A program made the translations under genes and the position numbers. DNA of 64,000 nucleotides from Natrialba aegyptia DSM 13077 (GTDB taxonomy: Archaea; Halobacteriota; Halobacteria; Halobacteriales; Natrialbaceae), in NCBI RefSeq assembly GCF_000337535.1, contig NZ_AOIP01000015.1, positions 451,259 to 515,258 on the forward strand, written 5' to 3'. Positions within the stretch are counted from its first letter, which is position 1, and the number at the start of each line of letters is the position of its first letter. Below the pieces are notes generated by a model. The model was not told the DNA's origin. It made no database searches and saw only the letters and a program-made list of their open reading frames with translations. Below are positions 1-64,000 of the stretch, piece after piece.

Positions 1-193
1 AGCCGCTACCCCCGATCATCGCGAACGCCGATCTTTCGGACTCCCCGATTCCCGTCACACGCTTGGTTTACACGCACCACCATCAACTATCACCCTCGCC
101 CTCACCACCACTATTGCCATCACCACGGCTCTCACCGGCGCTCTCACAGCCGTGTTTATCACAGCACCCAGTGTCATTATCTTGGTCAATATC

Positions 194-223
194 ATTAAGT
201 AATCTGAGTGTATTGACTCGTCC
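194..223 (+). promoter_or_regulatory. Promoter of cheY (leaderless type)
   Basis: A TATA-like box ATTAAGTA (194-201) is centred about 26 nt before the cheY ATG. In haloarchaea this spacing places the transcription start at or next to the start codon. No Shine-Dalgarno-like sequence lies between them. Bases 1-193 show no convincing gene; the CACCAC-rich stretch around 75-150 is low complexity. Confidence 0.5.
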
Positions 224-580
224 ATGGATGTGCTGATCACGGACGATTCCGGCTTCATGCGGGATCTCCTCCGTGAAATTTTGGAGGAGGACCACACCAT
301 CGTCGGCGAGGCCGAAAACGGGGTCGAAGCCGTCGAGCTCTATCAGGAAGAACAGCCGGACATCGTCTTTATGGACATCGTGATGCCGATCAAAGACGGG
401 ATCGAGGCGACCGACGAGATCACCGATATGGACTCCACCGCAAAGGTCGTCATGTGCACCAGCGTCGAGCAGGCCGAGCAGATGAAAGACTCGATCAAAG
501 CCGGTGCCGAAGGGTACATCACGAAACCGTTCCAGAAGGAGAGCGTCCTGGAAGAACTCAACAGCATCGCCGCCGAGTAA
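224..580 (+). CDS. cheY: Chemotaxis response regulator CheY
   Basis: Single receiver domain of 118 residues, the full length of the CheY family. The acidic pocket is D7-D8, the phospho-acceptor is D51 in VFMDIVMP, the switch residue is T79 in MCTS and the conserved lysine is K101 in TKPF. Phosphorylated by CheA, it signals to the motor; in haloarchaea it does so through CheF rather than a FliM-like switch. The ATG is preceded by a TATA-like box at leaderless spacing. cheC follows after 6 nt, so the two are probably co-transcribed. CheA is not in this window. Confidence 0.95.
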   Translation: MDVLITDDSGFMRDLLREILEEDHTIVGEAENGVEAVELYQEEQPDIVFMDIVMPIKDGIEATDEITDMDSTAKVVMCTSVEQAEQMKDSIKAGAEGYITKPFQKESVLEELNSIAAE

Positions 581-586
581 TTCTCC

Positions 587-1807
587 ATGCAAATCGACAT
601 CCGCGAGCTCGAGACCTACCAAGAGCTCGCTCACGACGGTGCCCGATCGGCCGCCGAGTCGCTCTCCCAGCTCACCGGCATCAGTACGACCGTTCAGGTG
701 ACGAACGTCTCCCTGATGGCCTCGTCGGATCTCCAGTACGAGTTCATCGGCAACGAGTACGCCGGCGTCAACATCGACCTCTCCGGCGAAATCGCGGGCG
801 AGGTCGTCCTGGCGTTCGACGAGCAGGGACGCAAGGCCATCACGGACGAGCTCGTGCCGGCCGACGATCCGGCGAAGAAAAAGAGCAGCATCAAGGAAGT
901 GGGCAATATCATGTCCAGCGGCTTCGTCGACGGCTGGGCGAACTACCTGAACGCGAAGATCAAGAGTTCGCCGCCGGCATACATCGAGGGGACGGGTACG
1001 GACGTGCTCCCGAAGTCCGCGACGAACGAGGAGAATTACCTGTTCGTCTTCCGAAGTCGCGTCGAGGCGTCCCACGACGGCGTTAACGAGCCGATCGACT
1101 TTCGAATCCTCCTCGTTCCCGACTCGAGTTCGCTCGAGCGGGCGTTCGAGCCGAAGACCGACGACATCGTCTCGGTGGAGAAGCTCAAGGTTTTCAACGA
1201 CATGACCAAGGAGGGGGCGGAGAAAGCCGCGACGAACATCACGTCGATGACCGGCATCGATACGACCGTCGAGATCAGCCGGCTGACGCTGGTGCCGATC
1301 GAGGACATTCCGATGGAGGTCGGCAACAAGCGCTACGTCGGCACGGTTATGCCGTTCGACGGGAAATTCAGCGGGAATCTCGTGATTCTCTTCGACCAGC
1401 CCTCCGGCCGGGCCGTCGTCGATTCGCTCGTGCCGATGGAGACCGACGAGCAGTGGGGGTCCGTCGAACAGGGAGCGTTGAAAGAACTCGGCAACATCAT
1501 GACCAGCGGGTTCGTCGACGGCTGGGCGAACGTGTTGAACGCCGAGATCAAGCACGAACCGCCCCAGTTCGTCGCCGACACCGGCTCCTCGATCATGACG
1601 CCGATCACGGCCCAGATGGCCGAAACCGACGACCACGCGTTCATGCTCGATTCGAACATCCAGACCAACAGCGACCAGGTGTTTACCTGTCAGATGCTCG
1701 CGCTTCCGCGCCGCGCCGAACTCAAGCAGGCGCTCGACGATCTGCTGATCGAGAACTCGGAGAATACGCGCGTGGATCCGGACGAACTCTTCGACCGCCA
1801 ACGATAG
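587..1807 (+). CDS. cheC: Double-domain CheC phosphatase
   Basis: A 406-residue protein with two CheC/CheX/FliY-type domains, about residues 1-190 and 200-400. Each carries the phosphatase-type E-x-x-N motif in a near-identical segment ending NIMxSGFVDGWAN (E104/N107 and E300/N303). Single-domain CheC proteins are about 200 residues, so this is a tandem duplication or fusion. CheC proteins dephosphorylate CheY-P and can bind CheD. It lies 6 nt after cheY, consistent with making kinase output and signal removal together. Both motifs look intact, so both halves may be catalytic. Confidence 0.9.
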   Translation: MQIDIRELETYQELAHDGARSAAESLSQLTGISTTVQVTNVSLMASSDLQYEFIGNEYAGVNIDLSGEIAGEVVLAFDEQGRKAITDELVPADDPAKKKSSIKEVGNIMSSGFVDGWANYLNAKIKSSPPAYIEGTGTDVLPKSATNEENYLFVFRSRVEASHDGVNEPIDFRILLVPDSSSLERAFEPKTDDIVSVEKLKVFNDMTKEGAEKAATNITSMTGIDTTVEISRLTLVPIEDIPMEVGNKRYVGTVMPFDGKFSGNLVILFDQPSGRAVVDSLVPMETDEQWGSVEQGALKELGNIMTSGFVDGWANVLNAEIKHEPPQFVADTGSSIMTPITAQMAETDDHAFMLDSNIQTNSDQVFTCQMLALPRRAELKQALDDLLIENSENTRVDPDELFDRQR

Positions 1808-1858
1808 CGCGTCGTTCGTCGTTTCTTCCTCTATCTTTCTCCCGGTTCGACCCGAACC

Positions 1859-2743
1859 TCAGGCGTTGACGTCTTCGATCCGTTCGCTCACGATAATCCG
1901 TCCCTTCGCCGTCAGCGACAGCCCGTTGCCGTTCTCGAGCACGAGGTCTTTGTTCTGGACCGAGTTCAACACGTTCGTCACGTAGGCCGGGTCGCCGTCG
2001 AGCATGTTCGTAAAGTCGATATCGCCGCCCGTCGCGTGAATGCCGACCAGCACGCGCTTTTCGGGGTTCGTCAGATCGATATCCGCCACCTCCTCGCGCA
2101 GGTCGTCGAACTCGAGGCGGAGGAATCGGCCGAGCAGGTTGACGTACTGGCTCTTGGCCGGCGAGATCAGCGAGGTTTTGGTCAGTCCGGCGTCGGTGTC
2201 GGTATCGATGTACTTGACGACCAGCGTGACGCGGTCGTCGCGGTCGCCGAGTTTGTTCGAACGCTCGATTCGCATGACGGTTTCGACATCGAAGCTGAAC
2301 GTGTCGCGTTTGGTCGTGACCTCGATTTGCCGGTTCTTGATGCGGATCTTTCCCGGGACGACGGGGGTGTCTTTCACGCGACCGCCGACGCGTGACGGAT
2401 GTTTGACCGCCGCCTTTCGGCCGTTGAGCAGACAGCGGAAGAGAATCGCAACGAAGGTGTCGACGGTTTCGCCCGTGCTCTCGATGACCGCGCTTCGCGT
2501 CCGCCCGTCCACGTCGTACCCGATCGTCACCGTGTCATCGAAGAACTGCTTGACGTGGCTCGGAACGTTGCCGACGTTAATATCGATCACCGTCGAGAGC
2601 GGAATCGTCGTCTTGTCGTCGTTCGTCGCGAGGACGAGCCGCCGTCTGGTCATGATGATCCGCCCCGATGTTGGCGTGGCCGGCGACTCACCGTGGTTGC
2701 GGAAAAACCGGCCAGTAAAGTCGGCGACGACGTCTTCAGTCAT
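1859..2743 (-). CDS. cheF: CheF-type chemotaxis-archaellum adaptor (DUF439), copy 1
   Basis: A 294-residue haloarchaeal CheF/DUF439 protein. The N-terminal half is beta-rich and PH-like (about residues 1-210, with LATNDDKTTIPLSTVIDI). The C-terminal 70 residues look like a winged helix (KRVLVGIHATGGDIDFTNML). In Halobacterium, CheF proteins bind CheY and the ArlCDE platform and are needed for rotational switching. It is the last gene of the arl block, 92 nt after arlI, and convergent with cheC. A second CheF homologue lies at 15.4-16.3 kb. Confidence 0.88.
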   Translation of the reverse strand: MTEDVVADFTGRFFRNHGESPATPTSGRIIMTRRRLVLATNDDKTTIPLSTVIDINVGNVPSHVKQFFDDTVTIGYDVDGRTRSAVIESTGETVDTFVAILFRCLLNGRKAAVKHPSRVGGRVKDTPVVPGKIRIKNRQIEVTTKRDTFSFDVETVMRIERSNKLGDRDDRVTLVVKYIDTDTDAGLTKTSLISPAKSQYVNLLGRFLRLEFDDLREEVADIDLTNPEKRVLVGIHATGGDIDFTNMLDGDPAYVTNVLNSVQNKDLVLENGNGLSLTAKGRIIVSERIEDVNA

Positions 2744-2835
2744 ACACCGTTCTTCTAGGCGAAATCTCTTAGCTCTTTACACGACGGTCGCTGACGAAGC
2801 CTCACCACCGGTCACAGTCGTCGCTCGCCAGGTCG

Positions 2836-4509
2836 TCAGTCCGGCCGCGTCACGTGGAACGGCAGGCCTTCGACGCCGTCGCGCTGGAAGGAATCGATCG
2901 CCGAGTTCACCTCGTGATACTCCAGGATGTTCTCCTGGATCATCCGTTCGATGATGTCGGCGCGGAACTGGAGGTCGTCGTAGATGTCGCGGGTGTCGGC
3001 GTAGCCGAGCAGGGTTGCGATCTGTTCCTCCAGGACGTAGGAATTGTTCATCCCCTGGAAGACGATTTCGTCCTCGACGGGGTCCCAGTAGAACACCTGT
3101 CGGGTGACGACCCCGTCCATCTCCTCGGAGTAGCCTTCGATCTCCTGCACGCTCGTGACGCGACGGAGCACGTCGTCGCCCTGTTTCACGCGGTTCTGGA
3201 ACAGCGCGACGTCGGCGTTGTCCATGAACGTCTCGGGAACGTTGATCGGGTCCCCGGTAAAGCGCTGGATCATCGAGACGATATCGCTCGCGTGGAAGGT
3301 CAGCATGACCGGGTGGCCGGTCTGGGCCGCCTGGAACGCCATGCGACCCTCCTCGCCACGAACCTCGCCCACGACGATGTACTCTGGGCGAGACCGCAGT
3401 GCAGCCTCGACCAGATTGAACATGTCGACGTCCGCGCTGTCCTCGCTGCGACTTTCCCGCGTCAGGAGCTGCTGCCAGGTGTCGTGAGGCGGCAGCACCT
3501 CGGCGGTGTCCTCCGCGGTGTAGATCTTCGAGTCGCGGGGAATGAACGTCATGATGGAGTTCAGCGTCGTCGTCTTCCCCGACGCCGTCTCGCCGACGAC
3601 GAAGACGGTGCGCTCGTTCTCGAGACACAGCCAGAGGTACGCCGCCAACTCGGGCGAGAGCGTTCCCCAGTTCGTAATCTGGGTGACCGAGAGCGGTACC
3701 TCGTCGCCCTGACGGATGGTGAGGCTCGGCCCCTTCACGCTCACGTCGTCGCTGTAGATTACGTTCAGACGCGAGCCATCGGGTAGCGTGGAGTCGACGA
3801 TCGGCTCGGCGTCGGTCATCGGGTTCCCGATTCGCTCGCCCATGTTGCTGAGCCAGCGATCGAACTCGTCCTGGCTGCCGAAGTCGACCGTCGTCTCGAC
3901 CATGCCGTAGACGCCGTGGTCGACGTAACACTCGTTGGGGCCGATCACGTGAATGTCCTCGTTGGCCGGGTCGCGCATGACGGGTTCGAGCGGTCCCAGA
4001 CCGACGATGTCCCGATTCAGTCGGTAGCGGATGTTCTCGTAGGTTTCCTGGGGGACCTCCTGAATCCCGGGGTGGAAGCGAACCTTGAGCCGCTCGACAA
4101 TGTTCTCGACCGCCTCGCCCTTGATGTGGGTCGACTCGGTCAGGAGTTCCTCGATCCGGTCGCTGTACTCGGCGTCCTTCTCGGGGGCCGTCTTGCTCGC
4201 GCTTCGGCGAAGCAGCGAGTCTTTGACCGTCGAAAAGACCGATTGCTCCTCTTCCGAGAGCGTCGGTTCGACGGCGAAGTACTGCATCTTCGTCCCGACA
4301 TCGCCGTAGATATGGCTGTAGATCGGTCCACCGACCGGATACAGCACGTTCGGATGTGACGTCTCGTACTCGGCGGAGGGCTCGTCGATCAACAGCGGGA
4401 ACTCGCCCGTGATCTGTCTGAACTTCTTTAGGTGCTCGCGGAGGTGCGGGCGACGCGCGGCCAACTCCTGAAGCTCGTCCGACGGCTTCGGCGTTCCCAT
4501 TTCGGTCAT
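2836..4509 (-). CDS. arlI: Archaellum motor/assembly ATPase ArlI (FlaI)
   Basis: A 557-residue type II/IV secretion ATPase. The Walker A motif is GETASGKT (306-313). The conserved GEVRGEE segment (381-387) is the Walker B/His-box region. The family-typical N-terminal domain (about 1-250) precedes the RecA-like core. ArlI hexamers power archaellum assembly and rotation on the membrane protein ArlJ. The gene lies 14 nt after arlH. The start is ATG at 4509; an in-frame ATG three codons in (4500) is an alternative. Confidence 0.96.
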   Translation of the reverse strand: MTEMGTPKPSDELQELAARRPHLREHLKKFRQITGEFPLLIDEPSAEYETSHPNVLYPVGGPIYSHIYGDVGTKMQYFAVEPTLSEEEQSVFSTVKDSLLRRSASKTAPEKDAEYSDRIEELLTESTHIKGEAVENIVERLKVRFHPGIQEVPQETYENIRYRLNRDIVGLGPLEPVMRDPANEDIHVIGPNECYVDHGVYGMVETTVDFGSQDEFDRWLSNMGERIGNPMTDAEPIVDSTLPDGSRLNVIYSDDVSVKGPSLTIRQGDEVPLSVTQITNWGTLSPELAAYLWLCLENERTVFVVGETASGKTTTLNSIMTFIPRDSKIYTAEDTAEVLPPHDTWQQLLTRESRSEDSADVDMFNLVEAALRSRPEYIVVGEVRGEEGRMAFQAAQTGHPVMLTFHASDIVSMIQRFTGDPINVPETFMDNADVALFQNRVKQGDDVLRRVTSVQEIEGYSEEMDGVVTRQVFYWDPVEDEIVFQGMNNSYVLEEQIATLLGYADTRDIYDDLQFRADIIERMIQENILEYHEVNSAIDSFQRDGVEGLPFHVTRPD

Positions 4510-4523
4510 GCGACCGTCACCCT

Positions 4524-5282
4524 CTAGGCAACACTCCGGTTCTCGATCACGATTCCCGTCCCCGACCGAACCGAGTACCCGATCCGGTCGCCGACCTGTT
4601 CGCCCATGCCCGCAAAGCGCTTGATGAACAGCTGCCGGCGGATGTCGTTGCCGACTTCGATCATCTCGAGTTCGATGAAGACGTCGGCGATGGATCGGAA
4701 CGGACCGATCGCTTCCTCGCCGACGGTCGAGGGGTCGACGGTCAGCACGACGATCTTGCCCTGGGAGATCACGTCTCGCAGGAACGAGATGATCTCGAGG
4801 GCGGCCTGTCGCTCCTCGTTTTGTCTGACCAGCGCTTCGAACTTCGGATCGTTGCGCAGGATGGCGTCGAAGGTGTCGATGATGATGACGTCTGCGGACC
4901 AGAGGGTGTCCTCGTCCATCAGATCGGTCAATAGATCCTGGCGCGTCTGTTCCTCCTCCGTCGAGGAGAGGACGCCGCCGCTGTCTAAGTCGCCGTGGAG
5001 GAACAACAAATTCTCGAAGAGGAGGTGTTCCTCCACGTTGTAGTTCAGCGAGTCCATCTGCTCGACGAAGCCTTTGACCTCGAGTTCGGTCGAGAGAAAG
5101 GTAACTGACTTGCCGGTCTCACAGAGCCCGTAGGTGAACCGCTGTGAGATGGCGCTCTTGCCGGCACCGTAGTCGCCTTCCATCAGTACGATACTCCCGG
5201 TCGGGATACCGCCGCCGAGTTCCTTGTTCAGTCGGTCGCGGTCGTCTAAGCCGAGTGAGAAGATGTTTTTAAACTGACTCAT
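4524..5282 (-). CDS. arlH: Archaellum ATP-binding regulator ArlH (FlaH)
   Basis: A 252-residue RecA/KaiC-fold protein, the normal ArlH length. Walker A is GDYGAGKS (36-43) and a Walker B-like segment is [10 protein letters not shown] (about 130-139). ArlH forms a ring, binds ATP and interacts with ArlI to regulate the switch between assembly and rotation. It is tightly packed between the arlD-like gene (15 nt upstream) and arlI (14 nt downstream), which argues for one transcript. Confidence 0.95.
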
Positions 5283-5297
5283 CGTCGTCTCGTCTCC

Positions 5298-7748
5298 TTA
5301 CTGCTGGTGGGTGTGGTCGTCGGTGGTGCGTTCGGTGTCGGACACGCGGTCGTCGTGAGTGTGGCCGTGCGTACGGTCGCGATCACGATCGCGAGGCCGG
5401 TCGTGCTCGAGATCCTCCGGCGCGAGCAGGAGTTTGATGCGTTCTACCTGCCAGCCGTCGAGATCTGCCGGCTCGTCGGAGACGAGGGGCTTTGCGGGTT
5501 GGGCCCGGTCGGCTCGCCCGCCAGCGCCCCGTCCGGCGTTTCCGCGGGTGTCACACAGTCGCGCGCCGGACGCCGACAGTACGACGTCGGAATCGACCCA
5601 GATCATCTGTCCGCCGTCGGCCACCTCGGGCTCGGCGAGTTCCGTTCGCTGCCCGTCCGACGGTGAGTGGGTCATCGACTCGGTGCCGACGGACGGCTCG
5701 GCCCCGCCGGTCTCTACGGACTCCGTGGAGTCCGCGGAGTCCTCGGCCTCTTCGATGAAGATCTTCTGTGCATCGTTGGTTTCGAGATCGGCCGCGTCCG
5801 CGCGTTCACCCTGCTCGGGCTCGTCCGACCGCTCGCGGGCGCGGGACGGTTCGTCAGTCAGTGGCCCCGTCGCCTCGTCGGCGACGTCGTCCCCGTCCGC
5901 ACCGAACGGATCGGTGCCCGCATCCGGATCGAGCGGTTCGTCCGTGGTGAACTCGAGTTCGAGATCGTCGTTCTCGTCGGCAGTGGCGTCGTCGGTTGCT
6001 TCGGTGGCAGTGTCGCCATCGACATCACCCTCGGCATCGACTTCGAGTTCGATCTCCGTCTCGTTGCTGTCGCCGGGAGCCACGTCAGTTTCCTCGTCGA
6101 ACGCCAGTTCCTCGTCTGCGGCCGCAACTGCTGTGTCACCTTCTGTATCCGCTGGTGGAACGTCGGTTGGTGCTCCTTCGACTGCGACAGGGTCGTCCAC
6201 CGGCTCTTCGTCCGTTCCCGTCGATTCGGGCTGGTGCTGTTCGGCTGCGGCCATCGCCTGTTGGACCGCAATTCCCTCCGCGTCGACCCACTCGTCGAAC
6301 GGTCGCCGTTTCTTTTCCGGCGTCGCGATCTGGCTGATCCACCACAGGCTGCGCTTGTGATCGACGCCGAGCGAGGAGTGGGGGTCCGGATCGCCGATAT
6401 CCGGCCCGCCGCCGAATCCGTTCAACACCGTCTGGAGGTGCGATTCGACCGACCCGCTCACCCAGTGAATCGAGCTGTAAAACCGGAGCGTCCGGGCCGC
6501 GCCGTTGAGGCCGAGTTCGTCGACGAGATATTCGAGCCAATCCATCACGACGAACTCGGTGTCGTACTCGGAGGGGATCGTCTCCAGATACGGCCGGCCG
6601 CCGTCGTCCCACGGAGCGACGGTGTCGGCCGCCGCGTTCCGAGACGGGCCATCCGCCTCCTCGATCGGACCGTCCGCAGCCTCGATCGCTGAGTCATCCG
6701 CAGACTCCGTCGTTTCCGCGTCCGCCGCCGCTTCCCCCTCGTCGAATCCGAGGTCGTCGGCACCGGTCTCGGGATCGGATTCAGGTTCCATCGGGGGCTC
6801 GGTCTCGTCCATTTCAAGCGCCGGAGACCCATTGCCTTCGTCAGCCGTCTCCTCGCCGGCCCCAGCCTCCTCATCCCAGCTTGCGTCGCCCGACTCGTAC
6901 TCGGATTTCAACTCGTCGAACGAGAGATCCCCGTCACCGCCCGTCTCACCGTCCGAATCCGAATCGTCGTCTCCTTCTGAATCCATACTCAGATCGTCCT
7001 CCAGATCGCCGTCTTCCTCGAAGTCGGCCCCGTCCTCGTCGTCGATGATGCTCTCGTCGAGGAACTCGTCGGCTTCGGCACTCGCGATGTCGTCATCGAT
7101 CGCCTCGTCTTCCACCTCGTCGCCGGAACTGTCGAAAAGGCTCTCGCCGCCGAAGTCGCCGCTTCCGGGGGCACCGCCACCGGGACCGGCGGTCATCGAA
7201 TCCGTCAGCGAATCGCCCTCGACGAAGGGGTTTACCCCCTGAGTGACCATCTCGTACACCTCGAGCAACTTGCGGATGTTCTCCTCGATATCGTCGAGTG
7301 ACTCGCTGATTTTCTCGTTCTCGCTTTGAACCGTATTCACCGTCGACGACAGCGATCCAACGTTGTTTTCCATCTCCTCGACACGGGATTCGATCTCGCT
7401 CGAGACGCCACCGCCACCACCGTCCATGGCGTCCATCTCGCCCATCTCACCCATCTCACCCATCTCACCCATCTCGTCGAGCGACATCGACTCGTCGTCG
7501 AGGAACTCGTCTCCACCGTCACCGAGATCGCCGTCGTCAAAGAGATCACCGTCGCCGCTTCCCTCACCACCGCCACCGCTGCCGCCACTGCTCCCGCCAA
7601 CGCTCTCGTCCGTTCGCGTCCCGGGCATCAACTCGTCGTCACTCATACTACCGGCGAGGTCACCACCGACCAGGTCATCACTGCCGTTCCCGGAGCCCGA
7701 GCGGTCGTCGCCGTCTCCGAGTATATTTCCGATTATCGAGAGTACCAT
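5298..7748 (-). CDS. arlD: Very long ArlC/ArlD/E-type archaellum accessory protein
   Basis: An 816-residue, extremely acidic protein. Residues 91-105 are a run of MGE repeats. Residues 115-175 are an ArlC-like coiled coil ending VTQGVNPF. Residues 386-480 are an ArlD/E domain (PYLETIPSEYD, VLNGFGGG, HKRSLWWISQIATPE). Around these are long Asp/Glu/Ser/Gly-rich stretches and a further acidic tail of more than 200 residues, ending in an Arg/Asp/His-rich segment. ArlCDE proteins form the cytoplasmic platform that receives CheF-CheY signals. Most ArlD/CE proteins I know are 200-450 residues, so the disordered expansion is striking. The gene heads arlHI. Confidence 0.82.
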   Translation of the reverse strand: MVLSIIGNILGDGDDRSGSGNGSDDLVGGDLAGSMSDDELMPGTRTDESVGGSSGGSGGGGEGSGDGDLFDDGDLGDGGDEFLDDESMSLDEMGEMGEMGEMGEMDAMDGGGGGVSSEIESRVEEMENNVGSLSSTVNTVQSENEKISESLDDIEENIRKLLEVYEMVTQGVNPFVEGDSLTDSMTAGPGGGAPGSGDFGGESLFDSSGDEVEDEAIDDDIASAEADEFLDESIIDDEDGADFEEDGDLEDDLSMDSEGDDDSDSDGETGGDGDLSFDELKSEYESGDASWDEEAGAGEETADEGNGSPALEMDETEPPMEPESDPETGADDLGFDEGEAAADAETTESADDSAIEAADGPIEEADGPSRNAAADTVAPWDDGGRPYLETIPSEYDTEFVVMDWLEYLVDELGLNGAARTLRFYSSIHWVSGSVESHLQTVLNGFGGGPDIGDPDPHSSLGVDHKRSLWWISQIATPEKKRRPFDEWVDAEGIAVQQAMAAAEQHQPESTGTDEEPVDDPVAVEGAPTDVPPADTEGDTAVAAADEELAFDEETDVAPGDSNETEIELEVDAEGDVDGDTATEATDDATADENDDLELEFTTDEPLDPDAGTDPFGADGDDVADEATGPLTDEPSRARERSDEPEQGERADAADLETNDAQKIFIEEAEDSADSTESVETGGAEPSVGTESMTHSPSDGQRTELAEPEVADGGQMIWVDSDVVLSASGARLCDTRGNAGRGAGGRADRAQPAKPLVSDEPADLDGWQVERIKLLLAPEDLEHDRPRDRDRDRTHGHTHDDRVSDTERTTDDHTHQQ

Positions 7749-7897
7749 GGTGAACCCGTTCTGCTAGCGTCGTTCGTCCTCGCTCTCATCGCCACCTGCT
7801 GCCGGCCGCCGAGCTGCACTCGGCGATCAGCTCGCCGCTCACGGTGGCACCAAGTCGTCATTCAAGGAAACTATAACAACCTACGTATTAAGTAATT

Positions 7898-8047
7898 GTG
7901 GCCGATCCGACAGCCGAGACGGCCGCACCACTCCCCGGACAGGCGCTGTCCCTGCTCCTGTACTCGCTTACCGTTCTCATGTGGTCACACCACACTCACG
8001 CAACCCCACCACACTCACACGGCCACACCACCACATCACACTGCTGA
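7898..8047 (+). CDS. Candidate 49-residue His-rich membrane microprotein
   Basis: An open frame from GTG with the GC-rich third positions expected of local genes in its first 30 codons. It encodes one hydrophobic segment (PGQALSLLLYSLTVLMW, about residues 13-29) followed by a short tail with seven His residues (SHHTHATPPHSHGHTTTSH). I do not recognise the family. The nearest TATA-like sequence (about 7885-7894) is too close for a leaderless start at this GTG, and the His-rich tail coincides with a CACACC low-complexity DNA tract. Treat as a candidate only. Confidence 0.3.
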   Translation: MADPTAETAAPLPGQALSLLLYSLTVLMWSHHTHATPPHSHGHTTTSHC

Positions 8048-8137
8048 ACTCGTCTCGCTGAACTCCGTTCTCACACGTTTCAACCCGAACAAAGGTTTCT
8101 TTTTCGTTGACGTGGTACACCCAGTATCGATCGTTCC

Positions 8138-8932
8138 ATGACAGATAGTAACGAGGGTGACACACCGGACCCGAAGGAAAACGCGGACGTTCCGCCCGTC
8201 CTCCCCGGCGAACAACCATCGGGAACCAAAGGCGGCGGCGCGCTTTCCCCCGAAGACCTCGACTTTACCGACAGCCCCTACGTCGCCGAAGTCTCCGACA
8301 GTCGCTACGTCGTCTCCGCCGACCACTCCCCGCCCGACGTCACAGAACAGTCGTCTCCATCAGCACCGCGCCAAGACAGTTCGCAGCCCCAAACGCACTC
8401 GCAATCCCACAAACAGGGGCAACCGCAAAACCACCCATCACAGCCAGCCCGAGAGCAAGAGCAACAGCAAACCCAAACCCAAGAACCAGGCCAGCAACCC
8501 CCCGACACACAACCACAACGTCAACCGCAGTCACAACCACAGTCACAATCGCAACCACAACAGCCCCCATCACAGCCACAGCAACACCACCCCCAACACC
8601 CACCCAGCCCCGAACACGCCCGCTCGATCCTCGCCGCTGAACTCGAACGAAGCGACGCTCGGCTCGCAGTCGACATCGTCGCACAGTTCGGCACCGATAC
8701 GGTTCGCCACCGAACGGCGTCGGACGACGTCGTCGGAACCTTCGACAACCTCGTCCTCTGGTATGCACAGCACGTCGCGCGCAAAACACCCACGATGCAA
8801 ACAGCATCGTTACTGCTCTCAAAATCCGAGTTCTCACCCACAATCACGCCCTCGCAGGTTCGAGAGGCCGCCGTAAACAACGGACTAGACGAGTCGGCGA
8901 CGATCGGCGAGTTCATCGCTGAACTCGAGTAA
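8138..8932 (+). CDS. Gln/Pro-rich haloarchaeal protein within the archaellum block (DUF7500-like)
   Basis: A 264-residue protein in three parts. The N-terminus (about 1-65) has the motif ALSPEDLDF followed by SRYVVSADH. A central linker (about 70-160) is almost entirely Gln/Pro/Ser/His. The C-terminal domain (about 162-264) is helical and compact, from RSILAAELERSDARLAVD to TIGEFIAELE. From memory the N-terminal pattern resembles the haloarchaeal family labelled DUF7500; no function is established. It is transcribed against the surrounding arl genes, between arlJ and the arlD-like gene, so it is probably a separate unit. A link to motility is inferred from position only. Confidence 0.7.
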   Translation: MTDSNEGDTPDPKENADVPPVLPGEQPSGTKGGGALSPEDLDFTDSPYVAEVSDSRYVVSADHSPPDVTEQSSPSAPRQDSSQPQTHSQSHKQGQPQNHPSQPAREQEQQQTQTQEPGQQPPDTQPQRQPQSQPQSQSQPQQPPSQPQQHHPQHPPSPEHARSILAAELERSDARLAVDIVAQFGTDTVRHRTASDDVVGTFDNLVLWYAQHVARKTPTMQTASLLLSKSEFSPTITPSQVREAAVNNGLDESATIGEFIAELE

Positions 8933-9038
8933 CGACGGATCCAGACGCCGTTGCGTAGAGCCGTCGTCTCCGGGACCGATCTCGACAGTTCGTCTCACCG
9001 GTCCGGGCGTCTCCATCCTCGAAGCTCCCTCTTTCGTT

Positions 9039-9173
9039 CTAGCCACCGTTCAGAAAGATAACTGCACCCATAAACAGGGACAACAGAATCGAGAATCCAA
9101 AGAGCAACAGTCCGCTCTGTATTGATTCGATACCGCGATCGGCCGTCGAAAATCGAAGGTGGTCGTCCGTCAT
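9039..9173 (-). CDS. Small single-span membrane protein downstream of arlJ
   Basis: A 44-residue frame (ATG to TAG) beginning MTDDHLRFSTADRG and containing one clean hydrophobic helix, GLLLFGFSILLSLFMGAVIF (residues 21-40), followed by LNGG. The acidic, hydrophilic N-terminus followed by a single span is what a real small haloarchaeal membrane protein looks like, and codon usage matches neighbours. It starts 92 nt after the arlJ stop on the same strand. The overlapping longer frame at 8995-9207 lacks this signature. It could be a small accessory subunit of the archaellum membrane core. Confidence 0.55.
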   Translation of the reverse strand: MTDDHLRFSTADRGIESIQSGLLLFGFSILLSLFMGAVIFLNGG

Positions 9174-9265
9174 CTTCCCGTCTCGGTCGTCGTTTCGGCG
9201 GAACCATGAATTGTCTTTCGGCCGGCAGCGGCGGCCCGAGACCGACGGGGAGGCGACGGTTTCGA

Positions 9266-10993
9266 TCAGAGATCGACGGAAATCAGCACGTCGACCAGTC
9301 GTTCCGTAAGCGTCCCCGTGATCGAACCGATCCAGAGCAGTACCGCGAAGTGAATGTAGGAGTTCCCGAAGTGGCCGCCGTCGGCGACGCGAAGGACGAG
9401 CGACGAAATGAACGCGTTGAAGATCAGGACGAGGACGATCAGATACCGGAGAATAGGCACGTTATACTGGTCGGTGTGGACGAGCGAGCCGCCTGCAACC
9501 TGTCCCTCCAGGTCAATGTTGAAACTCGACAGCATGAGCGCCAACTCGAGACCCATGAAGAACGCGAACGCCGAGGCGGCCGTGATCCCGTAGATGACGC
9601 CGACCAACGTCGTCGTCTGTTGCTTTCGCTCCTCGCGCAGGTTGATGATCGCGCTCATATTCGAGCTGATGAGTTCGCCGAGTCGCTTCGGTCCGCCGCC
9701 CATCTCCCGGCCGATCAGGTACATCTCGCTGAACTTCTGTATCAAGAACGTATTCGCGTCGCCGGTAAAGTACCGCCAGGATTTCTCGGTGCTCAGGCGC
9801 ATGTTCAATCGGCGATAGAGGTCGTCGATGTTCTCGGTAAGCGGCCCGAAGTCCTGCGTCCGGAGCGTCGCGAGCACCTCGGTAGTCGTGCTCTGTTTTG
9901 CACTCTCGCTCGTCCCCAGCGCCCGGATAAAGTTCGGAAACGCCCGATCCCGATCGAAAACCTGCCGCTCCTCGTACCAGAAGACCGTGCCGGGAATCAA
10001 GAGCGGAAGCGTCGCGATCGGCATGTAAAGCAGCGACGGGAGCGCGTGGATCGGAACCGCGCTCGCGCCCGGGACGAGATCGAAAAGCAGCGCGACCATA
10101 CCGACGATGAGGAGACCGCTCAGACCGAGTCCGACCACGGTCGATCCGAGGATCCGTTTCTTCGTCGCAGTTCGATACCCGTCCTCGAGGTACCAGATCG
10201 GGTCGTCGGGCACGACGGCACGGATCACGAAGAAGAACCCGACCTGGATGAACACGAACAGGACGATCACGATGCTCGTCGTCAGCGTCGGATCGTTTCC
10301 GGTCAACAGCGGCAGAACGATCGCGAACACGAGTGCGAACGTCATCGAGATGATCAGCGAGAGATAGAGATCCTTCAACACGTCCAGATTTCCGAGCGAT
10401 TGCTGGTAGACCGTCGAGTACTTCTCGACGAGAACGTCCTGTTCCTGGTGGAGGAACTCGCCGAGTTCCTGGCCGGCACCGAGTGTGTAGGCCATCCGTT
10501 CGAGCAGATCAGCGACGGATTCGCTCGGTACGGCTTTCGCCCGACGGCGACACGCATCGCCGAGACTCAGATGCCAGACATCGACGAGGTCGACGATGCG
10601 CTGAATCTCGTCTGCGAGTTCACCGTACTCCTCTTCGCGTGCGAGTTGGCGCAGGACCTCCATCCGGTCTATGTTCGTCGTCGAGAGGATGGTCATGTGG
10701 ATGACGAACAGGTGAAACCGATTCTCCATCTCGATGCGGCGCTGGTCGACGGCCAGTCTGGGATAGCCGATCGCAGCGAAGAAGATGAGCAGGCCGAGGA
10801 CCGGAATCAGGAGTTTGACGAGGAGAAAGGCGTCGAGAACGACGGCGATACCGATCGTCGCGAGAAAGAACAAAAATGCCGGCAGCAAGACGCCGGGCAC
10901 GTACAGCCGTGCCGGGAGATCCATCTCGTCGTACGCCTGAATGATGGACTTGCTGAGGTCGTTTATCGCCGCTGTGTTGTCCGCAATACCCAT
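9266..10993 (-). CDS. arlJ: Archaellum membrane platform protein ArlJ (FlaJ)
   Basis: A 575-residue polytopic protein of the TadC/ArlJ family with about nine hydrophobic segments. The cytoplasmic regions are large and charged, including MENRFHLFVIHMTILSTTN and YLIGREMGGGPKRLGEL. ArlJ is the inner-membrane core on which ArlI acts. I place the start at the ATG of MGIADNTAAIND (10993). An upstream in-frame GTG (11095) would add 34 Arg/Gly-rich residues that do not resemble an ArlJ N-terminus. Here arlJ follows arlCE and precedes the arlD-arlH-arlI group, unlike the more common H-I-J order. Confidence 0.95.
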   Translation of the reverse strand: MGIADNTAAINDLSKSIIQAYDEMDLPARLYVPGVLLPAFLFFLATIGIAVVLDAFLLVKLLIPVLGLLIFFAAIGYPRLAVDQRRIEMENRFHLFVIHMTILSTTNIDRMEVLRQLAREEEYGELADEIQRIVDLVDVWHLSLGDACRRRAKAVPSESVADLLERMAYTLGAGQELGEFLHQEQDVLVEKYSTVYQQSLGNLDVLKDLYLSLIISMTFALVFAIVLPLLTGNDPTLTTSIVIVLFVFIQVGFFFVIRAVVPDDPIWYLEDGYRTATKKRILGSTVVGLGLSGLLIVGMVALLFDLVPGASAVPIHALPSLLYMPIATLPLLIPGTVFWYEERQVFDRDRAFPNFIRALGTSESAKQSTTTEVLATLRTQDFGPLTENIDDLYRRLNMRLSTEKSWRYFTGDANTFLIQKFSEMYLIGREMGGGPKRLGELISSNMSAIINLREERKQQTTTLVGVIYGITAASAFAFFMGLELALMLSSFNIDLEGQVAGGSLVHTDQYNVPILRYLIVLVLIFNAFISSLVLRVADGGHFGNSYIHFAVLLWIGSITGTLTERLVDVLISVDL

Positions 10994-11185
10994 GTGCGTG
11001 ATTCCGATTTCCGCTCCATCGAGTGGCCGTCCGGCACAACCCTCGCCACTCACCGGCCGGTGACGGCCGAGGACCGGTAGTTGTCGTACTCGCACCTACT
11101 GCTGCTCGTCATACAAAACTTCTGGCTGGTGTGCGATGACGGCTGCAAAACTCTCGAGAGAACGAGTAGCGCCCGGAGACCGAAC

Positions 11186-12376
11186 TCACTCCTCCCGCCC
11201 GAGTTCACCCGATGGCGGCGTTGCCTCCGGCGTCGCAATCCCCGCAATGTACTGGAGGCTGCGTTTGTGTTCCGCGTTACTCAGCACCGATTTCGGCTCC
11301 AGGTCGTCGTACTCGGGTGGCGTCGGCGCAGCGCCGTCGTCGCCGGACCCGTCGCCAAACCCGTTCAAGAGTGTGTGCAAGTACGTTGCGACCGGCGTCG
11401 AAATCCACTCGACCGACTCGTAGTAGGCGATCGTCTGCGCCGCCCCGGTGATCCCGGCCGCGTTCACGAGGAACTGCACCCATTCGAGCGTCGCGAGTTC
11501 AGCATCGTTTCTCGCAGGATGGCGAACCAGATAGGGGAGGTCGCCGACCTCGCCGTTGGTACCTTCGAGAATGGGGTCGGCTTCGGTGACGGCGGTATCG
11601 CCAGCGGTTCCGTCCGTGTCCGCCGCTTCCTCCGCGTCGGGATCAAACGCAGTCTCGGATGTCGTTTCCTCCTCCTCCTCCTCATCGCTGTCGTCGACGA
11701 CAGACGCGGTGTCAGACTCCGACTCGAGGTCGGCGGGCGACTCCGATTCGAATTCCGCATCGTCAGCGTCGAGTTCGAGGTCATCCTCGAAATCCGCTTG
11801 CGCGTCGAGCGTCTCGCCGAACTCGTCTTCGTCACCCTCCTCGTCGACTCCCTCGAAGCCGTCACTGAACTCGTCGTCAGTGTCGCCGTCGAGATCGTCG
11901 GCGGGGTCGTCATCGAGGTCGTCGTCGAGAAAGTCTTCCGCCTCGGAGTTGATGATGTCGTCGTCGATATCGTCGGCGGGGTCGTCTTCGCCGCCGAACA
12001 CGCCGCCCTGGCCGGCGGCGGTTTCGAAGGCGTTGCCGAGTTCCTGATCGCCGACGAAGGGGTTGATCCCCTGGGTGACGATTTCGTACATCTCGACGAG
12101 TTTATCGACGTTCTGCTCGACGGTCGTGATCGACTCGCTGATCTGTTCGTTTTCGCCGCGGACAGTCTCGACCTGATTTCCGAGCGAGTCCACTTCCTTT
12201 TCGATTTCGTCGAGTCGATAGGTGAGTTCGGTGTCGTCTCCGTCGTCGCCGTCGTCGCCGTCGAAGCCGAGGTCGTCACCGATCAGTCCATCATCGCTCC
12301 CGAGAAGGTCATCCTCGTCTTCGTCCGGGTCCGGTTCGTCACCGCCACCGAGTTCGCTGAATAGCAGTAGTGTCAT
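11186..12376 (-). CDS. arlCE: Archaellum accessory fusion protein ArlCE (FlaCE)
   Basis: A 396-residue acidic protein. After an Asp-rich N-terminus, residues 50-108 are an ArlC-type coiled coil (LDEIEKEVDSLGNQVE and VTQGINPFVG). About 170 acidic, disordered residues follow. An ArlD/E domain lies at about 285-375 (PYLVRHPARNDAELATLEW, LLNGFGDG, HKRSLQYIAGIATPE). It has the same architecture as the 816-residue protein at 5.3-7.7 kb, so these are paralogues. ArlCE contacts CheF and the ArlHI motor. Its ATG overlaps the arlG stop by 4 nt, indicating translational coupling. Confidence 0.9.
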   Translation of the reverse strand: MTLLLFSELGGGDEPDPDEDEDDLLGSDDGLIGDDLGFDGDDGDDGDDTELTYRLDEIEKEVDSLGNQVETVRGENEQISESITTVEQNVDKLVEMYEIVTQGINPFVGDQELGNAFETAAGQGGVFGGEDDPADDIDDDIINSEAEDFLDDDLDDDPADDLDGDTDDEFSDGFEGVDEEGDEDEFGETLDAQADFEDDLELDADDAEFESESPADLESESDTASVVDDSDEEEEEETTSETAFDPDAEEAADTDGTAGDTAVTEADPILEGTNGEVGDLPYLVRHPARNDAELATLEWVQFLVNAAGITGAAQTIAYYESVEWISTPVATYLHTLLNGFGDGSGDDGAAPTPPEYDDLEPKSVLSNAEHKRSLQYIAGIATPEATPPSGELGREE

Positions 12377-12852
12377 GCGTCATCCTCCCAGTAGAACGTA
12401 ATCGTGTCTTCGTCGTCGTTGACGAGCACGACGACTTCCGTATCGCCGCTCACGTCGGCTGTCGAAATCGTAACCTCGACGACGCCGCCCGGGTTCCAGG
12501 TATTGGTGTCGGCATCGACTCGTTCGACCGCCGTTACCGTCGAGTAGGTTCCATCGACGAGCGCGTCAACGGCGCTCGGATCAGCCGGTACGTCCTTGCT
12601 ACCGACGTTTTTCACCAGGACGCTCACGTTGTACCCGTCGCTCGTCGTATCGTTCTCGACCATCGCGTCCGGCTGTGACTCGTCGCTGATGATCGCGATG
12701 TCGGTTTTGATCTCGTCGGAAACGGTTCCCCCGCGCATTTCGATCGAGTCGCTCACTTCGCCGACCTCCATGACGACGGTTCCCGCAACCGCCGAGGCGA
12801 TCACGAGACTGCCGATGAACATGATCAGGTGTGTCGCTGAAACGCTCGCCAT
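12373..12852 (-). CDS. arlG: Archaellum stator-like protein ArlG (FlaG)
   Basis: A 159-residue protein with an N-terminal hydrophobic helix (SATHLIMFIGSLVIASAVAGTVV, about residues 4-26) and a beta-rich outer domain. The order arlF-arlG-arlCE and the helix-plus-beta-sandwich layout match ArlG. In other archaea ArlG and ArlF form a complex in the pseudoperiplasm that anchors the motor to the S-layer. The stop overlaps the arlCE start (ATGA), and arlF ends 26 nt upstream. Confidence 0.85.
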   Translation of the reverse strand: MASVSATHLIMFIGSLVIASAVAGTVVMEVGEVSDSIEMRGGTVSDEIKTDIAIISDESQPDAMVENDTTSDGYNVSVLVKNVGSKDVPADPSAVDALVDGTYSTVTAVERVDADTNTWNPGGVVEVTISTADVSGDTEVVVLVNDDEDTITFYWEDDA

Positions 12853-12878
12853 CTAGTGTTCGTCCTCCATTTGTCCTC

Positions 12879-13376
12879 TCAGGTCGTGATCGCAGCCGAA
12901 TCGGCGACGCCGCGTTTCGTCGTTATCCGAACGCTATCTTCGCTCTCGTTTCCGGTAAGTCCGATCTCGTCGTCGATCCGGTCATCGACGATTTCGATTT
13001 CGAGATGTGTCCCAGGAAGCCACACGTCACTCCGATTGCGCTCGGTGCTCCCAGCGAGAACCGTCGTCTCCTCGTCGACACCCCGTGTTGGATAGAACTG
13101 CCCGTTGACCACGACATCCGTCATCGTGACGGACAGTGACGCTGCGCCTTCATTAGTGACGTTCACGACCGCATCCGTCTCGTTCGTTCCATCGGTGTAC
13201 TCGAACGATTCGATCGCGATCGCCGTATTCTGTTGCTCGCGAAACTGATCATTCTGGGCCGCAAACGCCGCACCAGTCTCCGCACCGACGCTGAAAACGG
13301 TCGGTACGATGGCGCTAATGGCAAGGAGAAACCCTACCAGTATCACCAGCACTGCGCCACTCGTACTGAACCCCAT
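12879..13376 (-). CDS. arlF: S-layer-binding archaellum protein ArlF (FlaF)
   Basis: A 165-residue protein starting MGFSTSGAVLVILVGFLLAI, a signal-anchor helix typical of haloarchaeal ArlF, followed by a beta-sandwich (NVTNEGAASLSVTMTDVVVN). ArlF binds the S-layer and helps hold the motor in place. I chose the ATG at 13376. The longer frame from 13529 adds 51 Arg-rich residues unlike the family, and a TATA-like TTTTAAG lies about 29 nt upstream of 13376. Confidence 0.88.
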   Translation of the reverse strand: MGFSTSGAVLVILVGFLLAISAIVPTVFSVGAETGAAFAAQNDQFREQQNTAIAIESFEYTDGTNETDAVVNVTNEGAASLSVTMTDVVVNGQFYPTRGVDEETTVLAGSTERNRSDVWLPGTHLEIEIVDDRIDDEIGLTGNESEDSVRITTKRGVADSAAITT

Positions 13377-13400
13377 TAGGTCATCGTGACGTTTCAGATT

Positions 13401-13408
13401 CTTAAAAG
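13401..13408 (-). promoter_or_regulatory. TATA-like box of the arlF-arlG-arlCE transcript
   Basis: On the minus strand the sequence reads GCTTTTAAG, centred about 29 nt before the arlF ATG. That spacing predicts a leaderless transcript and a promoter separate from the archaellin operon. A T-rich terminator candidate lies between the archaellins and this box. Confidence 0.5.
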
Positions 13409-13540
13409 CCCTCTGGCCAGTTCGTCGTGCGATGAGAGCAGCCGGTCGCCGACCCGTTTGCCAGCGCCAGGGGTCACTCGCCGATGAACCCGTTCTTGAG
13501 TAAGAGCGATCCGACAGGAGACGCGACAAGATCAGCGTTG

Positions 13541-13556
13541 AAAAAAGGTAAAAAGC
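13541..13556 (-). terminator. T-rich terminator after the archaellin genes
   Basis: On the minus strand the sequence is GCTTTTTACCTTTTTT, two T-tracts 20-36 nt past the stop of the second archaellin. Archaeal transcription commonly ends at such T-runs without a required hairpin. A stop here would separate abundant archaellin mRNA from the motor genes. Confidence 0.5.
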
Positions 13557-13576
13557 GGTAGATCAGTGAGACCGAT

Positions 13577-14245
13577 TTAGAGTCGGACTGCTTCACCGCT
13601 ATCGGTGAAGAGATCGGGTGCGCGCAGTTCGACTTCGGTCGTCGCACCGGACGGCGAAACGATACTGAGCGACGACTCGTCACCCTGTCCGAACGGTTCC
13701 GCCGTGCTTCCGAACGGTTCGACCTCCGGATTAAGGATGATCGTGTAATCGTTGTCGTCGTCACCAAGGACGGCCTGATCGGATGCGACGTAGTTGTTGT
13801 TGTCGTCGATCACGGCGAAGTGTCCCGAGTTCAGTTCCGTAGCGTTACCCGACTCGGTGGAGTTGAGATACGTCCCGTCGGTGTCGTCGATCTTCGGCAT
13901 GACGAGGTTCTCCTGTCCGTTGGGTCCGACGGCTTGAATGATCGTCTCGTTGAGATCGATCTCGTCGGAACCGGCTGCACCGGTCACCGTCAGGTTAACG
14001 GACGTGATGTTCGTGGGATCGTCAGAATCGGTGTCCTCAACGATACCGACTTCGCTGGTGATGTCGACGCGTTCGGAAACCAGATCCGTACTCTCTTCGC
14101 CCGTCGCTTCGGCCTGTGTCTGCAGCATGCCAGCCGTATTGATCAGCACGCCCGCGGCAATCGCAGCGACAAGCACCATCGCGATGAATACGATGAGCGT
14201 CCCGATACCAACCTGACCTCTCTCCGTTGTTTCGTTATCGAACAT
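13577..14245 (-). CDS. arlB2: Archaellin, second gene of the pair
   Basis: A 222-residue archaellin precursor. A type IV pilin-like signal is followed by the prepilin-peptidase site [10 protein letters not shown] and the long hydrophobic helix that packs in the filament core (residues 9-40). The outer domain is acidic, Asn/Thr/Ser-rich and beta-predicted, with several N-glycosylation sequons (NIT, NLT, NET, NST, NAT). It starts 2 nt after the first archaellin. Its first 60 residues are almost identical to that protein, and the outer domain diverges. Confidence 0.95.
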
Positions 14246-14247
14246 GG

Positions 14248-14835
14248 TTACAGTTTCACCGAGCTATCCTCGTCAGTAATCGTGGTCGGAACGCGGATCT
14301 CCATCTCGGTCGTCGCACCGGCGTCCGTCGTGAAGATCACCGACAGTTGATCGCCCTCTTCCAGCGTGCTATATACCTCGTTGAGGGAAACGATCACTTC
14401 GACGCGGTCGCTCGTTTCCGTCAGTACCGCTTCGTCAGGTGCCCCGTCAACACCCTGGATATTTTTGATTTCGACCCCGCTACCGTTATCGGTTGTGAAA
14501 GTCTCTTCACCCTCTGAACCGATGAATTGCGCAGTCGTCTTGTTCAGGTCGATCGGATCGGATCCGGCCGCCATCGCCATGACGAAGTTGAGTTCAGTGA
14601 TGTTATTGTTATCACTTGCGTCGGAAACGTTACCCGACGCACTCACGATTTCGAGGCGGTCGCTCACTTGATCCGTCGATTCCTCCCCGGTAGCTTCTGC
14701 CTGCGTCTGCAGCATGCCAGCCGTATTGATCAGCACGCCCGCGGCAATCGCAGCGACCAGCACCATCGCGATGAACACGATAAGGGTACCAATCCCCACC
14801 TGACCACGGTCGTGGTCGTTGTCTGTTTCGAACAT
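14248..14835 (-). CDS. arlB1: Archaellin, first gene of the pair
   Basis: A 195-residue archaellin precursor with the cleavage site [10 protein letters not shown] and the conserved core helix ([20 protein letters not shown]). Residues after about 60 form a variable outer domain with sequons NVS, NIT and NKT. It is first in the operon and has its own TATA-like box and a perfect 15-bp palindrome in the leader. It is 27 residues shorter than the second archaellin. The prepilin peptidase (PibD/ArlK) is not in this window. Confidence 0.95.
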
Positions 14836-14847
14836 AGTTGGTTACAC

Positions 14848-14862
14848 CCGGGAGTCCCGGGC
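14848..14862. promoter_or_regulatory. Perfect palindrome in the archaellin leader, possible operator
   Basis: CCCGGGAGTCCCGGG is a 7-bp inverted repeat around one central base. It starts 13 nt before the archaellin ATG. The TATA-like box CTTAATAAC lies at 14887-14895 (minus strand), which puts the transcription start at about 14864-14868. The palindrome therefore lies immediately downstream of the start site, where a bound repressor would block transcription. A one-base loop makes an RNA hairpin of the full length impossible. Confidence 0.5.
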
Positions 14863-14886
14863 AGTACCGCCTGATTCAGACTGATT

Positions 14887-14895
14887 GTTATTAAG
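14887..14895 (-). promoter_or_regulatory. TATA-like box of the archaellin operon
   Basis: Minus strand CTTAATAAC, about 52-60 nt upstream of the first archaellin ATG. This predicts a 5' leader of about 30 nt containing the CCCGGGAGTCCCGGG palindrome. A leader is unusual here, since most promoters in this window are at leaderless spacing. Confidence 0.5.
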
Positions 14896-15069
14896 TCTAC
14901 TTGCCAAACTTGACACTCTTAACTCTAATTGCCGATAGCTGTATATCTTAAACCTGATGGCCGAATTAGATACCACATAAATAAGTCTGGTGGCCGATCC
15001 GTTCTCGGAGGGCCAGCTCCGTCCCCGTCGGCCGGGACACTTATCTGCCCAGTCCGACGAGTTCAGCGC

Positions 15070-15264
15070 ATGAATATCGTGGATGGCGATAAGATCGAGT
15101 GTAGCCGCTGTGATGAACTCGTCTTACTCGACGATGCGAATATTCTCGGCAAGTCGAACAATCGGACGTATGCAAAGCCGCTCTGTGACGAGTGTCTGGA
15201 GAACGTTGGCGTGCCGCGAGGGTACGAGTTAGAGCGAGACGTGAGTTATCTCAAGAGCGATTGA
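15070..15264 (+). CDS. Small zinc-ribbon protein
   Basis: A 64-residue protein with two CxxC knuckles (CSRC at 12-15 and CDEC at 39-42), a probable zinc-ribbon. I do not recognise a named family with certainty; small two-CxxC proteins are common in haloarchaea, mostly of unknown function. The start ATG begins MNIVDGDKIECSRC. The longer frame upstream adds non-family residues. It is divergent from the archaellin operon and lies between it and the second cheF. Confidence 0.7.
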   Translation: MNIVDGDKIECSRCDELVLLDDANILGKSNNRTYAKPLCDECLENVGVPRGYELERDVSYLKSD

Positions 15265-15430
15265 TCGGCGTGTATGTGCGGTAGCGTGGGTTGGTTGTGA
15301 GTTGGTTGTGAGGACGAGTTCTGGTTCGTAATCGAATCGCGTGTGCGAGTGCTTTCGTTGAGTTGAGTTGAACCGGTGTCAGCCAGAGGGAATGAGAAGC
15401 CGTTGGCGAGTCGCCACGTGTCGTCTGCCG

Positions 15431-16294
15431 TCACTTGTTATTCATCGCTTCGCTCGCGATATTGCGTCCGCGCGGCTTCAGGGCAACCTCGCGTCGCACG
15501 CGGACCTCCTCTAACACCTGCAACTCGATCAGGCGCTCGTAGATTTCCTCGACCTCGTCCGTATCGATGTCCAGAAACTCTGGCACTTCAAACGGCGAGA
15601 CGCCCGAGTAGATCGCCATCAACACCTCTTCTTCCTTGCCGGAGAGATCGATCTGTGAGGCGTTTTTCTCCGCGCCGCGGTCCAGGACGGATTTCAACAT
15701 CGCGCAGTTCTGGCTGGAGCCCGAGAGGTACGTCTGCACGCTCGAGCCGTCCTCCGTGTGCTCGGCCTCGATCACCGGCCGTTCCTGGGATCGAACCGTG
15801 CGTTCGTCGCCCTCGACCGTCCCGACATCGTCCACCTCGATCTGGACGAACTCGCCGCTTTCGATCGCGAAGTTCGCGACACCCTCGTTGATCTTCACGC
15901 GGGCCTTTCGCCACGACGAATCCTGGACCACGCCACCTTTCACCGCCGGATGCTTCACGAGCACGATCTCGCCGTCCAGAATCGCCTTCTGAATCTGCAG
16001 TTCGAACTCGTTGACCGCGTCCATCGAGATGAGATAGACGTTCGGCCCATAGTTGATGCTGATGTAGTCGGAGACCTTCGCAACGGTCTGATTGACGTCG
16101 TACCGGCCGCGAATCGATTGGATCTTCGAGAGTGGAATCGTCTCTTTACCGCTGTTGCTGACGATTACCAGTCGCTTGTTCGAAAGGACGAGCCGGCCGT
16201 TCGACCAGTTCGTGTCCGAGAGTTTGCGCCCCTCGCGGACGACCTGCGTGAACTTGCCGGTGACGTCTGCGAGTTTCTGTTCGCCCTTACTCAT
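15431..16294 (-). CDS. cheF2: CheF-type chemotaxis-archaellum adaptor (DUF439), copy 2
   Basis: A 287-residue DUF439 protein with the same layout as the copy at 1.9-2.7 kb: a beta-rich PH-like N-terminus (LVLSNKRLVIVSNSGKETIP) and a C-terminal winged-helix segment (SGKEEEVLMAIYSGVSPFEV). Halobacterium also has two such proteins next to its fla genes, and at least one is needed for tactic switching. Its ATG overlaps the stop of the HEAT-repeat gene by 4 nt, so the two are translationally coupled. Confidence 0.88.
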   Translation of the reverse strand: MSKGEQKLADVTGKFTQVVREGRKLSDTNWSNGRLVLSNKRLVIVSNSGKETIPLSKIQSIRGRYDVNQTVAKVSDYISINYGPNVYLISMDAVNEFELQIQKAILDGEIVLVKHPAVKGGVVQDSSWRKARVKINEGVANFAIESGEFVQIEVDDVGTVEGDERTVRSQERPVIEAEHTEDGSSVQTYLSGSSQNCAMLKSVLDRGAEKNASQIDLSGKEEEVLMAIYSGVSPFEVPEFLDIDTDEVEEIYERLIELQVLEEVRVRREVALKPRGRNIASEAMNNK

Positions 16295-17571
16295 GCTGGA
16301 TCACCAGTGACTGTCCCGACGCCGCCGAGTTTCGACAGCGCGGAGAACCCCCGCTTGCGCAGTCGGTCACTATCGGTTCGCTCGACGAAACTCGAGAGGC
16401 GGTTCCGAGAGGTATCGCCGCCGATCTTCCCCAGGACGAACAGCGCCTTGACCCGTAGTTCCTCGTCGCGAAGGTCGTCCTCGACGAGTTCGAGCAGTCG
16501 CTGTTCCAGCCCGTCGCTGTCGAGCAGCGACAGGCTCGTGGCGGCGAACTTCGAGGTCATTTCGTCGTCGTCGGCCATGGTCTCGATCAGGGCATCCTGT
16601 GCGGCCGCCGTCGAGGAATCGTTCGCGACGCGACCGAGCAGCCAGGCCGCGTTGCGCCGCTGGGCGGTCTCCGTACTTCGATCCAGAATCTCGATCAGCG
16701 GCTCGACGACTTCGTCCTCGTCCGCCGCCTCGAGTTCACCGACGATCTTCTCGCGGATCTGGTGGCTCGCGTTGGCGGGTGCCTCCGAGAGGAGTTGGAC
16801 GAGCGAGAACATCGCGGTTCGACGGACGGTGTCCGCCTCGTCGCTCAGGGCGTTCGCGAGGACTTCGACCGCCTCGACGCTGCCGAGACGCCCGAGGGCG
16901 TCGACGGCGATGCGCCGGAGCACTTCGTCCTCGGCGTCGGCCACGTCGACGAGTTCGCGGAGCGCATTGTCGGTGCCGATGTCGGCCAGCGCGTACGCGA
17001 TTTCGATGCGGACGGAGTACTGATCCTCGTGGAATCGCTCGGAAAGGGCGGGGACGCTTTCTGGGGATTCGATGCGTCCGAGGGCGCGGGCGACGCGCGT
17101 TCGCACGCGAGAGTCAGGATCGGAGATCCGGTCGACTAACGCGCTGACGACGTTGTCCTCGCCGATGCGGCCGAGGCCGGTCGCGGCGGCCATCCGGAGT
17201 TCCGGCTGATCGGCGGTCAGCCCGCGAGCCAGAACCTTCGCTTTCTTCCACTCGGCCAGGTCCTCGAGATCCTGCCCCGAGAGATCGCCGATGAACTCTT
17301 CGAGGGCGTCCTGGCCGTACTGGTCCAGCGCGTCGATGGCTGCGGCCCGAACCTCGTCGCTTTCGTCGTCCTGTGATGCCGTGACGAGCGCGTCGATCAC
17401 CTCTTCGCGCGGCGAGCGCGGATTCCCCTGGAGCGGTTCCGCGTCGGCGCTCGCCTCGAGACTGCCGAGAATCTCGGCGGCCCGCCGACGAATGTCCGGA
17501 TTTGAACTCGCCTCGAGATGTCGGATGAGTTGTTCGAAATCCGCGTTGCGTTCGAGTTCGAATAACGTCAT
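16291..17571 (-). CDS. HEAT/PBS-lyase repeat protein of the Che-archaellum interface
   Basis: A 426-residue alpha-solenoid of HEAT_PBS-like repeats across nearly its whole length, for example LAVDALGRLGS-like units VAAATGLGRIGEDNVVSALVD and VARALGRIESPESVPALSE. Halobacterium has a HEAT-repeat protein (OE2401F) next to its two DUF439 proteins that was found in their interaction network. The gene order here is the same, so a scaffold role between CheY/CheF and the motor is likely. I chose the ATG of MTLFELERNADFEQ (17571); the frame upstream is not family-like. Confidence 0.82.
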   Translation of the reverse strand: MTLFELERNADFEQLIRHLEASSNPDIRRRAAEILGSLEASADAEPLQGNPRSPREEVIDALVTASQDDESDEVRAAAIDALDQYGQDALEEFIGDLSGQDLEDLAEWKKAKVLARGLTADQPELRMAAATGLGRIGEDNVVSALVDRISDPDSRVRTRVARALGRIESPESVPALSERFHEDQYSVRIEIAYALADIGTDNALRELVDVADAEDEVLRRIAVDALGRLGSVEAVEVLANALSDEADTVRRTAMFSLVQLLSEAPANASHQIREKIVGELEAADEDEVVEPLIEILDRSTETAQRRNAAWLLGRVANDSSTAAAQDALIETMADDDEMTSKFAATSLSLLDSDGLEQRLLELVEDDLRDEELRVKALFVLGKIGGDTSRNRLSSFVERTDSDRLRKRGFSALSKLGGVGTVTGDPA

Positions 17572-17666
17572 GGCTGCGAGATCACCTGCCTGCGTCGGGG
17601 CGACGGAAGCGCAAGGTCGTCCCTGTGTGACAGTAGCCGCCCCGGTGGCATTGATTCTCGAGCATG

Positions 17667-18485
17667 TCACTCGTCACTCTCGTTGCCATTACCATTGCTA
17701 GATTCCGCCGTACTGTCTGATTCGTTCAGGCCCGTCTCGCTGGTGTCAGTATCGGTGTCGTCGGTGCTGTTTTCACCGTCTGCAGTGCCATCGCCGGCAT
17801 CGTCATCAGCGGCTGTCCCATCGTCAGTCGCCGTCTCGGATTCGTTCGCTCCGGTCCCGGAGTCGGTCTCGGCGTCGTCTCCGTACTGCTTCGTCCGCGC
17901 GATTGCGTTCCAGAGTTCGACATCCGAGGCCTCTCCCGCTAAATGCTCTTCGGCCCACTGAGAGTTGACGGCCCAACCCTCGACCTGTCCATCGAAGGGA
18001 TCGGTCACTTCCGTATAGAGATGGTTTACGTCGGACCCGCGGTCGATCAGCCCCTCGCTGAACACGCGATAGATCATCGCGATTTCGTCGTCGGACTCGG
18101 TCGCAGTCGTCGCGTCCGATTCGTAGAACAGAACCAGGTCGTTGTCGTCCGTATCGTGATAGAGGTCAGCAACGGTGATATCGTTCTCCTCGAGCAAAAA
18201 GTAGAACTCGCCCGGTGTCGCCTCCGGATCGTCGCCGGGATCGGTCGGATCGACGGGGACGCGACTGCTGCCGAACTGTTTGATCGTCCCCAGACAGCCC
18301 GCCGTCAGCCCGACTGAAGCGGTTCCGAACGCAGCTAGGGCTGCTCGACGAGTTCGTCCGGCGTTCCGCTCGTCCGTTTCACTCTCGGTACCCTCGTCAC
18401 CCGACTCGGTCGTCAATTCAGCCTCCAGACAGTCCCGGTCGCCTCCGTCACCGCAGGCAGCTGTCCCCCCAGGATATCGTGGCAT
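17667..18485 (-). CDS. Tat-exported lipoprotein, function unknown
   Basis: A 272-residue protein. After an acidic N-terminus a twin-arginine motif (TRRAALAAFG) leads into a lipobox LTAGC, so it is a predicted Tat lipoprotein anchored outside the membrane, as is usual in haloarchaea. The mature domain (FYFLLEENDITVADLYHDTD to AIARTKQYG) is compact. The last 70 residues are an Asp/Thr/Glu/Ser-rich tail. I do not recognise a function. The start is the ATG of MPRYPGG. A shorter start nearer the RR motif is possible. Confidence 0.75.
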   Translation of the reverse strand: MPRYPGGTAACGDGGDRDCLEAELTTESGDEGTESETDERNAGRTRRAALAAFGTASVGLTAGCLGTIKQFGSSRVPVDPTDPGDDPEATPGEFYFLLEENDITVADLYHDTDDNDLVLFYESDATTATESDDEIAMIYRVFSEGLIDRGSDVNHLYTEVTDPFDGQVEGWAVNSQWAEEHLAGEASDVELWNAIARTKQYGDDAETDSGTGANESETATDDGTAADDDAGDGTADGENSTDDTDTDTSETGLNESDSTAESSNGNGNESDE

Positions 18486-18670
18486 CGTTACGAACTCGTC
18501 ACACCAACGGGTGAAAAATTCGTCGGCCGTTCGGGAGCGAATCAGTGGTGAACCGACGGTCGGCCCTCCGCCACACCCCGAATGGGCCGGCAATATGATA
18601 TGAGTGCATTTCCTACTGGTCGGCAACGAGAGTCTCGACCTGGATCGGGGACGACGAAGACTGGAAAACT

Positions 18671-21454
18671 ATGTCACGGAAGGAAAGGGTAACCGGTGGA
18701 GAGTCGGCGGAAACGGTAGCGGGGAGTCGGACGGAACGATCGATTCGAGCAAGTAGCCGATCGGCTGCTCCGACGACCGTTTCTGCGACGAGTTCGACCG
18801 CCGAAAATCGCCACCGGTCTATTTGGCGCGGGAGTCGCTTGTTCGTCGTGGTACTCGTGGTTCTGTCGCTCGGGACCGCGGGTTTGCTCACCGGTGGGAT
18901 AACCGCCAGTGCAGTCGCCGATCCCACCACCGATTCACTCGCCCCGTCTGCGTCCGCGAGTCTCAGTACGTCCGCTTCCGACGCCGGTGAGTACGATGAC
19001 AGAATCGTCGTGCGATTCGCCGACGACCACGTCGTGACCGGGAGCGCTGCGGAGTCGATGCCGTCCGATCCGGTCGTCACCGCAGGCGGCGAAGAACTCG
19101 TCGTCGTCGATGGCGCTGTCGAAACCGAAACCGGGGACGAAATCGTCGTCGGGAACAATACGGTTCGAGTCGCCGAAAACGATCCCGATCTGGTGGTCAC
19201 CGACGGGGAGGTGCTAAACGATACGCTCGAGGTGACCGATGGCGGGGTCGTTCAGACGGTCGAAGGCGAAACGACGGTCGAAACGGACGACGGTGAGGTA
19301 GTAAAGTACACCAACTACAACGAGACGAATTTCGTCCCGGAAATCGTCGAGACGAACAGCCCTGGCGAGGGCGAACCCCTCGAGGTGACAGTCGAAATCA
19401 CCAATACGGAGTACGGCACCGCGACAAGGGATGTCGACTTCACGCTTACGGACGGTGACGAAACGTTTGCAACACTTAACGAGTCCATCGAGTTAGATGG
19501 CGGCGAGTCGACCACCCATACCTTCGAATACGAAACCGAACGCGACGATCACGAGGCGACACGCGCTCTCGTAGAAGTGGATTACGACGGGACCCAGGAC
19601 GACACCGATGTGACGATCTACGAATCGAAGGCCACTGTTAATATCACCGACTGGACGCGAAACACCGCCGCCGGCGACGAACTCGAGGTCACCGCCGAGA
19701 TCAACCGCCACGGTAATTATCCACAGGGAGAACAGGAGTTCCTGATCGAGTTCAGAATCGATGGCACACACGTCACGACGAAACCGGTATCGATGGAGCC
19801 GGGTGGACAAGCGGTCGAGACGTTCACCTACGAGACGAGCGAAGCGGATTCGCCGTCGGTCGAGGCAACTATACGGAGCGGTCTCGACGGCGAACCCGAC
19901 GACGAGGCTAGAGCCGTCGCGGAGGTCATCGGACAGGCGACACACGAAGAGAACGTTCGGGCGCAGTTTACCGACCGGAACCGACCGGACGAGGGCGAGA
20001 CGCTCGAACTCGAGGCCGAAATCGAATACGACCGTTCCGATCGCATCCCGAACGAGCCGAAGGAATACCCGATCGAGTTCTACATCGACGGCGAACTGGT
20101 CGACAATCGAACCGTCGAACTGAACGGTGACGAGACCGTCACGGAAACGTTTACCTACGAAACGGAGCAGGGGGATGCGCCGCGGGTCGATGCCGAATTG
20201 AAGACACCCGGAACGGGCGATACGACCAGACCACGGATTAACGGGAGCGGTTTCGACGTCGAAATCCTCGATGTCAACGGGCCGGTCAACGAAACCCAAA
20301 CGCTCGTTGCCACGGTCGGCATCGAAAATACCGGCGACATCGCTGGGGAGCAAGAAATTCGACTGCGTATCGATAGCGGAGCCGGCGATCCGGGTCAGAC
20401 GACCAGACACATCCGCGGCCAGAAGAACGTCTCGCTCGAGGTTGGCGAACGAACGACCGAACGCTTCTCCTATCGAACTCGTTCGTCGGACGTCCCCCTG
20501 ACCGAAGTTGCGATTCTCAGCGACGACGACGAAGCGACGCAGAACGCGATGGTCCGCGCCAAAACCTCGCGGTACGAGCCGCGAAACCTGACCGGCGACT
20601 ACACGAACGAATCGAGCCGAGAACTGACGCTTTCCGCCGATATCAACAACACCGGCACCGAACCGGGCGACCAGTACGTCGAGTTCAGCCTCGACGGTGA
20701 ACTCGTTCACGTCGATCGGGTGACGCTCGAGCCGTGGGAGTCTGAGACTGTCTCGACGACGATCGATGCACCGGCGGAGATCGGCGCACACGACTTCGCG
20801 GTCGAAACCGACGACGAACGCGCGGACACACTCGTCGGCGTCGGGGTCGAAGTCAGCGGTAGCGATCCGGATACCGACGGGACAGGCGGGAACGAGTCAG
20901 TTGCTGGAGGGACCGATTCGGGATCGGACGGCTCGCCGAGCACGGCGGCTTCAGGCGGCGGGATTCCGTGGCAACTCCTTGGTTTCGGCCTTCTCGGACT
21001 CCTCGTGGTGTTCGCACTCGTCGCCGTCGCGCTCCTCTACCGCCACGATCCGGAGAGCTTCCCGCCAGAGCCAGCGGCTGTTCCAGCAATTCTGCAAGCG
21101 GAACTGAACTCGCTCGCGACGCGAGTTCGGACGACCGATCTGGCGCTGCTGCTCGCGACCGCCAAACGAGCGATCGGCCTCAGCGCCGGGACGCTGATTG
21201 TCCGAAACGATCTCCCGCGGGCTGCGACGGTCCGCGTTCGCTGTCAAACGGCAACCGACACCGTGTTCTTAGAGGATTTCGAGTTACAGCCCGAGGAGCG
21301 GCGCGTTCTCGGCTCGCTTCCTGAGACGGACCAGTTCAAGGTCGGAGCTGGCGTCGACGACATCACGTCTCACGAGGAGGTTTTCGACCGCGATAACGGT
21401 GATGTCGGTGTCGTCCTCAGAGCGGAAGGGATCGTCATCGGCAATCTCGCCTGA
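18671..21454 (+). CDS. Large cell-surface protein with CARDB-like repeats and a C-terminal membrane anchor
   Basis: A 927-residue protein. Residues about 55-85 form a signal-anchor helix (LFVVVLVVLSLGTAGLLTGG). From about 225 to 760 there are four or five beta-sandwich repeats of the CARDB/APHP type, marked by GE-x-LEVTVEI-x-NT, GExTVTETFTYET and similar strands. A Ser/Gly/Thr linker then leads to a second span (WQLLGFGLLGLLVVFALVAVALLY), and about 140 cytoplasmic residues follow. Such proteins display adhesive or enzyme-linked domains at the S-layer. It is divergent from the Tat lipoprotein. Confidence 0.8.
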   Translation: MSRKERVTGGESAETVAGSRTERSIRASSRSAAPTTVSATSSTAENRHRSIWRGSRLFVVVLVVLSLGTAGLLTGGITASAVADPTTDSLAPSASASLSTSASDAGEYDDRIVVRFADDHVVTGSAAESMPSDPVVTAGGEELVVVDGAVETETGDEIVVGNNTVRVAENDPDLVVTDGEVLNDTLEVTDGGVVQTVEGETTVETDDGEVVKYTNYNETNFVPEIVETNSPGEGEPLEVTVEITNTEYGTATRDVDFTLTDGDETFATLNESIELDGGESTTHTFEYETERDDHEATRALVEVDYDGTQDDTDVTIYESKATVNITDWTRNTAAGDELEVTAEINRHGNYPQGEQEFLIEFRIDGTHVTTKPVSMEPGGQAVETFTYETSEADSPSVEATIRSGLDGEPDDEARAVAEVIGQATHEENVRAQFTDRNRPDEGETLELEAEIEYDRSDRIPNEPKEYPIEFYIDGELVDNRTVELNGDETVTETFTYETEQGDAPRVDAELKTPGTGDTTRPRINGSGFDVEILDVNGPVNETQTLVATVGIENTGDIAGEQEIRLRIDSGAGDPGQTTRHIRGQKNVSLEVGERTTERFSYRTRSSDVPLTEVAILSDDDEATQNAMVRAKTSRYEPRNLTGDYTNESSRELTLSADINNTGTEPGDQYVEFSLDGELVHVDRVTLEPWESETVSTTIDAPAEIGAHDFAVETDDERADTLVGVGVEVSGSDPDTDGTGGNESVAGGTDSGSDGSPSTAASGGGIPWQLLGFGLLGLLVVFALVAVALLYRHDPESFPPEPAAVPAILQAELNSLATRVRTTDLALLLATAKRAIGLSAGTLIVRNDLPRAATVRVRCQTATDTVFLEDFELQPEERRVLGSLPETDQFKVGAGVDDITSHEEVFDRDNGDVGVVLRAEGIVIGNLA

Positions 21455-22103
21455 AGCGTCTCACGTCTCTCCCTCCGGGTCGCTATTGGACTGTGAAAGA
21501 GGGGTTCCGATAGCCCCTGTATAATATACGCATAGTATCCTGTATTTAAACATATATAGAACAACAGTATCTGATCCGAACAGACAGTTACACCGCTAAG
21601 CGGAGGTTTTAGCCCAATATAAGCAGATCAGTCAAAGATGACTGTTTTCTTATTGTGGTCCCGATATCAGTTCCAAAGATGCCCTGAAGACAGTTTCCTG
21701 CCGAAATACCGGCATATCAGATAATGTGTCATCGTGAAAAGTATCCTCGAACTATATCCCAGATTAATGGTGTATATGAGAAATGGTCTGTATTCGTTCA
21801 TAACTGCCCAGCGATTGAGAGACTCCCACGGACAGTGATCCAATCGGGTTGTTACGTACGAGTTCACTCGGCGAAGCAGCGTGTCCGGGACGGGGAGCTG
21901 AACTCGGATGGAGCCGGGACGATGCAATCACTCAGTGGGCAGAACAAGGGACACGTGTCAGCTGTTGCTGTTCGGGTAGTGGCCTGGGCGACTACGGTCG
22001 GCTTTCGGCGAGTTGAACTCCGGTGAACGCTTCCGCTCGCGGAACGACTCGTCCAAGAGCGGTTCTATCGCAGTAGCTTGTGGAGTAACGTGCCGCAAAA
22101 GGA
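21455..22103. other. AT-richer gene-free interval
   Basis: About 650 bp of markedly lower GC than its surroundings, with long AT runs at 21520-21560. Short frames here (for example 21724-22026) lack domain signatures and the GC-rich third positions of local genes. It ends at the tRNA-Ile gene. I see no inverted repeats or transposase motif. It could be decayed mobile DNA next to a tRNA. Confidence 0.4.
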
Positions 22104-22177
22104 TGGGCCAACTCGGATTTGAACCGAGAGCCTCCACCTTATCAGAGTGGCGCTCAACCTAATTGAGCTATTGGCCC
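22104..22177 (-). tRNA. tRNA-Ile (GAU)
   Basis: A 74-nt cloverleaf on the minus strand. The acceptor stem is GGGCCAA/TTGGCCC with discriminator A. The D arm is AGCTCAATTAGGTTGAGC. The anticodon arm is CACTCTGATAAGGTG, with GAT as the anticodon. The T arm contains GGTTCAAATCC. No intron, and CCA is not encoded, as is normal in haloarchaea. Confidence 0.93.
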
Positions 22178-22245
22178 GCGACTGCACTCGTTAGTTGCTC
22201 GGTGGGATGTTTAAGCGTTTCTTTCCGTTCGTCCTGTGGGATAGG

Positions 22246-22890
22246 CTACCGCGCATAGCGACGGTCATCGTCCTCGTCGTCCGAGTTCTCCGTGGACTCG
22301 TCGCTGCCGCCGAGGTCGATACTGTACGAATCCTGGTTGTCAGTGCCGGTGTTAACGGTGTAATCGTCCGCACCCAGATCGTACGTGCCAGTGTCGGCGT
22401 TCGTGCCCGTACCGGAGCCGGCTGTGCTCTCCGGATCGCCGTTCGGGAAGCCAAACGTCCAGACGGACCCGCTTGCAAGGCCGCCGGTCTTCTTGTCCGC
22501 GTAGGGAACGATCACGTATCGCTTGAGAGCCGCTCGGATCGGGATTCGGGTGATCGGGACCGCGATGAGGAATCCGATGAGGTCCGTGACGAGCCCGGGC
22601 GTGAGCAAGAACGCGCCGGCGGCGATCAGGAGCCCACCGTCGAGTAGTTGGTTCGTCGGGGGTTCACCCCGTGCCAGCGAGCGTTGCATCTTTCGGAGCG
22701 TTCGCCGGCCCTCGGCGCGAACGAGGAGCATCCCCACGAGACCCGTGAGGACGACGAGGAGAACCATACCGATCCAGCCGATGTAGCTCGTCTGGCTGAC
22801 GACGACGGCGAGGAGCACGGCGTCGAGAAACGGGATGAGCAACAGTGCGAAGATCCACCGGAGCATACCTCGATATAGCCGGCGAAGCAT
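22246..22890 (-). CDS. fxsA: FxsA family membrane protein
   Basis: A 214-residue membrane protein. The FxsA core lies at residues 10-130 with three or four hydrophobic helices (IFALLLIPFLDAVLLAVVVS, GMVLLVVLTGLVGMLLV, GGLLIAAGAFLLTPGLVTD). The segment LLTPGLVTDLIGFLI is the family hallmark. The last 70 residues are Asp/Gly/Thr/Ser-rich and cytoplasmic, much longer than in bacterial FxsA. FxsA is known for suppressing F-plasmid exclusion of phage T7; its cell role is unknown. The start could also be the ATG at 22866 (MLRWIFALL). Confidence 0.88.
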   Translation of the reverse strand: MLRRLYRGMLRWIFALLLIPFLDAVLLAVVVSQTSYIGWIGMVLLVVLTGLVGMLLVRAEGRRTLRKMQRSLARGEPPTNQLLDGGLLIAAGAFLLTPGLVTDLIGFLIAVPITRIPIRAALKRYVIVPYADKKTGGLASGSVWTFGFPNGDPESTAGSGTGTNADTGTYDLGADDYTVNTGTDNQDSYSIDLGGSDESTENSDDEDDDRRYAR

Positions 22891-22974
22891 GAAAACCCTT
22901 TACTCTCACAACAGCACTCGATAGGGGTCCTGGGACAACGAAGGGCTTACGCCCGTCACCGGCCACCCTTCGGT

Positions 22975-24675
22975 ATGGGAATCGGTATGGGCAGCGACGA
23001 CGAAACGCGCGTCGAGTGGCGCGAGTGGGGCCAGGACGCCTTCGACGAGGCAGCGATGGCGGACCGACCCGTCTTGCTCTCGCTCACCGCGACGTGGTGT
23101 GATCACTGCCACGAGATGGACGCAGAGACCTACGCGGAGCCGCGAATTGCGGCGAACGTCAACGACAGTTTCGTCCCCGTTCGCGTCGACGTCGACCGAC
23201 GCCCGCGCGTGCGTGATCGGTACAATATGGGCGGCTTCCCCTCGACAGTCTTTCTCGCGCCCGACGGATCGGTGCTGACCGGCGCGGGCTACCTCGGTCC
23301 CGACGGCATGCGTCAGGTGTTAGATAGCGTCCGGACGATGTGGGACACGAAGGGCAGCGGTGCCGGTCGCATCCCCCGGCCGCTCCGCGAGGACAACCCG
23401 CCCGCCGGCGCGCTCACGGGCGACATCGAGTCGGCGATGCTCGGTCAGCTCACCGAAACCTACGACGGGACCGCCGGCGGCTGGGGCGACAACCCGAAAT
23501 TTCCGCTCCCCGACGCGCTCGAGTTCAGCCTCAAGCGCGACCGGGAGATGGCGCTGCGCTCGTTCGACGCGGTGAGCGCGAACCTGTTCGACGAGTACGA
23601 CGGGGGCTTTTATCGCTTTGCGACGGAGCGGGATTGGTCCGGCCTTCAGCACGAGAAGCTCCTCGATTCGAACGGCGCGCTCGTGCGCGCGTTCGCGAAC
23701 GCCTATCTACACACGGGCAAAGACGAGTATCGCACGCCGGCCGCGCGCACGGTCGAGTTTCTGACGACGACGCTCTGGAACGACGACGTCGACGCCTTCG
23801 CGAACAGCCAAGCGCCCGGCGAAACCGAGGCGCACGGACTCGACCCGACCGACCGCGAGGCGGCCGACGAGCCGCCGGTCGACGAGGTCGTCCTCGCGGG
23901 GCCGAACGCGCTCGCGATCGAGGGGCTGCTCACGTACGCCGCCTACACCGACGACGAGCGCGCCCGCAGATACGCAGAGCGCGCGCTCGCAACGCTCCGA
24001 ACGGACCTGGTCGGTGCGGCCGAGGGTACGGACGAGGACCGGGGAATCGTCGCCCACGCGCACCCCGAAACCGTCGATGGAACCACAGCCGCGCCGCTCC
24101 TCGCGAATCAGGCGCGAACCTTGTCGGCGCTGACGACGGCCGCGAGCACGCTCGATCCCGCCGTCCTCTCGACCGCGAGGGCAGTCGCCGACGCGACGAT
24201 CGACCGCCTTCACGACGACGACTCGTTCGTCGACGGGCCGGCGGCCGGCGCGGGGCTGCTCGAACGCCAACTCCGCCCGCTCGACTCGAATGTCGCCCTC
24301 GCCGAGGCGCTCCTCGAACTCGCGGTGCTCACCGGCGAGAACGAGTACCGCGAGTTCGCCCGGAAGACGCTCGAAGCGTTCGCCGGGGCGAGCGACCGAT
24401 TCGGCGTCCAGGTCGCCCAGTACGCGACGGCCGTGTCCCGACTGCTGGAGGGGCCGCTCGTGATCGCCGTCGCCGACGACGTCGGCTCGGACCTGCACCG
24501 GGCCGCGCTTCGGCTCGCGGACCACGAGAAGGTCGTCGTTCCCGGCGCGGCCGCCGTCGATGGCTACGAGAGCCTCCCGGACGGCACCGCTCGCGTCGAA
24601 CTCGGGGAGCGCGAATCGGCCACCGCCGAAACTCCGACGGAGTTGAGCGAGGCCGTCCAGTCCGTTCTCGAGTAG
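22975..24675 (+). CDS. DUF255 thioredoxin-like protein (YyaL/SPATA20 family)
   Basis: A 566-residue protein. The N-terminal 130 residues form a thioredoxin fold with the redox motif WCDHC (41-45) and the cis-Pro segment GGFPSTVF. The rest is an alpha-helical, glycosidase-like toroid (GGWGDNPKFPLPDALEF, GGFYRFATERDWS, HEKLLDSNGALVRAFANAY). This is the fold of YyaL and human SPATA20, whose substrates are unknown. It is shorter than the 650-700 residues of many homologues. ATG 22987 (MGSDDE) is an alternative start. Confidence 0.85.
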   Translation: MGIGMGSDDETRVEWREWGQDAFDEAAMADRPVLLSLTATWCDHCHEMDAETYAEPRIAANVNDSFVPVRVDVDRRPRVRDRYNMGGFPSTVFLAPDGSVLTGAGYLGPDGMRQVLDSVRTMWDTKGSGAGRIPRPLREDNPPAGALTGDIESAMLGQLTETYDGTAGGWGDNPKFPLPDALEFSLKRDREMALRSFDAVSANLFDEYDGGFYRFATERDWSGLQHEKLLDSNGALVRAFANAYLHTGKDEYRTPAARTVEFLTTTLWNDDVDAFANSQAPGETEAHGLDPTDREAADEPPVDEVVLAGPNALAIEGLLTYAAYTDDERARRYAERALATLRTDLVGAAEGTDEDRGIVAHAHPETVDGTTAAPLLANQARTLSALTTAASTLDPAVLSTARAVADATIDRLHDDDSFVDGPAAGAGLLERQLRPLDSNVALAEALLELAVLTGENEYREFARKTLEAFAGASDRFGVQVAQYATAVSRLLEGPLVIAVADDVGSDLHRAALRLADHEKVVVPGAAAVDGYESLPDGTARVELGERESATAETPTELSEAVQSVLE

Positions 24676-24756
24676 CGCTCGGGACTGAAACACGAGTGTT
24701 TGGCGTGAGAGCAAACCACCACAGCGTTTATGTTTCTTCGGTTGATTGCACAGATC

Positions 24757-25560
24757 ATGGCCAGCCTCAGGGATCTCGGGCTTTCGGAGTACGAAGCGCG
24801 AGCGTATCGAGCGCTGTTGAACACCGGACCGACAACAGCCAAGGAGTTGTCACGCGCCAGCGACGTTCCGATGGGGCGCATCTACGACGTGCTAAACAGC
24901 ATCGAGCAGTACAACCTCGTGCGAACCCAGACCGCGAGCCGGCCCAAGAAGTACGTCGCCGTCGAACCGTCGACCGCACTCGACCGCCTACTCGACGACA
25001 AGAAACGCGAACTCGCGGAGAAAGCGGATCAGTACGAGTCGATCGTCGACGACCTCTCCGATGAACTCGACGCGGCAGATCCCGTCGAGGAACAGTTCTG
25101 GACCGCCGCCGTCGGTCCCGAGGAGACGGTTGACCTCCTCATGGAGCGACTCGCAGCCGCCGACCGGCACATCGTCATGGTCGCCGCGGATCCCGTCCCC
25201 GAACGGGACGCCCAGACCGTCGGCGACAACGTGCTCGCGAAACTCGAGGACGCACTCGATCGAGGCGTCTCCGTCGATCTACTGATGACGCGACGGCTCG
25301 TCGATGCGCTCTCGAAAAACGTCGGCGAGCGCTATCGAACGACGCTCCAGGCCCGGGACGATTTCGACGTTCGGACGAGCGCAGAAGTGACCGGCTCGTT
25401 CAATCTCATCGACGACACCGAAGTCTGCATCCAGGTTCCAAACCCCCTTTCCTCCGGCGATGCGTTCGGAATGATCGACCTCAAAGACCCCGAGTTCGCG
25501 GCGAACGTCCACGACGAGTTCGCCCCGCGGTGGGACGACGCCGAGCCGTTGACGTTCTAA
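24757..25560 (+). CDS. TrmB-type transcriptional regulator
   Basis: A 267-residue regulator. The N-terminal winged helix (SLRDLGLSEYEARAYRALL, then TAKELSRASDVPMGRIYDVL) is the TrmB/sugar-specific HTH. A short coiled coil and a phospholipase D-like TrmB sensor domain (from about residue 100) follow. TrmB proteins regulate sugar or central metabolism genes by binding ligands. The start is ATG 24757, because GTTTATG (about 24725-24731) lies 28-30 nt upstream and fits a leaderless transcript. The frame from 24730 would put translation inside that box. Confidence 0.88.
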   Translation: MASLRDLGLSEYEARAYRALLNTGPTTAKELSRASDVPMGRIYDVLNSIEQYNLVRTQTASRPKKYVAVEPSTALDRLLDDKKRELAEKADQYESIVDDLSDELDAADPVEEQFWTAAVGPEETVDLLMERLAAADRHIVMVAADPVPERDAQTVGDNVLAKLEDALDRGVSVDLLMTRRLVDALSKNVGERYRTTLQARDDFDVRTSAEVTGSFNLIDDTEVCIQVPNPLSSGDAFGMIDLKDPEFAANVHDEFAPRWDDAEPLTF

Positions 25561-25565
25561 CCGCC

Positions 25566-26504
25566 CTACTCGGAGCCGTTGCCGTTGACTTCCTCGCGCA
25601 GAGTTTGCATCTCGACGACTCGCTCGGCGTGTGCGTTGTGCTGGTGGATCGACTCGTCGTTCGACTGTTTCATCGTGAGGACCGCATCGTCCGGCAGATG
25701 GCTGAACTCGGAGACGACGCCCTCGGCCATCGAGCGCACGCAGTCCTCGACGAACTTCGCGTCCGCGTGGGCCGCGTAGGTCATGTGATCCTCGTCCGGC
25801 CGTTTGGCCAGGTTGTAGATCCGCGCGCTCATCGAATCCCGCGCGATGTCGATGACGTCGTTCAGGTCGACCGCGGGATCGCCGCCCGACTCGACGGCGA
25901 GGGTCGCGTGTCCGCGCTGGGAGTGGCCCGGCTGTGGCACCTCCTCCAGGAACTCCGTGATCGTCTCCTCCTCGACGCCCAGGTCCTCGAGCGTCTGTTT
26001 CGCGCGTGCGGCCGACATTCCCTGCGAACACGGACAGACAGTCATTCCCGTCACCGTCGCACCGATCTTCTCGCGGGTTCCCTCGTCCGTCGCCGTCGCC
26101 GAGGCGACGATATCGACGGTGTGTTGGGTCTCGCGGTCGCTCGCCGGCGTCTGCTCGCGGCGCATGAACTCGGCTTCCATCGAAACTTCGGCCTTCGACG
26201 TGTACTCGTGTTTCTCGAGCAGGCGTTCGGCGGCCTCGCCGCAGACCTCCTCGACCTGGTAGGCCTCCTCGCGGGTGGCATCCTCCAGAATCTCGTCGAT
26301 GACCTCCATGTTGCGACTCATGTCCGCGCCCTTGCGCCAGGCGGGGAGGTCGACGAAGACCTCGAACTCGGCGGTGAGGACGATCGGGCGCTTGTCCTCG
26401 CGAGCGATCTTGACGAGCTTTTCGACGCCGGTGACGCCGACCTGACTCAGGCCGACGGTGACATCCGGCGACGTCGCCTGCACGTCCGGCAACTGGTGAC
26501 TCAT
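25566..26504 (-). CDS. mptA: GTP cyclohydrolase MptA (FolE2 type)
   Basis: A 312-residue tunnel-fold enzyme of the FolE2/MptA family. The motif [10 protein letters not shown] includes the metal-binding cysteine, and [10 protein letters not shown] is near the C-terminus. In archaea MptA converts GTP to 7,8-dihydroneopterin 2',3'-cyclic phosphate, the first step of tetrahydromethanopterin or folate-type pterins; haloarchaea also use such cyclohydrolases for queuosine-family precursors. The ATG at 26504 gives [11 protein letters not shown]. An ATG three codons upstream is less likely. Confidence 0.93.
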
Positions 26505-26635
26505 TGCCCGCATTCAGGGGAGCGCGCGATTATGCCTTTCGGAACGGTCAGTTCCCTCCAGCATCCCGTCGTTCACGTCGTCCGGGAGGGAGCTCCCGTC
26601 TTCCTGTCCTCGCGCTCTTGCACCCTCGCGTCGTT

Positions 26636-26670
26636 CTTTAAGTGCTTCTCGTCACAAGGTGTAGATACGA
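26636..26670 (+). repeat. Promoter-like 35-nt repeat, copy A
   Basis: Starts CTTTAAGTGCTTCTCGTCAC and ends AAGGTGTAGATACGA. CTTTAAG is TATA-like, and the second conserved block falls where transcription would start (about 26 nt later). It is followed by CGGGTCA and then a hairpin with an 8-bp stem (CCGACGCG 26678-26685, CGCGTCGG 26692-26699) and TTTT at 26701-26704. Confidence 0.75.
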
Positions 26671-26677
26671 CGGGTCA

Positions 26678-26706
26678 CCGACGCGCCGTGTCGCGTCGGC
26701 TTTTCG
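26678..26706 (+). terminator. Hairpin plus T-tract after repeat copy A
   Basis: Stem CCGACGCG/CGCGTCGG with a 6-nt loop, immediately followed by CTTTTCG. If transcription starts in repeat copy A, it would give an RNA of about 40-50 nt ending here. The same stem follows copy D with a single loop change. Confidence 0.5.
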
Positions 26707-26778
26707 CTGTTGATCGGTGTAACTGTTCGTCCGTATACGATCCCGCATAGCACGGTCGAATCCAGTATTGCGTTCGTT

Positions 26779-26813
26779 CTTTAAGTGTCTCTAGTCACAA
26801 GGTGTAGATACGA
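26779..26813 (+). repeat. Promoter-like 35-nt repeat, copy B
   Basis: CTTTAAGTGTCTCTAGTCAC followed by AAGGTGTAGATACGA. It differs from copy A at only a few positions in the middle. The start is 143 nt after that of copy A. A 5-bp stem (CGACG 26811-26815, CGTCG 26822-26826) follows. Confidence 0.75.
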
Positions 26814-26934
26814 CGGGAGGTCGTCGGTCTTCGAGTTCTTGACTCGGTATCTTACGTTCAGATAGATCTCACTTCCCAGAGGGTTCTCGAACCGGTGACG
26901 CTGCGCGGTGAACGCCGGGCTTCTACTGTCCAGT

Positions 26935-27118
26935 GATGGTGATTTCGGTGGGATTGCGCTGGAGTCGTTCGACCACTATTTCCAGGCGTTCCTCGACGCC
27001 GGATTCAATCTCGAGGAGTCGTCGAACCGGTGTTAACCGACGAGTTCGCTCGAGAAAACCCCGACGCGTATCGGGATTCACTGACGCGGGTGCCGGATTT
27101 TCTCTGTCTGCGGGCGAG
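26935..27118 (+). pseudogene. Frameshifted C-terminal remnant of a class I methyltransferase
   Basis: One frame reads DGDFGGIALESFDHYFQAF then LDAGFNLEE. After a one-base loss near 27024, another frame continues PVLTDEFARENPDAYRDS then LTRVPDFLCLRA. Restoring one base turns ESSNRC-stop into EEVVEPVLTD. The pattern (aGF-x-L-EE-VVEP, then NP-x-Y and a R-P-x-FL-x-RA ending) is typical of the C-terminus of haloarchaeal SAM-dependent methyltransferases. No SAM-binding motif is found upstream, so only the tail survives. Confidence 0.55.
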
Positions 27119-27133
27119 TCTTTGAGCGCGGGT

Positions 27134-27143
27134 CTTTAAGTGC
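27134..27143 (+). repeat. Possible degenerate copy of the promoter-like repeat
   Basis: CTTTAAGTGC matches the first 10 bases of the five intact copies. The following 25 bases match only in patches (ACACGAGG, AAACGG). It may be a decayed sixth copy or just a TATA-like box. Confidence 0.25.
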
Positions 27144-27490
27144 GAGTTGAAACACGAGGCAGAAACGGAGACGGGCGGACTTCGGACCGGCCGAAGGACA
27201 GTTCGGCTTCGAACTCACAGCGTCCCCGTGTCGCGATTACGGGCCGAGTTCAGTGCGCGGCCGTCGAAAGGTGGTTTCGATGGTCGGTGGCTCTCGACCG
27301 ACCGCTTTGAACTCGGGTTCCCGCCGTGACACGAGGTGCACGACCGCGTGGTCGCGTGATCGCGCCGAACACGAACTCGTTTGGAGGGCAGCGCTTCTGA
27401 CCGGTGCGCTTGGGGACGCCGGCCGAGAGCCGACGGCCGCGGGGACCGGCACTGCCCGGTAGAGGCGACAGTGGTCGGTCGCCGACGCGC
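27144..27490. other. Gene-poor interval
   Basis: About 350 bp with frames on both strands (for example 27237-27533 on the minus strand) that are Arg/Ser/Pro-rich and show no domain signature. They look like chance frames in GC-rich DNA. I see no convincing gene or structured RNA. Confidence 0.4.
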
Positions 27491-27895
27491 TCAGGAGTCG
27501 ATATCGAGAACCGGGTTCCACGCGACCTCCCACAGGTGACCGTCGGGATCAGCGAAGTACCCCGAATAGCCGCCCCAGTCGGCTTCCTGCGCCCGTTTCA
27601 CGATGCGAGCACCGGCGTCCGCCGCCTCGCGAAGCACCGTATCGACCGCTTCTCGATTTTCGACGTTGTGCGCGATGGTGACGCCAGCAAACCCGTCTCC
27701 CTCGGAAGAGACCGTCGCATCGTCGGCGAGTGCGTCCCGCGGATAGAGCGCGATCCACGTCCCGTCTAACGGGAAAAAGGCGGGGCCATCGCCCTCCCGT
27801 TCGCGCATCGGAAGTCCCAATCCGTCCCGATAGAACGCGATAGCCTGCGCCATGTCTGAGACGCCCAACGTAACGAGAGATACGTGTGGATCCAT
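27491..27895 (-). CDS. VOC family protein (glyoxalase/dioxygenase fold)
   Basis: A 134-residue protein with the paired beta-alpha-beta-beta-beta modules of the VOC superfamily. N-terminal VSLVTLGVSDMAQAIAFYRD GLG and C-terminal GYFADPDGHLWEVAWNP are diagnostic. The family includes glyoxalase I, dioxygenases and antibiotic-binding proteins; the metal-site Glu (WEV) is present, but the substrate cannot be told. It lies between repeat copies B and C on the opposite strand. Confidence 0.88.
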   Translation of the reverse strand: MDPHVSLVTLGVSDMAQAIAFYRDGLGLPMREREGDGPAFFPLDGTWIALYPRDALADDATVSSEGDGFAGVTIAHNVENREAVDTVLREAADAGARIVKRAQEADWGGYSGYFADPDGHLWEVAWNPVLDIDS

Positions 27896-28027
27896 ACCAC
27901 GGGTAGGCGCTTCCGAAGGAAAGCACTATCGCCACAGAACTCGTCCGTTTTCGGCAGATAGACAGCCGTCGCAGTAATCGAGGTAGCGATCTGCCACGAG
28001 TTCATCAGCCTCGACGCACCCGAGTTC

Positions 28028-28062
28028 CTTTAAGTGCTTCTGGTCACAAGGTGTAGATACGA
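28028..28062 (+). repeat. Promoter-like 35-nt repeat, copy C
   Basis: CTTTAAGTGCTTCTGGTCAC then AAGGTGTAGATACGA. It ends 53 nt before the nucleotidyltransferase ATG, so it could act as that gene's promoter. A small stem (CGAG 28060-28063, CTCG 28070-28073) and the T-rich TTTCTTTG (about 28085-28092) follow it. Confidence 0.75.
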
Positions 28063-28115
28063 GCGGAGACTCGCGGATTATCGCTTTCTTTGTAGCCGGT
28101 CACCAGTGTAGTGTG

Positions 28116-29186
28116 ATGTCTCCACCGCCATCGGTTCCGTCATCCGTCCGCGAAGCCGTCGAGACCCATCTCGCGAGCATCGAGCGAGCCCACGACGTTA
28201 CGACCCTCGTTGCGGTCGCTCGGGGTAGCCACGCCTGGGGCGGCGCGAGTTCGGCGAGCGACTACGATGTCGGGTTCGTTTTCGCGCCGAGCGATCTCGG
28301 TCGGTACGCGCACCTCGAGGGGCCACCGGAGACGATCGTCGAGGAGCGATGCGGTGGCGAGCCGGCTGATGGTGATAGTACCAGCGCCGCCGTCGAGTTC
28401 GACGCTGACGACGACTGCGACTGCGACTGCGACTACGACTATCAGGGCTGGGACATCCGGAAATTCGCGCGCCTGCTCGCGAACTCGAACGACGGGGCGA
28501 TCGATCTGCTCCGGAGTCCGATTCGATACCGGCTCGCGTGTGATCGCGCCGTTCTCGATAACCTTCGGACATACGTCGAGCAGACCTACAACCCGATGGA
28601 TCTCTACCACGCCTACCGCGGCATCGCGACGAGCAACTACCGCAAGTACGTCTCCAACCACCTCGTCCGCAGCGACGACGAACGCTTCCCGATTATCGAG
28701 GAGACGGCGGACGGGTACGTCGTCGAAGCGGCCGATGGGGCGAGCGAGAGCGACAAAGCGGGCCGGGGACGGGACGAAGGGGAGAGCGAGAGAACGATGT
28801 TCGTTGCCGATGACAACGAGCGGTTCAGTACCACGCAGACGAAACCGACGGTCAAACGAAACCTCACCATCTGCCGGGCAGCGATGGCCGCTCGCTACCT
28901 GCAAACCACCGGCGATCGCGGCGACCACGACCTGCCAGCGCTCGCGTTCGAGACGTTCCTCGACGATCAAGCGCCGGCCGTCTTCGAGCGCGAGCGCATC
29001 GCCCTCGCGCGGACGTTACTCGAGCGGAAACGTCGCGGCGAGGGCGACGCCCACATCGGTGACGCCGTCGGCCGCGAGTTCGCCACCCCGCCGGCTGAAC
29101 TCGATCCCGCGGTACACGTCCGGGCGGGGCCCGACGCGGCGCAGTTGGACGAGTTCATCGACGAGTTGCTTGCGCCGGTCGAATAG
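28116..29186 (+). CDS. RlaP/YcgL-type nucleotidyltransferase (PF10127-like)
   Basis: A 356-residue protein. N-terminal VARGSHAWGGASSASDYDVG is the nucleotidyltransferase signature of the PF10127 (RlaP) family: the GS motif and the D-x-D metal ligands. The middle (GWDIRKFARLLANSNDGAID, LYHAYRGIATSNYRKYV) is also family-typical. In bacteria RlaP proteins occur with RNA-repair genes. Two low-complexity insertions (Asp/Cys/Tyr-rich at about 100-108 and Glu/Arg/Ser-rich at about 205-225) interrupt it. It sits between repeat copies C and D. Confidence 0.82.
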   Translation: MSPPPSVPSSVREAVETHLASIERAHDVTTLVAVARGSHAWGGASSASDYDVGFVFAPSDLGRYAHLEGPPETIVEERCGGEPADGDSTSAAVEFDADDDCDCDCDYDYQGWDIRKFARLLANSNDGAIDLLRSPIRYRLACDRAVLDNLRTYVEQTYNPMDLYHAYRGIATSNYRKYVSNHLVRSDDERFPIIEETADGYVVEAADGASESDKAGRGRDEGESERTMFVADDNERFSTTQTKPTVKRNLTICRAAMAARYLQTTGDRGDHDLPALAFETFLDDQAPAVFERERIALARTLLERKRRGEGDAHIGDAVGREFATPPAELDPAVHVRAGPDAAQLDEFIDELLAPVE

Positions 29187-29219
29187 CGTCGCGTATCTCC
29201 GTCGTCTTTGCCCGTCATC

Positions 29220-29254
29220 CTTTAAGTGCTTCTAGTCATAAGGTGTAGATACGA
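29220..29254 (+). repeat. Promoter-like 35-nt repeat, copy D
   Basis: CTTTAAGTGCTTCTAGTCAT then AAGGTGTAGATACGA, 34 nt after the nucleotidyltransferase stop. It continues CGGGTCA and the stem CCGACGCG (29262-29269)/CGCGTCGG (29276-29283), identical to the copy A stem, followed by TTCTCTTTCG. Confidence 0.75.
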
Positions 29255-29261
29255 CGGGTCA

Positions 29262-29293
29262 CCGACGCGCCGTATCGCGTCGGTTCTCTTTCG
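29262..29293 (+). terminator. Hairpin plus T-rich tract after repeat copy D
   Basis: 8-bp stem with loop CCGTAT, then TTCTCTTTCG. The stem is identical to the hairpin after copy A, and the loops differ by one base (CCGTGT in A). Conservation of the pair suggests the RNA or the stop signal matters. Confidence 0.45.
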
Positions 29294-29366
29294 TTCGTTT
29301 CGATCGTCGAGTGGTATCGTCACCCCGAAACCAGTACCGGAAGCGACGACCGAGACTGCGGGTGTT

Positions 29367-29401
29367 CTTTAAGTGCCTCTGGTCACAAGGTGTAGATACG
29401 A
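29367..29401 (+). repeat. Promoter-like 35-nt repeat, copy E
   Basis: CTTTAAGTGCCTCTGGTCAC then AAGGTGTAGATACGA, starting 147 nt after the start of copy D. It is followed by AGGGCTTTTTGGC, a T5 tract without a strong stem. It lies 140 nt upstream of the next gene and could drive it with a long leader. Confidence 0.75.
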
Positions 29402-29541
29402 AGGGCTTTTTGGCGCTATCGATCCACTCGCTCGGAGCGTTTGCTATCGCGCTGTATAGCTGTCGGATTAATCATCAGTTCCGCTGAAACGCTGCGAAAA
29501 CGAGCGAGCCTTTTTCAGTCTCCCTGTCCGAGCGACAGACG

Positions 29542-30330
29542 ATGCAAGACGACGGTACAGACCCCGGTCGCGGTTCAGTCCCCGAGCGGGCGGGAACCGT
29601 CACCGCCCGCCCGGACCGCCCCCGCGAGCGGCCGTTAGAGACGCGCCCCGGTGCTGGCACGCTCTCCCGTGCGGCCGCAAAGCGGGATACGACCGTCCGC
29701 CAGTGGGGTGTCGTGACGCCGAGTGCGACCGTCATCGGGCGTGCGGAGTCGCCCGAGGCGGACCTCTCGGAGAGCGTTCGCCGCCTCCACGACGAACAAC
29801 ACGCCGCGACGCCCGGCTACAGCGAGCGCGCCCACCACCTCGATCGAGTGCGGACGACTCAGGCGCTGTGTAACGCGCTGGAACTGACGCCCTGGCAGCG
29901 CGACCTCGCGCTCGGCGTCATGGACGAAATCGACCTCACCGAGTTCGGCAGCCAGCGCGCGATTCCGAAGGTCGCGCTGGTCGTCATCCGCCACGTGGTC
30001 GACGTCGACCGGCGGGCCTACTTCGGACTCGACGACGTCGACGCCCAGGCCCTCTCGGCCGATCGAATGGACGAACTGTTCGGCCAGTATCGCTCCCACG
30101 ACATTACCGAGGAGTCGACGTTCAAGCGCCTCGCCGCCACGCACGGCCTCGATACGACGAGTCTGAACCGGCTGCGTCGCGTGTTGAAGTCCCAACTGGA
30201 AGACGAGTTGCCGGCCTACGGGCGGAATCCGTACCGCGATCCGAACCTGCCGGCGACGACCGACACGGACACGGACACGGACGAAGGCGACGCGGACGCG
30301 AGCGACGACCAACCGCCGAGCGAAAAGTAG
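29542..30330 (+). CDS. Haloarchaeal protein annotated as RNA polymerase subunit epsilon (tentative)
   Basis: A 262-residue protein. The segments TTVRQWGVVTPSATVIGRA, HHLDRVRTTQALCNAL, LTPWQRDLALGVM and GSQRAIPKVALVVI are, from memory, strongly conserved in a halobacterial protein annotated as DNA-directed RNA polymerase subunit epsilon. The central part is cyclin/TFIIB-like in style (helical, GSQRAIPKVAL). Both ends are Arg/Pro- or Asp/Thr-rich linkers. The polymerase assignment is recalled, not shown by a motif. A TFB-like cyclin-fold protein is the alternative. Confidence 0.6.
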   Translation: MQDDGTDPGRGSVPERAGTVTARPDRPRERPLETRPGAGTLSRAAAKRDTTVRQWGVVTPSATVIGRAESPEADLSESVRRLHDEQHAATPGYSERAHHLDRVRTTQALCNALELTPWQRDLALGVMDEIDLTEFGSQRAIPKVALVVIRHVVDVDRRAYFGLDDVDAQALSADRMDELFGQYRSHDITEESTFKRLAATHGLDTTSLNRLRRVLKSQLEDELPAYGRNPYRDPNLPATTDTDTDTDEGDADASDDQPPSEK

Positions 30331-30460
30331 CGACCGGCGGACAGAGAACCGCAAACGGAGCGGTGGCGCGCCAATAACGCGAGGGACACCGCCCGGACCG
30401 GGATGAACGGGCCGTTCTCCCTTCCATCGGCTTTTCCGTCCGTATCACCTACCCCCGTCG

Positions 30461-31093
30461 ATGACCGCCCACTCCGCCGGTGACCGGCTCGAACTGTACG
30501 CGGACTACGTCTGTCCGTTCTGCTATCTCGGCACCCGCTCGCTCGCACAGTACCGCGAAACGCGCGACGAACCGCTCGCGGTCGAGTGGCACCCGTTCGA
30601 CCTCCGCTCCGGGAAGCGAAATCCGGACGGCTCGATCGACCACGACGCCGACGACGGCAAGGACGACGCCTACTTCGAGCAAGCCAAGCAAAACGTCGAA
30701 CGGCTGCAAGACGAGTTCGGCGTCGAAATGACGCAGGTGTTTGCCGGCGAGGTCGACTCGCTGCCGGCCCAGCAGGCCTCGTGGTACGTCTCCCAGGAGT
30801 ATCCCGACCGGTGGGCCGCGTTCGACGAGGCGATCTATACCGCCCTCTGGCAGGACGCCCGCGACATCGGTTCGCCCGACGTCCTGGCTTCGCTCGCTGA
30901 ATCCGTCGACCTGCCCGTCGACGAAATCCGTTCGGCAGTCGACGACGACGGCCTCCGAAGTGAACTCGAGGACCGCTTTCGCAGCGCACAGCGCCGGGGC
31001 GTCTCCGGGGTTCCAACGTTCGTCGTCGACGGAACGGCAACGAGCGGTGCCGTTCCGCCCAAACACCTCGCCCGACTGGTCGAACAGCGCTGA
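30461..31093 (+). CDS. DsbA-family oxidoreductase (FrnE-like)
   Basis: A 210-residue thioredoxin-fold protein with helical insertion. The active site CPFC is at 18-21, and the cis-Pro segment GVSGVPTFVVDG lies near the C-terminus. These mark the DsbA/FrnE/2-hydroxychromene-carboxylate isomerase group. There is no signal peptide, so it acts in the cytoplasm as a dithiol oxidoreductase. It is convergent with the NAD kinase gene. Confidence 0.9.
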   Translation: MTAHSAGDRLELYADYVCPFCYLGTRSLAQYRETRDEPLAVEWHPFDLRSGKRNPDGSIDHDADDGKDDAYFEQAKQNVERLQDEFGVEMTQVFAGEVDSLPAQQASWYVSQEYPDRWAAFDEAIYTALWQDARDIGSPDVLASLAESVDLPVDEIRSAVDDDGLRSELEDRFRSAQRRGVSGVPTFVVDGTATSGAVPPKHLARLVEQR

Positions 31094-31123
31094 CGACGCT
31101 CGCCACATCCGACGCGAAGGACA

Positions 31124-32062
31124 CTACCCTAACTTCTCGAGCGCCTCGAAGAACTCGACCTGCGGGCCGACCAGCGTAACCGGTTCGGGAGCGACCGAAA
31201 CGGTGACCGTCGCAGGCGGGTCCAACCGCTGTCGATCACGGCCGTCGCTGATGACGTATGCGGTCTCAGCGTTCGTCACCGAGAGCGTGACCTCCGTCTC
31301 GGCATCGACGACCAGCGGAGGCATGCTCTCCTCCGCAGCCGCGGCCATCTGTGTGACGACGAGCGAGTTCGCCGTCGGGTGAACCAGCGGACCGCCCTCG
31401 CTCAGGTTATACGCGCTCGATCCGGTCGGCGTCGAGACGAGCACGCCGTCTGCATGGCCCTCGACGTACTGGCGGCCGTCGACTCGAACGTCGATCGTCG
31501 CGCCGCCGCCGTGACCGCGCCGCGGCCCGTGGACGACGATCTCGTTGAGCGCCGGATCGAGCGTCCAGCGGCCAGCTGTAGGCGTCTCACCCGTCGATCC
31601 GCTGGCTTCGTCTCCACCGTTCCCAGTCGCTTGCAACCGCACGAGTTCACGCTGTTTGGTGGAACGGTCGGCGTCGCTCCGAAGGTGTTCGACGACGGCG
31701 GGAACGACGGTGAGCGCATCGTCGGGGGAGACGGCGTTGAGAAAGCCCACTTCGCCGAGGTTGACGCCGAGAATCGGCGTGTTTCCGACCTCGCGGGCGA
31801 CGTACAACAACGTTCCGTCGCCGCCGATACTCACGACGAGGTCACAGTCCGCCATCGCGTCAACCGGGACGCCGGACTGGTCTATATGCTCGGCGGTCAG
31901 TTCGTCCACGACGGTGGCGTCGTCGGAGGGGACGCCCGTCTCGTCAGCCGCAAGACGGTCCTGCAATGCCACGGCGAGGTCCCGCGCGCGTTCGTTAGCG
32001 CGCTGGGCGACGATTCCGACGGCGGCATTCCCGGTCGCGTCTGCGTCCGCGTCGTCTGCCAT
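31124..32062 (-). CDS. nadK: NAD kinase
   Basis: A 312-residue NAD(H) kinase. GGDGT is at 80-84, and the second signature GVLVSTPTGSSAYNLSEGGP lies in the C-terminal beta domain. It phosphorylates NAD to NADP with ATP or polyphosphate. An Asp/Ala-rich N-terminus and a Gly/Ser-rich insertion (about 165-178) lengthen it. NadM and NadE are also encoded in this window but not in the same operon. Confidence 0.92.
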   Translation of the reverse strand: MADDADADATGNAAVGIVAQRANERARDLAVALQDRLAADETGVPSDDATVVDELTAEHIDQSGVPVDAMADCDLVVSIGGDGTLLYVAREVGNTPILGVNLGEVGFLNAVSPDDALTVVPAVVEHLRSDADRSTKQRELVRLQATGNGGDEASGSTGETPTAGRWTLDPALNEIVVHGPRRGHGGGATIDVRVDGRQYVEGHADGVLVSTPTGSSAYNLSEGGPLVHPTANSLVVTQMAAAAEESMPPLVVDAETEVTLSVTNAETAYVISDGRDRQRLDPPATVTVSVAPEPVTLVGPQVEFFEALEKLG

Positions 32063-32177
32063 CGCCCGCGACTACCCGTGCAGACGACAAAAAGCCACGC
32101 CTCGCGACGACAGTAACAACGGACTAGCCGCCCGTTCGCTGTCCATACTTTTCCGACGCGGCCGGTCACTCCCGCAC

Positions 32178-32417
32178 ATGGCACAACGCACGACGACGGA
32201 TGAGTCCCTTTCGCGAGAGGAACTCGCGACGTACTTCGAACACCTGGCGGCGGAGTTTCGTTCGGGTGACGAACAGATCGATATCGAAGTCGGCAATAAA
32301 ACAGTGACGCTCAACCCTCCGGAGACGATCGATACCTCGATCGATGTGGTCGAGCGGTCGACGATGTTCCGCGGCAACCACGAGACGGTGCGGGTCGAAC
32401 TGAACTGGAAACCCTGA
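32178..32417 (+). CDS. Amphi-Trp domain protein
   Basis: A 79-residue protein of the amphi-Trp type: an N-terminal amphipathic helix (SREELATYFEHLAAEFRSGD) and a beta region (IDIEVGNKTVTLNPPETIDT, then VRVELNWKP) ending with the conserved W. The domain is common in haloarchaea and of unknown function. The start is the ATG at 32178, divergent from nadK; the longer frame upstream is antisense to nadK. Confidence 0.75.
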   Translation: MAQRTTTDESLSREELATYFEHLAAEFRSGDEQIDIEVGNKTVTLNPPETIDTSIDVVERSTMFRGNHETVRVELNWKP

Positions 32418-32460
32418 TAAGCGGCGCTATGGATCCCGGGGTTGTAGTCGTACGCTCCCA

Positions 32461-32531
32461 TGCGCTGGCCGGGAATTGAACCCGGGCTATGAGCTTGGGA
32501 AGCTCATGTCCTACCACTAGACCACCAGCGC
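32461..32531 (-). tRNA. tRNA-Gly (CCC)
   Basis: A 71-nt cloverleaf on the minus strand: acceptor GCGCTGG/CCAGCGC with discriminator A, D arm GGTCTAGTGGTAGGAC, anticodon arm TGAGC-TTCCCAA-GCTCA with anticodon CCC, and T arm CGGGTTCAATTCCCG. No intron. Confidence 0.93.
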
Positions 32532-32726
32532 TCGGTCGTGTCGTACCGCAACGCGTCGAGTGCAGCGCCACTCGACGTGACTATCGCAGTCTATTGGTCG
32601 ATCACACTTGAACGTAGCGCTCTCGGGTGCACGTTCCGTTTCCCGTGGCCCCCACGACTGCTCGCGACGCTACCATCACCGCCACACAGAATTGACCGGT
32701 TGGTCAGTTTTTGTCCACGTGGGCAG

Positions 32727-32734
32727 CCTATTAG
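32727..32734 (+). promoter_or_regulatory. TATA-like box of nadE (leaderless type)
   Basis: CCTATTAG is centred 28 nt before the nadE ATG, so the transcript should begin at the start codon. No ribosome-binding sequence lies between them. Confidence 0.45.
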
Positions 32735-32758
32735 ACACCCGCACTCATACAGTGGACT

Positions 32759-33553
32759 ATGATCGACCCTCGTTTCTCGGAGGCCGAACTGGACCAGTGC
32801 CGCGAACACATCACGTCCTTCATCCGCGAGCAGATTGCAGCCGCAAACGCCGACGGCGCTGTCCTGGGTCTCTCCGGCGGGATCGACAGCACGCTGACCG
32901 GCCATCTGGCAGTTGATGCGCTCGGAGCTGACAACCTCCATGCGCTCGTATTACCCGCGACCGTCAGCGGTGACGAGAACATGAGCGACGCCGAGCGAGT
33001 CGCCCGAGAACTCGACATTACGTACGACGTGATCGAAATCGAGCCGCTTATCGACTCGCTGCTTACGGCCTACCCCGAGGCGAAAGGCGATCGCGAGGCG
33101 GTCGGCAACGCACGCGCTCGCGTTCGAGCCGTGCTGAACTATCTCGTGGCGAACCACGAGAACCGGCTCGTGCTGGGTACCGGAAACCGCAGCGAGGCCG
33201 CCGTCGGCTACTTCACGAAGTACGGTGACGGCGCGGTCGACTGCCACCCGATCGGCAACCTCTACAAGGCGCAGGTCCGCCAACTCGCCCGCCACGTCGG
33301 TGTCCCCGAAGACCTCGCATCCAAGACCGCAACCGCGGAGTTGTGGACCGACCAGACCGACGAGGACGAGCTGGGAATCAGCTACGAGACGCTCGATTCG
33401 ATCCTCGTCTCTCACATCGACGGCCCCCTCTCCGTCGCTGCAACCTGCAGAGAACTCGACGTAACGCCCGAGACAGTCGACCGCGTCCGCGAGATGTACG
33501 AACGCAGCGAGCACAAGCGACGGGCACCGCCGTCACCGGACCCGCTCACGTAA
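32759..33553 (+). CDS. nadE: NAD synthetase (ammonia-dependent type)
   Basis: A 264-residue N-type ATP pyrophosphatase. The P-loop SGGIDS is at 39-44, and TGNRSEAAVGYFTKYGDG is the NadE signature. There is no N-terminal glutaminase domain, so it uses ammonia to amidate deamido-NAD. Its length is typical of archaeal NadE. Confidence 0.95.
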   Translation: MIDPRFSEAELDQCREHITSFIREQIAAANADGAVLGLSGGIDSTLTGHLAVDALGADNLHALVLPATVSGDENMSDAERVARELDITYDVIEIEPLIDSLLTAYPEAKGDREAVGNARARVRAVLNYLVANHENRLVLGTGNRSEAAVGYFTKYGDGAVDCHPIGNLYKAQVRQLARHVGVPEDLASKTATAELWTDQTDEDELGISYETLDSILVSHIDGPLSVAATCRELDVTPETVDRVREMYERSEHKRRAPPSPDPLT

Positions 33554-33651
33554 CTCCCCGTCGACGAACTGGCTCCCCCGATAACTCTTCGCAGGTGAAC
33601 TCGGCCGGCTCGCCGCCACAGAGGTAGATCCCACGTGACCAGCCAGCGCCG

Positions 33652-34515
33652 TTACTCAAGCACCGACCCGATATCCTCGGCGTGGCGAGCAACGAGTTCA
33701 GCGAACGCCTCGGCTTCGCGTCGTTCCTGCGTTTCCCGCTCGCTATCGTCCCGAACCCGACGCTTCAGCACCGCCAGTGCGTCACCCGGGTTGTCAGCGA
33801 TCGCCTCAGCAACCGTCCGCGGATCGTCCTCGAGACGCGAGATGAGTCCCAGCCGCAGCGCCTCCTCGGCGTCGATGGTGCGACCCGACAGGGCGAACTC
33901 GAGCGCGTTGCCCCGCCCGACGAGTTCGGGAAGGCGGACGGTGCCACCCCAAGCGCCGAACAGGCCGAACGTCACGCCCGGTTCGCCGTAGGTCGAGGCG
34001 GGCGTCCCGACGCGCACGTCGCAGGCGAGCGCGAGTTCGAGACCGCCGCCCATTGCCGGCCCGTCGATACCGGCAACGACGATCGCCGGCGAAGCCTCGA
34101 TAGCGCGAGCGACGCGCTGTCCCAGTCGCGCGAACTCGCGTGCCCGTTCGCGGTCGCCGTCGAGGTCGTTCACGGCGTCGAGGTCGGCGCCGGCACAGAA
34201 GGCGGGGCCACGGCCGCGAAGGTAAATAACGGGTGCCGTCGGTACTGATCGAGCGCCTGCCGCCGACGGCGACTCCCCGCGGTCGGCCGATGGGAGGGAC
34301 GTTTCCGACACCGGAGGCGAAGGAGAGGTCGAAGGCGAATCCGGAGTCGAACCAACGGATTCGATCGCAGCCGCCAGCGCATCGAGTCCCTCGATCGTCA
34401 ACGCGTTTCGGGCATCGGGACGATCGAGCGTAATCGTCACTATCCGATCCGACGACTCCGGCTCCGACCGCGACCCGTCACCGTCAGCAGCGCCCGGATC
34501 GTCAATGTCGATCAT
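33652..34515 (-). CDS. Enoyl-CoA hydratase/isomerase family protein
   Basis: A 287-residue crotonase-fold protein. The N-terminal strand VTITLDRPDARNALT, the oxyanion-hole segment GRGPAFCAGADLDAV and GIDGPAMGGGLELALACDVR are diagnostic. The second catalytic region, TYGEPGVTFGLFGAWGG, keeps a Glu. A Ser/Pro-rich insertion of about 40 residues (about 50-90) interrupts the first part of the fold and is unlike the family. Likely role: fatty-acid or branched-chain CoA metabolism; the substrate is unknown. Confidence 0.87.
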   Translation of the reverse strand: MIDIDDPGAADGDGSRSEPESSDRIVTITLDRPDARNALTIEGLDALAAAIESVGSTPDSPSTSPSPPVSETSLPSADRGESPSAAGARSVPTAPVIYLRGRGPAFCAGADLDAVNDLDGDRERAREFARLGQRVARAIEASPAIVVAGIDGPAMGGGLELALACDVRVGTPASTYGEPGVTFGLFGAWGGTVRLPELVGRGNALEFALSGRTIDAEEALRLGLISRLEDDPRTVAEAIADNPGDALAVLKRRVRDDSERETQERREAEAFAELVARHAEDIGSVLE

Positions 34516-34575
34516 GACAGGAGTCGATCCGGCGTTTCCAAAGGTCTTTGCCTCCGCCCTCGTAACATCCTGCTA

Positions 34576-35619
34576 ATGGACAAGGCCGACTCCTGTCGGC
34601 GTGCTGCCGTCGACGCTCTCGCGGATGTGGAACCACCGCGATTGGCTTCGCTCCTCGATACCGTTCTGGAGGACGCCTCGATGCTCCCAGGCGTCCTCAC
34701 CATCGAGAGCGCCACGATACACACACCCGAACTCTCTAGCCCCCTCGACGATTCGACTTCAAAGAGCGATCGAGAGCAAGACCACCCCCAGCGCCGAGAC
34801 ACCGACCGGCCCATAGAGTCCACCGAACTCGACACTGACACACTCCTCACCCACGCCGCCGGCGTCCAACTGATCTACGAGGGACTCCGACTCACACGTG
34901 AACTCGCACACGAAGACTCCTGGTGCGGCGACAACGCCCACGCGAATCAGCCCACGCCCGCGTCCCAGTCCCAATTACAATCACAGTCACAGTCACAGTC
35001 ACAGCCAGAGCACCACCCACAGTCACAGGCTCAATCTCAGTCAGATCCCCACTCTCAGCCCCAATCGCAATCGCAGTACACCGACGATCTCACAATCCTC
35101 GCCGCAGACATCCTCGTCGCCCGCGGCTTCTCCCTGCTCGCCCGAACCGACGCCGCCGACAAAGCCGTCCACACCGTGCAGGCCTTCGGACGCGACCAGA
35201 CCAGACGCGCCGAACTCACCAATACACCCACACCCCCGACCGCAACCTCTACAGCAAGCACACAACCCAGCACAGCCGCCAACCCAACCGCCGAAACAAC
35301 CTCCTCAAAATCCACCACGTCCGCAAACACCGCAAAGACAACAAAGGCAACGCTCTCCCCCCATTCAATCAACACCAATCTCGAACGCGATATCCTCGAA
35401 CTCGCCGTTCGCACCGGCGCAGCCACCGCCGACACATCCCCCTCCGCTTTCGCCCTCGAACTCGCAACCACCCTCACCGACACCCTCCTCCCCACCGACA
35501 CCTTCCTCCCAACCTTCCCCCCAGTCACGGACGGTCTCGCTGAACTCGGCCATCTCGCTGCCGATCAAAATCACGAAAAAAACTCGGCCGGTTGTGCCCC
35601 ATCTGCAACCGATCCATAA
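34576..35619 (+). CDS. Conserved haloarchaeal helical protein (DUF7114-like) with Ser/Gln repeat insertion
   Basis: A 347-residue protein. Conserved-looking segments are RRAAVDALADVEPPRLASLL, AGVQLIYEGLRLTRELAHED, TILAADILVARGFSLLARTD and AVHTVQAFGRDQTRRAEL. From memory these match the halobacterial family DUF7114, which is alpha-helical and of unknown function. Between them are a Ser/Gln/Pro repeat (about 128-165) and a Thr/Ser/Ala-rich stretch (about 215-260), both encoded by short tandem repeats. An isoprenoid-synthase-like fold is conceivable but unproven. Confidence 0.7.
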   Translation: MDKADSCRRAAVDALADVEPPRLASLLDTVLEDASMLPGVLTIESATIHTPELSSPLDDSTSKSDREQDHPQRRDTDRPIESTELDTDTLLTHAAGVQLIYEGLRLTRELAHEDSWCGDNAHANQPTPASQSQLQSQSQSQSQPEHHPQSQAQSQSDPHSQPQSQSQYTDDLTILAADILVARGFSLLARTDAADKAVHTVQAFGRDQTRRAELTNTPTPPTATSTASTQPSTAANPTAETTSSKSTTSANTAKTTKATLSPHSINTNLERDILELAVRTGAATADTSPSAFALELATTLTDTLLPTDTFLPTFPPVTDGLAELGHLAADQNHEKNSAGCAPSATDP

Positions 35620-35834
35620 TCCCGTTCTCCCAGTCGTTCTCACTCGAGTGCAAGCTGAACTCGGCCAGTTATCACCATTGTCTCGTACCGAAAGCCAGCA
35701 CCCACCACCAGTGGCGATGCCAGCACTCCAAACTATCGGTCTCCCAAACCTGAACTCCCGGAGTGAAATCGCATGACACGGCTGCTGTAGATGGAAAGGG
35801 ATATAACCCATGGCACCACTCCATCTAAACGCGT

Positions 35835-35906
35835 GCCTGGGTAGCTTAGCGGTAAAGCGCGTCCTTGGTAAGGACGAGAGCCCGGGTTCAAATCCCGGCC
35901 TAGGCT
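35835..35906 (+). tRNA. tRNA-Thr (GGU)
   Basis: A 72-nt cloverleaf: acceptor GCCTGGG/CCTAGGC with one G-T pair and discriminator T, D arm GCTTAGCGGTAAAGC, anticodon arm CGTCC-TTGGTAA-GGACG with anticodon GGT, T arm CGGGTTCAAATCCCG. No intron. A TATA-like ATATAAC lies about 35 nt upstream. Confidence 0.93.
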
Positions 35907-36012
35907 TCGTTTCTCTCAATCAGTTCGGTATTCGTAACAGAACAATAGCGATACGGCGTCGAGTTCAGTAGCGACAGTCAAATAGTCGTGAACGCTGTCG
36001 TTGAGGATGTAC

Positions 36013-36324
36013 CTACCACGTCTCGATTCGTCCCGCACGGATATCCTCGACACAGCCTTCACAGTCCGGATGGTCTGCTTCGTAGCACGCTGGACGGTAC
36101 TGATCGTCGAGCATTGCTGCTCGGCGTTCTGCATACCGTCGGCAGACGATCTGTGCCCGGCCTTCGCTATCGGAGGGGAGTTGGCGAACGTTTTTGGCCA
36201 CTTCATAGGCCTGCTGGGCTTCTTCGAGTTGGCGATCGGTCGACCCCCGAACCTGTTCGTACTGCTCGCCTGCCGCCTGAAGTTTCGAACGCAGGAACTG
36301 CGTGAGTCGACGACGATCCGACAT
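36013..36324 (-). CDS. Conserved haloarchaeal protein (DUF7091-like)
   Basis: A 103-residue protein: a helical Arg/Glu-rich N-terminus (SDRRRLTQFLRSKLQAAGEQ) followed by AQIVCRRYAERRAAMLDDQY and a short C-terminal zinc-knuckle-like segment with C-x(6)-C-x2-C (YRPACYEADHPDCEGCVED). From memory it matches the halobacterial family DUF7091; function unknown. The ATG at 36324 is chosen over 36351 because the family starts at MSDRRRL. It lies between tRNA-Thr and tRNA-Met. Confidence 0.72.
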   Translation of the reverse strand: MSDRRRLTQFLRSKLQAAGEQYEQVRGSTDRQLEEAQQAYEVAKNVRQLPSDSEGRAQIVCRRYAERRAAMLDDQYRPACYEADHPDCEGCVEDIRAGRIETW

Positions 36325-36497
36325 ACGCAGTAGTATCCGGTCGCCGACCACATAGACCCGTCGCTGCCCAGGTCTGTTGTGGCTGTCGGTAGTGTGATCG
36401 TATGCTTTCGCATAGTTGTCGAGGCCAATTTGCTACACCAAGACGGAGAGTAAGGGTTAACTACAGGCCACGTTTTTCTCTGCATAGACGGGAAACG

Positions 36498-36603
36498 GGG
36501 CCCTTAGCTCAGTCTGGTTAGAGCGCTCGGCTCATAACACGATCGCATCGATGCGGTCATGTGAGACACCGAGTGGTCGATGGTTCGAATCCGTCAGGGC
36601 CCA
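36498..36603 (+). tRNA. Elongator tRNA-Met (CAU) with intron
   Basis: 106-nt gene. Acceptor GGGCCCT/AGGGCCC with discriminator A, D arm AGCTCAGTCTGGTTAGAGC, anticodon stem CTCGG/CCGAG and T arm GATGGTTCGAATCCGTC. The anticodon CAT is at 36533-36535. A 31-nt intron lies at 36537-36567, after position 37, the canonical archaeal site. The spliced RNA is 75 nt. Haloarchaeal elongator tRNA-Met genes are known to carry introns. Confidence 0.9.
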
Positions 36604-36994
36604 TCCGCAAAAACTAGAAGTGTAGCCGGAACTGATTCAGCGTTCTTCAGCCACTCACCTCACCAGAGACGCCGTTTGCCGTTTTAGCTACGGTGGGTTC
36701 AGAATCGGACCGAACCAGCGACTGCTTCCGGGTCTTCGGACCGAACCGCTGCCCTGCGAAATCAGTGGCCGGGAACGGAGTGAGCGGCGTGACGCTCGCG
36801 CCGTGGCCGGCCGCCAATCACTATTGGAAGTCCAGCTTGGCTCTTCAGGGATTCCGGAAGTGAACAGGGGGCCGTCGTATCAGAGTTCAGATCGTGACGG
36901 CTGGAACGGGGCTACACCTCCAACCGGGGACTGCATGTGAGTGGTGACTGTGGACGCCGCTGAGTGTTCCCAATCGACTCGGAATTGAGCCCGT
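36604..36994. other. Gene-free interval after tRNA-Met
   Basis: About 390 bp with no frame showing domain signatures on either strand. No duplicated tRNA end is visible, so there is no evidence for an integrated element, although tRNA flanks are common integration sites. Confidence 0.4.
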
Positions 36995-37678
36995 TCATTC
37001 GAGCGCGAGTTCACTGGAGGGAGTGGAGTCGATGTCGGTGGATTGTGAGTCGGTTGCGGTGGTGGTCGTGTTGTGGTTGGGGTTGGGGTTGGGGTCGCGA
37101 TCGACGTTTGTAGTTGTGGTAGTTGTGGTTGTGCCGCTACTGGCGTCTGCCGACGGGGGTGTGGCGTCAGTTGTGTTCGTCGTTGTCGTTTCAGTGGTGG
37201 TGTCGTGTGTGTCGTGCGCGTCGTCGAGTTCGTCGGGTGGCGTGCCGTCGGACGGACGAGTATCGTCGAGTTCGATATCGTCTGCAGCCGGTTCCTGAAG
37301 CGTACTCGCTTTGGGAATTTCGATCCGGAGCGAGCCGGTGTCTGAGAGGGTTGCGGTTCCGGCGTTGGGGTCGACGACGGCATCGGCCGGGAGGTCGGCC
37401 GTGCCGCTGAGGTTGGTTCCACGGCCGGGAAATCGCATCTCGTAGCTGTCACGGAACGGGCGGAAACGGTCGACGCTGATCTTGACGGTTCCGTCCATGT
37501 ACCGGACCTGGACGTCGTCTGGTTCGGCACCGGGAGCGTCGAAGACGACGAGATAGGAGTCGTCGTTTTCGAGGAGGTCGACGGGCAGTGAGCGCTGGTT
37601 CTGGATGCGACCGCTTGCCCGGCCGAGTTGGCGGTAGAGCACGTGTGTGATCGACGAGCCAAGGGACGGTTTGTTCAC
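36995..37678 (-). CDS. Hsp20/alpha-crystallin-like protein with long Thr-rich tail
   Basis: A 227-residue protein. The alpha-crystallin-like domain lies at about 25-130 (RSLPVDLLENDDSYLVVFDA, PGAEPDDVQVRYMDGTVKIS, TATLSDTGSLRIEIPKA). The last 90 residues are a low-complexity Asp/Thr/Asn/Pro tail, including runs of T and NPNPNPN. Small heat-shock proteins form oligomers that hold unfolded proteins. The tail is encoded by simple repeats, so its length may vary between strains. Confidence 0.8.
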   Translation of the reverse strand: MNKPSLGSSITHVLYRQLGRASGRIQNQRSLPVDLLENDDSYLVVFDAPGAEPDDVQVRYMDGTVKISVDRFRPFRDSYEMRFPGRGTNLSGTADLPADAVVDPNAGTATLSDTGSLRIEIPKASTLQEPAADDIELDDTRPSDGTPPDELDDAHDTHDTTTETTTTNTTDATPPSADASSGTTTTTTTTNVDRDPNPNPNHNTTTTATDSQSTDIDSTPSSELALE

Positions 37679-37890
37679 TCCGCATCACCTCTCGTGAAAC
37701 CGACACGGCGGGCGGGAGCCAGTGCGCTGTGCTGGGCGGAGACCTGGGTGAGAGCACGTAACATAGCCGATGGGGAAACTACGATAGCCACGTTCTTATT
37801 AATTTTGGTGTTGAGTAAAATAACGTCTGACGCGACGGTCGATCGAGTTCGCTGGCGCAGTGGCGGATGGGCTGTACGGAGACTGGTGGC

Positions 37891-38049
37891 TCAGAGTTCG
37901 ACCGGTTCGAGACAGTCGGTACCGCCGCAGACGGGACACGAGAGTTCGGAGCTGTCGAACTCGTCGGGAACGTCGTAGGTGTAGTGGTTCTCGAACAGGT
38001 CGAGGAAGCAGTCGTCGTCGGTGCAGACGATTTCTTCGGTCGGTGGCAT
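37891..38049 (-). CDS. Small zinc-finger protein (DUF7559-like)
   Basis: A 52-residue acidic protein with cysteine pairs CTDDDC (9-14) and CPVCGGTDC (38-46), a probable single zinc site. From memory similar short proteins in haloarchaea are labelled DUF7559; function unknown. The ATG at 38049 (MPPTEEIVC) is preferred over 38079. Confidence 0.65.
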   Translation of the reverse strand: MPPTEEIVCTDDDCFLDLFENHYTYDVPDEFDSSELSCPVCGGTDCLEPVEL

Positions 38050-38178
38050 GATCGACAGTACCGGGACCAGGACCATCAACGCGGCGGTTGCGGTGGTTCG
38101 TGTTAGACACCCTCGTTATCTCGCGTCTCGTGTCTCCCGTTAGTCACCGTTTTGTCGTTCGAGGCGCTATCGGTCGGT

Positions 38179-39948
38179 ATGACTGGCTCCGGCTCCGGCT
38201 CTGGTCCCGACTCCGGGACGGAGACGGACGCGCTCTCGGTGACGATCGTCGACGGGTACGTCGACGAACCCGCACATTTCGGAGTCCCGCCGTACATCTC
38301 GACGTATCCCCGGTACACGGCGGGCGCGCTCGTTGATGCGGGCGTCCCGCGCGAGAAAATTACGTATCACACGATCGACGGTCTGCGAGACGACCCCGAT
38401 CGATGGCGCGCTGTCGACGACGCCGATCTCATGATCTACCTGGGCGGGATGACCGTCCCCGGCAAGTACGTCGGGGGCACGCCCGCCGAACCCGACGAGG
38501 TACGCAAACTCGCGTGGACGGCGAGCGGCACGAGCCTGATGGGCGGCCCGGTCAAGTTCGGCGTCGGCGACGAGAACGCCGGCGCGACCGAAACCGAACG
38601 ACAGGACTTAGACTTCGATTTCGTCGCCAAGGGCGACGTCGAGGCCGCCGTCCACGACCTCGTCGAAAGCGGCCTCGAGGGCTTCAACAATCGAATGCGG
38701 GACATCGACGAGGTCTCGCGATGGGCACAGGAGGGGGCCTTCATCGTCGAGCAACACCCAAACCACCCCGAGTACCTCATCGCCGAACTCGAGACCTCGC
38801 GCGGCTGTGCCTACCGGTGCTCGTTCTGTACCGAACCGCTGTACGGAAACCCCTCGTTCCGCCCGCCGCCGACCGTCGTCGGCGAGGTCGACGCGCTCGC
38901 GGACTACGGTGTGAAACACTTCCGGATCGGCCGGCAGGCGGATATCCTGGCCTACGGCGGGGACGGCGAAGCACCAAACCCAGATGCGCTCCGCCAACTC
39001 TACAGCGGTATCCGGGAGGTCGCGCCGAATCTCGAGACTCTTCACCTGGACAACATGAATCCCATCACGATCGTCAACTGGCCGGAGAAGAGCCGCGAGG
39101 GGATTCGGATTATCGCAGAGCACAACACGCCCGGTGACACGGCTGCGTTCGGGCTAGAATCCGCCGACCCCGTCGTCCAGGAGGAGAACAACCTGAACGT
39201 CACCGCCGAGGAGTGCTTCGAAGCCGTTCGCATCGTCAACGAAGAAGCGGGCTGGCGGCCGGGCGGACCGAACGATCCGACCGTCGATGCAACGACCAGC
39301 GACGCTCGCCCGCGCCGACTGCCCAAACTCCTCCCCGGCATCAACCTCCTCCACGGACTCAAGGGCGAACGCGAGGAAACCTACCGGCACAACCGCGAGT
39401 TCCTCCAGCGCGTCTACGACGAGGGCTACATGCTTCGGCGCGTGAACATCCGACAGGTCATGTCCTTCGACGGCACCGACATGTCCGATACGGGTGCCGA
39501 AATCGCGAACGAGCACAAGAAGCTCTTCAAGCGCTACAAACAGCAGGTTCGCGAAGAAATCGACAACCCGATGCTGGGGCGCGTTGTCCCGCCGGGAACC
39601 GTCCTCTCGGACGTCCACCTCGAGTATCACCAAGACGGGAAAACCTTCGGCCGCCAGCTCGGCACCTATCCGCTGCTCGTGGGTATCCCCGGCGAACGCG
39701 AACTCGGGCGGACGATCGACGTCGCCGTCGTCGACCACGGCTATCGCTCCGTGACCGGCGTTCCGTACCCGCTCGATCTCAACGGTGCTTCGATGGACGA
39801 ACTCACCGCGATTCCCGGCGTCGGCGATCGGACGGCGGGCGACATCGTCGTCAACCGCCCCTACGAGTCCGTCACGGACGCCGGCCTCGAAACGGCGATC
39901 GAACTCGACGAGTTCGTGACGACGCGCCCGTTCGAGCACGCGGATTGA
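38179..39948 (+). CDS. Radical SAM protein with C-terminal helix-hairpin-helix
   Basis: A 589-residue protein. An N-terminal B12-binding-like alpha/beta region (about 20-200) is followed by a radical SAM core with the cluster motif C210-x3-C214-x2-C217 (RGCAYRCSFC). A TRAM-like beta region (about 490-535) and a helix-hairpin-helix segment (MDELTAIPGVGDRTAGDIVV, about 545-570) end it. The HhH and TRAM parts suggest an RNA or DNA substrate, as in tRNA-modifying radical SAM enzymes; the actual substrate is unknown. The TRAM-domain gene follows directly. ATG 38179 is used; the longer frame begins with TTG. Confidence 0.85.
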   Translation: MTGSGSGSGPDSGTETDALSVTIVDGYVDEPAHFGVPPYISTYPRYTAGALVDAGVPREKITYHTIDGLRDDPDRWRAVDDADLMIYLGGMTVPGKYVGGTPAEPDEVRKLAWTASGTSLMGGPVKFGVGDENAGATETERQDLDFDFVAKGDVEAAVHDLVESGLEGFNNRMRDIDEVSRWAQEGAFIVEQHPNHPEYLIAELETSRGCAYRCSFCTEPLYGNPSFRPPPTVVGEVDALADYGVKHFRIGRQADILAYGGDGEAPNPDALRQLYSGIREVAPNLETLHLDNMNPITIVNWPEKSREGIRIIAEHNTPGDTAAFGLESADPVVQEENNLNVTAEECFEAVRIVNEEAGWRPGGPNDPTVDATTSDARPRRLPKLLPGINLLHGLKGEREETYRHNREFLQRVYDEGYMLRRVNIRQVMSFDGTDMSDTGAEIANEHKKLFKRYKQQVREEIDNPMLGRVVPPGTVLSDVHLEYHQDGKTFGRQLGTYPLLVGIPGERELGRTIDVAVVDHGYRSVTGVPYPLDLNGASMDELTAIPGVGDRTAGDIVVNRPYESVTDAGLETAIELDEFVTTRPFEHAD

Positions 39949-40056
39949 GGAGAGTGCGCGGATTGAGGAGAGTGCGCGAGTGGAAAGCGAGATGGGTCGA
40001 CTGAAACCGGGCGTGTGGAGAAGAATTCTCGGTCGTGGTCGGTAGTTCTAATACGG

Positions 40057-40512
40057 ATGAGCGTCAGAGGTGGAATTGAGGGTCTACCTGTGGAAATATC
40101 TGAAAAACTCCTGTGTCTGTTCAGTACGGAGGTTTCGGCAGAGGAGGACCGATACGTCATCGAGGTACCACGTCAGGAAGTCGAGACCGGCGACATCGAT
40201 CCGGAGGAGGTCTACCGTGTGGCGCTCATCTCTCGCGAGGGCGAGGAGGGTGAGGTCGAGGCATCGGCGGCGGCACAACCGCAGCCACAGCCACAAACCG
40301 CCACTTCGGAGCCACAGCCACCGGTCGATGTCGGTGAAACGCGCTACGTCGAAATCGAAGATATCGGCAAGCAGGGTGACGGGATTGCCCGCGTCGAACG
40401 CGGCTACGTTATCATCGTTCCCGGCGCGGATGTCGGTGAACGCGTCAAGATCGAGGTCACCGAGGTCAAGTCGAACTTCGCAGTCGGCGAGATTATCGAA
40501 GACACGTTCTAA
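40057..40512 (+). CDS. TRAM domain protein
   Basis: A 151-residue protein (140 if it starts at GTG 40090). The N-terminal part (EISEKLLCLFSTEV) and the C-terminal TRAM domain (ETRYVEIEDIGKQGDGIARV, about 92-150) are joined by a Gln/Pro/Ala linker. TRAM proteins bind RNA; small haloarchaeal ones are thought to be RNA chaperones. The GTG has a GAGGG 7 nt upstream and gives the family-like start VEISEKLL, so it may be the true start. Confidence 0.87.
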   Translation: MSVRGGIEGLPVEISEKLLCLFSTEVSAEEDRYVIEVPRQEVETGDIDPEEVYRVALISREGEEGEVEASAAAQPQPQPQTATSEPQPPVDVGETRYVEIEDIGKQGDGIARVERGYVIIVPGADVGERVKIEVTEVKSNFAVGEIIEDTF

Positions 40513-40604
40513 CGTCACCGTTACCGGAGAGTGGCGCGCTGTCCGGTCCGAAACCGACGACCGAGGAGCCACTGGCGAGTTCGGCAATTCTCTTCACGTA
40601 ACGC

Positions 40605-41375
40605 TCACGATTGGGGCGGGATCGTCTCGCGGTAAGTACCCGGATCGTCGTGAAAACAGTCGCCGACGACGATCGCATCCGCGCCGGCTTCAAGAATCGT
40701 GGTGGCTTTCTCGCGCGTGTCGATGCCGCCGCCGTAGAGCAGGACCGTTTCGTCGAGGTATCGCGCGGCTGATGCAACGTCTTCCGGCCCGCCGTAGGTA
40801 CCCGAGTACTCGACGTAGAAGATCGGAAAGTCGTAGAACGTCTCCGTCGCGAGCGCCGCACCCGCGACTTGGGCGGGCGTGTACGCGGTTTCGACGCCCG
40901 AGACAGTTGCTGCCGCCGAATCGAGATGCTGGATGACGTATCCTTCGGCGATCAGGTTCGTCGCGAGTTCGGCGACGGCGTCGACGCCTTTGGACGTGAC
41001 CAGATCGCCGACGAGGGGGACGGTACTGCCGGTGAGTTCGTCGGGTTTGCGCGCGACCTCGGTGAAGAGGTCGAGGTGTTTGCCGACGAAGTTGGTCCGG
41101 TCGCCGTTGTAGACGGCGGGGACGGCAATGGCTGTGGCGGCGTCTATGGTGTCGGTCGAGACCTGCGTGGCGCTGTAGGGTTCCTGAAGGACGGGGAGGT
41201 CGGGGGCGATGTCGTCGATCGCTCGAATCGTCTCGAGGGTGTTGGCCTCGGTCACGTCGTCGGACCCGCCGACGATCACGAGATCGGTGTCCGCGATGAC
41301 GCCGGGATTGGCCGGTAACGGTTTGGCTGGATCGACTTTCGTGACGTGTCGAATGTCGTGCCACGCGATGTCCAT
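40605..41375 (-). CDS. Geranylgeranylglyceryl phosphate synthase (PcrB/GGGPS family)
   Basis: A 256-residue TIM-barrel prenyltransferase. Motifs HVTKVDPAKPLP, DLVIVGGSDDVTE, FYVEYSGTYGGPEDV, LLYGGGIDTREKA and ADAIVVGDCFHDD match GGGPS: substrate phosphate loops and a catalytic Glu in the YxEYSG segment. It makes the first ether bond of archaeal membrane lipids between sn-glycerol-1-phosphate and GGPP. Haloarchaea can have two paralogues; which one this is cannot be told here. Confidence 0.88.
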   Translation of the reverse strand: MDIAWHDIRHVTKVDPAKPLPANPGVIADTDLVIVGGSDDVTEANTLETIRAIDDIAPDLPVLQEPYSATQVSTDTIDAATAIAVPAVYNGDRTNFVGKHLDLFTEVARKPDELTGSTVPLVGDLVTSKGVDAVAELATNLIAEGYVIQHLDSAAATVSGVETAYTPAQVAGAALATETFYDFPIFYVEYSGTYGGPEDVASAARYLDETVLLYGGGIDTREKATTILEAGADAIVVGDCFHDDPGTYRETIPPQS

Positions 41376-41463
41376 AGCAAAACCGTCACAGACGCATGTG
41401 AATTTTCTGTCGATTTTGCGGCCCTGAGACTGACTGGCCGCCTGTCTGGACTCACACGGTCAC

Positions 41464-42186
41464 TTAGTCGGAGAGTTGCGTTCCATCCGGCCGTTTCGCT
41501 CCTTCAGAATCGTGAACGACAACCTCGCCCGCCCCGGTATCGACGGGCGCGTACGCATCACGAACGTCGATCGCCTCCTCGAGTTCGCGAACGGCGCGTT
41601 CTTTGAGCGCGGCGGCGAGTGCTTCGGCGTCCGCGCGGGAGATGTCGCGACCGAGGCCCTCGCACTCGTGGGCGCGGACGACGCCGGCTTCGTCGACGGC
41701 CTCGCCCATCGGCTGGCTGGTGCCGTCGAGGGCGACGCTGAAGGGGTAGGTTCGACAGATCAGCGGGCGGTCGTCGTGGGCGGTGCAGGCTCCGACGCCC
41801 GCGTCGTCTTCCGCGTAGAAGACGCAGTCCCCGCAGCCGTCGGTCTGGAGCGCCCATTCGAAGGTTTCGCCTTCCGGTCCGTCCTCGCCCTCGGTGAGGC
41901 CGTAGGGCATCGGCCGGGCGACGTCGCGCCAGTCGCGCGCTTCGGCGGTTGTGTCCGATTCGGCGGTGTCGGAACCGGTGGCATCAGCGCTATCGCCCGC
42001 CGCGGCGGCGGCCTGTAATTCGCGAACTTCGTCGGGAAAGACCGTCGCCGTGTGCTCGTCCTCGCCGTGGCTCGTACAGCAGGCCCCACAGCGGGTGCAC
42101 TCGAAGCCGATCGATTCGATGGCGTCGGCCAGGTCGTCGACGGAGAGTTCGCGGGCGCGGTCGAGTTCGGTTTCGAGCGAGGGCAC
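41464..42186 (-). CDS. YkgJ-family cysteine cluster protein
   Basis: A 240-residue protein with the YkgJ pattern of Cys: FECTRCGACCTSHGED, then DGCGDCVFY, GVGACTAHDDRPLICRTYPF and a final AHECEGLG. The family probably binds zinc or an iron-sulphur cluster; function unknown. The start is GTG at 42186 (VPSLETELDRARELS). The frame from 42255 would overlap the MBL gene and adds an Arg-rich extension. An Ala/Asp/Thr-rich insertion interrupts it at about 65-85. Confidence 0.82.
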   Translation of the reverse strand: MPSLETELDRARELSVDDLADAIESIGFECTRCGACCTSHGEDEHTATVFPDEVRELQAAAAAGDSADATGSDTAESDTTAEARDWRDVARPMPYGLTEGEDGPEGETFEWALQTDGCGDCVFYAEDDAGVGACTAHDDRPLICRTYPFSVALDGTSQPMGEAVDEAGVVRAHECEGLGRDISRADAEALAAALKERAVRELEEAIDVRDAYAPVDTGAGEVVVHDSEGAKRPDGTQLSD

Positions 42187-42215
42187 ACCTACAGCTACGC
42201 GGCGAGGCGGAAAAG

Positions 42216-43016
42216 TCAGTCGCTCCGACGAGCGCGAGCGACCGCGCCGTCCCACGAGAGGCGGCCCTCCACGGCGAGTTTCTCGAGGTGTGCGCGGACC
42301 GTCGCCCGCGCGAGATCGCGAACCCCGGTCAGGTCCTTCTCGTAGGCTGCCGCGAGGATCTCATCGAGCGTCTTGGCACCGCCCTCGACGGCGGTCAGGA
42401 CCCGCTGTTCGCGCCGGGCGCGGTGGGCGAGGAGACGCTCGAGGGCCTCCCGCGGCGCGTCGATAACCGGGCCGTGACCGGGATACAGTACCGGTGGGTC
42501 CATCGCCCAGAGTCGGCGCAACGTAGTTACGTACGCGCGCATGTCGCCCTCCGGTGCCCCGACCACGACGCTGCCCTCGCGGACGGCGCAGTCACCGCAG
42601 ACGACCGGGCCACCGTCTCCGACCTCGAATGCGACGTGATCCGGTGCGTGTCCCGGTGCGTCAAGAATACGGACGAACGCCTCGTCACCGTCGCCGAGCG
42701 AGAGCTCGGTTCCGGGAGTGAACTCGCGGTCGGGCGCACAGCCGGTCGCCTCCTGAAATCGGGCGGTGCGGCCGCGTCTGGCCCAGACCGTCGCACCGGT
42801 CGCGTCGGCGTAGGTTTCGACAGCACCGACGTGGTCCGGGTGGGTGTGAGTGACCAGGATGTGCTCGACGGAGCGGTCGGCGACGAGTTCGTCCAATGGG
42901 GACGTTTGTGCAGCCGGATCGACGAGGACCGCGGCGTCGTCGCCGATGAGATAGGCGGTGGTTTCGCCGGTCGGGGCCCGCGTCTGGACGGGAACGGAAC
43001 AGGAAGTCACGTCCAT
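42216..43016 (-). CDS. MBL-fold metallo-hydrolase (LACTB2-like)
   Basis: A 266-residue protein. The metal motif HTHPDH is at 57-62. The later ligands are in APGHAPDHVAFEV, VVCGDCA and LYPGHGPVI. A C-terminal winged-helix-like domain (LLAHRARREQRVLTAVEGG to LAVEGRLSWDG) is typical of the LACTB2/glyoxalase II-like group, whose human member is an RNA endonuclease. It lies 29 nt upstream of the YkgJ gene on the same strand. Confidence 0.88.
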   Translation of the reverse strand: MDVTSCSVPVQTRAPTGETTAYLIGDDAAVLVDPAAQTSPLDELVADRSVEHILVTHTHPDHVGAVETYADATGATVWARRGRTARFQEATGCAPDREFTPGTELSLGDGDEAFVRILDAPGHAPDHVAFEVGDGGPVVCGDCAVREGSVVVGAPEGDMRAYVTTLRRLWAMDPPVLYPGHGPVIDAPREALERLLAHRARREQRVLTAVEGGAKTLDEILAAAYEKDLTGVRDLARATVRAHLEKLAVEGRLSWDGAVARARRSD

Positions 43017-43085
43017 AGGAACGTCTCATCGGCGGGTTGTATGTGCGTATCGAAGCGGGTCCAAAACGGAGCCGACTTCAGTTCC

Positions 43086-43367
43086 TCAGTTCTTGAGGTA
43101 GTAAACCTGCTTGCGCGCGTCCCGGAAGCTGTAGCGCGACCCCACGAGGCCGACATCCTCGAGGCGGTTGAGGGCGTAGCGAACGGTGCGGTCTGGAAGC
43201 AGCGATTCGTCGGCGAGTTGTCCCTGCGAGAGCGGTGAATCGGTTTCGAGGACTTTCGCAACCAATTTCGCGCTTGGTGGGAGATCGCGGAGACGGTCCC
43301 GGTATTCGTCCTTCGATAGGACCTCCTCGGCTGCGGCAGTGCCATCCTCTGCGGTACTCGTGCTCAT
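43086..43367 (-). CDS. Winged-helix DNA-binding protein (MarR-like)
   Basis: A 93-residue protein made of one winged helix: SAKLVAKVLETDSPLSQGQL, the recognition helix LLPDRTVRYALNRLEDVGLV and the wing SRYSFRDARKQVYYLKN. This small regulator is widespread in haloarchaea. Its targets are unknown. The intergenic DNA upstream is AT-rich with two TATA-like boxes. Confidence 0.82.
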   Translation of the reverse strand: MSTSTAEDGTAAAEEVLSKDEYRDRLRDLPPSAKLVAKVLETDSPLSQGQLADESLLPDRTVRYALNRLEDVGLVGSRYSFRDARKQVYYLKN

Positions 43368-43479
43368 ACAATTCTGAGCGGAATCAGTGTTGGTAAAGCT
43401 TCCCTATATGTGGATAGGAACAATGAAGTTTGTATAAGGGGTTCAAATGTGGTATTAATACATGGAACCCATACGCACG

Positions 43480-43554
43480 ATGAACAGAGACAGTGACAGG
43501 CTCCCGGTCTACGACGACGCACCAGCGAAGGTGACCCCTCGTCCAGTCGTTTGA
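43480..43554 (+). CDS. Candidate 24-residue leaderless microprotein
   Basis: The frame begins MNRDSDRLPVYDDAP and ends TPRPVV-stop. A TATA-like TATTAATA (43453-43460) is centred 24 nt before this ATG, the exact leaderless spacing. Third positions are GC-rich in the second half. A slightly longer start at 43462 is in frame. No family is recognised; the TATA box may belong to a non-coding RNA instead. Confidence 0.25.
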   Translation: MNRDSDRLPVYDDAPAKVTPRPVV

Positions 43555-43628
43555 CTGTCCGGACCCGTCGGATTTTCCGAACGAGTCCAGTATCGTTTTA
43601 TCCCACGACTACAGTAGTTTCGCCCAGT

Positions 43629-44336
43629 GTGAAAGGACAGGAGTGGTACCAGGCTGACGACGTCGCCGAGGAGTACGACGACAAGCGCTTTTCCAAGGGT
43701 GGACAGTTGATCGACCGACGGGAGAAGCAAGCAGTCCTCGAGGCGATCATGCCCGTCGAGGACCGTACGATCCTCGAAATCGCCTGTGGTACCGGGCGAT
43801 TTACGGTTATGCTGGCCGAGCAGGGCGCGGACGTCGTCGGACTCGACATTTCGGCAGCGATGTTGCACCAAGGGCGAGCGAAAGCACAGCGCGCTGAACT
43901 CGCAGGGACACTCGAGTTCCTCCGCGGCGATGCGGGGCGGCTACCGTTTCCGGACGACCACTTCGATACCGTCATCGCGATGCGCTTTTTCCATCTGGCG
44001 GACGATCCGGAGGCGTTCTTGCGGGAGATGCGGCGGGTGGCGAGCGAACAGGTCGTCTTCGATACGTTCAATCGCTTTAGCTCGCGGAGTATCTACAACT
44101 GGGCGCTGCCGATGGGTTCGCGACTGTATTCGAAGGGCGAGGTAAGTACGCTACTCGCAAAGACGAATCTGACGCTGATCGATGTCGAAGACGATTTCCT
44201 CCTTCCGTACGGCCTCTACCGGGCAATTCCGAACGGGCTCGCCTCACCGCTTCGGTCGATCGACAGCGCCCTCGGCGGGCATCCGATTACGGATCACGCA
44301 GCGTCGGTATCGTACTGGAACACGCGGCTTCGGTAG
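43629..44336 (+). CDS. Class I SAM-dependent methyltransferase
   Basis: A 235-residue methyltransferase. The SAM-binding motif I is ILEIACGTGRF (about 48-58), motif II VVGLDISAAML, and the post motif DAGRLPFPDDHFDTVIA. The substrate cannot be told; the UbiE/Methyltransf_11-like pattern suits small molecules or lipids. The start is GTG 43629 (VKGQEWYQADDV). TTTTATCC (43596-43603) is centred about 29 nt upstream and suits a leaderless transcript. Confidence 0.88.
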   Translation: MKGQEWYQADDVAEEYDDKRFSKGGQLIDRREKQAVLEAIMPVEDRTILEIACGTGRFTVMLAEQGADVVGLDISAAMLHQGRAKAQRAELAGTLEFLRGDAGRLPFPDDHFDTVIAMRFFHLADDPEAFLREMRRVASEQVVFDTFNRFSSRSIYNWALPMGSRLYSKGEVSTLLAKTNLTLIDVEDDFLLPYGLYRAIPNGLASPLRSIDSALGGHPITDHAASVSYWNTRLR

Positions 44337-44400
44337 TGGACGACGATAGCTGGCAGTAATCCCATCGTCTTTTTACTCCCCGGGTGTTCTACCACATAGT

Positions 44401-45435
44401 ATGGAGCTCTCGGTAGTCGTCTCGACGCTCAACGACCGAGAGCAGTTGCTCTCCTGTCTCGATGCACTCGCCGAGCACACGCCAGCGACGACCGAAGTGA
44501 TCGTCGTCAACGGCCCCTCTTCCGACGGCACGACCGGTGTCGTCCGCGACCGGCCCGATGTCGACGTTCTCGTCGAAATCTCCGAGCGGAACGCAAACGT
44601 CTCCCGAAACGTCGGCTTCAGCGTTGCAACCGGCGACGTAATCGCCTTCCTCGACGGCAGCTACGCCGTCGAACCGACCTGGCACCAGGCCATCGAGCAG
44701 GCACGCGCGGATGGAACGGATGTGGTAACCGGTCCCGCGGTTACAGCGGGGGAACCGATACAGTCACCCGACGAGACGGACGCGGACACAACCACCGCAG
44801 CCGGCGCGGCCAGCACAGCTACTCCATCGAGTTCCCCTAGCACGCCCAGCACACCCAGCGAACCCAGCCACCCCGCTGCAATCGACGGCCCCGCACAACC
44901 CCACACCAAAACCATCGCCGGCCGCTCGATCACGCTCATCAACGGGGACAACGTCGCATTCGATCGAACCGTTCTCGACGCACTCGACGGCTTCGACGAA
45001 TACCTCGAAACCGGCGGCGACCGAGACTGCGCCCACCGGATCGCCGGACTCGGATTCGATACTAACTGGCGACACCAGATGGCCGTCCGTACCGAACTCG
45101 GAGCCGACGGTGGGACGATGACCGAACTCGATTGGGGGACGACCTACCGGGCACTCTCCTATCGGCTTGCGAAGAACTACGGCCCGCGACCGACGGTCGT
45201 CGCTCGGACGGTCGGCAGTGCACTCCGTGACGGGTTTAGCGGGGCTCGACGAATCGTCTCCGGTGAGGTGACACCGACTGGGTGGCTATCCGACGGAACG
45301 GACGTGGTTCAAAACGCGGCTCGCGGATTTGTAGACGGAACTCGTGCCCGCTACGGCGATCGGACGGCTCAGCGGAACCCGAACGGAATCTCGGTCAGAC
45401 ACGACCGCGCTGTTCGCGTGTACGACCGGCGGTAG
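44401..45435 (+). CDS. Family 2 glycosyltransferase
   Basis: A 344-residue GT-A fold enzyme. N-terminal LSVVVSTLNDREQLLSCLDA and NGPSSDGT contain the nucleotide-sugar loop. SRNVGFSVATGDVIAFLDGS carries the DxS/DxD-type motif, and GFDEYLETGGDRDCAHR is the acceptor-side E/DD region. A Ser/Pro/Thr-rich insertion (about 120-160) is unlike the family. Such enzymes build lipid-linked glycans for S-layer and archaellin N-glycosylation. TTTTTAC lies about 28 nt upstream. Confidence 0.88.
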   Translation: MELSVVVSTLNDREQLLSCLDALAEHTPATTEVIVVNGPSSDGTTGVVRDRPDVDVLVEISERNANVSRNVGFSVATGDVIAFLDGSYAVEPTWHQAIEQARADGTDVVTGPAVTAGEPIQSPDETDADTTTAAGAASTATPSSSPSTPSTPSEPSHPAAIDGPAQPHTKTIAGRSITLINGDNVAFDRTVLDALDGFDEYLETGGDRDCAHRIAGLGFDTNWRHQMAVRTELGADGGTMTELDWGTTYRALSYRLAKNYGPRPTVVARTVGSALRDGFSGARRIVSGEVTPTGWLSDGTDVVQNAARGFVDGTRARYGDRTAQRNPNGISVRHDRAVRVYDRR

Positions 45436-45507
45436 CGATCGGGCGCAGTCGGGATCCCGTCGGCACGAGACGCCGATCGGCGATCGATAACCGATACTGC
45501 TCGCTCC

Positions 45508-46470
45508 TTACTCGGGATCGAACCCGCCAGCGAGTTCATCGAGGACGAACAGTGCGAGTGCACCGAGGGCCGCCCACACGACGGTCAGGAAGATGACGGT
45601 GGGGGACCAGGCGTGCGTATCGGCGATTTCGTGAAGCGGCGCGGGAACGGAGCCGGCGATCAGGCCGACGAGGAACAACATCGTGAGCGTCCAGTGCCGG
45701 TCGAGCGACGCGCGGACGACGCGGGCGATCGTGACGAGGCCGACGACGCCGCCGATGACGAAGAGGATCACGGTCGTGCCCGGGGCGACGAGCGTCTGGA
45801 GCGTTCCCGTCGTCGAGACGAGTTCGTGAAGCGCGTCGAGGAACGCGTGTAGTTCGGACATCAGGTAGACGTACTGGCCGAGGAGGATCAGGATGAGCGA
45901 GCCGGAGACGCCGGGTAGAATCATGGCGCTGACGGCGAAAGCGCCGGCAAGGAGGGTGCGGACGGGGCCCTGTCCGGGGAGTTGGAGGACGTTGCTGGCG
46001 ACGAGTAAGGCGAGACCGGTACCAGCGCCCGCGGCGAGGACGTGTTCGGCGGTCGAGAACGGGAGGCTTCGAAAGAGGACGACGGCGGAGGCGGCGATCA
46101 GGCCGATAAAGAACCCGAAGAGTGCGAGGGGGTGTGAGGTTGCGAGCGAAGTGACGACGCTGCCGACGATTGCAATGGCAGTGAACACGCCGACGCCGAG
46201 CGGAAGCAAGAACGGGAGATCGAGTTCGAGGAGGGCTTCGCGTGCCCGGACGCGGCGGTCGGGATCGTAGCCGCGAAGGATGTCGAGGAGGCGGCCGGGC
46301 GTGAAGGCGGTGACGGCGGTGATCAGACGGCTATAGAAGCCGAGGAGGAGTGCGATGGTGCCGCCGGAGACGCCGGGGAGGGCGTCGGCGGTGCCCATGC
46401 AGAGGCCGTAGCAGTAGATTCGGAGGATCGCGAGGCGGTCGCCGACGCGCTGGGTGAGGTTATATCCCAT
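45508..46470 (-). CDS. DUF368 membrane protein, polyprenyl-phosphate translocase type
   Basis: A 320-residue protein with 8-9 hydrophobic segments. The duplicated re-entrant motif is visible: GTADALPGVSGGTIALLLGF near the N-terminus and SAMILPGVSGSLILILLGQY in the middle. Bacterial DUF368 proteins (PopT) recycle undecaprenyl phosphate across the membrane. In an archaeon the substrate would be dolichyl phosphate, fitting the glycosyltransferase next door. The two genes are convergent, so the link is by neighbourhood only. Confidence 0.9.
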   Translation of the reverse strand: MGYNLTQRVGDRLAILRIYCYGLCMGTADALPGVSGGTIALLLGFYSRLITAVTAFTPGRLLDILRGYDPDRRVRAREALLELDLPFLLPLGVGVFTAIAIVGSVVTSLATSHPLALFGFFIGLIAASAVVLFRSLPFSTAEHVLAAGAGTGLALLVASNVLQLPGQGPVRTLLAGAFAVSAMILPGVSGSLILILLGQYVYLMSELHAFLDALHELVSTTGTLQTLVAPGTTVILFVIGGVVGLVTIARVVRASLDRHWTLTMLFLVGLIAGSVPAPLHEIADTHAWSPTVIFLTVVWAALGALALFVLDELAGGFDPE

Positions 46471-46747
46471 CGATTGCGTGGAGGTGTGACCGCATCGTGT
46501 GCAGGGCTGGCGATCGGGAGGGTCGTCCGTGGTCCATACGTAGCGGGTATTGAGGCACGACCATAAATGGCGTCACTCCTTGCAGGAGTCGAGTTAGTGT
46601 GGCAACAGAACGGCGCGGGGATTATCGTAACGACGGGAAAGACCGGGCGGAGGACGGTCAGTGGACAGTCGCTGGAACGGAGGGGGAAGACGGAGCAGAG
46701 GGCGAAGACTGGAGGACGACGGTAAAAAACCGATGCCGTCGATCTAA

Positions 46748-47572
46748 CTACACGTAGGCGTCCGGTGCGAGCGCGTCGATCACGCGACAGGCGTTCTTCG
46801 AAAAGGCACGCCAGAGTTTGTCCTCCGAGACATCGAGCGTGAGGATTTCCATGACGGCGACGTTCGGATGACAGGCGGGCGCGCCGCTTCCGAAAAGAAC
46901 TCGATCCGGGTGTTCGAGCAGGGCGCGCTCGAGGAGGTCACGGTACTTGACGAAACTCGTCTCGACGTAGCAGTCGTCGAACTCGGCGAGCAGATCGATC
47001 GTCTCGTGCATTTTCGAGCGATCCAGGGGATGCCCGCCGAAGTGAGCGATAATAACGGGAAACGAGCGGCCAAGGATCGTCTCCGCGAGTTCAGCTGGCG
47101 TCGCGTCGGCGCTACCACGGACGAGCAGGGGAAGGCCGGTTTCTTCGAGCGTGTCGAGGACGTCCTCGTCGGGGAGGTCGTCGGTGAGGGGGTCGAGGAC
47201 GAAGCCGTGAAACCGGTCGTCGTAGGCGTATTTTTCGACGTCTTCGGGGGTCGTGTGGAACTCTTTGCGGCGAGCGACGGCGTTGTGGAGACAATTCGTT
47301 GCGGTGCTGCCGAGGCGGCGAGTGCCGTTGATGCGAGCGAACGCGACGAACGGACGGTCGACGCTTCGTCTGGCGACCCCGTTGTTCGGGGCGACGTAGC
47401 TCGTTTCCGGCGTCGCCGGCGGGAAGACGATCGACCTGGTGATTCCCGCCTGACGCATCTCCCGTTCGAGTCGGTCGGGGGTGATCGACCGACCGCGGGG
47501 CTGCTCGCGTCGATCGGGCGTGAGCCGTGCGTAGCTATCGACGACGCGAAACCCGTGTTCCAGCTCCAGCAT
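46748..47572 (-). CDS. Amidohydrolase-family TIM-barrel protein (PF04909-like)
   Basis: A 274-residue protein. FPVIIAHFGGHPLD, FDDCYVETSFVKYRDLLERA and HPDRVLFGSGAPACHPNVAV correspond to the later metal and substrate strands of amidohydrolase_2 enzymes (AHFGG, then GSGAP in place of the usual GSDxP). The usual early H-x-H of the metal site is not obvious near the N-terminus (FRVVDSYARL), so catalysis may differ. Substrate unknown. Confidence 0.75.
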   Translation of the reverse strand: MLELEHGFRVVDSYARLTPDRREQPRGRSITPDRLEREMRQAGITRSIVFPPATPETSYVAPNNGVARRSVDRPFVAFARINGTRRLGSTATNCLHNAVARRKEFHTTPEDVEKYAYDDRFHGFVLDPLTDDLPDEDVLDTLEETGLPLLVRGSADATPAELAETILGRSFPVIIAHFGGHPLDRSKMHETIDLLAEFDDCYVETSFVKYRDLLERALLEHPDRVLFGSGAPACHPNVAVMEILTLDVSEDKLWRAFSKNACRVIDALAPDAYV

Positions 47573-47686
47573 CCCATCCCATCGTTTCGAGTCGAACCAT
47601 ATTTTGCTACCGACTTCGTCGTTACGCGGGTCACGCGGGCACGCGATACAGGGAATCGCAAGACGGAGTGGGTGCGAGAGGGAAAC

Positions 47687-47696
47687 GCTTATATAG
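47687..47696 (+). promoter_or_regulatory. Strong promoter of the thermosome gene
   Basis: GGAAACGCTTATATAG combines a purine-rich BRE-like GGAAAC with a near-ideal TATA box (TTATATAG) about 38 nt before the ATG. This predicts a short leader of about 10-15 nt and strong expression, as known for archaeal chaperonin genes. Confidence 0.55.
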
Positions 47697-47730
47697 AAGT
47701 GCTGACGACATAGTTAGTGAGGATTCAGCT

Positions 47731-49308
47731 ATGGCACAACAGCGACGCATGGGCGGACAGCCTATGTTCATTATGAGCGAGGATAGTCAGCGAACACAGG
47801 GCCGGGACGCCCAATCGTCCAACATCATGGCCGGCAAGGCGGTCGCCGAGTCGGTACGGACGACCCTCGGCCCCCGCGGCATGGACAAGATGCTCGTCGA
47901 CTCGGGCGGCGAGGTCGTCATCACCAACGACGGGGCGACCATCCTGAACGAGATGGACATCGAACACCCCGCGGCCCAGATGATCGTCGAAGTCGCCGAG
48001 ACCCAGGAAGAGGAGGTCGGCGACGGGACGACGACCGCGGGCGTAATCGCTGGCAACCTGCTCGGGGAGGCCGAAGACCTCATCGAACAGGACGTCCATG
48101 CGACGACCATCGTCGAGGGCTACCACGAAGCCGCCGAGATCGCCCTCGACGCCATCGACGAACAGATCAGCGAGGCCGCCGTCGACGACGAGGTCCTGAA
48201 ACAGGTCGCCGAATCCAGCATGACCGGCAAGGGCACCGGCGGTCTCACCGCCGAATCGCTCGCAGAAACGGTCGTCGAGGCCGTCCGCCACGTCGAATCC
48301 GACGAGGGCGTCGCCCGCGAGAACGTCACCGTCCACACCCAGATCGGTGCCTCCTCGAACGCGACCGAACTCGTCCCGGGCATCGTCATCGACGAGGAGC
48401 CCGCCCACGACGGCATGCCGACCGAGATCGAAGACGCCTCGATCGCCGTCCTCGACGTCGAACTCGGCGTCCGCACCGGCGACGTCGACGCCGAGTACGC
48501 CATCGACTCCATCGACCAGCTCAACGCCGCCATCGACGCCGAGGAAAGCGAAGTCCAGGGCTACGCCGAAACCGTCGCCGAAAGCGGCGCTGACGTCGTC
48601 GTCACTACCGAAGATGTCGACGACCGCGTCAGTACGTTCCTCGCCAACGAGGGCATCCTCGTCTTCGAGAACGTCGGCAGCAGCGACACCGCGGACATCC
48701 TCTCCGCAACCGGCGCAACCCGCGTCGGCGCACTCGACGACCTCGAAGAAGCCGACTTCGGCAAAGCCGACCGCATCCGCACCGCGAACTTCGGCGACGA
48801 CGACCTCGCGTTCGTCGAGGGCGGCGCGGCCGCCGAAGCCGTCACCGTCTTCGTCCGCGGCGGCACCGAACACATCGTCGACGAACTCGAGCGCGCGATC
48901 GGCGACGCACTCGACGTCGCCGCGACCGCACTCGCCTCCGGTGAAGTCGTTCCCGGCGCTGGCGCGACCGAAATCGCCATCGCAAACAAGATCCGCGAGG
49001 AAGCCGCCGGTATCGAGGGCCGCAAACAGCTCGCCGTCACCGCCTTCGCGGACGCGCTCGATGTCGTCCCGCGGACGCTCGCGGCGAACACCGGCCAGGA
49101 CCCGATCGACGCGCTCGTCGATCTCCGCGCCGCGCACGACTCCGAGGGCCGCGCCGGCCTGATCACCGATGGCGAAGACGTGACCATCGACGACCCGCTC
49201 GAGTTCGGCGTCGTCGATCCGGCAGATGTCAAGCGCGAAGCGATCGAGAGTGCGACCGAGGCTGCGACGATGATCGTCAGAATCGACGACGTCATCGCCG
49301 CGGAATAA
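47731..49308 (+). CDS. thsA: Thermosome (group II chaperonin) subunit without GGM tail
   Basis: A 525-residue group II chaperonin. ATP-site motifs [17 protein letters not shown] (66-70) and GDGTT (97-101) are intact, as is [12 protein letters not shown] in the C-terminal equatorial domain. It assembles into an 8- or 9-fold double ring that folds proteins. It ends [11 protein letters not shown] and lacks the Gly/Met-rich tail common in haloarchaeal subunits. H. volcanii has one of three subunits (CCT3) without that tail, so this may be the CCT3-type paralogue rather than the main one. Confidence 0.92.
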
Positions 49309-49372
49309 CTCGCTCTCGCCTTTTCTTCGGTTTCCGTACTGTGTCGGCGACTCTGACTGGCCAATAATGTTA

Positions 49373-49384
49373 AGTGTTAACACT
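49373..49384. promoter_or_regulatory. 12-bp palindrome in the HalOD1 promoter
   Basis: AGTGTTAACACT is a perfect palindrome. It overlaps the 3' side of a TATA-like AATGTTAAG (49366-49374) and ends 17 nt before the ATG at 49402. A dimeric repressor bound here would occlude the promoter. Confidence 0.45.
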
Positions 49385-49401
49385 CGAGACTACCGATCGT
49401 T

Positions 49402-49776
49402 ATGTCCGGCATGGCCCCTTCAGATCGACTGACGCCGGTCGCCGAGGCGGTTGACCAAACCGTCTACTACAACGCCGAGAGCGAGACCTATCACATGTGG
49501 TGTGATGAAAGCGAGTACGAGCCGGTAACGACGGCACTTCCCCTCGCGGTCTCGTCGATTCATGGCGTCGATCCAGCCGCCCTCGAGCCACTCGCGGACA
49601 GCATCGATCCGGACGCTCTGAACGCACTCGTCGTCGACTGGTGTGAGACGACACGACAGTGCGCAGTCGACGAGCGAACAGGCTCGGTCTCGTTTTGCTT
49701 CTCACAATGTGAGATTACGATTTACGACGATGGGGAGATCGTCATCTATCCAGATCGAGCGACGTTAGTGAGCTAA
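49402..49776 (+). CDS. HalOD1 domain protein
   Basis: A 124-residue protein consisting of one HalOD1-type domain (VVSSIHGVDP-like segment AVSSIHGVDPAALEPLADSI, then DPDALNAL and the beta hairpin QCEITIYDDGEIVIY). HalOD1 is a haloarchaea-specific output domain, often in signal-transduction proteins; its molecular role is unknown. Cys residues (WCDE, DWCETTRQC, SFCFSQC) are unusually many for a protein of this size. Confidence 0.8.
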   Translation: MSGMAPSDRLTPVAEAVDQTVYYNAESETYHMWCDESEYEPVTTALPLAVSSIHGVDPAALEPLADSIDPDALNALVVDWCETTRQCAVDERTGSVSFCFSQCEITIYDDGEIVIYPDRATLVS

Positions 49777-49796
49777 CAACGCGTCGGGGCTGCTTT

Positions 49797-50648
49797 TCAC
49801 GCCGATTCGAGGGTGACTGATGCACCGACTGCCAGGCCGAACGTCTCGTCCCCGCGTCCCTGGTTCACGTCGAGTTCAACGTAGCCGTGGCTCCCGACCG
49901 TCGCAAGTTGCTCCCCGACGGGGACGGCTCCAAAGGTCGTTGCGACCGGCACCCGCTCGCCGTTTACACGCACGTGTTCGCAGTCCGCAAGGAACGATCC
50001 CGGAACGTTCGTGATCGCGTTTCCGAAGTCGTCGACGACCAGCACCTCGCCGGTTGCGCGACCGTCCGCGACCGTCGCGTCCGGCAGTGTGAGCGGCGTC
50101 ACGGTCGACGTTGGCTCGAGAAACGCGAGTTCGGTGAGCACATCGAGGCGGTCGAGGCCAAACTCGTGGATGTCGCCGGCAGCGGGGGCGAAGACGTCTC
50201 GACCGTGGAAGGTGGTGTATGGTGAACTCGGGCCGGGCGGGTCGGTGGCTTGCTGGTGGCCGGCGACGGCTGGCGGATCGAGTTGTGTGTCGTCGATGAT
50301 GTATGCGTCGAGTCCGGAGCCGATGGTCGGCTCGGAAGCGCTGGTCGTTGCTGCAAGTCGGCGGGCAGCAGGGAGCAAGACGCCATTGTCGGGGCCGACG
50401 AGGACGTGATCGCCTGCGCGGATAGTGAGTGCATTTCGGTCGGTGCCGACGCCGGGATCGACGACGACGAGGTGGACGGCGGAGGGGAAGTACGGGAGCG
50501 TCTCGTGGAGCCAAAAGGCGGCTGCTCGGATGTCCTGCCGCGGAAAGTCGTGGGCGACGTCGACGAGTCGAGCCGCGGTACGCTGCGAGAGGACGCCGCG
50601 CATCGCTGCCGGATAGGGGGTGCCGAAGTCTGAGGAGAGTGTAATCAT
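49797..50648 (-). CDS. SAM hydrolase/hydroxide adenosyltransferase (DUF62)
   Basis: A 283-residue protein of the duf62/S-adenosyl-L-methionine hydroxide adenosyltransferase family: N-terminal ITLSSDFGTPYPAAMRGVL, VHLVVVDPGVGTDRNALTIR, VGPDNGVLLPA and VLVVDDFGNAITNV. It hydrolyses SAM to adenosine and methionine. Its ATG overlaps the stop of nadM by 4 nt, so the two are translationally coupled. The product suggests a role in adenosine/SAM balance. Confidence 0.93.
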   Translation of the reverse strand: MITLSSDFGTPYPAAMRGVLSQRTAARLVDVAHDFPRQDIRAAAFWLHETLPYFPSAVHLVVVDPGVGTDRNALTIRAGDHVLVGPDNGVLLPAARRLAATTSASEPTIGSGLDAYIIDDTQLDPPAVAGHQQATDPPGPSSPYTTFHGRDVFAPAAGDIHEFGLDRLDVLTELAFLEPTSTVTPLTLPDATVADGRATGEVLVVDDFGNAITNVPGSFLADCEHVRVNGERVPVATTFGAVPVGEQLATVGSHGYVELDVNQGRGDETFGLAVGASVTLESA

Positions 50649-51163
50649 TCGCCGTTCGAGTCGGAATCGCTGACCATTTGAATGCGTTCGAGACCGTTGG
50701 TTTCGTCGACGACTTCGGCGACGGCTTCGGGGACGAGGGCTTCCCAGTCGCCGTCGTTGATCATGCGTTCGCGGACTTCCGAGCCTTCGAGTACGTCGCG
50801 GTTGAACATCGGCGACTGGCGGATATCGATGCCGGCTTCGCGAAACAGTTGGATGACGAGCGGATTGTTCGAGTAGGCGACATCGAAGTCCGGGCTCATG
50901 CTCTGGACGTGGCTCACCCAGACGGAGTTCCGATCGAGGTCCTCGATGGGGACGGCGTAGGTCACGAGGTCGGTGTCGACGAGGGACTTGGTGATCATCA
51001 TGATCCGTTCGCCGGCGGTGAACGGGTTTCGAACGGTGTGTGAGTGGTCGGCACTTCCGATGCCGAGTACGAGTTCGTCGACGTCTGCTGCGATTCGTTC
51101 GACCATGTTGTAGTGGCCGTTGTGGAAGGGCTGAAATCGACCGATGTAGAACCCCCGTGTCAT
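50645..51163 (-). CDS. nadM: Nicotinamide-nucleotide adenylyltransferase
   Basis: A 172-residue archaeal NadM. GRFQPFHNGH (8-17) is the nucleotidyltransferase signature, and GSEVRERM near residue 130 is the second ATP-binding motif. It makes NAD (or deamido-NAD) from NMN (or NaMN) and ATP. The start is the ATG of MTRGFYIGRFQ; an ATG three codons upstream (51172) is less likely. The gene overlaps the SAM hydrolase gene. Confidence 0.95.
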   Translation of the reverse strand: MTRGFYIGRFQPFHNGHYNMVERIAADVDELVLGIGSADHSHTVRNPFTAGERIMMITKSLVDTDLVTYAVPIEDLDRNSVWVSHVQSMSPDFDVAYSNNPLVIQLFREAGIDIRQSPMFNRDVLEGSEVRERMINDGDWEALVPEAVAEVVDETNGLERIQMVSDSDSNGE

Positions 51164-51451
51164 GCCGAACAATGTTCGGGCAGTACGCTTAAGCGTGGCG
51201 AGTTACGGCACTGTGGAAGAATTACTGGGCGGATCGAGAGTGGGAACGAACCGGTACCGGTGAAACGACTCGAAAGCGGGCGGGAGCCGTTGGGTGCCCA
51301 TCACGTTCTGGGACGACGGCCAGACTCGGTGGCGGATCAGAAACGAACGCACATGGCCCAGAACTGGCGTTTTCGGCACTACTAGCGGTTCTTCATATGG
51401 AGAAAGTATATCAGTGGCAATCCCTTCGAATCAGATACCGAACAGAGTTCT

Positions 51452-53695
51452 ATGAGCAACGATACGAACGCTGACGACCCTCCCGAGGACGCCTCTGGGA
51501 CTGTGCCACGCGAAGAGCAGGCACAGGACGAGGAGCGTGAGCGTGGACGGGAGTCCGAGCGTGTGCAGGACGGGCGCGACCGTGAGCGCTCGCCGCAGAC
51601 GTCATCTCCCCCGGAGTCTACGCCGCAGTCGCAGTCACAGTCCACGGAGCGTCAGGGAGAACGGTCGCCGACCGACGGTGACGAAGATACTGCCGGTGAC
51701 GACAATCGGCCCGACGATACCGACGATGTCGAGACCGTCGACGATCTCGGCAGTTCCGTCGAGGTCGATCCGGGCGTCGAGGTAGACGAGGAGATCGCCG
51801 AAGACGACCTTCTGGGCGGTCTCAAAATCGACTCGACGGAAGATATCGAGGTTCCGGATCGGCTCGTCGATCAAGTTATCGGACAGGACGAAGCACGAGA
51901 CATCATCATCAAGGCGGCAAAACAGCGCCGTCACGTGATGATGATCGGCTCGCCGGGGACCGGCAAGTCGATGCTGGCGAAGGCGATGAGTCAACTCCTG
52001 CCGAAAGAGGAGTTACAGGACGTGCTGGTCTATCACAACCCGGACGACGGGAACGAGCCGAAGGTGCGGACCGTTCCCGCCGGAAAGGGTGAGCAGATCA
52101 TCGACGCGCACAAAGAGGAAGCGCGAAAGCGCAACCAGATGCGCTCGATCTTGATGTGGATCATCATCGCAGTCATCATCGGGTACGCGATCATCAGCCC
52201 CGTCAACCCCCTCCTTGGCATTCTCGCAGCGGGGATCATCTGGCTGATCTTCCGGTACACCAGTCGCGGCACGGACGCGATGGTGCCGAACATGATCGTC
52301 AACAACGGCGACAAGCGGACCGCGCCGTTCGAAGACGCGACCGGTGCCCACGCCGGTGCGCTGCTGGGCGACGTGCGCCACGACCCGTTCCAGTCCGGTG
52401 GGATGGAGACGCCGTCTCACGACCGCGTCGAGCCGGGCTCGATCCACAAGTCCAACAAGGGCGTGCTGTTCGTCGACGAGATCAACACGCTCGACGTGCG
52501 CACCCAGCAGAAGCTCATGACGGCGATCCAGGAGGGCGAGTTCTCGATCACGGGCCAGTCCGAGCGCTCCTCGGGCGCGATGGTCCAGACCGAGCCCGTC
52601 CCCTGTGACTTCGTCATGATCGCCGCCGGGAACCTGGACGCGATGGAGAACATGCACCCTGCACTCCGGAACCGGATCAAAGGGTACGGGTACGAAGTGT
52701 ACATGGACGACACCATCGAGGATACGCCCGAGATGCGGCGCAAGTACGCCCGCTTCATCGCCCAGGAGGTCGAACGCGACGGCCGCCTGCCTCACTTCAC
52801 CCACGAAGCTGTCGAGGAACTGCTCCTCGAGGCGAAGCGTCGGTCGGGCCGGAAGAACCACCTGACGCTTCACTTCCGCAGTCTCGGTGGACTGGTCCGC
52901 GTCGCAGGCGACATCGCCCGCGCCGAGGATCGGGATCTGACCACCCGCGATGACGTGCTGCAGGCCAAAGGCCGCTCGCGCTCGATCGAGCAACAGCTCG
53001 CCGACGACTACATCGAGCGGCGCAAAGACTACGAGCTGCAGGTCACCGAGGACGGCGTCGAGGGCCGCGTCAACGGTCTCGCCGTCATGGGCGAGGACTC
53101 CGGTATCATGCTCCCCGTGATGGCCGAGATCGCGCCCGCACAGGGCGGCGGGCAGGTGATCGCCACCGGGAAGCTTCAGGAGATGGCCGAGGAATCGGTC
53201 CAGAACGTCTCCGCGATCATCAAGAAGTTCTCCGACGTGGACCTCTCGGAGAAGGACATCCACATCCAGTTCGTCCAGGCCGGACAGCAGGGTGTCGACG
53301 GCGACTCCGCCTCAATCACAGTGGCGACGGCCGTCATCTCCGCGCTCGAAAACATCCCGGTCGATCAGTCGATCGCGATGACCGGCTCGCTGTCGGTCCG
53401 CGGGGACGTCCTCCCCGTCGGCGGCGTCACGCATAAGATCGAAGCTGCCGCCAAGGCCGGCTGCAGCACGGTCATCATCCCCGCGGCGAACGAACAGGAC
53501 GTGATGATCGAAGACGAGTACGAGGAGATGATCGACATCGTACCGTGTTCGAACATCAGCGAAGTCCTGGATGTCGCCCTCGAGGGCGAACCCGAGAAGG
53601 ACTCGCTGCTCGACCGTCTCAAGTCGATCACCGGCACGGCGTTCGAGCAACAGTCGGTCGGCTCCGCCGGCGGCTCGAACCCGAGCCCGCAGTAA
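51452..53695 (+). CDS. lonB: Membrane-anchored ATP-dependent protease LonB
   Basis: A 747-residue archaeal LonB. After an acidic Gln/Ser-rich N-terminus, the AAA+ Walker A GSPGTGKS is at 166-173. Two inserted membrane spans follow at about 233-249 and 253-267 (WIIIAVIIGYAI and LLGILAAGIIWLIF). Walker B is GVLFVDEIN (337-345). The protease dyad is S619 in GVDGDSAS and K662 in GGVTHKIEAAA. In Haloferax LonB is essential and controls carotenoid/membrane lipid balance through phytoene synthase. Confidence 0.96.
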   Translation: MSNDTNADDPPEDASGTVPREEQAQDEERERGRESERVQDGRDRERSPQTSSPPESTPQSQSQSTERQGERSPTDGDEDTAGDDNRPDDTDDVETVDDLGSSVEVDPGVEVDEEIAEDDLLGGLKIDSTEDIEVPDRLVDQVIGQDEARDIIIKAAKQRRHVMMIGSPGTGKSMLAKAMSQLLPKEELQDVLVYHNPDDGNEPKVRTVPAGKGEQIIDAHKEEARKRNQMRSILMWIIIAVIIGYAIISPVNPLLGILAAGIIWLIFRYTSRGTDAMVPNMIVNNGDKRTAPFEDATGAHAGALLGDVRHDPFQSGGMETPSHDRVEPGSIHKSNKGVLFVDEINTLDVRTQQKLMTAIQEGEFSITGQSERSSGAMVQTEPVPCDFVMIAAGNLDAMENMHPALRNRIKGYGYEVYMDDTIEDTPEMRRKYARFIAQEVERDGRLPHFTHEAVEELLLEAKRRSGRKNHLTLHFRSLGGLVRVAGDIARAEDRDLTTRDDVLQAKGRSRSIEQQLADDYIERRKDYELQVTEDGVEGRVNGLAVMGEDSGIMLPVMAEIAPAQGGGQVIATGKLQEMAEESVQNVSAIIKKFSDVDLSEKDIHIQFVQAGQQGVDGDSASITVATAVISALENIPVDQSIAMTGSLSVRGDVLPVGGVTHKIEAAAKAGCSTVIIPAANEQDVMIEDEYEEMIDIVPCSNISEVLDVALEGEPEKDSLLDRLKSITGTAFEQQSVGSAGGSNPSPQ

Positions 53696-53710
53696 GCACA
53701 GACGAGACTA

Positions 53711-54763
53711 ATGGCACAGTGGACGGCGTTTGCTGGGCTGACCGTCGTCGTCCTCGTGCTCTTGCTCGTTCTTTCTCACCTGACACAGACATCGTTTTCT
53801 TCGAGTTCCGACGCCGAGGCTCCCGCAGGCGACACCGCCGAAACCGACAACGGACTCGAAGCGTTCGACGCGACACAAGGAACTCGTGACGGCGACGCGC
53901 GCGAGTTCGGGGAGCGGTCGTCCCCTGCTACCGACGAGTCGGACGCGGGTACCCGCTACGACCGCCACGACCGGTCTGGGGCTGGCCGCGGCGACAGCAA
54001 CGGCGGCAGAAGGGTGGACACGCCCGAGAACGCGGAGCCGCCGACGGGCGACGACGGGTCGAGTTCCCGAGACGATCGGGCCATCCACACCGACGATGGG
54101 CACCGCCACCCCGGCCACGCTGAACTCGATCCCGACGATCTCTCGACGGGGCTACTCCTGGCGAACGTCGCCGCCTCGCAGGGGCTGTTCCTAGTCGTCC
54201 TCCTCGGAGCCATCCTCTTCACTGCGATTCCGGCGAGCGCGCTCGGCATCGAGTTCAGCCTCGCGTATCTCACGAGCGGCCTGGCGGTGGGGACGGGAGC
54301 CGGGATCGCCCTCTACGCGGCGAACGAACTCGGGGCGGCGTTCGCAGAGCGGGTCGGGTTCGACCACGACGAGCAGCTGCGGTCGATGCTGGCACCGGAC
54401 ACGACCGGCGGCTGGCTCACGCTGTTGCTGGTCGTGCTTCCGATCATCGCCGTGTTCGAGGAACTGCTCTTTCGCGGCGCGTTGATCGGCGTGTTCGCAA
54501 CGGGATTCGACATGTCGCCGTGGCTGCTCGCGGTCGTTTCGTCGGTTGCGTTTGCGCTCGGCCACGGAATGCAGGGATCGGTCGGTGTCGCCGTCACGGG
54601 CGCGCTCGGGTTCGTGCTCGCGGCGGTGTTTATCGCCACCGGAAGCCTGCTCGTGGTCATCGTCGCACACTACCTGATCAACGCCCTCGAGTTCGTGGTT
54701 CATGAGGGACTCGAACTCGAGTGGGCGACGCGAAGGAGTGTATCCAATCGAGAGTCGGAATAG
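53711..54763 (+). CDS. CPBP-family intramembrane metalloprotease (CAAX protease type)
   Basis: A 350-residue protein. Residues 1-25 form an N-terminal span and residues 40-140 an acidic linker. The C-terminal half has six or more spans with the CPBP motifs EELLFRGALIG (the EExxxR site), VAFALGHGM (second motif, H) and VIVAHYLINALEF (HxxxN). It starts 15 nt after lonB, so the two membrane proteases are probably co-transcribed. CPBP proteins cleave membrane substrates; the target is unknown. Confidence 0.9.
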   Translation: MAQWTAFAGLTVVVLVLLLVLSHLTQTSFSSSSDAEAPAGDTAETDNGLEAFDATQGTRDGDAREFGERSSPATDESDAGTRYDRHDRSGAGRGDSNGGRRVDTPENAEPPTGDDGSSSRDDRAIHTDDGHRHPGHAELDPDDLSTGLLLANVAASQGLFLVVLLGAILFTAIPASALGIEFSLAYLTSGLAVGTGAGIALYAANELGAAFAERVGFDHDEQLRSMLAPDTTGGWLTLLLVVLPIIAVFEELLFRGALIGVFATGFDMSPWLLAVVSSVAFALGHGMQGSVGVAVTGALGFVLAAVFIATGSLLVVIVAHYLINALEFVVHEGLELEWATRRSVSNRESE

Positions 54764-54768
54764 CTGGC

Positions 54769-55239
54769 CTACAACTCCTCGAGCGAGCGTAATTTCTGTT
54801 CGACCGCCGGCGGAAGGGCACTCGGGCCGTCGCGGACGCGGTGGTCGGGGATCAAGATTGGAGCCGGGTTTTCGGCGAGCGCCGTTCGGACGGTCGTGTG
54901 GTCGGACTGCTCGTCGGCGTCGAGCGTCGGCGTGACCTGTGTGAGAGTTTCGACGTCGAGCTGGTCGCCGTAGGGGATCTCGCGGACCTGTTCGAGGACC
55001 GCCCGTTGGTCCGTGGGGACCGTCAGTGCGACCTGGACGTCATCGAACGCGACGGGATCGAGGCCGTCTAAGTACTCGAAGATGCAATCGAGCACTGGAT
55101 GGTCGTCCTCGGCGTTCGATTCGGGCGTGTCGGGAACGGAGACGCTCAGCACCCGTCCGCTGGCGGCACCGAGTTGCACGTACCGGTCGAGATACGACGA
55201 TTCGCGCGCGTAAATACCGGCGTCCGTAGCGTCCTCCAT
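54769..55239 (-). CDS. MGMT-like protein lacking the acceptor cysteine
   Basis: A 156-residue protein whose C-terminal half is an alkylguanine-DNA alkyltransferase DNA-binding domain (VLEQVREIPYGDQLDVETL, then ALAENPAPILIPDHRV). In active enzymes the loop reads PCHRV; here it is PDHRV, so the alkyl-accepting Cys is an Asp. The N-terminal part (about 1-75) is a short acidic domain. Known alkyltransferase-like (ATL) proteins have W or A there and flag damage for repair. It is divergent from trpC; the intergenic region is shared. Confidence 0.78.
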   Translation of the reverse strand: MEDATDAGIYARESSYLDRYVQLGAASGRVLSVSVPDTPESNAEDDHPVLDCIFEYLDGLDPVAFDDVQVALTVPTDQRAVLEQVREIPYGDQLDVETLTQVTPTLDADEQSDHTTVRTALAENPAPILIPDHRVRDGPSALPPAVEQKLRSLEEL

Positions 55240-55315
55240 ACGCCTCCGTTGGTGATACGGCCTTGAATAGTCGCCGGTCACACCGCCGTGAGCACCGCCG
55301 ATGACGCAAGGTTTT

Positions 55316-55341
55316 TGTACAAAAGAGTACGTTGATGTACA
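55316..55341. promoter_or_regulatory. Phased GTAC operator-like array before trpC
   Basis: GTAC cores at 55317, 55327 and 55337 are spaced exactly 10 bp. The outer two form TGTACA. The array ends 3 nt before the trpC ATG, at the position of TATA box and transcription start for a leaderless transcript. The Methanothermobacter trp repressor TrpY binds TGTACA-type TRP boxes (established for that organism). A similar tryptophan-controlled switch here is inferred. Confidence 0.6.
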
Positions 55342-55344
55342 ATA

Positions 55345-56205
55345 ATGACTCAGGGTAGGGAGCTCGCACCCGCGGTGCGGTCCATCCTTACAGCCGCCAG
55401 CGAGCGCAACGACACCGCCGAGCGCGACCCTCTTGCGGTCGATGCCCGGTCGCTCACCGACGCGATCGACCGAGCGGAACGAGACGGTCGCGTGCCGGTA
55501 ATCGCGGAGGTAAAGCCGACGAGTCCGACGAGCGATGGCACTCGCGATGACGACCCCGTCGAACTCGCCACGGCGATGGTCGAGGGCGGGGCGACGGCGA
55601 TTTCGGTTCTCACCGAGCCAACTCACTTCGGCGGCTCGCCCGAGGCGCTGACCCGCGTCCGCGAGGCCGTCGACGTTCCGGTCCTGCGGAAGGATTTCGT
55701 GCTCGAGGAGGCCGGGATGGACGTCGTCGAGGCCGATCTGCTCCTGTTGATCGCCCGGTTCGTCGGCGTTCGCGAACCGACCGATTCGCGAGCCAGCCGG
55801 AACGCGACGCGTCCCGAGGCTGAACTCGACGAACTCGTCACCGCCGCCCGCGACCGCGGCTTCCAGCCGCTCGTCGAGGTCCACGACGAGGCCGAACTCG
55901 AATCCGCACTCGAGGCAGGCGCGGAGATCATCGGGATCAACAACCGCGATCTCGCCGAACTCGAGGTCGATCTCGACACGTTCGAGTCGGTTGCACCCGA
56001 AGTGCCTGACGACGTAACCCTGATCGCCGAGAGCGGAATCTCGGGACCGGCGGACGTTCGCCGGATGCGCGAGGCCGGTGCCGACGCCTTGCTCGTCGGC
56101 AGCGCGATCATGGACCACGACGGCGACACCGACGTTACCGCGAACACGCGAGCGCTGGTGCGAGCGACGGCGGAGACGGAGACACAAACACAGAGACAGA
56201 CATGA
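55345..56205 (+). CDS. trpC: Indole-3-glycerol-phosphate synthase
   Basis: A 286-residue TIM barrel of the TrpC family: [14 protein letters not shown] (catalytic Lys strand), [51 protein letters not shown] and [16 protein letters not shown]. It converts CdRP to indole-3-glycerol phosphate. An Arg/Thr-rich insert (about 140-155) interrupts it. It is the first gene of trpCBA, and its stop overlaps the trpB start. The leader holds the phased GTAC array. Confidence 0.95.
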
Positions 56206-57479
56206 GCAACACCGAATCAGACCACGCAGACGCGTCCGCCGACCAAGCCAACCGCAAGCGAACGTTCGGCGACTACGGCGGCCAGTACGTACCGGAGGCA
56301 CTGATGCCCGCCCTCCAGGAACTCGAGGACGCCTACGAGCGCTACGTCCTCGAGAACGAGGACGGCTTCATGGACGAGTTCAGCGAGCGAATGCGCGACT
56401 TCGGCGGACGGCCGACGCCGCTCCAGCACGCGGACCGACTCAGCGAGCGCTACGACCGCGACATCTACCTCAAGCGCGAGGATCTCGTCCACGGGGGCGC
56501 ACACAAGCTGAACAACGCGCTCGGGCAGGTGTTGCTGGCGAAGTACATGGGGAAAGAGCGGATCATCGCCGAGACGGGGGCGGGCCAGCACGGCACGGCG
56601 ACCGCGATGGCGGCGGCCCACCTCGACATGCCCTGCGAGATCTACATGGGGCGGACGGACGTGAACCGCCAGCGCCCGAACGTCTACCGGATGCGGATGA
56701 ACGGCGCGGCGGTCAACCCGGTCGAGGCCGGCAGCGGGACGCTGAAGGAGGCGATCAACGAGACGCTCCGGGACTGGGCGACCACCGTCGAGAACACCCA
56801 CTACGTCATCGGCTCCGTCGTCGGCCCGCACCCGTTCCCGCGACTGGTGCGGGACTTCCAGTCCGTCATCGGCGCGGAGGCCCGCGAACAGATCCAGGAG
56901 CAAGCGGGGCGACTCCCAGATAGCGTCGTCGCCTGCGCCGGCGGCGGCTCGAACACGATGGGAGCGTTCCACGAGTTCGTGCCGGACGAATCCGTCGACC
57001 TCTACGCGGTGGAGGCCGGCGGCTCGAGCCTCAAGATCGACGAGGAAGAGGGCGTCGCGCCGAACTCGGCGACGCTCTCGACCGGGACCGACGGCGTCCT
57101 CCACGGCGCGCTGACGAAGCTCCTCCAGACCGACGACGGGCAGATCGTCGAGTCCCACAGCGTGAGCGCGGGCCTTGACTACGCCGGCGTCGGCCCCGAA
57201 CTCTCGCGGCTCGTCGAGACCGGCCGGGTCACGCCGACGAGCGTGGACGACGAGGCCGCCCTCAACGGCTTCCATCGCCTTTCGAACCTGGAGGGAATCA
57301 TTCCGGCGCTCGAGTCGAGTCACGCGCTCGGATACCTAGAGGAGAACCACGAGGAACTCGGCGACCTCGTCGTCGTCAACGTCTCCGGACGCGGCGACAA
57401 GGATCTGGAGACGGTTCTCGAAGAGACCGAAAAGCGTGACCTCGAAGCCGCGCCGGACGTGGAGGTGTTCGACGCATGA
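56202..57479 (+). CDS. trpB: Tryptophan synthase beta subunit
   Basis: A 425-residue PLP enzyme. The PLP lysine is K102 in HKLNNALGQ, the ETGAGQHGT loop binds the substrate carboxylate, and [10 protein letters not shown] is the phosphate-binding loop. It joins indole and serine to tryptophan in the alpha2-beta2 complex. Overlaps of 4 nt with trpC before it and trpA after it show coupled translation. Confidence 0.97.
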
Positions 57480-58456
57480 GCCGCGAGACGCGAGCGGAGC
57501 GAGCGCCTCGGTCCGAGCGAACGGGGAACGAAGTGGCCCGTAAGCTGCGAGCCGACGGCGGCGAGCAACTGGCGACCGCGGACGGCGACATCGAAACCGC
57601 CATCCGCGAGAACCACCCTGCACTCATCACCTACATCACCGCCGGCGACCCCTCGCTCGAGGACACGAAGGCGTACGTCGAGGCACTCGACCGCGGCGGC
57701 GCGGACCTGATCGAACTCGGACTGCCCTTTTCGGAGCCGACCGCCGAGGGGCCGACCATCCAGGCCGCGATCAACCGCGCGCTCGACGCCGGAACGACGC
57801 CCGCACAGTTCTTCGACCTCGTGGATGAACTCGAAACCGAGGCCCCGCTGCTGGTGATGACCTACTACAACATGATTCTACAGTACGGGCCGAGCGAGGC
57901 GTCACGCGCCTCGAAAGCTGGCGCGGCGAAGCCGCAGAACAAGCCCGACGTCCGCCCGTTCGTCGAACGCGCGGCCGACGCCGGCCTCTCGGGCATCATC
58001 GTCCCCGACCTCCCCGCGGAGGAGGCCGACCCGCTTCGGGACGCCTGTGACGATCACGATATTGACCTCGTCTTCATCGTCGCGCCGACGACCGAGGGCG
58101 AGCGCCTCGATCGCATCATGTCCCGGGTCTCGGGCTTCGCCTACGTCCAGGCCCGTCTCGGGACCACCGGTGCGCGGGCGGACGTCTCGAACGCGACCCA
58201 CGACAGCCTGGCCCGCCTCGCCGGCTACGACGTACCCAAGGCGGTCGGATTCGGCGTCAGCGAGGGCGACCACGCCGCCGAGATCGTCGCCGCCGGCGCG
58301 GACGGCGTCATCGTCGGCAGCGCGCTCGTCGACATCATAGCCGACCACGGTGCAGGCGATGCACCTGCGGCGGCCGAACTCGAGGCCAAGGCGCGCGAAC
58401 TCAAGCAGGGTGCGCGCCGCGGACGGGAAGAAGCACCGGAACCAGAACAGCCATAA
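57476..58456 (+). CDS. trpA: Tryptophan synthase alpha subunit with extension and insertion
   Basis: A 326-residue TIM barrel. The catalytic Glu49 equivalent is E80 ([10 protein letters not shown]), and the Asp60 equivalent is Glu91 (TAEGP). [19 protein letters not shown] and VGSALVD bind phosphate. Bacterial TrpA has about 268 residues; here there are about 45 extra Arg/Glu-rich residues at the N-terminus and a basic insertion at 139-157 ([15 protein letters not shown]), both absent from homologues I know. The core is intact. Stop overlaps nothing; the ADH synthase gene follows after 24 nt. Confidence 0.93.
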
Positions 58457-58480
58457 CCGCAAGTTTGCTATACACTCGCA

Positions 58481-59278
58481 ATGACTACAGCAGGACTCAA
58501 CGCGCGACTGAACCGGATCGGTACAGACGACTCGTACGTAATCATCCCAATGGACCACGGCCTCACGATGGGTGCCGTCCAGGGACTCAAAGACATCGAA
58601 TCGACCATCGACGGCGTCACCCGCGGCGGGGCCGACGCGGTGCTCACGCAGAAGGGGATCGCCCCCCGCGTCCACGATAACAAGAACGGGAAAGGCTACA
58701 TCGTCCACCTCAACGGCTCGACGACCATCGGGCCGGACGAGCAGGACAAACGCATGACCGGCACCGTCGAAGAAGCGATCAAAGCCGGGGCCGACGCCGT
58801 TTCGTTCCACATCAACGTCGGCTCGAACTACGAACCCGACCAGCTCACCCAGCTCGCGGAGGTTACCGAGACGGCGGACCGGTTCGGGATCCCGGTGCTC
58901 GCAATGGCCTACGCTCGCGGGCCGGGCGTCGACTCGACGGATGCGGAGTCGCTCGGCCACGCGGTCCGGCTCGCCGAGGAAGTCGGTGCGGACCTCGTCA
59001 AGACGGGCTACAGCGGCGACGCCGAGAGCTTCCAGCACGTCGTCGAATCGACGCGTCTGCCGGTAGTCATCGCCGGCGGCTCGCGGGGCACCGACCGCGA
59101 GACGGTCGAGATGGTCCGTGGCGTCATGGACGCCGGCGGCTCGGGCGTCTCGATGGGACGATCGATCTTCCAGCACGAGCAACCCGAAGCCATCACCCGC
59201 GCCGTCTCCGGCGTCGTCCACGACGACCTCTCGACCGAGGACGCCCTGACCGAGGCCGGACTGGCGCTCGAAGTCTAA
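58481..59278 (+). CDS. 2-Amino-3,7-dideoxy-D-threo-hept-6-ulosonate synthase
   Basis: A 265-residue class I aldolase of the DhnA/AroA' family: YVIIPMDHGLTMG, the Schiff-base Lys K174 in LVKTGYSGD, IAGGSRGTDRETVEMVR and GGSGVSMGRSIFQ. It performs the first step of the archaeal route to 3-dehydroquinate from 6-deoxy-5-ketofructose phosphate and aspartate semialdehyde. Placing it directly after trpA puts the start of the shikimate route and the end of the Trp route in one cluster. CTATACAC upstream suggests it may also have its own promoter. Confidence 0.93.
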   Translation: MTTAGLNARLNRIGTDDSYVIIPMDHGLTMGAVQGLKDIESTIDGVTRGGADAVLTQKGIAPRVHDNKNGKGYIVHLNGSTTIGPDEQDKRMTGTVEEAIKAGADAVSFHINVGSNYEPDQLTQLAEVTETADRFGIPVLAMAYARGPGVDSTDAESLGHAVRLAEEVGADLVKTGYSGDAESFQHVVESTRLPVVIAGGSRGTDRETVEMVRGVMDAGGSGVSMGRSIFQHEQPEAITRAVSGVVHDDLSTEDALTEAGLALEV

Positions 59279-60342
59279 GTTTTCAGACTGTCCGTACCGA
59301 CCCCGAGCGGATCGCTCGCCACGAGTTCAGTGACGACCGTCCGACCGACCCGGGCGGCGTTCTCGCGCGCCAGGTCGAGACTGGCGGCGGTGCCGTCGAA
59401 GCTCTCTTCGACGGTCTCGCCGGGAGCCGGCCGGTCGTAGTTCGCGACCGCGCGCACGCTCAGGTAGCGATCGAGCAGGCCGAACCGGTCGAGCGCGGTC
59501 GCCGTCGCCGCGTCCTCCATCTGGGTCGTCAGGTACGGCGTGACGCCGTAGGCCGCACAGAGCCAGGCGACCTCGCGGGCGTAGCGCGGGCCGTGCCAGA
59601 ACTCGTCGCCGCAGACGGTCGTGCCACGCTCGACGGTCGGCCCCGCGGTCGGCGCGTCGCCGAACTCGTACTCGTCTTGGTAGGCTCGAGCGGCCGGGTC
59701 GGAGTCGAGGGTCGCGTCGGCGGCGGCCTCGAGCGCCGCGTCCACGAGTTCGGTGTCGAGGCGGTGGACGTAATCGCGCGGGCGGTACGCGAGGAGGTCG
59801 AGGCCGGCGGCGGGATTGGCGTCAGCATCGAAGTCGCCGGAATCAGTGTCACCCTCGGACGCACCCGTCTGATCCCGATCCCAGCGGTGCTTTCGATCCC
59901 AGTCGACGACCGCGTCTGCGATCACGACGGATCCGAGGGCGACCCGCTCGGGCGGCCCGCCGGCGATACCCGCCGAAACGACGTACGCGGAGTCGAGTTC
60001 GAGAGCGGGCGCGGCGAGCAGTGCCGTCACGGTCGTCGCCGCGTCGCTCTTGCCGATGCCGGTCGTCGTGATCGCGACGCCGTCCGCGGTCAGGTACAGC
60101 GGCGTCTCGGTGCCCGGAATCGAGAGCGCGTCGGTCAGGTCGGCGCGCTCGAGCCAGGGACGGCGCTCGGCCAGCGGCGGCTCGGCGACGGCGGGAAGGA
60201 CGAGTGCGGACGGACGGATGAACTCGTCGGGGTCCGGACTGCGGGGCTCCGGAATATTGGGGTTGAGATCGGGATCGCGATTGGGAACGGGATATGGGTC
60301 GGGGTCGGATTCAGAGTCGAAGCCGGATCCGGAATCGGTCAT
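59275..60342 (-). CDS. Purine nucleoside permease (NUP) family protein
   Basis: A 355-residue protein of the NUP/PF06516 family, whose fold is that of nucleoside phosphorylases: TTTGIGKSDAATTVTALL, AYVVSAGIAGGPPERVALGS, GDEFWHGPRYAREV, TTQMEDAATATALDR and VRAVANYDRPAPGETVEES. Fungal NUP acts in purine uptake, but the fold suggests nucleoside or nucleobase binding/cleavage. The N-terminus (1-45) is Asp/Pro-rich, and an Asp/Gly insertion lies at about 155-170. There is no signal peptide, so it is probably cytoplasmic. Its 3' end overlaps the ADH synthase gene by 4 nt (convergent). Confidence 0.85.
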   Translation of the reverse strand: MTDSGSGFDSESDPDPYPVPNRDPDLNPNIPEPRSPDPDEFIRPSALVLPAVAEPPLAERRPWLERADLTDALSIPGTETPLYLTADGVAITTTGIGKSDAATTVTALLAAPALELDSAYVVSAGIAGGPPERVALGSVVIADAVVDWDRKHRWDRDQTGASEGDTDSGDFDADANPAAGLDLLAYRPRDYVHRLDTELVDAALEAAADATLDSDPAARAYQDEYEFGDAPTAGPTVERGTTVCGDEFWHGPRYAREVAWLCAAYGVTPYLTTQMEDAATATALDRFGLLDRYLSVRAVANYDRPAPGETVEESFDGTAASLDLARENAARVGRTVVTELVASDPLGVGTDSLKT

Positions 60343-60448
60343 GCGAGTGGGATCGTCGCGAGCGGCCAAAGACGCTCCGGAGGTCGGTCAATTCGACGTG
60401 TTGATCGGAAGAATTTCACGCTCCCCGACCGTTTGCCACCGCGTACCC

Positions 60449-61027
60449 GTGACCGACGGAGAGGACAACCGGTTGACGATCGACGACGAGATCATCGCAC
60501 GCGCACGGATTCACGCCCGCGACGTCCTCGCCGACGCCGACTTCGAACTCGACCTCTCGGCGCTCGAGTGGACCGTCTCCACCCGGGCGAAACGCCGCGC
60601 CGGCGCGTGTCGCTGGCACGCCGACCGCGAAACCGCGACCATTATCCTCGCCAGACGCGCCTACGACCGCTACGACTGGCCCGAGTTCGCCGGCATCGTC
60701 AGACACGAACTCGTCCACGCCTGGGAGTTTCGCCGCTTCGGCGAATCGGGACACGGCCCGCGATTTCGCGAGCGCGCGACTGAACTCGACGCCCCTCGCC
60801 ACTGTCGCTCGTTCACCGAGCCGCGGTACGTCCTACGGTGTCTCGCCGCCGACTGCGACTGGACGGCACAGCGCCACCGGGCCTCGAAGCCCGTCCGCTC
60901 CCCGGACGGGTATCGCTGTGGGAACTGCGGCGCGGCTTACGAGGTCGAACACGCGGCCAGCGGCAGAACGTGGACGACTGCGAGCGAGTTCGGCGGCGCG
61001 AAGGCGGCCCTCGGCGACGAGTGGTAA
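60449..61027 (+). CDS. SprT-like zinc metalloprotease
   Basis: A 192-residue protein. The zinc site HELVH is at 86-90 with a third ligand in GHGPRF (about 102), typical of SprT/Spartan-like domains. A C-terminal zinc ribbon (LRCLAADCDW, then YRCGNCGAAY) follows. Spartan proteins remove DNA-protein crosslinks; archaeal versions are less studied. The start is GTG 60449. An ATG at 60341 in the same frame would add 36 residues not needed for the fold. Confidence 0.83.
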   Translation: MTDGEDNRLTIDDEIIARARIHARDVLADADFELDLSALEWTVSTRAKRRAGACRWHADRETATIILARRAYDRYDWPEFAGIVRHELVHAWEFRRFGESGHGPRFRERATELDAPRHCRSFTEPRYVLRCLAADCDWTAQRHRASKPVRSPDGYRCGNCGAAYEVEHAASGRTWTTASEFGGAKAALGDEW

Positions 61028-61100
61028 CGCGGGATGAACGACGCGAGAACGGCGACCCGACCGCGGAACACTTATTCGCCTCTCGCTACCTGTTTTAGGT

Positions 61101-61640
61101 ATGGGACTACTCGAGTTGATGCTGGGCCAGTCGGGCCCCGGCGAACAGGGGACCGAAGGCAACTCCTATACGCTGCCGAAGGACACCCACGAGTTCGTCT
61201 ATCCCGTCGCCGTCAGGCGGGACGAACTGGAGGCCTTCGCCCAGTTGATCGAGGCCGAAGCCGACGCGCCGTATATAGAAGAAGAGACCGACGAACTCCA
61301 GGACGTCTTCGACGACGTGCTCGGTGATGCCGACATCGACGCGACCGAACTCGTCGAGCAAAAGCGACAGACGCGGCGCGAAGCCGAGTCCGTGGTCGAT
61401 CACTGGCGTGACCAGGTGACGACGGATATCGCCACGGTCTACGCCCTGCCCGGGACGGACGAGACGCTGCTCGCGTTCACGAAACTCTGCAAGCAGCGCG
61501 ACGACGAGGCGGACGACCCCTTCGACCTTCCGGAGACGTTCGCCGACGCGGCGGCGTTGCTCAAACGCCTCCAGGATGCGACCGACAGCCAGTATCGGGC
61601 GGTCGTTCACACGGATCTTCTGGAGTCGAATACAGCGTAA
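61101..61640 (+). CDS. Conserved haloarchaeal protein of unknown function
   Basis: A 179-residue acidic cytoplasmic protein beginning MGLLELMLGQSGPGEQG. It has a beta segment (THEFVYPVAVRRDELEAF), a charged coiled-coil stretch (ELVEQKRQTRREAESVVDHW) and a C-terminal helix. I recognise no family or motif. A TATA-like ACTTATTC lies about 30 nt upstream. It is convergent with the HAD hydrolase gene. Confidence 0.68.
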   Translation: MGLLELMLGQSGPGEQGTEGNSYTLPKDTHEFVYPVAVRRDELEAFAQLIEAEADAPYIEEETDELQDVFDDVLGDADIDATELVEQKRQTRREAESVVDHWRDQVTTDIATVYALPGTDETLLAFTKLCKQRDDEADDPFDLPETFADAAALLKRLQDATDSQYRAVVHTDLLESNTA

Positions 61641-61663
61641 CGGGGCGGCGTCTCACGAAGGCT

Positions 61664-62407
61664 TCAGAGGATCGTTTCGAACGTCTCCAGCGAGGAGAGT
61701 TCGTACGTCGGTTGAAGCTTGCGTTCGTGTGCCGTTGGGCCGTCGCGTCGTGTTGTGCGCTCGTTCTGGGTTTCGGTGTCGATATCAACCCAGGCCGAAT
61801 CGAGGCCCATCGCGTTGGCACCGCCGATGTCGGCGTGAAGCGAGTCGCCGACGTGGATCGCCGTTTCCGGCGTCGCCTCGAGCGCCGCGAGGGCGTGTTC
61901 GAAGGGAGCCGCGTCGGGTTTGGGGAAGATTCCGGCGTCCGGATCGGTAAAGACGCGAACGTCGAATGCGTCCTCGATGCCCAAGGCTCGCAGTTTCTGC
62001 GTCTGTGTTTCCCGGCCGCCGTTCGTGATGAGTCCGACGTGTCCCAGGTCGCGAGCGCGTTCGAGGGCCGCCTTCGCACCGGGGCGAAAGCGGACGGCCG
62101 TCGGATCCTGGATTTCGAGATACGACTCGGCGAGCCGCGCTGCGGCGTCGTGACCGGGCGAAGATCCGCCTTCTGAACTCGTCGGCGTCCGAGTCCGGGC
62201 CACGACTTCCGTAAACAGCTCCTCGTAGAACTCGCGAGCCGTCCCGGTCGTCGGCAGCGCCGGAATCGCGTCCCTGAGGTCAGCCGGCGTACAGAACGGA
62301 TCGACGCCGGCGCGATCGAACGTCGACGCGAGCACGGTCTCGGGATCCTGCGTCGCCTCGCAAAGAGTTCTATCGAGATCGAAACAGATCGCATCGTAGG
62401 CGGCCAT
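61664..62407 (-). CDS. HAD-superfamily hydrolase
   Basis: A 247-residue HAD phosphatase. Motif I ICFDLDRTLCEA holds nucleophile D9 and D11 (D-x-D-R-T rather than D-x-D-G-T). Motif II is VGLITNGGRETQ, and motif IV is AIHVGDSLHADIGGANAMGL. The cap is a four-helix insertion between motifs I and II (residues 20-105), as in phosphoglycolate phosphatase or 2-haloacid dehalogenase-like members. The substrate is unknown. Confidence 0.9.
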   Translation of the reverse strand: MAAYDAICFDLDRTLCEATQDPETVLASTFDRAGVDPFCTPADLRDAIPALPTTGTAREFYEELFTEVVARTRTPTSSEGGSSPGHDAAARLAESYLEIQDPTAVRFRPGAKAALERARDLGHVGLITNGGRETQTQKLRALGIEDAFDVRVFTDPDAGIFPKPDAAPFEHALAALEATPETAIHVGDSLHADIGGANAMGLDSAWVDIDTETQNERTTRRDGPTAHERKLQPTYELSSLETFETIL

Positions 62408-62532
62408 CTATCCCTCGTAGGAACGCGACCGTTCTCAACGTTTCGCCGTCCGTCACCGGAGAGCGGAACCGATCACGGCGCTGAAAATCTCGAGACAACA
62501 GGTGTTATTTCGACGCCACGTCTCGTCAGCGT

Positions 62533-63411
62533 ATGGACGTAGTGAAACGAGTTCACATCGTGCCGCTCGGCTACGAGTACGATCGGATCTGTGAGCCGAT
62601 CCGGACCCAGCGGGCCGACCTGGTCTATCTGCTCGAACCGACTGCGGACACCGATGAATCTCGAACCCAAGTGGCGGCGGACACCGAGGTCGCCGAGGAT
62701 TCCGAGGACTCCGAGCGACGGACGGCGGATCGTTCCCAGCCGACCTATCACGCCGACCTGCGCGACGAACTCGACGCGATCGTTCCCGAAGTGCGGACGT
62801 GGGCGTGCGATCTGACGGACGTGTACGCCGTGCTGGGGGCCGTGACGACGATCGCCTCGAAGCATCCGGACGACGACGTCTCCGTGAACGTTTCCGGTGC
62901 GGGAACGATCGCCGCGATCGGGGCGACGATCGCGTGTATGGACGGCTCGACCGACGCGCGAGCGTACTACGTGGAACCAGAATCCTACGCCCACGACGGC
63001 AGACGGGAACCGGCCTCGACCGGCATCGCCGCGGTCGAACGGCTGCCGACGTATCCGGTCGACTCGCCGACGCCCGACCAGGTTGCGATTCTCGGGTTTC
63101 TCCGCGATCCGAGCGAGTGGGACGGGTTCCACGCGGATCGGACCGCGCCGCCGAAGAAGAAAGACCTCATCGAGTTCGCGCGGGATCGCGGGCTCTCGTT
63201 CATGGCCGATCGCCAGTCGCCCGAGGAGCGAGCCGGCGAGGACAAGGGTGCCTTTCGCGTCCTCGATACGCACGTTCTCGACCCGCTAGTGGCAGACGGG
63301 TACGTCACGATCGAGTCGGTCGGCCGCCGTCGCGTCGTCTCTCTCACGGAGCAAGGAGACAACGCCTACCGCGCGTTCAAACACAAGCTCTCGGCGGTCA
63401 ACGGGGAGTGA
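62533..63411 (+). CDS. HFX_2341/DUF6293-type regulator: Rossmann-like sensor plus winged helix
   Basis: A 292-residue protein. The N-terminal domain (about 1-150) has a Rossmann-like order with VKRVHIVPLGYEYDRICEPI, VSVNVSGAGTIAAIGATIAC and a nucleotide-binding-like S/G loop, similar in layout to CARF domains. The C-terminal 120 residues form a winged helix (KKKDLIEFARDRGLSFMADR to RRVVSLTEQGDNAYRAFK). From memory this family is called HFX_2341 or DUF6293. Ligand and targets are unknown, and no CRISPR or toxin genes are near it. An Asp/Glu-rich insert lies at about 35-70. Confidence 0.8.
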   Translation: MDVVKRVHIVPLGYEYDRICEPIRTQRADLVYLLEPTADTDESRTQVAADTEVAEDSEDSERRTADRSQPTYHADLRDELDAIVPEVRTWACDLTDVYAVLGAVTTIASKHPDDDVSVNVSGAGTIAAIGATIACMDGSTDARAYYVEPESYAHDGRREPASTGIAAVERLPTYPVDSPTPDQVAILGFLRDPSEWDGFHADRTAPPKKKDLIEFARDRGLSFMADRQSPEERAGEDKGAFRVLDTHVLDPLVADGYVTIESVGRRRVVSLTEQGDNAYRAFKHKLSAVNGE

Positions 63412-63441
63412 GACAGCGGCAAAACGAAACGGCCGGACGGC

Positions 63442-63969
63442 TTAGCGCTCTTCGACGACCAGCGCGTGGAGTTTCGTCCCGAGCCGAGCTAGCTCGAGAT
63501 CGCGTCGGATGCGGGCGGCGTGGGTGCGAAGGGCTCGTTCGTCGAGTCCGATTGCGGCGTCATCGGAGCACGTAGTCGCTCGCTCTGCCCGGCCGAGGAG
63601 CCAGGGCGCAGCAGCAGCGAGTGCAGGGCGGCAGTTCGGACGGGGCTGCGTCGCGGACCGGACCGCAGTCAGCAGTTCCTCCGTCACGATGAGGTGCCGG
63701 CGGAGCGTACGGATCTCCGCGGCGTCAGCGGGTGGGGTCAGATGGCTCGCAATCATCGCGTCGGCTCCCCGAATCGAATCGGGGTCGACATCGAATACGG
63801 CCGCGAGCCGCTCACATTCGAGCGTCGCGTGTCGACTGCGCCGACTCGCGAGTCGAATCGCACCGAGGACGGCGGCGGTGTGACCGAACTCGAATGCGGC
63901 CAGTTCTCCCGCATGGTCGAACGCAGTCCCAGCAACCTCGCCGAGCGCGTCGACATTGAGACGACTCAC
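63442..63969 (-). CDS. Uncharacterised helical protein
   Basis: A 175-residue, Ala/Arg/Leu-rich protein predicted to be all-helical (AFEFGHTAAVLGAIRLASRR, EIRTLRRHLIVTEELLTAVR, RRDLELARLGTKLHALVVEE). I recognise no family. It ends with a charged C-terminus and has no membrane span. It is convergent with the DUF6293-type gene and begins 31 nt before the window end. Confidence 0.6.
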   Translation of the reverse strand: MSRLNVDALGEVAGTAFDHAGELAAFEFGHTAAVLGAIRLASRRSRHATLECERLAAVFDVDPDSIRGADAMIASHLTPPADAAEIRTLRRHLIVTEELLTAVRSATQPRPNCRPALAAAAPWLLGRAERATTCSDDAAIGLDERALRTHAARIRRDLELARLGTKLHALVVEER

Positions 63970-64000
63970 TGCCTGCTCGACGGAGACCGACTCCGCCGTT

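Follow-up and report, generated by a model that had tools for sequence, protein, structure and literature searches.

The trpC locus and its promoter

The window (the whole stretch of 64,000 nucleotides that was analysed) carries an operon for tryptophan biosynthesis, preceded by a compact promoter. Positions relative to the gene are counted from the trpC ATG.

55305..55310, + strand: BRE-like element CGCAAG, -40 to -35; conserved in 96 aligned haloarchaeal trpC promoters, with A at -37 and -36 in 100%
55312..55317, + strand: TATA-like element TTTTTG (consensus CTTATG), -33 to -28; T at -32, -31 and -29 98-100% conserved
55316..55321, no strand: half-site 1, TGTACA (GTAC at 55317-55320, -28 to -25), abutting the 3' edge of the TATA-like element; from the sequence and the promoter alignment
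55327..55330, no strand: half-site 2, GTAC (-18 to -15); G 98% and C 99% conserved, GTNC outside the Natrialbaceae
55336..55341, no strand: half-site 3, TGTACA (GTAC at 55337-55340, -8 to -5); G 100%, A 99% and C 98% conserved
55345..56205, + strand: trpC, indole-3-glycerol phosphate synthase, first gene of the controlled operon (NCBIfam NF041303, 400 bits)
56202..57479, + strand: trpB, tryptophan synthase beta (TIGR00263, 598 bits)
57476..58456, + strand: trpA, tryptophan synthase alpha (TIGR00262, 234 bits)
58481..59278, + strand: 2-amino-3,7-dideoxy-D-threo-hept-6-ulosonate synthase (first step of aromatic amino acid synthesis), counterpart of OE1472F (TIGR01949, 358 bits)

The order trpC, trpB, trpA, synthase gene is that of the trpCBA-OE1472F operon of H. 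salinarum (PMC4162585), and the synthase gene of the window is probably co-transcribed with trpCBA. In H. salinarum, both trpCBA-OE1472F and trpDFEG are induced in the absence of aromatic amino acids (PMC4162585). Among named relatives, Natrialba taiwanensis is the closest found; its TrpC shares 95% identity. TrpC of the window (55345-56205) has approximately 18 extra residues around residues 141-160, and in many relatives the tblastn match is interrupted at 141/160. Divergent from trpC and next to it lies a gene (54772-55239, - strand) for a protein of 156 aa with a borderline match to PF01035, the DNA-binding domain of O6-methylguanine-DNA methyltransferase (27.1 bits, cut-off 27).

The three half-sites lie within TGTACAAAAGAGTACGTTGATGTACA at 55316-55341. 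The first-pass annotation had described them as GTAC cores at 55317, 55327 and 55337 in exact 10-bp phase, the outer two forming TGTACA, and the sequence bears out both points. TGTACA is what we take to be the TRP box of the TrpY repressor of Methanothermobacter. The phased array stops 3 bp short of the trpC ATG at 55345. It had also been proposed that the array covers the expected TATA element and start of a leaderless trpC transcript. This agrees with the layout of BRE, TATA and half-sites, and the BRE and TATA elements that the array overlaps plausibly sit where a leaderless transcript would need them. Leaderless transcripts make up 72% of the coding transcripts of H. volcanii, and the published haloarchaeal BRE is CGAAA (PMC4983044).

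In the 4.6-Mb genome there is one exact phased GTAC triple and no instance of the reversed control pattern. If independence is assumed, the frequency of GTAC in the window predicts approximately 0.13 phased triples per genome and approximately 5e-7 within the 40 bp preceding one given ATG. Enrichment of lone TGTACA was rejected, with 3 in the window against 2.8 expected.

Conservation among haloarchaea

A set of 96 trpC promoters (83 distinct 40-bp sequences) was gathered from Natrialbaceae and other haloarchaeal families. The alignment was anchored at the start codon best matching the conserved block, so that the choice of start site leans slightly towards the block. All 96 promoters align over a sharply bounded block of 40 bp (-40 to -1): CGCAAG comes first, followed by CTTATG or CTTTTG and by half-sites that begin at -28, -18 and -8; upstream of -41 conservation ends. 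Half-sites 2 and 3 each contain three or four positions that are 90-100% conserved (-18, -17, -15 and within -8 to -5). The half-sites are GTAC in the Natrialbaceae and mostly GTNC in other families, the weakest member being locus L009. The mean best three-site GTAC score of the haloarchaeal trpC promoters is 11.08 of 12 at a spacing of 10 bp, and 6.6-7.4 at the other spacings from 6 to 16.

The decisive evidence is that register and half-sites are conserved at trpC promoters of haloarchaea that have no similarity left upstream of -41; thus, as judged from this alignment, the phased GTAC triple at trpC is not a product of chance. The same comparison refines the first-pass annotation, in that the exact GTAC triple is, by alignment, the variant that Natrialbaceae have of a wider GTNC array. 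When 293 genomes of the order were scanned, most Natrialbaceae genomes contained the triple, usually once (consensus GTACATATGAGTACGTCGATGTAC), with almost no matches to the reversed control pattern. The first-pass annotation had made its reading depend on GTAC phasing in close relatives, and this phasing proved to be conserved across the order and beyond. Most of the other exact triples inspected from the scan were set aside as idiosyncratic, being located in coding or repetitive DNA or unshared between distant species. A tandem repeat in one genome, CAGTACAGTCCAGTACAGACTAGTATAGC (locus L086, 1440-1590; genome G074, family f17), is GTAC-rich at 10-bp spacing; it is one of several such places in that genome and apparently unrelated to trp genes.

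The tryptophan regulon

An operator profile built from sequence only was run on 25 genomes. Each genome gave one strong match, at trpC, and of the weaker sites just one, ahead of trpD at the start of the trpDFEG operon, recurs from family to family. The scan used profiles and patterns, from which promoters with just one or two half-sites could escape. A genome-wide search for further arrays, which the first-pass annotation had suggested, yielded in the genome of the window, besides the single exact triple, a weaker register of five positions before trpD (GTAC at -47, GAAC at -37, AGAC at -27, GTAC at -17 and GTCC at -7), all in one 10-bp register that starts just downstream of a TATA element. 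In family f9 the triple at trpD is exact. In one genome of this family (G025) a further exact phased triple immediately precedes the start of trpB, in the DNA between trpC and trpB (locus L366, 1567-1590). The original proposal for trpCBA can thus be widened, since these matches lend good support to a regulon that also takes in trpDFEG.

Genome G025 also has, directly upstream of trpD, a gene for a winged-helix-turn-helix protein with a DUF7839 domain (locus L111, 597-1400). This protein was rejected as a general trp regulator, as the other trpD loci that were inspected did not show it.

Arrays in other Halobacteriota

We also read 36 trp loci from other, non-haloarchaeal families of Halobacteriota. 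In many of these the array precedes whichever trp gene comes first, be it trpC, trpD, trpE or trpB, and the sole peak of GTAC periodicity is at 10 bp. For the 32 loci outside family f21 whose genomes carry TrpY, the mean best score is 9.50 at a spacing of 10 bp versus 7.2-7.8 elsewhere, 9 of the 32 not being individually significant. Two f21 loci, with TrpY, showed no array at their TrpC-like gene. Two genomes that lack TrpY also showed no array (score 6.0), which suggests a tie between array and TrpY; since both belong to a single lineage, this comparison is suggestive only. Taken as a pattern of sequence, the phased array is well supported as an ancient tryptophan operator common to the archaeal phylum Halobacteriota.

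A candidate regulator

The first-pass annotation had stated that the window contains no TrpY-like gene. This is true of all 64,000 nt, and no regulator gene was seen beside the operator, but the genome encodes one elsewhere. The search for a TrpY-type gene that it had recommended found a single full-length member of the family on contig C19 (P0002, 167 aa; NCBIfam TrpY_fam NF053754, 232.9 bits, cut-off 180), an assignment made with the NCBIfam model. A TrpY-family gene is present in all 248 good-quality haloarchaeal genomes, with one copy each in nearly all, and in 193 of the 197 genomes of a phylum sample, nearly always as one copy. Because TrpY is nearly universal in the phylum, its co-occurrence with the array is weak evidence.

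The AlphaFold model of TrpY (pLDDT 87.6) consists of a helix-turn-helix followed by a ferredoxin-like domain, and the best PDB matches of the latter are amino-acid-binding ACT domains, e.g. that of IlvN. Autoregulation of trpY through the array was rejected, as there is no array at the trpY promoter and trpY is located apart from the trp genes. The 10-bp GTAC period is absent from the trpY promoters, which formed a control set, and trpY was not found adjoining trp genes in Methanosarcinaceae-like genomes.

Proposed mechanism and alternatives

We propose, with a probability of roughly 0.75, that the array is the operator of a tryptophan regulon at which TrpY loaded with tryptophan binds one face of the DNA and represses trpCBA-aroA' and trpDFEG. 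Operator and regulon are well supported by the sequence comparisons, and TrpY is the most likely binder. The ACT domain of TrpY would take up tryptophan, and the loaded protein would occupy neighbouring half-sites side by side on the same face of the helix. Bound TrpY would then cover the TATA element and the transcription start and shut out TBP, TFB and RNA polymerase, such that trpCBA-aroA' and trpDFEG would be repressed when tryptophan is plentiful. Of the cooperative repressor acting directly on trpCBA that the first-pass annotation had put forward, the operator stands and a TrpY is encoded in the genome; cooperativity and repression, like the dependence on tryptophan, we infer.

The array might be a genuine trp operator bound by another factor, e.g. 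an Lrp-type protein such as LrpA2/Trh1, which we consider unlikely. Lrp-type proteins are known to form oligomers and to wrap DNA whose sites are in helical phase, and binding of this kind would fit several half-sites one turn apart. The half-site of the array is, however, presumably identical to the TRP box assigned to TrpY, and in every case where the array was observed TrpY occurs as one copy. The published evidence on LrpA2 consists of a correlation in expression, a 14.9-fold induction in H. salinarum in the absence of aromatic amino acids (PMC4162585). A paper dealing with two Lrp proteins of this species makes no mention of trp or tryptophan.

The sign of regulation could also be the opposite, with the bound factor activating trp under tryptophan shortage, in the manner of Thermococcus Tar. 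Archaeal control of trp by activation has a precedent in Tar (PMC6737238), and the induction of trp genes in the absence of aromatic amino acids (PMC4162585) fits either sign. Yet the arrays of both trpC and trpD extend from the TATA element in the downstream direction across the start site, where a bound protein should block the transcription machinery rather than recruit it, and activation is on this account very improbable.

Hardly credible is the reading that only the core promoter is conserved (BRE, TATA, initiator and leaderless start context) and the GTAC phasing incidental: the first GTAC does abut the TATA element, and TATA and ATG context are expected to be conserved, but conservation at the haloarchaeal trpC promoters is not confined to BRE, TATA, the -10 WW element and start context, half-sites 2 and 3 are highly conserved where haloarchaeal core promoters have only the WW element (PMC4983044), and the 10-bp period is seen again in trp promoters of methanogens and at trpD, where the distances from the ATG differ, and is absent at the trpY control promoters.

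Comparison with known systems

The preferred reading, control by TrpY, resembles the TrpY/TRP-box system of Methanothermobacter thermautotrophicus in its TrpY-family helix-turn-helix protein and in its target, trp biosynthesis. Likeness extends to the boxes, if their sequence is as we take it to be, as two TGTACA and one GTAC lie over the trpC TATA element and start. In Methanothermobacter, trp is repressed by TrpY bound to TRP boxes in the presence of tryptophan; haloarchaeal homologues have been described as unexamined, and the Thermococcus kodakarensis homologue has no part in regulating trp (PMC6737238).

In Methanothermobacter trpY is located beside the trp operon and divergent from it, and is autoregulated via shared boxes, which is a feature of the locus and not of the family. 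Here, in contrast, trpY is on contig C19, unlinked to trp, with a promoter devoid of the array, and two trp operons would be under control. A further difference may be that three- to five-fold half-sites are found in one 10-bp register, as GTNC outside the Natrialbaceae. Based on its sequence, the trpC array most likely belongs to a TrpY/TRP-box system whose regulator is unlinked and whose half-sites are in helical phase, of a kind previously characterised in one methanogen. No earlier report of a phased operator in haloarchaea was found in the literature searched.

Tar (TK0271) of Thermococcus kodakarensis similarly exerts transcriptional control over trp and other aromatic amino acid operons in an archaeon, but it is an activator of another family and is encoded in the aro operon (PMC6737238). 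Lrp/AsnC proteins (LrpA2/Trh1 of Halobacterium) share with TrpY the combination of a helix-turn-helix and an amino-acid-sensing alpha/beta domain, and the TrpY model can be weakly aligned along its length with Lrp/AsnC structures; by NCBIfam the Lrp/AsnC proteins are a separate family.

Tryptophanase genes and significance

Exact GTAC triples are also found upstream of tryptophanase (tnaA) in four genomes of one genus (g46, family f12; loci L092, L093, L094 and L095, each at 1501-1524). In the three measured they are located at approximately -71/-61/-51 from the start, the fourth being similar, ahead of a TATA-like element. From its sequence context this position appears activator-like. The array was rejected as a general haloarchaeal feature of tnaA; because nine plasmid-borne tnaA genes of Haladaptataceae are without it, it can at most be a feature of one lineage. 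In H. volcanii, the promoter of tryptophanase can be induced by tryptophan (PMC10448506). It is conceivable, if somewhat doubtful, that one tryptophan-sensing regulator uses the same array as a repressor over the TATA element and start (trpC, trpD) and as an activator just upstream (tnaA, in some Halobacteriaceae-like genomes). If true, this dual reading might explain tryptophan-inducible tryptophanase promoters, e.g. the PtnaA expression tool.

Archaeal repressors for which both operator and regulon are known are few. The result provides, at the level of sequence, a tryptophan operator that spans the phylum, together with a candidate regulator present in single copy, and the operator may bear on the workings of tryptophan-inducible haloarchaeal promoters.
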